From: an uncultured Mollicutes bacterium
GTDB lineage: Bacteria; Bacillota_I; Bacilli_A; RFN20; CAG-826
Assembly (NCBI GenBank): GCA_937893635.1
Contig: CALBGF010000245.1
Location: 1-8,037 of the forward strand
Direction: 5' to 3'
Length of the DNA: 8,037 bases
Shown: positions 1 through 8,037 of the stretch, in pieces
How positions within the stretch are numbered: the stretch's first letter is position 1
Layout: the number at the start of each line of letters is the position of its first letter
Notes under the pieces: generated by a model
The model's database searches: none
The model's input: the letters and a program-made list of their open reading frames with translations, nothing else
Told to the model about the DNA's origin: nothing
Program-made: the position numbers and the translations under genes

Positions 1-29
1 TAAAAAACCACGAGCGGTAAACTCGTGGT
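1..29 (-). terminator. Intrinsic terminator of the ispD/S1-pgi operon
   Basis: Read on the minus strand, an 8-bp perfect stem (ACCACGAG paired with CTCGTGGT; arms 22-29 and 7-14, 7-nt loop) is followed directly by six T residues. It lies 24 bp beyond the pgi stop codon, as expected for a Rho-independent terminator. The end of the T-tract coincides with the window edge, so it may extend further. Confidence 0.9.
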
Positions 30-53
30 AATATTTAAAGTTTTTGTATTCTA

Positions 54-1718
54 CTAAAATCCAGGTTTTCCAAGTAAATGGAACATATTTCTTTTATAAA
101 TTTCGACACCTGGTTGATTAAATGGATTAACACCTAATAAGTAAGCAGACATTGCACAAGCTCTCATAAAGAAATAGAATAAAGCGCCTAAATGGTAAGC
201 ATCCATTTTATTAACATTAATTAAGATATTAGGAACATTTCCATCTTCTTCGTGGGCTTTGATAGTTCCTTTCATTGCTTGTTCATTTACAAATGATAAT
301 GTTTTACCTTCAAGATAATTCAATCCATCAAGATTTTCATCATCATGAGGAACTTTAATATCAATATAAGGAGTATTAACATGAATTGTAGTTTCAAATA
401 ACACTGGAGATCCTTGTTGAATGTATTGACCTAATGAATGTAAATCAGTGGAGAAAGTAACAGATCCAGGGAATAAGCCTTTTTTATCTTTTCCTTCAGA
501 TTCACCAAATAGTTGTTTTAACCATTCACCAATTAATGATAATGAAGGTTCATAAGTAACAAATAATTCTACTGGTTTATTGTGACGATAGAAGTAATCA
601 CGTAATACAGCATATTTATAACAATCATTTTCTAATAAATTGTCATTATCGTATTTGACCATAGCGTCAAATGCACCTTGAAGCATTTTTTTAATATCAA
701 TACCAGCACAAGCAATTGGGAATAAGCCAACTGCGGTTAATACACTATAACGACCACCAATGCTATCAGGTAATACAAATGTTTCGTATCCTTCAGCATT
801 ACAAAGTTTCTTTAATGCGCCTTTTTCTTTATCGGTTGTGGCAAATATGGCTTTTCTACTAGCTTCAACTCCGACTTTTTCAATTAATAATTCACGTAAT
901 AATCTAAAAGCAATTGATGTTTCAGTAGTGGTACCTGATTTAGAAATTACATTAATAGCGAATTTCTTATTTTTAAGATAATCCATAACTTGAGCAATAT
1001 AAGTAGGTGAGAAAGTTTGACCTAAATAGATAATCTCTAATTTATCATTACTAAATAATCCACGTAATGCCTCAATTGCTGCTCTTGCACCTAAATAAGA
1101 TCCACCGATACCACAAACGACTAAGGTTTCAAAATTCTCACGAACATATGCGGCATCTTTAATCATACGTTCAACTTCTTTTTTATCGTAATCATTTGGC
1201 CAAGTAGTCCAACCTAAGAAATCACTACCTTCGCCAGTTTTGTTATTAATCATGTTGTTGATTTCTTTAACCTTATCTTTATAAGAATCAAAATCAACAT
1301 GTTCAATAATGTGTGAAAAATCTAAACTTATCATATTTTGTTCCTCCATAGACTCGTCTATCCAACTATTTAATTTTTCTTTTAAAGGATAAAAATCCTT
1401 ATCAGTAAATATCATTTTTATGCGCTTTGGTTTGTTAAACGAAAATGGCTTTTTTAAATTTTGTCTTTCTCGTTCACCTAATGCTTTTATTGAAAGCTTT
1501 AGGTAATTGTTTTTCTCTTCATATCCTAATACTTTGACTTTAACTTCGTCATCAACTTTGACATAATCTTCAATATTTTTGACAAATTTTGAAGATATTT
1601 CGGAAATATGAATTAATCCAGTTTGTCCATTTTCAAACACCACGAACGCACCATATGGCTGAATACCAGTAACACGTCCAACAATAATATCGTTTGCTTT
1701 ATAATAAACGCGTTCCAA
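54..1718 (-). CDS. pgi: S1 RNA-binding domain (YugI/CvfD-like) fused to glucose-6-phosphate isomerase
   Basis: The 554-residue protein joins two whole proteins. Residues 6-80 form an S1 domain (GRVTGIQPYGAFV, GLIHISEIS). Residues 81-128 are a basic linker and a PLKEKLNSWIDES helix, resembling from memory the C-terminal tail of Bacillus YugI/GSP13/CvfD. Residues 129-554 are a full glucose-6-phosphate isomerase, which interconverts glucose-6-P and fructose-6-P in cytoplasmic glycolysis. The isomerase part shows TGEGSDFLGW, the SIS motif GIGGSYLGARAAIEAL (203-218), signature 1 (GGRYSVLTA, 321-329), the catalytic-Glu motif FGESEGK (E406), H427, and signature 2 ending NPFNQPGVEIYK (K542). The start is TTG, chosen because an 8-base Shine-Dalgarno match (GAGGTGAT, 1731-1724) lies 5' of it and the S1 fold begins at once; no better start precedes it. 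The ispD stop lies 2 nt upstream, so translational coupling is likely. The gene ends with tandem TAG stops. An internal ribosome site could also give isomerase alone (1334-54, 426 residues). Confidence 0.95.
   Translation of the reverse strand: MERVYYKANDIIVGRVTGIQPYGAFVVFENGQTGLIHISEISSKFVKNIEDYVKVDDEVKVKVLGYEEKNNYLKLSIKALGERERQNLKKPFSFNKPKRIKMIFTDKDFYPLKEKLNSWIDESMEEQNMISLDFSHIIEHVDFDSYKDKVKEINNMINNKTGEGSDFLGWTTWPNDYDKKEVERMIKDAAYVRENFETLVVCGIGGSYLGARAAIEALRGLFSNDKLEIIYLGQTFSPTYIAQVMDYLKNKKFAINVISKSGTTTETSIAFRLLRELLIEKVGVEASRKAIFATTDKEKGALKKLCNAEGYETFVLPDSIGGRYSVLTAVGLFPIACAGIDIKKMLQGAFDAMVKYDNDNLLENDCYKYAVLRDYFYRHNKPVELFVTYEPSLSLIGEWLKQLFGESEGKDKKGLFPGSVTFSTDLHSLGQYIQQGSPVLFETTIHVNTPYIDIKVPHDDENLDGLNYLEGKTLSFVNEQAMKGTIKAHEEDGNVPNILINVNKMDAYHLGALFYFFMRACAMSAYLLGVNPFNQPGVEIYKRNMFHLLGKPGF
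1332..1347 (-). promoter_or_regulatory. Internal Shine-Dalgarno and ATG at the S1/PGI junction
   Basis: On the minus strand GGAGG (1347-1343) is followed by 8 nt and then ATG (1334-1332), in frame with the fusion at residue 129. The residues that follow (MISLDFSH) look like a native isomerase N-terminus, lying about 40 residues before GSDFLGW, close to the Bacillus enzyme. GGAGG is encoded by in-frame codons ATG GAG GAA. The sequence and spacing are what an independent gene start would have; that it is used in vivo is inference. Confidence 0.75.
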
Positions 1719-1720
1719 TA

Positions 1721-2413
1721 TTAATCACCTCGACTTAATAAGCATTCCAATAGTTTTAAATCCATTGGTGTAGTAATCTTAAAATTCAAATCATTATTTT
1801 TGAGTAAGTAAACTTTTTTGCCACTCATAGTAACTAATTGAGCATCATCACTAGCATTATGAATGTTGTTATTAATAGCTAACTTATGAGCTTTAAAAAT
1901 TAATCCATATTTAAATGCTTGTGGTGTTTGAATAGCCACTAAAGAAGATCTATCCACTAAAGCACCATAATGGTAATTGTTATTAGTGGCGATTGTATCA
2001 ATAACATTTCCAACCATTGTTATTGCTGAATGTCTTTTACTAGTAACAATCATTTCTTCAATTAAAGAAGAACTAATTAATGGCCTAGCAGCATCATGAA
2101 TAATGACTAAATCTTTGCTAACTGCAAAACCTTTTAATGCTCCTAAGACATTAAAAGATGATTCTTGCCTAGTTTTACCGCCTTCTACAAGCATATGAAC
2201 TTTTTCAAATTTAAACTTATCGATAATTTTATATATTTTTTTGAAAAACTTTTTTTGTGTGACAATGATAATTTCATCAATACTTGGAGTGTTTTCAAAC
2301 GCTTGAATAGAATAGTAAATCAAAGGCTTATCATGAATTTCAAGAAATTGTTTGGGAGTGTGATTGTTCATTCTTTTGCCATTACCTGATGCTAAGATAA
2401 TTCCAAAATTCAT
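1721..2413 (-). CDS. ispD: 2-C-methyl-D-erythritol 4-phosphate cytidylyltransferase
   Basis: IspD transfers CMP from CTP to methylerythritol 4-phosphate in the MEP route to isoprenoid precursors. The 230-residue product has the nucleotidyltransferase loop (LASGNGKRM, 7-15, with Ser in place of the usual Ala/Gly), PKQF (20-23), GGKTRQESS (78-86), HDAARP (106-111), TPQAF (163-167), SDDAQLV (188-194) and FKITTPMDL (211-219, K212). Length is normal for the family. The paralogue TarI (ribitol-5-P cytidylyltransferase) is the main alternative, but HDAARP and the SDDA motif favour IspD. A GTG nine bases upstream (2422) is also in frame, but it sits inside the Shine-Dalgarno sequence GAGGTGA (2425-2419), so the ATG at 2413 is preferred. 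The last codons (Arg-Gly-Asp) contain the ribosome site of the downstream S1-pgi gene. No other MEP gene is in the window. Confidence 0.85.
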   Translation of the reverse strand: MNFGIILASGNGKRMNNHTPKQFLEIHDKPLIYYSIQAFENTPSIDEIIIVTQKKFFKKIYKIIDKFKFEKVHMLVEGGKTRQESSFNVLGALKGFAVSKDLVIIHDAARPLISSSLIEEMIVTSKRHSAITMVGNVIDTIATNNNYHYGALVDRSSLVAIQTPQAFKYGLIFKAHKLAINNNIHNASDDAQLVTMSGKKVYLLKNNDLNFKITTPMDLKLLECLLSRGD

Positions 2414-2432
2414 AACGCTCACCTCTCAATGT

Positions 2433-2438
2433 ATTATA
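2433..2438 (-). promoter_or_regulatory. Probable -10 box of the ispD/S1-pgi operon
   Basis: A perfect TATAAT lies on the minus strand 19 bp upstream of the ispD ATG. A -35 at 16-17 bp would fall in the T-tract of the preceding terminator (TTTTTT), a poor match. Transcription from here would begin almost at the Shine-Dalgarno site, giving a very short leader of about 13 nt. Confidence 0.45.
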
Positions 2439-2454
2439 GACTAATAGCAACAAG

Positions 2455-2494
2455 AAAAAAAGTAATTTTATGTATATTTGATACAAAAAATTAC
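2455..2494 (-). terminator. Intrinsic terminator of the HAD phosphatase gene
   Basis: On the minus strand an AT-rich hairpin (GTAATTTT, one mismatch, TGTAT, 5-nt loop, ATACA, mismatch, AAAATTAC; 13 pairs) is followed by seven T residues (2461-2455). It lies 19 bp past the stop at 2514 and separates this gene from ispD. The stem has few G-C pairs, so some read-through into ispD is possible. Confidence 0.7.
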
Positions 2495-2513
2495 AATTTA
2501 TTTTCATAATTTT

Positions 2514-3350
2514 TTACTTTAAATCGCTCAACTTACTTTCGACGTTCATAAGTTCAAACGATACCGCAATTGAATCGATAATTAGTTTCATTGCTTTTTC
2601 TAATGTCGAGTTCGCGGTATAATCGGCTTTGCAAGCGAAGTTAATACGATCGGCATCATATAACTGCATTGCTTTTTCTTTAGCATCATTTGCGTATATG
2701 GCAATAGATTTTCCGCCATTAGACTTAACTAATGCCATACAAGGAACATCAGTCATTCCATCACCTAAATAGACAATATTTTGATGAGGGATACGACGAT
2801 TGATAGTTTTAGAATTTAAAGTATTATCATCAGTAACATCAAGAACACCTTTTGATATTCGATAGATAAATTGGGTTTTTCCAGTATAGTTGATTGTTAA
2901 TTTTGGCCAAACTGGTTCATCGTTTTCATCAAATAAGAATTCACATCCGTATATCGCGGTAAACTCATTAGCTATTGAACATCCATCAATAATTTCTTTT
3001 GTCCCAGATGATACTAAATAATGTTCGACTTTGACACCTTTTGATTCTCCATAAGCATTGATTCTTTTGAACCAAGTAGAAACACCAGGATAGAAGCGAA
3101 TATCTTTACCTAAACTTTTTAAATATTCTTTGGTTAATTTAATGCCTTTTTCTTTAGAAAGTTTAACCATCATATACATATAGGATAAAATTCTTTCAAC
3201 ATTTGTTTTTTCTGAAAAAACTGATGTTTCATGCCAGAATTCTTCAGGAGTCATTCCTAAGGCCGGAATAAAAGAGTAGTTTTGCATATCTTCGCTAGAT
3301 AATGTTTTATCAAAATCATAGACGATAGCAATAATTGGTTGCTTTTTCAT
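2514..3350 (-). CDS. HAD-superfamily hydrolase, phosphoserine-phosphatase-like
   Basis: The 278-residue cytoplasmic protein has all four haloacid-dehalogenase motifs: motif I YDFDKTL (nucleophile D12, acid/base D14), motif II LVSSG (S114), a motif III lysine in TGKTQ (K158), and motif IV YLGDGMTDVPC (D197, D201). About 95 residues between motifs I and II, mostly helical by eye, form a C1-type cap, as in phosphoserine-phosphatase-like members. The substrate cannot be read from sequence; a phosphomonoester is likely, and SerB activity is not established because the cap is unlike classical SerB and no serine genes are nearby. AGGAGG (3366-3361) precedes the ATG with a slightly long 10-11-nt spacing. 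It is a single-gene unit with its own promoter and terminator. Confidence 0.85.
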   Translation of the reverse strand: MKKQPIIAIVYDFDKTLSSEDMQNYSFIPALGMTPEEFWHETSVFSEKTNVERILSYMYMMVKLSKEKGIKLTKEYLKSLGKDIRFYPGVSTWFKRINAYGESKGVKVEHYLVSSGTKEIIDGCSIANEFTAIYGCEFLFDENDEPVWPKLTINYTGKTQFIYRISKGVLDVTDDNTLNSKTINRRIPHQNIVYLGDGMTDVPCMALVKSNGGKSIAIYANDAKEKAMQLYDADRINFACKADYTANSTLEKAMKLIIDSIAVSFELMNVESKLSDLK

Positions 3351-3372
3351 TAAAATATAATCCTCCTAATTC

Positions 3373-3397
3373 TCATATAAATTATATATTTATATGA
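3373..3397. repeat. 25-bp palindrome over the HAD promoter -10
   Basis: Perfect 10-bp arms TCATATAAAT (3373-3382) and ATTTATATGA (3388-3397) flank a 5-bp centre. The palindrome covers the -10 box (3381-3386) and most of the spacer of the minus-strand promoter. Its position suits a repressor operator, but AT-rich DNA yields such dyads by chance more readily than average. Confidence 0.5.
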
Positions 3398-3409
3398 AAA
3401 AATAGTCAA
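3381..3409 (-). promoter_or_regulatory. Promoter of the HAD phosphatase gene
   Basis: Near-consensus SigA-type promoter on the minus strand: TTGACT (3409-3404), 17-bp spacer, TATAAT (3386-3381). The start site would be near 3374, about 24 nt before the ATG, with AGGAGG in between. It diverges from the lemA-like gene promoter. Confidence 0.8.
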
Positions 3410-3437
3410 ATTATATGCACAAATAACGAGTATTTGC

Positions 3438-3466
3438 TTGAAAATATAAAATTTTATTTATAAAAT
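3438..3466 (+). promoter_or_regulatory. Candidate promoter of the LemA-family gene
   Basis: TTGAAA (3438-3443), a 17-bp spacer and TAAAAT (3461-3466) precede the gene; TATAAA at 3459 is an overlapping alternative. Predicted initiation near 3473 would leave the AGGAG site (3479-3483) in a short leader. The sequence is very AT-rich, so alternatives exist. Confidence 0.45.
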
Positions 3467-3493
3467 ATTTATTTGAAAAGGAGCTTAACTGTT

Positions 3494-4042
3494 ATGATAT
3501 TGAATGAAGTAAATTTATTACCATTATATATCGTTATAGCTATCATTGGTGTTTTGTTATTTTTGTTTTTATTGATAGAAATAATTGGCTATTTTTCTTT
3601 AAAAAAATTAAATGATAGAATTGAAAAAAGAAACTACAATGTCAATATCTTATTAGCACAAAAATACGATATATTGGTCTTGCTTGCTAAAGTATTTAAA
3701 AAATATAACATGACCATACCAAGTGAATTTCAAGAAGAATTATCACCAAAAATGGATGAATCATTAAAGCGTTTAACACTTACAGAAAGACTTACAGTTA
3801 AAGCATACTTAATGAAAGCTAGTCAAACCTTATTATATTTTGCAGAAAGTAATGAAAAAGTTAAGAATGATAATGAGTACCAAATATTAAAAAAATCTCT
3901 ATTAGAGATTGATCAAAACCATCGTAGGGCATTAGCGCTTTATAACGCTGATGCATTGGGCTTTAATTACTGGATTAAAGTATGGGCGTTTCGTCCAATC
4001 GCGCGTTTAGCAAATTTCAGTGAGAGAGAAATCGTTTCCTAG
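3494..4042 (+). CDS. Divergent LemA-family membrane protein
   Basis: The 182-residue product has one N-terminal hydrophobic helix (about residues 10-33) followed by a helical domain. The layout fits LemA: a segment after the membrane helix (LNDRIEKRN...AQKYDILVLLAKVFKKY, about 39-71) corresponds to the family's conserved RYDLIPNLV region, and the C-terminus (IDQNHRRALALYNADALGFNYW, then IARLANFSERE) matches the family's closing pattern of YN...N, LA and F-x-E. The central helices are poorly conserved. LemA proteins are anchored with the helical domain on one membrane face; their biochemical role is unsettled. An in-frame TTG at 3473 was rejected because AGGAG (3479-3483) falls inside it; the ATG at 3494 follows with 10-nt spacing. 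No clear terminator separates it from gpmI, 66 bp on, so partial cotranscription is possible. Family assignment is from pattern, not a search. Confidence 0.65.
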   Translation: MILNEVNLLPLYIVIAIIGVLLFLFLLIEIIGYFSLKKLNDRIEKRNYNVNILLAQKYDILVLLAKVFKKYNMTIPSEFQEELSPKMDESLKRLTLTERLTVKAYLMKASQTLLYFAESNEKVKNDNEYQILKKSLLEIDQNHRRALALYNADALGFNYWIKVWAFRPIARLANFSEREIVS

Positions 4043-4065
4043 TTATCGTTTTTCTTTAATTATTC

Positions 4066-4082
4066 ACACAAATGTGTATAAT
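4066..4082 (+). promoter_or_regulatory. Inverted repeat and -10 box upstream of gpmI
   Basis: A TATAAT (4077-4082) lies 26 bp before the gpmI ATG. Immediately upstream, and sharing one base with it, are the arms ACACA (4066-4070) and TGTGT (4073-4077). Flanking AATTAT and ATAATT extend the dyad imperfectly. No good -35 is visible (CTTTAA at 17 bp). This could be a gpmI promoter with an operator, or a weak hairpin after the upstream gene; there is no T-tract, which argues against a terminator. Confidence 0.45.
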
Positions 4083-4108
4083 TATTAGTGGTAAAGAGGT
4101 GTATTAAA

Positions 4109-5707
4109 ATGAATAAATTACCAGTTATATTAATTATTATGGATGGCTATGGCATAAGAAAAGAAACTTATGGTAATGCTATCGCGGAAGCTAAAAAACC
4201 ACATCTTGATATGCTTATGAGTAAATATCCTACTACATTAATTCAAGCATCTGGTGAATATGTTGGTTTACCAGATGGTCAAATGGGTAACTCAGAAGTA
4301 GGTCACTTAAATTTAGGTGCAGGACGTATTGTTCACCAATCATTAAGTTTAATTAACAAAGCAGTTAAAGATGGAACATTTTATGAAAATGAACATTATT
4401 TACACGCTATTAAATATGTAAAAGATCATAATTCTAATTTACATATTATGGGCTTATTATCTGATGGTGGTGTTCACTCACATATTAATCACATCATTGC
4501 TATGATTAAGATGGCTAAAAAAGAAGGATTAAAAGATGTATTCGTTCACTGCTTTATGGATGGAAGAGACGTTGATCCACAAGTTGGTGTAACATACGTT
4601 GATAAGATTGCTAAAGTAATGGAAGAAGAAAACTTTGGACATATCGCCGATATTTCTGGAAGATACTATGCAATGGATAGAGATAAAAACTTTGATCGTA
4701 ATGATAAGAGCTACCGCGTTATGGTTGATCATGATGGAGCAAGCTTTACTGATTATAAGCAATACTTCAAAGATCAATATGCATATTTACCTACTACAGG
4801 AAAAGATGCATCTGATGAATTCATTATCCCAGCTTATAACGCTAATGTGGATGGCAGAATCAAAGATGAAGATGCGATTATTTTTATGAACTTTAGACCA
4901 GATCGCGCAATTCAAATTGCTACAATGTTCTCTAACCCATATTTCTATGAACATCCAGCAGTTAAAGCTGATGGTACATTAATGTATAAACCATATGTAC
5001 CAAGTCATGTTTTGAAAGATATTTTCTTTGTATCAACAATGAAATATGCTGATTCAGTAAAAGGTGAAATTGCCTTTGCTTTACCTAAATTAACAAATGT
5101 ATTAGGTGTATGGCTCGCTGATCATGGATATCGTCAACTTCGTATTGCTGAAACTGAAAAATACGCTCACGTAACATTCTTCTTTGATGGAACAATTAAT
5201 TATGATGGAATTGAAAGACCAGAATTAAAAGGATCTCGTCGTGTCTTAGTTAATTCTCCAAAAGTTCCTACATATGATATGCAACCTGAGATGTCAGCGT
5301 ATGAAGTTACTGATAAATTATTAAAAGAGTTAGATAAGAAAGATTTAGATGTTGTTATATTGAATTTTGCAAACTGCGATATGGTTGGACATACAGCGGT
5401 TGAACCAGCCGTTGTTAAAGCTGTTGAAACAGTTGATGAATGTGTTGGTAAAATTTATGATTACGTTCAACAAAATGGCGGCACACTTATTGTTACTGCT
5501 GACCATGGTAATGCTGAAATTATTAAAGATGCTGAAGGTCATCCATTTACTGCTCATACAACAAGTAAGGTTCCAGTAATTATTACTATTCCAGGATTAA
5601 AACTTCGTGAAGATGGTAAGTTATCTAATATTGCTCCAACAATTATTGATTTATTAGGTGACACAAAGCCAGTTGAAATGACTGAAGATAGTTTAATTAT
5701 TAAATAG
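4109..5707 (+). CDS. gpmI: 2,3-bisphosphoglycerate-independent phosphoglycerate mutase
   Basis: GpmI interconverts 3- and 2-phosphoglycerate in lower glycolysis through a phosphoserine intermediate and needs two Mn2+ ions. The 532-residue protein has the alkaline-phosphatase-fold motifs in order: MDGYG (metal D12), GQMGNSEVGH (nucleophile S62), VHSH (H123), DGRD (R153, D154), GRYYAMDRD (R185, R191), NFRPDR (R263, R266), ETEKYAHVTFFF (K351), NCDMVGH (D424, H428), TADHGNAE (D465, H466) and H483. Numbering up to R191 agrees with the Bacillus stearothermophilus enzyme as I recall it; the protein is about 20 residues longer than typical, mostly between R266 and K351. An in-frame GTG (4088) was rejected: AGAGGTG (4095-4101) fits the ATG at 4109, and MNKLPVILIIMDGYG is a normal N-terminus. 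A terminator follows, so it is apart from the usual gap-pgk-tpi-eno cluster, none of which is seen here. Confidence 0.97.
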   Translation: MNKLPVILIIMDGYGIRKETYGNAIAEAKKPHLDMLMSKYPTTLIQASGEYVGLPDGQMGNSEVGHLNLGAGRIVHQSLSLINKAVKDGTFYENEHYLHAIKYVKDHNSNLHIMGLLSDGGVHSHINHIIAMIKMAKKEGLKDVFVHCFMDGRDVDPQVGVTYVDKIAKVMEEENFGHIADISGRYYAMDRDKNFDRNDKSYRVMVDHDGASFTDYKQYFKDQYAYLPTTGKDASDEFIIPAYNANVDGRIKDEDAIIFMNFRPDRAIQIATMFSNPYFYEHPAVKADGTLMYKPYVPSHVLKDIFFVSTMKYADSVKGEIAFALPKLTNVLGVWLADHGYRQLRIAETEKYAHVTFFFDGTINYDGIERPELKGSRRVLVNSPKVPTYDMQPEMSAYEVTDKLLKELDKKDLDVVILNFANCDMVGHTAVEPAVVKAVETVDECVGKIYDYVQQNGGTLIVTADHGNAEIIKDAEGHPFTAHTTSKVPVIITIPGLKLREDGKLSNIAPTIIDLLGDTKPVEMTEDSLIIK

Positions 5708-5718
5708 TTTAACTTTAG

Positions 5719-5754
5719 ATCCTAATGGTTTAAAACACCACTAGGATTTTCTTT
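5719..5754 (+). terminator. Intrinsic terminator of gpmI
   Basis: Stem ATCCTA, one mismatch, TGGT paired with ACCA, mismatch, TAGGAT (5719-5729 with 5737-5747; 7-nt loop) followed by TTTTCTTT. It begins 11 bp after the gpmI stop codon. Confidence 0.85.
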
Positions 5755-5984
5755 AATTTTAACAAGGGGTAATAAGTAGTTAAAGACAAGTAGTTTTTAA
5801 GTAAATAAGTATTAATTATTTACAAAACAAAACTTTAGTAAAAAAATGTGTATTTATTAGTTATATTTTAGTAATTTTATAGAAATTTATTAAAAAAAGC
5901 GCTTTAAAAGTGAATTTTTTAGTGATAAATGCAATTAATAGTAGTAAATTAATAGTATAAATATGAAAGTTGAGGTAATAATTT
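5755..5984 (+). other. AT-rich gene-free leader before pepF
   Basis: About 230 bp with no credible reading frame. It holds an 8-bp direct repeat AAGTAGTT (5774-5781, 5788-5795), a perfect 8-bp inverted repeat GTAAATAA/TTATTTAC (5801-5808, 5816-5823), a 10-bp palindrome AAAGCGCTTT (5896-5905) and, near the gene, TATAAA (5956-5961), the best -10 candidate but lacking a recognisable -35. The pepF ribosome site GAGGT is at 5972-5976. I see no known riboswitch or RNA fold. Confidence 0.5.
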
Positions 5985-7679
5985 ATGAAATTTGAAGAAA
6001 TCCCATTAATAGTTCCTTCTCTTGATGAACTATCAAAAAAATATGAAGCATTAATTGAAAAATTAGAAAATGCTAAAACCGCAGAAGAGCAAATTAATGC
6101 TTATAAAAAAATTATGAAATATGATGATCACGTTGAAACAATGTTTACTGTGATTTCTATTCGCTATTCCTTAGATACCACTAATGAAGAATATGTTAAA
6201 GCTAATGATGTACTTGATGAAATTGCTCCACAAGTACAAGTATTTAGTGATAAGATTAACAAAATCTTAGTATCTTCTCCATTTAGAAAAGAGTTAGAAG
6301 AAGAATTTGGACCATATTTATTTAAACAAATTGATATGGCATTAAAATGTTTTGATCCGAAAATTATTGAAGATTTACAATTAGAGAATAAATTAGTTTC
6401 TAAATATAACAAAGTCATGGCTAGCGCTAAAATTAAATTTGAAGGTGGAGTTTACAATTTATCACAAATGGGTAAATTCACAACTGATGTTGATCGTGAA
6501 CGCCGTAAAAAAGCTAGCAAAGCAGTTGCTAAATTCTTTGAAAAACATCACGAAGAGATTGGACAAATTTATGATGATTTAGTTCACGCTCGTGACAATA
6601 TGGCTAAAAAATTAGGATTTAAAAATTATATTGAATTAGGATATATGCGTTTAGGAAGATGCGATTATAACGCTGAAATGGTTGCAAATTATCGTAAACA
6701 AGTAGAAACAGTTTTAGTCCCTGTTTGGAAAAAATTATATAAACGCCAAATGAAACGTATTCATATTCGTAACCCACGTTTCTATGATATGGGATTAAAT
6801 TTCTTATCTGGAAACCCAACTCCAATTGGTAATCCAGAATATTTGGTAAGCAAAGCTAATGAAATGTATCACGAAATGTCAAAAGAAACTGGTTCATTCT
6901 TTGAATATATGGTTGATAATCATATGATGGACTTAATTGCTAAACCTGGAAAACAAGGTGGTGGCTATATGACTTATTTACCAGAATATAAATGTCCATT
7001 TATTTTCTCTAACTTCAATGGTACATCCGGTGATGTTGACGTATTAACTCATGAATTTGGACATGCTTATCAAGGATATTGTTCAAGAAATATTAAAGTA
7101 TCAAGTTATCGTAGTCCAACTTTAGAAGCATGTGAAATTCACTCAATGTCAATGGAATTCTTTGCTTGGCCATGGATGGATAAATTCTTTGGTAAAGATG
7201 ATGACAAATATCGTTTTGCTCATTTAGCAGACGCAATTATGTTTGTTCCATATGGTGTAACTGTTGATGAATTCCAACATTTCGTTTATGAAAATCCTAA
7301 TGCTACACATGAAGAAAGATGTGCAAAATGGCGTGAATTAGAAAAGAAATATACTCCTTTAAAGAATTATAAAGGATTTGATGTATATGAAAACGGAAAT
7401 TTATGGTTAAAACAAAGTCATATTTTCCAAACACCATTCTATTATATTGATTACACTTTAGCTCAAGTTTGTGCTTTCCAATTCTTAGTTGAAATGCGTA
7501 AGAATCAAGAAAGAGCTTGGAATAAGTATAATAAATTATGTAAGATGGGTGGAAAATATCCATTCTTAGAATTACTTGAACATGCGCATTTAAGAAATCC
7601 TTTTGTTGATGGAAATATCAAGAAAGTTGTTCGTCCATTAATCAAAATACTAGATTCCTTTGATGACGCTAATATGTAG
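5985..7679 (+). CDS. pepF: M3-family oligoendopeptidase (PepF type)
   Basis: A cytoplasmic zinc metallopeptidase that cuts short peptides, contributing to peptide turnover and amino-acid supply. The 564-residue protein is near the usual length (about 560-600). The catalytic motif HEFGH is at residues 356-360 (zinc ligands H356 and H360, general base E357), preceded by FNGTSGDVDVLT. The likely third ligand is E384 in LEACEIHSMSMEFF. The N-terminal third is helical and charged; no signal peptide or membrane helix is visible. The C-terminal region has the Tyr-rich PFYYIDYTLAQVCAFQF motif typical of the family's substrate-binding end. The ATG has GAGGT 8 nt upstream. It forms a single-gene unit with a long leader and a shared terminator downstream. 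Exact peptide specificity cannot be inferred. Confidence 0.93.
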   Translation: MKFEEIPLIVPSLDELSKKYEALIEKLENAKTAEEQINAYKKIMKYDDHVETMFTVISIRYSLDTTNEEYVKANDVLDEIAPQVQVFSDKINKILVSSPFRKELEEEFGPYLFKQIDMALKCFDPKIIEDLQLENKLVSKYNKVMASAKIKFEGGVYNLSQMGKFTTDVDRERRKKASKAVAKFFEKHHEEIGQIYDDLVHARDNMAKKLGFKNYIELGYMRLGRCDYNAEMVANYRKQVETVLVPVWKKLYKRQMKRIHIRNPRFYDMGLNFLSGNPTPIGNPEYLVSKANEMYHEMSKETGSFFEYMVDNHMMDLIAKPGKQGGGYMTYLPEYKCPFIFSNFNGTSGDVDVLTHEFGHAYQGYCSRNIKVSSYRSPTLEACEIHSMSMEFFAWPWMDKFFGKDDDKYRFAHLADAIMFVPYGVTVDEFQHFVYENPNATHEERCAKWRELEKKYTPLKNYKGFDVYENGNLWLKQSHIFQTPFYYIDYTLAQVCAFQFLVEMRKNQERAWNKYNKLCKMGGKYPFLELLEHAHLRNPFVDGNIKKVVRPLIKILDSFDDANM

Positions 7680-7699
7680 TTAATAGTAAAAGACAAATA

Positions 7700-7729
7700 A
7701 AAAAAGCTTGCAAAATTGCAGGCTTTTTT
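7700..7729. terminator. Bidirectional terminator between pepF and the small membrane gene
   Basis: A 7-bp core stem GCTTGCA/TGCAGGC (7706-7712 with 7717-7723, one G-T pair, AAAT loop) is flanked by six A on the left and six T on the right, so it works as an intrinsic terminator in both directions. It lies 20 bp after pepF and 25 bp from the end of the convergent minus-strand gene. Confidence 0.9.
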
Positions 7730-7754
7730 ATGAATTAGACTTAAATTTAAAAAA

Positions 7755-7988
7755 TTAGTCAATCCACCAAACTTGTTTTCCAAGTGCAACACGGATGACA
7801 TCCCAAATCCAGATGACTACAAAGCCACCGGTGAGTAAAAGAATTACTGCTAGAATTACTCCGACGATGTTGTTTTTTGCTAATGATCTAAATAATCTTA
7901 GCAAGTTACCATAAATGCCTACGAAAATAGTAAGTAGTAAACGGACAATGTATGGTAATCCTTCAAGTGCTTTTACTAAATCTTTCAT
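7755..7988 (-). CDS. Small two-helix membrane protein of unknown function
   Basis: A 77-residue hydrophobic protein, start MKDLVKALEGLPYIV. Two probable membrane helices lie at about residues 16-34 (VRLLLTIFVGIYGNLL region) and 42-65 (VGVILAVILLLTGGFVVIWIW), separated by a short basic stretch (RLFRSLAKNN), with a WW near the C-terminus. The positive loop suggests both termini lie outside, but this is weak inference. The start is set by an optimal GGAGG (8002-7998) 9 nt before the ATG at 7988; an upstream in-frame ATG at 8012 lies in the promoter -10 and is rejected. I do not recognise a family; similar small membrane proteins with a GLP motif near the start are common in Bacillota. It is a monocistronic gene convergent with pepF. 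Confidence 0.8.
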   Translation of the reverse strand: MKDLVKALEGLPYIVRLLLTIFVGIYGNLLRLFRSLAKNNIVGVILAVILLLTGGFVVIWIWDVIRVALGKQVWWID

Positions 7989-8010
7989 GATACAATTCCT
8001 CCACATAATC

Positions 8011-8019
8011 ATTATATCA
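8011..8019 (-). promoter_or_regulatory. Extended -10 promoter of the small membrane protein gene
   Basis: On the minus strand TGATATAAT (8019-8011) is a perfect extended -10 (TGn plus TATAAT). It lies 22 bp upstream of the start codon with GGAGG between. The -35 would fall at or past the window edge and cannot be judged. Confidence 0.65.
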
Positions 8020-8037
8020 CATAAAATAAAAAAAATA

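Follow-up and report, generated by a model that had tools for sequence, protein, structure and literature searches.

Does a single gene of the window (the whole stretch of 8,037 nucleotides of DNA analysed here) join an RNA-binding S1 protein to glucose-6-phosphate isomerase (PGI), and which products would such a gene give? The original prediction had placed an intact S1 domain and a complete isomerase, with its catalytic residues kept, in one frame. Analysis of the 554-residue product confirmed that the S1-PGI fusion is real. Both families were recognised by Pfam (S1 at residues 7-78, PGI at 194-542) and by NCBIfam profiles, and the predicted domain boundaries proved right (Table 1). The isomerase profile NF010697 matched residues 128-554 well above its cut-off. 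Residues 6-123 covered the whole of the CvfD profile NF040579 (positions 1-113), with a score of 112.1 bits that missed the curated cut-off of 117 by 5 bits; no match over this cut-off was found in 16 related genomes searched, fused or unfused. Relatives in the PDB were GSP13 (2k4k) for residues 6-124 and the firmicute isomerases 1b0z, 3ff1 and 3ifs for the PGI part. The AF2 model of the protein (pLDDT 83.5, pTM 0.73) contained strands between residues 11 and 76 and a helix at 106-123, and it retrieved 3ff1, which is 54% identical to the isomerase part. Residues R323, E406, H427 and K542, which we map to active-site positions of rabbit PGI, were invariant in an alignment of 32 rows. At the junction, the CvfD-type tail runs straight into Met129 of the isomerase with no added linker.

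Fusion aside, the two halves look like ordinary representatives of their families. The S1 part resembles the small S1 proteins CvfD/YugI/GSP13 (NF040579; PDB 2k4k) in matching the full-length profile, C-terminal helix included, and in having the place that these proteins occupy before pgi in relatives. It differs from them in its slightly lower profile score and in having no stop, so that it continues into PGI instead of forming a separate short protein. The isomerase part resembles firmicute-type PGI (NF010697; PDB 3ff1, 3ifs and 1c7r/2pgi) in its full-length match, its kept catalytic residues and its 51-55% identity to solved structures, but the window protein bears an N-terminal S1 part of 128 residues.

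Table 1. Features of the S1-pgi locus and its neighbours, in window positions.
Feature	Positions	Strand	Remarks
Intrinsic-terminator-like hairpin and T run, after pgi stop	7..29	-	
S1-PGI fusion ORF	54..1718	-	554 aa; TTG start 1718-1716, stop 56-54; without internal stop
Glucose-6-phosphate isomerase part, residues 129-554	57..1334	-	NF010697 623 bits (cut-off 443); Foldseek 3ff1 E 5e-47
Internal ATG, residue 129, native PGI start	1332..1334	-	Would start a free isomerase of 426 aa
Segment between S1 fold and PGI, residues 81-128	1335..1478	-	Predicted flexible at 87-104 and 121-126 (pLDDT <50)
Internal Shine-Dalgarno GGAGG	1343..1347	-	8 nt before PGI ATG
CvfD/YugI (GSP13)-type S1 protein	1350..1703	-	S1 fold at residues 6-80, followed by C-terminal segment and helix (as far as 123)
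ispD, upstream neighbour	1721..2422	-	2 nt from S1 start codon; TIGR00453 198.9 bits, cut-off 181
Shine-Dalgarno GAGGTGA before TTG of long product	1725..1731	-	Overlaps ispD 3' end; duplex energy -11.6
HAD-like (HAD-IB-like) phosphatase, upstream of ispD	2514..3350	-	Under family cut-offs

The same architecture was found in several separate lineages, a point that the original prediction had wanted checked, as attested by protein matches, by the loci of the order around genome G001 and by a sample of the class. The 98%-identical cluster of the window protein comprised 101 sequences, spread over 15 contigs. Among the best 120 of 8000 scored homologues of the window protein, 25 were S1+PGI proteins, 535-556 aa in length, and with an Erysipelothrix-type query 74 of the best 120 matches listed had this architecture; their share among the listed homologues is more than chance. 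In the order, 256 of 279 genomes gave a match and 132 of these were examined, which with the window itself makes 133 loci. An S1 gene was present just upstream of pgi, on the same strand, in 132 of them, the one at which none was found being L136. Both genes were fused in one frame in 11 of the 133 loci (the window, L010-L013, L017, L019, L021, L076, L077 and L130). In the order, 120 unfused loci had a clear PGI start, and their S1 stop was located between -30 and +17 nt from it; the two genes overlapped in 69 of these 120 and shared a frame in 12. This result agrees with the earlier proposal that a conserved neighbourhood has collapsed into one gene. The class sample (395 genomes, 331 matching) provided six further fused genomes, L162-L167, outside the 279 of the order; they were found among 40 loci hand-picked for long or single frames, which give no fair rate. 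Four of them, L163-L166, match proteins named Erysipelothrix. P0036, a protein of 530 aa with a duplicated PGI stretch and no S1, was not counted as fused. Separate genes with a stop at the junction, which the original prediction had named as counting against it, do occur in relatives outside the window's clade, whereas within that clade all five genes with DNA are fused.

Loci L182-L188, in which TGA is apparently a sense codon, also have an S1 gene directly ahead of pgi, which shares its frame but is separated from it by TAA or TAG; from these loci the S1-pgi gene pair looks old. Several fused proteins of 550-552 aa (P0200, P0201, P0221 and similar) have in addition a match to PF21710. The HAD-like phosphatase was matched by tblastn in 100 of the 120 unfused order loci and in 8 of the 17 fused ones, and is thus a conserved unnamed neighbour of S1-pgi. 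A LemA-like ORF (window 3473-4042, + strand) was just below the Pfam cut-off (24.5 vs 26.2), and in L001 an ORF that resembles it by eye (3711-4277, - strand) lies close to these genes.

The original prediction, right about the collapse of the gene pair, envisaged one fused product only and did not mention the ATG at residue 129 behind a GGAGG. This start is conserved. A Met was present within one residue of Met129 in all 26 aligned fused proteins, the window's included, and in all 17 fused genes for which DNA was available an ATG lay no more than three codons from this position. The 17 fused internal starts had a mean Shine-Dalgarno energy of -8.9, as against -8.3 at the 141 PGI starts of unfused genes; the energy reached -8 or stronger in 14 of the 17 fused genes, the weak sites being those of L076 (-4.6), L013 (-5.8) and L167 (-6.4). 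These energy counts excluded seven code-4 loci, four loci with no S1 match (L136, L169, L171 and L174) and four with no clear PGI start codon (L120, L180, L181 and L196). The window gene thus has an internal in-frame start with a Shine-Dalgarno site, in the form of a conserved GGAGG-8-ATG. A search within the S1 part for a promoter that would give a separate PGI mRNA produced one 9/12 match on that strand (1438-1411), and the 18 matches found in the region vs 21.5 expected from shuffles indicated no excess. Given the conserved internal Shine-Dalgarno and ATG, a free isomerase is likely to be a second product. In bacteria, in-frame internal starts are known to give N-terminal proteoform pairs (PMC11005335). 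As in those pairs, a second start would draw two products from one frame; in contrast to them, the start predicted to be used here derives from a former gene boundary enclosed by the fusion.

To the fusion, its recurrence, the conserved internal start signal and, for the pairs tested, purifying selection on S1, all directly observed, the account that we favour, and consider probable, adds the following steps. A tightly coupled cvfD(yugI)-pgi pair would have lost the boundary between its genes and become an in-frame fusion that retained the isomerase's own Shine-Dalgarno and ATG. Initiation at the upstream TTG would then yield S1-PGI and initiation at the internal ATG free PGI, while a separate S1 protein would no longer be produced. 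Both forms are plausible enzymes because of the flexible stretch before the isomerase and the kept catalytic residues. PGI is a dimer, and long and short subunits could therefore mix. The S1 part, by homology with YugI, would dock on the 30S subunit and hold a share of the isomerase there. B. subtilis YugI has been cross-linked to eight proteins of the 30S subunit, migrates together with 30S and gives a two-hybrid interaction with S10 (PMC10090944); the long form may therefore tether the enzyme to ribosomes, as the original prediction had proposed together with a possible coupling of sugar flux to translation. This 30S binding was reported for unfused YugI, whereas for the window's S1 part it is predicted. 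We infer that both starts are used, that mixed dimers form and that the S1 part docks on 30S.

We then considered whether the fused state could be a neutral consequence of stop-codon loss, S1 being a harmless extension and the fusion drifting in and out with no tethering function. In a tree of 106 isomerase parts, the fused label changed 14 times, at least 8 of these changes being forced by well-supported branches; a larger, rougher tree of 158 rows gave 11 changes, 7 of them forced. A single clade containing all 40 fused rows was rejected (p-AU 1.55e-5). As the outermost rows were unfused, fusion is suggested to have recurred, more than splitting, although the tree was rooted only at its midpoint and the counts carry no direction. 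All fusions examined join the genes at the same boundary. Such recurrence speaks for neutral loss, as do the fusions that stand as singletons among unfused kin and the unfused order loci in which S1 already shares the pgi frame; an internal start would moreover keep free PGI available. Against it, the fused state persists across clades whose members are 73-85% identical, and the window's clade was fused in 7 of 7 tree rows. Isomerase-only proteins at 74-77% identity (P0010 etc.) were considered as possible members of this clade, either annotated from the inner start or genuinely split; a tree that included 24 of the 94 listed, as proteins only, put none of them inside it.

The S1 part also stays under purifying selection in the pairs tested, although any S1 function, with or without tethering, would lead one to expect this. 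The S1-fold dN/dS was 0 to 0.04 in five of six fused pairs, the sixth, WIN/L010, being saturated. Three pairs (L019/L021, L164/L165 and L164/L166) had no nonsynonymous change in the S1 fold with 10-22% of synonymous sites different, and the values were 0.02 for L163/L164, a pair near saturation, and 0.04 for L011/L012. The segment preceding PGI had a dN/dS of 0.07-0.26 in the six pairs, higher than that of PGI in each of them and higher than that of S1 where computable. No second PGI was found in 10 of 10 fused genomes, nor any further short CvfD-like gene, other S1 matches in these genomes residing in frames of 454-749 aa. Taken together, we regard neutral loss as somewhat unlikely; it is compatible with two products, and its odds overlap with those of the favoured account.

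An obligate fusion would yield the 554-aa protein alone and carry the internal GGAGG-ATG as a relic of the operon that preceded it. In its favour, one protein is the default reading of a fused frame, and L013, L076 and L167 have weak sites. The single-gene codon test, in which the seven codons preceding the ATG were exchanged for synonyms at random, was divided. It gave p <=0.05 in 8 of 17 fused genes (L010, L011, L012, L019, L021, L162, L164 and L166, several of them close kin) and p >0.05 in the other 9, as an obligate fusion would allow, with 0.17 for the window and 0.08-0.72 for L013, L017, L076, L077, L130, L163, L165 and L167; in some genes the higher values arise because the residues themselves force the motif. 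A relic fits less well with the Met present within one residue in all 26 fused proteins, and with codon choice across genes. Among the 20 invariant Glu columns of the window's clade (5 genes, 73-85% identity), GAG was present in all rows only at codon -4; GAG occupied 10 of the 100 invariant-Glu cells, half of them in that one column. In the Erysipelothrix-type genes (n=4, three of them close kin), 1 of 28 invariant Glu columns was all-GAG, at codon -3. Each of these two codons builds the Shine-Dalgarno site of its clade. Synonymous codons otherwise vary, the same codon being used for the same residue at a frequency of 0.51-0.64 between the more distant members of the two fused clades. In L019/L021, 4 of 40 Glu columns were all-GAG and the site was not singled out, this pair being too close to tell. 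We read this pattern as that of a working internal start kept by selection, bearing in mind that the signal is older than the fusion. Its retention may in part be slow decay, as it was inherited from the unfused state and the rows within a clade are related. On balance an obligate fusion appears unlikely to us.

That an assembly or sequencing error joined two genes, as the existence of unfused relatives might suggest, is hardly conceivable, being contradicted by the recurrence of the fusion, by the 101 sequences on 15 contigs of the 98%-identical cluster and by further fusions, some of them on contigs of 1.7-2.4 million bases and some in Erysipelothrix-named proteins.

The locus is more interesting than the original prediction stated, because of the retained inner start. 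It amounts to a natural experiment done several times over, in which the same two neighbours fused on several branches and retained the inner start signal. Should both products be made, the locus would show how an operon can turn into a fusion and still supply free enzyme, and it would be a direct test case for the activity of a glycolytic enzyme bound to the ribosome. A stronger version, that this is a repeatedly evolved device in which two starts on one mRNA would split PGI into 30S-docked and free pools, the initiation ratio linking translation capacity to glucose-6-phosphate use, strikes us as improbable. The two-domain gene is probably dual-product on the evidence of its sequence, and any function beyond this we infer.

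No paper on an S1-isomerase fusion was found among open-licence PMC papers. YugI has been linked to RNA turnover (PMC3814617), the available passages of which do not mention pgi. The S1-PGI architecture itself is already in public databases under plain isomerase names: proteins of Erysipelothrix piscisicarius, E. inopinata and Erysipelotrichales metagenome-assembled genomes share it and are recorded only as glucose-6-phosphate isomerase, the S1 part being unnamed. A dual start could explain the two gene lengths listed in some Erysipelothrix. In E. inopinata and E. urinaevulpis (P0124/P0175 and P0144/P0177), isomerases of 544-545 aa and of 423-424 aa share the same longest contig, and the two lengths seem to reflect gene callers disagreeing on the start.
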